This document shows, one piece after another, positions 1 to 8,393 of a DNA stretch of 8,393 bases. The stretch is taken from NCBI GenBank assembly GCA_021783895.1, contig JAJXTJ010000030.1, positions 1 through 8,393 of the forward strand, read 5' to 3'. Every line of letters starts with the position of its first letter. Within the stretch, counting starts at the first letter, position 1. The notes beneath the pieces are model-generated. The model was not told the DNA's origin and made no database searches. It saw only the letters and a program-made list of their open reading frames with translations. Origin of the DNA: Pseudomonadota bacterium. Its GTDB lineage: Bacteria > Pseudomonadota > Gammaproteobacteria > Burkholderiales > Sulfuricellaceae. A program made the position numbers and the translations under genes.

Positions 1-135
1 TTGCCTACCTCGACATCAATTCAAAACATCAGTTTAACAGGTGGCCAATCTAAATACGAAGTGCCGACCACTTTGATGCGAAGACACCTTTGTGCGGAAT
101 GCTGTGTTCAACCATGGTCCAAACCCGAGAGTGAC
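1..135. other. non-coding left edge with short repeated motifs
   Basis: No reading frame here looks like a real protein. The plus-strand frame open from base 1 has no initiation signal visible and is unlike any family I know. What can be seen is a loosely repeated motif: cacctttg at 85-92 and again at 145-152, exactly 60 bases apart, with a relative, ccactttg, at 68-75. Arrays of short repeats next to a broken gene are typical of insertion-sequence ends, notably those of the IS21 family, but no transposase is present and I cannot confirm an element. The sequence could continue into something recognisable left of the window. Confidence 0.35.
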
Positions 136-261
136 TCATCTCGGCACCTTTGCCGACAGAAACAACAACAGCGAATTATCCGGGGATGCCGCGAAACCAA
201 ACCGTTGGCAGTAGCCGGTCGCCCGCTCATCAATGGCGTCGACGAACAGACCCTTAATCGC
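136..261 (-). pseudogene. C-terminal remnant of a GNAT-family acetyltransferase (TacT-like)
   Basis: Read on the minus strand in the frame that includes codon 252-250, the sequence gives [20 protein letters not shown], then FGFAASPDNSLLLFLSAK and a TGA stop at 138-136. The order 'hydrophobic-VDAID-E-A--Y-xxFGF-SP' is the end of GNAT N-acetyltransferases of the toxin (TacT/AtaT) type, where the tyrosine and FGF lie in the acetyl-CoA domain. Only about 40 codons survive. There is no acetyl-CoA-binding P-loop and no start. The fragment abuts and slightly overlaps the 3' end of nodI in another frame, so it is probably a relic fused there by a deletion or insertion. A 6-base inverted repeat (tcggca/tgccga, 141-156) overlaps its end but has no following T-run on either strand. 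Family recognition is from memory of the motif. Confidence 0.7.
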
Positions 262-1165
262 GCAAGTCGCGCCCGGTGAGCTTGAGAAACACATCTTCCA
301 GGCTGGCCGGGCGGTTCAGGTAGCGCAGATCGGTACGGTTGCACAATTGCTGCACCAGCGCCTCGCTGTTGCGGGTGTAGCAGAACACGGTTTCGCCGAC
401 CTTTTCGACCCGCTCGCAATAAGTGCTGCCGTGTGCGGCTGTCCAGCCGGCCACCCCTTCACCGTAGACTTCCACCACCTGCGGTTCAATGTGGTTGCGG
501 ATCAGCTCGTGCGGGCTGCCGGCGGCAATGATCTTGCCATGGTCCATGATCGCGATCCGGTCGCACAGGCGCTCCGCTTCCTCCATGAAATGGGTGGTGA
601 GCAGGATGGTCTTGCCCTGGTTGAGCAGCCGCCGCAAGCCCTGCCACATCATGTGCCGCGCCTGGGGATCGAGGCCGGTGGTCGGTTCGTCCAGAAAGAT
701 CAGGTCGGGGTCGTTGACCAGCGCCCGCGCCAGGGTAAGCCGCCGCTTCATGCCGCCGGAGAGGGCATCGATGCGCGCATCGGCGCGGTGTTCCAGGCCG
801 GCGAATTCGAGCAGGACCGGGATGCGCGCGGCGGTCTCGGCATCCTTCTGGCCGAAATAGCGGCCATAGGCGAGCAGGTTTTCGCGCACCGTGAAATCGG
901 GGTCGAGGTTGTCCATCTGCGGCACCACACCCACCCGCATCCTCGCCTCGCGCGCCTGGGCGGGAACCGGCAGGCCAAGCATGGAAATCGTACCGCCGTC
1001 CGGCGCAGTCAGTCCCAGCGCCAGACGCAGGGTGGTGGTCTTGCCGGCGCCATTCGGCCCAATCAGGCCGAAGCATTCGCCCGGCTCAACGGCCAAGTCG
1101 AGACCGGCCACGACTTCGAGCGCGCCGTAGGATTTGCGCAGGTTCTGGATGTTCAGCAGCGACAT
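254..1165 (-). CDS. nodI: NodI-type ABC transporter ATP-binding protein
   Basis: This is the cytoplasmic ATPase of an ABC-2 type exporter of the NodI/DrrA class (303 residues, the usual NodI length). Visible motifs are Walker A GPNGAGKT (36-43), Q-loop glutamine 83, signature LSGGM (135-139), Walker B LIFLDE (155-160) and switch histidine 192, followed by a C-terminal regulatory domain ending in the typical [12 protein letters not shown] chose the ATG at 1165 because homologous sequence starts there; the frame is open further upstream but that stretch is not protein-like. The Shine-Dalgarno is weak. In rhizobia NodI works with the permease NodJ to export lipo-chitin signals; in other betaproteobacteria the substrate is unknown. 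nodJ would normally follow directly but is absent: the stop lies against a GNAT remnant. It follows the hydrolase gene after 91 bases and may be co-transcribed with it. All ATPase motifs are intact, so the ATPase itself is not obviously dead. Confidence 0.92.
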
Positions 1166-1180
1166 GAGCAGGGAGCAGTG

Positions 1181-1195
1181 CCTTCCGCAGGAAGG
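1181..1195. repeat. short perfect hairpin in the nodI leader
   Basis: ccttcc-gca-ggaagg forms a perfect 6-base stem with a 3-base loop, 15 bases upstream of the nodI start. It sits in the 91-base spacer after the hydrolase gene and has no T-run, so it is not an intrinsic terminator. It could reduce nodI translation or be part of a dispersed REP-like element; the sequence alone does not decide. Confidence 0.4.
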
Positions 1196-1256
1196 TGCGA
1201 CCGTCCGCGATTGTCGCTGGACGCCGACACGAGGAAGTGAAAATTCATGATATCCA

Positions 1257-1865
1257 TTAAAGGAGGCGGAGACATGAGTCGGCCACGATCCGGGCAAGCA
1301 GGTTGAGTTGGCCATGGAAAAAATGCCCCGCGCCCGGCACCACGGTGATCGGCAGGCTTTGTGGCCGCGCCCAGTCGAGCACGTCTGCCAGCGGCACGAC
1401 TTCATCCTGTTCGCCGTGGATCACCAACGTGTCGGCCGGCACAGCGCCGACCTCGAAGTGTTTCACCGCCGGGGCGACCAGCGCCAGCTGTCGCGCTTCA
1501 AGGCGTTCCAGCACGCGGGTCTGGACGTAGCCGCCGAAGGAAAAGCCGGCCAGCGTGAAGGGCAGATTGCCCAGCTCGCGCGTTGCATGACCGGCCAGCG
1601 CCAGCATGTCCTCGGTTTCACCGATGCCGTGATCGAACTCCCCCGCGCTTTGCCCGACGCCGCGGAAGTTGAGGCGAAATGCAGCCAACCCGAGCCGGCT
1701 GAAAGTCTTGGCCAGGGTGGTCACCACCTTGTTGTCCATGGTGCCGCCATAAAGGGGATGCGGATGGGCGACCAGGGCGATGCCGCGGCATTCGCCGCTG
1801 GGCAGGGCGACCGCCGCTTCCAGCCTGCCAGCCGGTCCATCGATGAAAAAATGCTGCGAGGTCAC
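1257..1865 (-). CDS. alpha/beta hydrolase (COG2945-like)
   Basis: A 202-residue cytoplasmic alpha/beta hydrolase; there is no signal peptide. The hallmarks are [15 protein letters not shown] near the N-terminus (oxyanion-hole region), LNFRGVG, the nucleophile elbow GFSFGG (G-x-S-x-G), the acid in HGEQDEVVP, and the catalytic histidine in GAGHFFHG, so the Ser-Asp-His triad is complete. Family length is about 200-220 residues. The frame also opens at TTG 1901, but that codon overlaps a TATAAT box, and relatives begin at about '[17 protein letters not shown]'; I therefore take GTG 1865. No clear Shine-Dalgarno is seen. The substrate is not predictable; such proteins are usually listed as esterases or dienelactone-hydrolase-like. 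nodI follows after 91 bases, suggesting a two-gene transcript. Confidence 0.85.
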
Positions 1866-1900
1866 GGATAGAAGATGCGTGAGTTGCCAGAATGTGGCCA

Positions 1901-1906
1901 ATTATA
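1901..1906 (-). promoter_or_regulatory. -10 element (TATAAT) for the hydrolase gene
   Basis: On the minus strand the sequence reads a perfect TATAAT whose inner end lies 35 bases before the GTG at 1865. Transcription would start near 1894 and leave a leader of about 30 bases. No good -35 is found at 16-18 bases further upstream, where the sequence is GC-rich, so either an activator is needed or it is weak. A small dyad (gagc-ggg-gctc, 1928-1938) lies just upstream. The box supports independent expression of the hydrolase and nodI genes rather than read-through from the DUF3443 gene. Confidence 0.55.
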
Positions 1907-1964
1907 CGGGGCGGCGCGTCCCTTAGCGAGCGGGGCTCCTACTTCTACCGCGACCCGCAATTTT

Positions 1965-3659
1965 TTAATAAGCCCAATATGGCCCCTGGCCGGACGGCGT
2001 AGCCGCCCCCTGGATAGCCGTAAACACCTTTCGCCCGAAGAAAAATGGGATCCCCCAGTCAAATTGGCGGCTGAATGCGGTACCTCCCGCGTTGGCTGCC
2101 GTGACACCAACCGCCAGCGCATCCACATTCACCAGGGTGAAATTCACCAAACCGCTGGCCAAGCCGCCTGACGCCGTGTTTGTGGCCGAAAGCGCCAAAG
2201 GAGTGGCTGGGCAGTAAAAGCCGACTGATGACGTACACCGGCTGATCGTAGAATCTGCAAAGAAAATCCCGTTGCTGCCGCTATCGATGAAGCTGGTTAT
2301 CGTTGTCCCCTTGTAAGTGGTTGAAAAATGTCCGGAGCTATTGGCCGCATAGACAGTGGTGCTGCCGAGCGCGTTGTCCGCCTGGGTGCCGATGCCGAAG
2401 ATCAGCGAACCCGTGGGGTTTGTGGCACCCGCATCGCCTATCGCAGGAAGAACCATCACGACGCCGTTGTTGTCCTGAGAAAATAGCGCAACCGGGTTCA
2501 TGATAATTTGTGATGACGTCACTTTTGTTCCGACGCACCCCGAAGCCGGGCACGAGTAGTAAGTTGCAGGAATCACGCTCGCCATGCAAGGGTCGCAGTC
2601 GTTGGAAAACAGCCCGACACCCAGGATACCGTTTGCCCCCATACCCGCGGCAGTGCTCTTGTTGAGCCCGGTGCTGCTGCAATCGTTGGGAATGCCAGCA
2701 ACGCCACCGGGATTGTCGCCGATCGTCTGAATGGGCGCATTCAAGGCAACTTCGCCAGCGAGTTTGATGTCTGCGCGCCGCACCGATCCCCACGCAAACC
2801 CGTCGGCGAACACCGCGCACTCGCCCAGCGCATTGCCGCTCGAATTCATCACTGCGGGCAGGCTGAGGCTGGCATTGAGCACGCCGGGCTTTACCAAACG
2901 CAGTCCCGATGAACCCGTATCCACAAGCACATGGTCGATAGTCTGGCAATTCGCTGTTCCGGGCTCACACACCGTAACGCTTACAAAGGGGATGTTGAAT
3001 GCCGGGATCGCTAACGGGCCGCCATCCAGTACGACCGACAACGAATTGGATACAGGGGTGACGGTCAGAGTGGCCGAACTGCTGGCGCTGCCTCCCGGGC
3101 CCGTGCAGTCAAGGCCGTATGGGTATGTGCCTGCCGCACTTTGAGAAACCGTTTGGCTGCCCGAAGTGGCGGTTGTCCCGCTCCAGGCTCCGTTGGCCGT
3201 ACACGCCGTGGCATTCGTGGTGCTCCAGGTCAATGTAGAAGACTGCCCGACGGCGGTACTGGCGGGCGTGAGTGAAATGGAAACGGTGGGAGGGGCCAGC
3301 GCCGGGTTATTGGAAACGGTAAGGGTGGCCTGCGCGCTGCCACTGCCGCCAGGGCCTGTACATGTGACTGAGTAGCTGTAGCTGCCGGCCGCCGTCTGCG
3401 ATGTTTCCTGAGCGCCGCTGGTCGCGATGGCTCCGCTCCAGGAATCGCTTGCCACACAGGATGTGGCGTTTGAGGCGCTCCAGGTAATGGTTGCAGCCTG
3501 GCCTGCGACCACCGTTAGCGGGCTCAACGACAGACTGACTATGGGGCTGTTGACAGGTGAGGAAGAACTGCCGCCACCCCCGCCGCAAGAAGCGATCAGC
3601 AGGACGGCTGCTACAGCGAGGCAACGTGCAAGAAAATGTGAACGCATACCGTTTTTCAT
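1965..3659 (-). CDS. DUF3443 lipoprotein with two Ig-like repeats and a pepsin-like domain
   Basis: The 564-residue product is exported. Residues 1-25 are a lipoprotein signal ending in lipobox LIASC (lipidated Cys25), followed by a glycine/serine linker. Residues 40-116 and 125-201 are two Ig-like modules, each with one Trp and a Cys pair. Residues about 206-564 match DUF3443, a family without an assigned function as far as I know. That domain contains VLVDTGSSGLRL (Asp247), NGILGVGLF (343-351), TGSLIFGIG (416-424), SFIDSGSNGIFF (Asp459) and WGIPFFFGRKVFTAI (535-549). These lie in the order and roughly the spacing of pepsin-type aspartic proteases, with many cysteines (231, 238, 281, 327, 355, 358, 370, 375, 475, 483) fit for disulfides. 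The start ATG overlaps the DUF2844 stop (ATGA), indicating translational coupling; no Shine-Dalgarno is visible. Upstream in-frame sequence is antisense-like and rejected. Protease activity is my inference. Confidence 0.88.
   Translation of the reverse strand: MKNGMRSHFLARCLAVAAVLLIASCGGGGGSSSSPVNSPIVSLSLSPLTVVAGQAATITWSASNATSCVASDSWSGAIATSGAQETSQTAAGSYSYSVTCTGPGGSGSAQATLTVSNNPALAPPTVSISLTPASTAVGQSSTLTWSTTNATACTANGAWSGTTATSGSQTVSQSAAGTYPYGLDCTGPGGSASSSATLTVTPVSNSLSVVLDGGPLAIPAFNIPFVSVTVCEPGTANCQTIDHVLVDTGSSGLRLVKPGVLNASLSLPAVMNSSGNALGECAVFADGFAWGSVRRADIKLAGEVALNAPIQTIGDNPGGVAGIPNDCSSTGLNKSTAAGMGANGILGVGLFSNDCDPCMASVIPATYYSCPASGCVGTKVTSSQIIMNPVALFSQDNNGVVMVLPAIGDAGATNPTGSLIFGIGTQADNALGSTTVYAANSSGHFSTTYKGTTITSFIDSGSNGIFFADSTISRCTSSVGFYCPATPLALSATNTASGGLASGLVNFTLVNVDALAVGVTAANAGGTAFSRQFDWGIPFFFGRKVFTAIQGAATPSGQGPYWAY
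3057..3542 (-). repeat. tandem Ig-like modules within the DUF3443 lipoprotein
   Basis: Two protein modules repeat with an exact 85-residue (255-base) register and no gap. Cys68/Cys153, Cys100/Cys185 and Trp60/Trp145 coincide, as do the blocks AxxSG, SQ.AAG.Y and CTGPGGS. By hand count 44 of 77 aligned residues are identical. Such modules usually hold a catalytic domain away from the membrane or bind partners. The divergence shows that this is an old duplication, not a recent slippage event. Confidence 0.85.
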
Positions 3660-4123
3660 TGGATGTCTTGCGAGGTAACGCCCGCGGGCATTTCGCTCGG
3701 CAAATAGGCCCGGCCAAAGAAATCGCGCATACGGCCACCCGACTCGATGACCAGATTGCTTCCCTTGACTTGAGAACGTGGATGTCCCGCATGAGCGATG
3801 TGCGACTGCTGCGCCAGCATGGTATCGAAGTGGGGGCCCAGGAGTTGCCGCAAATCCGGCTTGAAGGCTCCCGACCAAGCCACCGCAAACACCGTACCGC
3901 TGGCCGACAAATATTGCCGAATTGCCGTCCCGCTCGGCAAGGTCAACTCGTACACGGTATAAGCGGCAGTCGCTGAGACACTCGCTGGTGTCTGCACCTT
4001 CATATGGACTCTATCTGCCTCGATGCTCGCGAGGTTGCCCCCAAGTGTCGCATGTGCGGAGAAACTGGCGGTGGTGAGAACAAATCCAGCCAGTGCCAGA
4101 ATCGCCGAAATGTAATTTGGCAT
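3656..4123 (-). CDS. secreted DUF2844 family protein
   Basis: A small exported protein of 155 residues. Residues 1-25 form a Sec signal peptide with a hydrophobic core (ISAILALAGFVLTTASF) and an AHA cleavage site before TLGG. The mature part has the DUF2844 pattern as I know it: LGGxxxSIxAD near the start, YTVYELTLPSGTAIRQYLS and FAVAWSGAFKPDLRQLLG in the middle, and SGGRMRDFFGRAYLP near the end. The biochemical role is unknown. A good Shine-Dalgarno (AAGGAA, complement of 4132-4137) lies 8 bases before the ATG. The stop overlaps the start of the DUF3443 gene, so the two proteins are made together and probably act together in the periplasm or outer membrane. No cysteines and no catalytic motif are evident; a partner, inhibitor or substrate role for the putative protease is conceivable but unproven. 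Confidence 0.85.
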   Translation of the reverse strand: MPNYISAILALAGFVLTTASFSAHATLGGNLASIEADRVHMKVQTPASVSATAAYTVYELTLPSGTAIRQYLSASGTVFAVAWSGAFKPDLRQLLGPHFDTMLAQQSHIAHAGHPRSQVKGSNLVIESGGRMRDFFGRAYLPSEMPAGVTSQDIQ

Positions 4124-4472
4124 GGCATAAATTCCTTATCTTGAATAGTCCATCAACGGTCATCTTATCGCATTGCAGAGAGGGCATTTTCCAATCCAGA
4201 AAATAAGTCTGAACGGAGTCCGGTGAATCTGAGTATCTAAACGTTGTTCTGCATCAGTCGGAACGTAAACGCTGTTGGCGCCACACGGTTTTTTCGCATT
4301 ACGGCCATGTTGACCGCTGTTAGGAATATTCGTGAATGCAAGGCTTGGCTGCCCGTCATTACCGCATCGAGATCAACGGTGAGACCGTCCGGGTGGGCGC
4401 GAAAGGTGTCAAGTAACGTTTCGGAGAAGGTGCTCTATTTTTTATTGGGCGCTACTTTGGGTTGATGACGAT
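4124..4472. other. 349-base intergenic region with short coding-like frames
   Basis: Only the ribosome binding site of the DUF2844 gene is certain here. An AT-rich dyad, attttc-caatcca-gaaaat (4186-4204), lies about 65 bases before the DUF2844 start and might be an operator. On the plus strand a 26-codon frame at 4336-4416 has a plausible Shine-Dalgarno (TAGGAA) and reads ARHYRIEINGETVRVGAKG near its end. On the minus strand an overlapping frame, open for about 65 codons (roughly 4245-4440), lacks a good early start. Both show coding-like third positions, so a decayed gene may lie here, but I do not recognise it. There is no clear terminator for the ankyrin gene. Confidence 0.45.
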
Positions 4473-5867
4473 TCAGTGCTTGGCGCCAGGATTGAGAAAC
4501 AATTTCACAATTTCAGTCTTGTTCTTTTCTCTCGCCAGAGATAGCGGTGTAGCCCCCTCCCGATGGGCGGCATTACAGTCGGCACCGGCATCCATCAGGA
4601 GCTTGATGACCGCGAGATGCCCGTTGGCGGTGGCCTTGTGCAAAGGCGTCCAGCCTTCTTCATCACACTGGTTTACTATGGCGCCTTTTTTGAGCAGCAT
4701 CTGGACGATCTCGGTATGTCCACGGGCAGATGCCTGCATCAGGGGTGTCCAGCCGTAGCGGTTGGCGGTGTCCGGGTTTACGCCTTTATTCAGCAGAATG
4801 GCGGTGACTTCCTTGAAGCCATTGAATGCGGCCCAGTGGATGGGGGCATACCCGTCCTTGTCCTGAATGTGGATATTGGCGCCATTTTCAATTAACAGCT
4901 TGGCGATGTTTTCATTGCCGTTGAAGGTGGCGATCATGAGCGGAGTCCAGCCGTTTTCGCTGACATGGTTCACGTCGATGCCGCCCTTGATGAATAATTC
5001 GGCGGTAGCCTGATCTCCCCGTTCCAGGGTGGTCATGAAGTACTGTGCCTGGAAGCCGATTCCCTTTTCGCTCAGAGCCTTTTTAGCTTTATCCTGCTCC
5101 CATGGGTCGATTTCGACTGCTGCTGCGGCTTGTTGTTTCAGCATTTCATAGGTTTTGTTCAGGATCAAAATATCTCGTGCGACATCCTCGGGAAAGCCCT
5201 GGCGACCGCCACGTTTGTCCATCATCAGGTCCGAGAAGTAATCCTCGATTGCCGGCGTATCCCACAGCTCGGAAATTTTGTTGAGGATGCGTTCAAATTT
5301 CTGCTCCAGCGCGAAAGGATATCTATCCGGCATTTTACGGAGGATAGCGGCCATTTTTGAATTTTTCTTTTCGCGGAAACGCGCCGTTGCCAAATCGCTC
5401 AGGCAACGCTGGTTGACCGTCAATTTGCTGACTGCCGTATGCGGCACGAAATAGCGCATGGCCCATCCCGTTTTTTTCGGCTGGTAAAGGAACCAGCCAG
5501 TTTCTGAACAGGCCTGACCGAGGGTCATTCCGCTCATGGGAGCGCCGGACTTGAATTCAAGAACGAACGGCAAGCTGGCTTTCTCCCACTCGTCCTCAGC
5601 GATCTCTTCGCCATTCTGGCTAACGAGGTGCGCATCATCGAGCAGGCGTATCCACTTTATTTCCTCGATAGAAATCGGTTTCTGCTTCGCGTTTGCGGAG
5701 GCAAAGGTGATGAACAGTTTCTGTTTCGGATGGAATGCGGTGATGCTGCAGAGGGAGTTTTTGCCATCCATGTAAGCGATCATGCAAGCTTTTGGACGTT
5801 CATCCGGGGGTTCATCTGCAAGGTGACATGCTTTGGGCAATGGCCATTGAAAATTTTTTGTTTTCAT
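4473..5867 (-). CDS. ankyrin-repeat protein with N-terminal GspE/PulE-type accessory domain
   Basis: A 464-residue protein with no signal peptide or membrane segment, so probably cytoplasmic. Residues 1-155 resemble, from memory, the domain found before the ATPase core in betaproteobacterial GspE/PulE-like proteins. It has two beta-rich halves: one with the lead LPKACHLADEPPDERPKAC and the segment IKWIRLLDDAHLVSQNGEE, the other reading FVLEFKSGAPMSGMTLG. Residues 180-245 form a helical linker with the block ELWDTPAIEDYFSDLMMDKR. Residues 272-461 are six ankyrin repeats of 33 residues: the first degenerate, four canonical (G-W-T-P-L...A...G) and a shorter last one. Ankyrin stacks bind proteins; with the N-terminal domain this suggests an adaptor, perhaps for a pilus or secretion ATPase, which is inference. 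The ATG at 5867 keeps the conserved N-terminus but has no obvious Shine-Dalgarno. The gene stands alone between long spacers. Confidence 0.88.
   Translation of the reverse strand: MKTKNFQWPLPKACHLADEPPDERPKACMIAYMDGKNSLCSITAFHPKQKLFITFASANAKQKPISIEEIKWIRLLDDAHLVSQNGEEIAEDEWEKASLPFVLEFKSGAPMSGMTLGQACSETGWFLYQPKKTGWAMRYFVPHTAVSKLTVNQRCLSDLATARFREKKNSKMAAILRKMPDRYPFALEQKFERILNKISELWDTPAIEDYFSDLMMDKRGGRQGFPEDVARDILILNKTYEMLKQQAAAAVEIDPWEQDKAKKALSEKGIGFQAQYFMTTLERGDQATAELFIKGGIDVNHVSENGWTPLMIATFNGNENIAKLLIENGANIHIQDKDGYAPIHWAAFNGFKEVTAILLNKGVNPDTANRYGWTPLMQASARGHTEIVQMLLKKGAIVNQCDEEGWTPLHKATANGHLAVIKLLMDAGADCNAAHREGATPLSLAREKNKTEIVKLFLNPGAKH
4485..5054 (-). repeat. six ankyrin repeats, 99-base period
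   Basis: The units begin at about residues 272, 305, 338, 371, 404 and 437 of the ankyrin protein, a strict 33-residue register. Units 2-5 carry the consensus G-x-T/A-P-L/I-x-x-A-x-x-N/R-G, the helix pair ending in LL, and the G-A/V-x-x-N turn. The first unit lacks the TPL motif and forms an N-cap; the last (EGATPLSLAREKNK) is a C-cap. Confidence 0.9.
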
Positions 5868-5978
5868 GATTTATACATCAAAGTTAAGTCCAGCCCATTA
5901 CGTCGATTCAGCGAGGGTGTTCATCTATCTTTGACTTTGGATAAATACTATCAGGAATTCAGGGTAAGTAACAATAAA

Positions 5979-6092
5979 ATGGCTTGGTTCGAAATCGGGA
6001 GTCCGGGAGCGATTGCGCTCGCCGGGCACGACCTGATTGCGCAAGCGAAGACCGGCAGCGGCAAGTGCAGGCCGGTGAATTCACAAAGTTGA
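5979..6092 (+). pseudogene. fragment of a DEAD-box RNA helicase around Walker A
   Basis: In the plus-strand frame through 6012-6065 the sequence reads ALAGHDLIAQAKTGSGK. This is motif I with its preceding segment in DbpA/RhlE-type ATP-dependent RNA helicases, where the usual text is 'LAGxDLIAQAKTGSGKTAAF'. The match breaks off at once: the next residues are CRPVNSQS and a TGA at 6090-6092. Upstream of about 6009 there is no Q motif and no further helicase sequence, and no DEAD, SAT or C-terminal motif exists anywhere in the window. It is therefore a scrap of about 20 conserved codons left by deletion. The ATG at 5979 gives a 37-codon frame, but I do not think it makes a working protein. Confidence 0.65.
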
Positions 6093-6180
6093 ATACCCGT
6101 TTCGAAAGAAATTGACCGGCTGATTCGGGTCGATTGACCTTGACCGCAAACCCAATCCCCCCGTATTCCAAGCACCCGAA

Positions 6181-6216
6181 ATAAAAACCCCGGACACTGG
6201 TCGGAACCGGCGTCCG
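6181..6216 (-). terminator. rho-independent terminator of prk
   Basis: Read on the minus strand, an 11-base stem (complement of 6206-6216 pairing with that of 6191-6201, one mismatch and one G-U pair) closes a 4-base loop. It is followed by a short G-run and then TTTTT (complement of 6183-6187). It starts 24 bases after the prk stop, the classic layout, and should prevent read-through into the ankyrin gene. Confidence 0.8.
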
Positions 6217-6240
6217 AATTTGCACGGCGTTTCTCAGTCT

Positions 6241-7146
6241 TTACTTCTTGTTGCCCTTTTTCTTGTTTTCCATCATGTCATGGATCAGTGGGGCGAGAAT
6301 TACTTCCATCGCGAAGCCCATCTTGCCGCCGGGCACCACCAGGGAATTGCGGCGTGACATGAATGAGTCGTGGATCATGTTGAGCAGGTAGGGGAAATCC
6401 ACGTTCAAGGCTTTCGGGTCTTTGAAGCGGATGACCACGAAGCTTTCGTCCGGCGTCGGGATGTCGTTGGCAATGAACGGGTTGGAGGTATCGACCGTCG
6501 GCACGCGCTGGAAGTTGATGTCGGTGCGCGAGAATTGGGGCGTAACGTAGTGAACGTAATCGGGCATGCGGCGCAGGATGGTTTCCACCGTGGCTTCTGC
6601 CGAGTAGCCGCGCTCTTTGTTGTCGCGATGGATTTTCTGTATCCATTCCAGATTGACGATCGGCACCACGCCGACACCCAGATCGACATAGCGCCCCACA
6701 TCCACGTCGCCGTCCTTTGCCAGGCCGTGCAAACCTTCGTAGAACAGGATGTCGGTGCCGCCGGGGAGATTTTCCCAGGGGGTGAATTCGCCTGCCTTCA
6801 AATCGGTGCCCAGGCGGGCATTGTGCTCTTCGGCTTCATCGGTGCTATGCAGATAATAGCGTTTTTTACCGTTACCGGACTCGCCATAGTTCTTGAACAG
6901 GGCTTCGAGCTTGTCGAAGTGGTTGGCTTTCGGTCCGAAATGGCTGAAATTGGCGTTACCCTTGGCTTCGCATATCTTTACCGCCTCGCGGTATTCCACC
7001 CTGTTGAGCGAATGGAAGCTGTCGCCTTCCACCACGGCTGCCTTGATATTTTCCCGAGTGAAAATATGTTCGAACGCGACTTTGACCGTGGTCGTGCCGG
7101 CACCGGACGACCCGGTAACCGCAATAACGGGGTGCTTTTTCGACAT
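6241..7146 (-). CDS. prk: phosphoribulokinase
   Basis: Phosphorylates ribulose 5-phosphate with ATP to ribulose 1,5-bisphosphate, the acceptor for Rubisco in the Calvin cycle; cytoplasmic. The 301-residue length fits the proteobacterial class I enzyme (about 290). The P-loop is GSSGAGTTTV (12-21), with the family's Thr in place of the usual Lys. VEGDSFHSLNR gives Asp42, His45 and Arg49, matching the Rhodobacter catalytic base and substrate residues. His100 is kept, FYEGLHG (135-141) supplies the Walker B acid Glu137, and NLEWIQKIHRDNKERG contains Lys171, Arg174, Asp175 and Arg179. The tail is lysine-rich (ENKKKGNKK). The ATG at 7146 has a good Shine-Dalgarno (GAGAGG, complement of 7155-7160). 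It is a one-gene unit with its own promoter and terminator; no Rubisco gene or cbbR is adjacent in the window. The CbbP name is equally used. Confidence 0.97.
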   Translation of the reverse strand: MSKKHPVIAVTGSSGAGTTTVKVAFEHIFTRENIKAAVVEGDSFHSLNRVEYREAVKICEAKGNANFSHFGPKANHFDKLEALFKNYGESGNGKKRYYLHSTDEAEEHNARLGTDLKAGEFTPWENLPGGTDILFYEGLHGLAKDGDVDVGRYVDLGVGVVPIVNLEWIQKIHRDNKERGYSAEATVETILRRMPDYVHYVTPQFSRTDINFQRVPTVDTSNPFIANDIPTPDESFVVIRFKDPKALNVDFPYLLNMIHDSFMSRRNSLVVPGGKMGFAMEVILAPLIHDMMENKKKGNKK

Positions 7147-7190
7147 CTGGATTTCCTCTCGCTGCTTAAGTCATTAAAAATAATAGGTCA

Positions 7191-7220
7191 AGTATAGTCG
7201 GGCGCTGCTGCTTTTGTCAC
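7191..7220 (-). promoter_or_regulatory. sigma70-type promoter of prk
   Basis: On the minus strand GTGACA (complement of 7215-7220, five of six to TTGACA) and TATACT (complement of 7191-7196, five of six to TATAAT) are separated by 18 bases. Transcription would start near 7184, giving a leader of about 38 bases that includes the Shine-Dalgarno. In many autotrophs CbbR controls prk; I cannot point to a convincing CbbR site here. Confidence 0.6.
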
Positions 7221-7337
7221 TATGTTGGGCATTCGATTCTTGAATGGAAGGATAAAAATTAAAACCCGGTTGAACCGCCAAGCCAGAAGTAGACGCCTCC
7301 AGGCGATGCCAGGAGCGCCAAGGAAATCATCTTGTTG

Positions 7338-7399
7338 GGTTGCCCTCTCTCAGGGTGGTTGCCCTCATCCCAACCTTCTCCCAGAGGGAGAAGGGGCAA
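7338..7399. repeat. REP-like intergenic inverted repeat
   Basis: The core is a perfect 9-base stem, ccttctccc (7374-7382) and gggagaagg (7386-7394), with the loop aga. It is preceded by gccctcatcccaa, and the decamer ggttgccctc occurs twice (7338-7347 and 7357-7366). The pattern 'CCCTCATCCC-AA-CCTTCTCCC-AGAGGGAGAAGGGG' in two halves is one I know from dispersed intergenic repeats in many proteobacteria. There is no T-run, so it is not an intrinsic terminator. Confidence 0.7.
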
Positions 7400-7452
7400 T
7401 GGTAAAGTGCGCTTGTTTCGATATGGCGTAAACCGAGCCGATCGTTCACGGG

Positions 7453-8393
<941 letters not shown>

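Follow-up and report, generated by a model that had tools for sequence, protein, structure and literature searches.

The locus described here raises the question of whether DUF3443, the C-terminal domain of a predicted bacterial lipoprotein, is a pepsin-type aspartic protease or a derived relative of such enzymes, as an earlier note made from the DNA letters had proposed. The window, that is, the whole stretch of 8,393 nucleotides that was analysed, carries the gene on its minus strand at 1965..3659 (564 aa; ATG at 3659, stop at 1965-1967), as delimited by translation and Pfam. The domain identity given in the earlier note is confirmed by Pfam, in which PF11925 (DUF3443) matches the C-terminal 361 residues (204-564; 1968..3050, minus) at E 4.9e-120 and 401.3 bits against a curated cut-off of 25, spanning profile positions 4-367 of 367, and NCBIfam returned a single match, under its cut-off and outside the domain. 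The translation begins with a signal peptide that ends in the lipobox I22-A23-S24-C25 (3585..3659, minus), as expected for the lipoprotein that had been postulated, and this signal should place the DUF3443 protein in the envelope. Between the lipobox and the domain lie two modules, residues 39-116 (3312..3545, minus) and 124-201 (3057..3290, minus), delimited by comparison with each other. The two align with each other as tandem repeats over 78 residues, with a score of 256 against 79 for the best of 500 shuffles. Their description as Ig-like is one of appearance, and no Pfam Ig model matched the protein.

The landmarks on which the proposal was built are all present at their reported places in the translation of 1965-3659 (minus). 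Asp247 lies in VLVDTGSSGLRL and Asp459 in SFIDSGSNGIFF, 212 residues apart; NGILGVGLF starts 96 residues past Asp247, TGSLIFGIG precedes Asp459, and WGIPFFFGRKVFTAI starts 76 residues past Asp459. Their conservation was assessed in an alignment of 270 rows, comprising 30 locus reading frames and 240 proteins (the best 120 of 7242 and the best 120 of 3603 at E <= 0.001 from two homology searches); some rows repeat one gene (e.g., L001 and L015), the relatives are not independent, and the 20 least similar rows share 37-43% identity with the window domain. The first catalytic motif, D247-T-G-S250 (2910..2921, minus), has Asp in 269 of the 270 rows and a gap in the remaining one, which is very probably P0060, whose sequence starts past that point; it reads DTGS in 249 rows, DTAS in 13, DTGA in 4, and DTGT, DNGS, DTES or a gap in one each. 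DTAS with both Asp residues kept occurs in Burkholderia (L057:2716-4026 and L058:2491-4038) and also at L022:1321-2604. The second motif, D459-S-G-S462 (2274..2285, minus), has Asp in all 270 rows, as DSGS (225), DTGS (19), DSGT (14), DAGT (8), DAGS (3) or DSGA (1). Both motifs conform to D[ST]G[ST] in 239 rows, and the distance between the two Asp residues ranges from 202 to 238, most often 212-214.

Three glycines, Gly347, Gly461, and Gly536, are likewise found in 270/270 rows. Gly347 closes the N-lobe hydrophobic-hydrophobic-Gly motif I345-L346-G347 (2619..2627, minus), in which position 345 is Ile, Leu, or Val in 264 rows and position 346 is Leu in 261, and which is in register with that of bacterial pepsins. 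Gly536 belongs to the C-lobe psi-loop segment D534-W-G-I-P-F-F-F-G542 (2034..2060, minus), which is read as the counterpart of the second such motif; the residue just before the glycine is hydrophobic in nearly all rows, but two positions before it, where pepsin has a hydrophobic residue, 231 rows have Asp. Ten cysteines (231, 238, 281, 327, 355, 358, 370, 375, 475, and 483) are each retained in at least 267 rows.

Structure prediction followed by structural comparison gave a high-confidence DUF3443 model that matches pepsin-family structures along its whole length, with 11-18% identity among the alignments listed. The predicted domain thus has the single-chain bilobal beta fold of the acid protease superfamily, with one conserved catalytic Asp motif per lobe, and neither of the outcomes that the earlier note had named as refuting its proposal, a fold that is not bilobal or an Asp pair that is not conserved, was observed. 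A predicted flap hairpin of two adjacent strands (residues 277-300; 2760..2831, minus) follows the first Asp and brings Phe284 to the place of pepsin Tyr75. Since the three glycines are invariant, the Asp pair is conserved, and the predicted fold matches pepsin, the ordered landmarks are not a product of chance.

Direct sequence comparison gave no match to aspartic proteases. Neither PF00026 nor any other aspartic protease family matched the window protein at E <= 1 in Pfam, and for 85 DUF3443 members the listing at E <= 1, which covers 25 out of 30 families, contains no aspartic-protease family. A search of PDB sequences gave no match at E <= 10, and a profile search of the same sequences gave two unrelated matches (E 0.17 and 1.3), neither of them an aspartic protease. 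Kinship therefore rests on the fold together with a weak profile match. A profile of bacterial pepsin homologues (A3; L035 and 29 of 120 listed proteins, 30 sequences in all) was aligned by hhalign with DUF3443 over 90 N-lobe columns, with a score of 31.6 (E 0.0029, probability 10.7%), compared with a maximum of 25.7 in 200 column shuffles and 16.2 for the reversed control. In this register the catalytic Asp pairs with D247, the flap Tyr with Phe284, and the psi-loop Gly with Gly347. Restricted to the N-lobe, the comparison scored 31.4 (probability 24%; none of 100 shuffles as high). In the C-lobe, only a short match was obtained, DWGIPFFFGRK on VLGLPLLCGRY (score 18.5, probability 1.6%, 1/100 shuffles as high), with the C-terminal part alone scoring 18.2 (probability 7.4%, 0/100 shuffles), and a global alignment of the two profiles joined only three columns. 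The profile match between DUF3443 and bacterial pepsins is weak but in register, and it is the fold that carries the case. Some automatic annotation has evidently made the same link, since P0055, one of the relatives, is called 'predicted aspartyl protease' by its source. A further hint, and a possible bridge to another family, comes from a 4118-codon reading frame (L027) that matches DUF3443 at E 3.9e-4, under the curated cut-off, and contains a segment whose match to Asp_protease_2 (E 8.2e-7) exceeds the cut-off of that family. The same locus (L027:1-3240, minus) also encodes bacterial Ig or cadherin-like modules, two motifs resembling those of aspartyl proteases (VDTGSDS ... LDSGAVS), and PD40 repeats.

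The domain departs from pepsin at several positions. At the place of flap Tyr75, 265 of the 270 rows have Phe, 4 Tyr, and 1 Leu, whereas the Tyr that aligns with Phe284 of the window protein is invariant in the 30 bacterial pepsins. The position of Trp39 is occupied by Arg in 269 rows (one gap), and that of Asp303 by Leu, Met, or Ile in 264, where both equivalences presume a gap-free motif alignment with pepsin numbering. Because the flap Tyr is replaced and PF00026 does not match, DUF3443 is not filed in peptidase family A1; it most probably works like a member of that family. With regard to activity, the conservation of the Asp pair speaks for and the replaced flap Tyr against, and the domain probably acts as a peptidase. 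PMC2761423 (Rawlings and Bateman) describes Phe75 as a common replacement, seen in some bacterial homologues, none with Phe75 having been shown active, and reports that the Tyr75-to-Phe mutation weakens rhizopuspepsin. The occupants of pepsin positions 218 and 303 had suggested a neutral pH optimum, but this prediction was abandoned, as shewasins with such changes are most active near pH 4 (PMC4814920).

Taken together, DUF3443 proteins are likely to be secreted and lipid-anchored aspartic peptidases that combine both lobes of the pepsin fold in a single chain. This reading is based on the two Asp motifs in one chain, each with a downstream invariant Gly at the psi-loop place, on the hairpin at the flap place, and on the full-length fold match; it also bears out the original suggestion of a membrane-anchored aspartic protease or derived relative. 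In this reading, Asp247 and Asp459 would meet across a cleft and activate a water. It would be somewhat unlikely, in our estimate, that activity is confined to some branches, with DTG-type members being proteases and the DTAS branch and others degenerate, a reading that overlaps with the preferred one. The spread of the lobe 1 motif (249 DTGS, 13 DTAS, 4 DTGA, the rest single) and the six paralogues in one genome (G326) fit such a division, but the DTAS rows, and two DTAS plasmid copies with them, retain both Asp residues. Rather improbable is a loss of proteolysis in favour of binding, in which the cleft of the pepsin fold would hold a peptide or glycan, with TAXI-type xylanase inhibitors from plants as an analogue. 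The near fixation of Phe in place of Tyr75 and of Arg in place of Trp39, the change of Gly249 to Ala in 13/270 rows, and a branch whose upstream gene is annotated as a solute-binding subunit all agree with it; however, both Asp residues are kept in every row that covers them, whereas the inactivity of three pepsin-like proteins has been ascribed to a C-domain Asp-to-Ser change (PMC11313796). Convergence or chance, in which short DTGS-like motifs would have arisen in an unrelated beta fold, could draw on the lack of direct matches to aspartic proteases in Pfam and PDB sequences and on the low identity in the listed structural alignments, but the predicted pepsin fold speaks strongly against it and makes it highly improbable.

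For a peptidase of this kind, substrates would be polypeptides cut outside the cytoplasm, the repeat modules may hold the domain off the membrane, and disulphides may link the ten conserved cysteines. Of the 240 listed relatives, 210 carry a lipobox as judged by a loose pattern; the 30 misses include truncated starts and some sequences with a Cys-Gly stretch past the hydrophobic segment, which the pattern disallows. In one short member (L018), only about 20 residues separate the lipobox Cys from the DUF3443 domain, too few to accommodate a prosegment like that of pepsin. DUF3443 would accordingly have no such N-terminal element, so control would come from elsewhere, most likely from the DUF2844 protein encoded alongside, which would serve as its chaperone, inhibitor, or substrate.

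The DUF2844 gene (3656..4123, minus; 155 aa, signal-peptide-like start; PF11005, Pfam E 2e-37) lies upstream of the DUF3443 gene, their stop and start codons overlapping in ATGA at 3656-3659, and the adjacency recurs in relatives. In a sample of 398 genomes from the phylum of Trinickia, whose centre (G003) was picked for having DUF3443, this domain was above cut-off in 10 genomes, G003 among them, an eleventh (G141) having only the weak L027 match; DUF2844 (E <= 0.001) was found in the same 10 and in none of the other 388, and all 18 of its loci adjoin DUF3443. The two genes were neighbours in 12/12 cases when the window was considered with 11 loci, the order being reversed in L001. Within L001-L031, DUF2844 accompanies DUF3443 at each of the 30 loci that match the latter in full, several of them being the same gene. 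One genome, G326, holds six such pairs (L019, L028, L030, L031, L052, and L054). On plasmids, DUF2844 is near DUF3443 in three of five records. A strict pairing was rejected, as the remaining two, from Caballeronia and B. vietnamiensis, have no DUF2844 within the 4 and 3 kb examined, respectively; both Asp motifs are kept in these copies. Within this divergent plasmid branch (L056:2168-5050 and L059:1437-4050; Caballeronia and Burkholderia vietnamiensis), the upstream gene is annotated as a TAXI-family TRAP solute-binding subunit. The best reading is that DUF2844 is the usual partner of the DUF3443 peptidase. A split zymogen, with DUF2844 acting in trans as both folding helper and inhibitor of a lipid-anchored envelope pepsin devoid of an N-terminal prosegment, is a more speculative and doubtful proposal. 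An AlphaFold2 model of DUF2844 from 12 sequences reached a pLDDT of only 54.9 and had no Foldseek match at E <= 0.001 (best 0.066), so that nothing was drawn from it, and a Pfam scan of 12 DUF2844 members gave no other family below E 0.01. Elsewhere in the window, 4473-5867 (minus) encodes a 464-aa protein that contains five ankyrin repeats and whose N-terminal part resembles DUF6982 below the cut-off, and 6241-7146 (minus) a phosphoribulokinase/uridine kinase family protein (PF00485, E 9.2e-68), a hint of a Calvin-cycle autotroph.

One of the nearest relatives in fold is family A1 (PF00026), with pepsin, endothiapepsin, and Irpex lacteus aspartic proteinase, at 11-18% identity in the listed structural alignments; DUF3443 differs from it in having no PF00026 match, Phe for Tyr75, and Arg for Trp39, and in being bacterial, with a lipobox, ten conserved cysteines, and no prosegment room in short members (L018). 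The PF00026 proteins of Tahibacter, Arenimonas, and Lysobacter (L035, A3) share with it the in-register N-lobe profile and a similar segment near the C-terminus (LGLPLLCGR versus WGIPFFFGR), but unlike DUF3443 they match PF00026 and have an invariant flap Tyr (30 sequences). Retropepsin-like bacterial proteases share with DUF3443 the aspartic protease chemistry and a DTG-type motif. Such proteases include Rickettsia APRc and a Pseudomonas enzyme, as treated in PMC4140852 and PMC12239564, respectively; retropepsins have one lobe and must dimerise (PMC2761423), whereas a single DUF3443 chain contains both lobes. Like DUF3443, the shewasins and the other pepsin homologues known from bacteria (PMC2761423 and PMC4814920) are bilobal bacterial proteins with two Asp motifs, and shewasins also have a hydrophobic residue at the Asp303 place and no prosegment. 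The homologues reported in 2009, from only seven bacterial species, are described in PMC2761423 as being without signal peptides, and shewasin D in PMC4814920 as mainly cytoplasmic and without a prosegment, whereas DUF3443 members carry a lipobox.

The family is large: with the DUF3443 domain of the window protein as query, 7998 clustered proteins were scored, of which 7242 reached E <= 0.001, the best 120 all being PF11925. Source names among the listed relatives include Betaproteobacteria, Competibacter, Pseudomonadales, and Sulfotelmatobacter and Terriglobia, the last two of which are Acidobacteria. One Nitrospinota-titled genome has a copy (L002), possibly through misbinning, since the other 23 of 24 genomes of that phylum have none; DUF3443 was also absent from 14 control genomes. 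A literature search, with most subscription journals outside its reach, found no paper on DUF3443, PF11925, or DUF2844. Pepsin-type aspartic proteases have long been regarded as very rare in bacteria. If active, DUF3443 would add to the pepsin fold a large branch of exported bacterial proteins, would bear on the question of whether the duplicated pepsin chain is older than eukaryotes, and would allow the role of DUF2844 as a dedicated partner to be tested. One experiment could address two Pfam families of unknown function.
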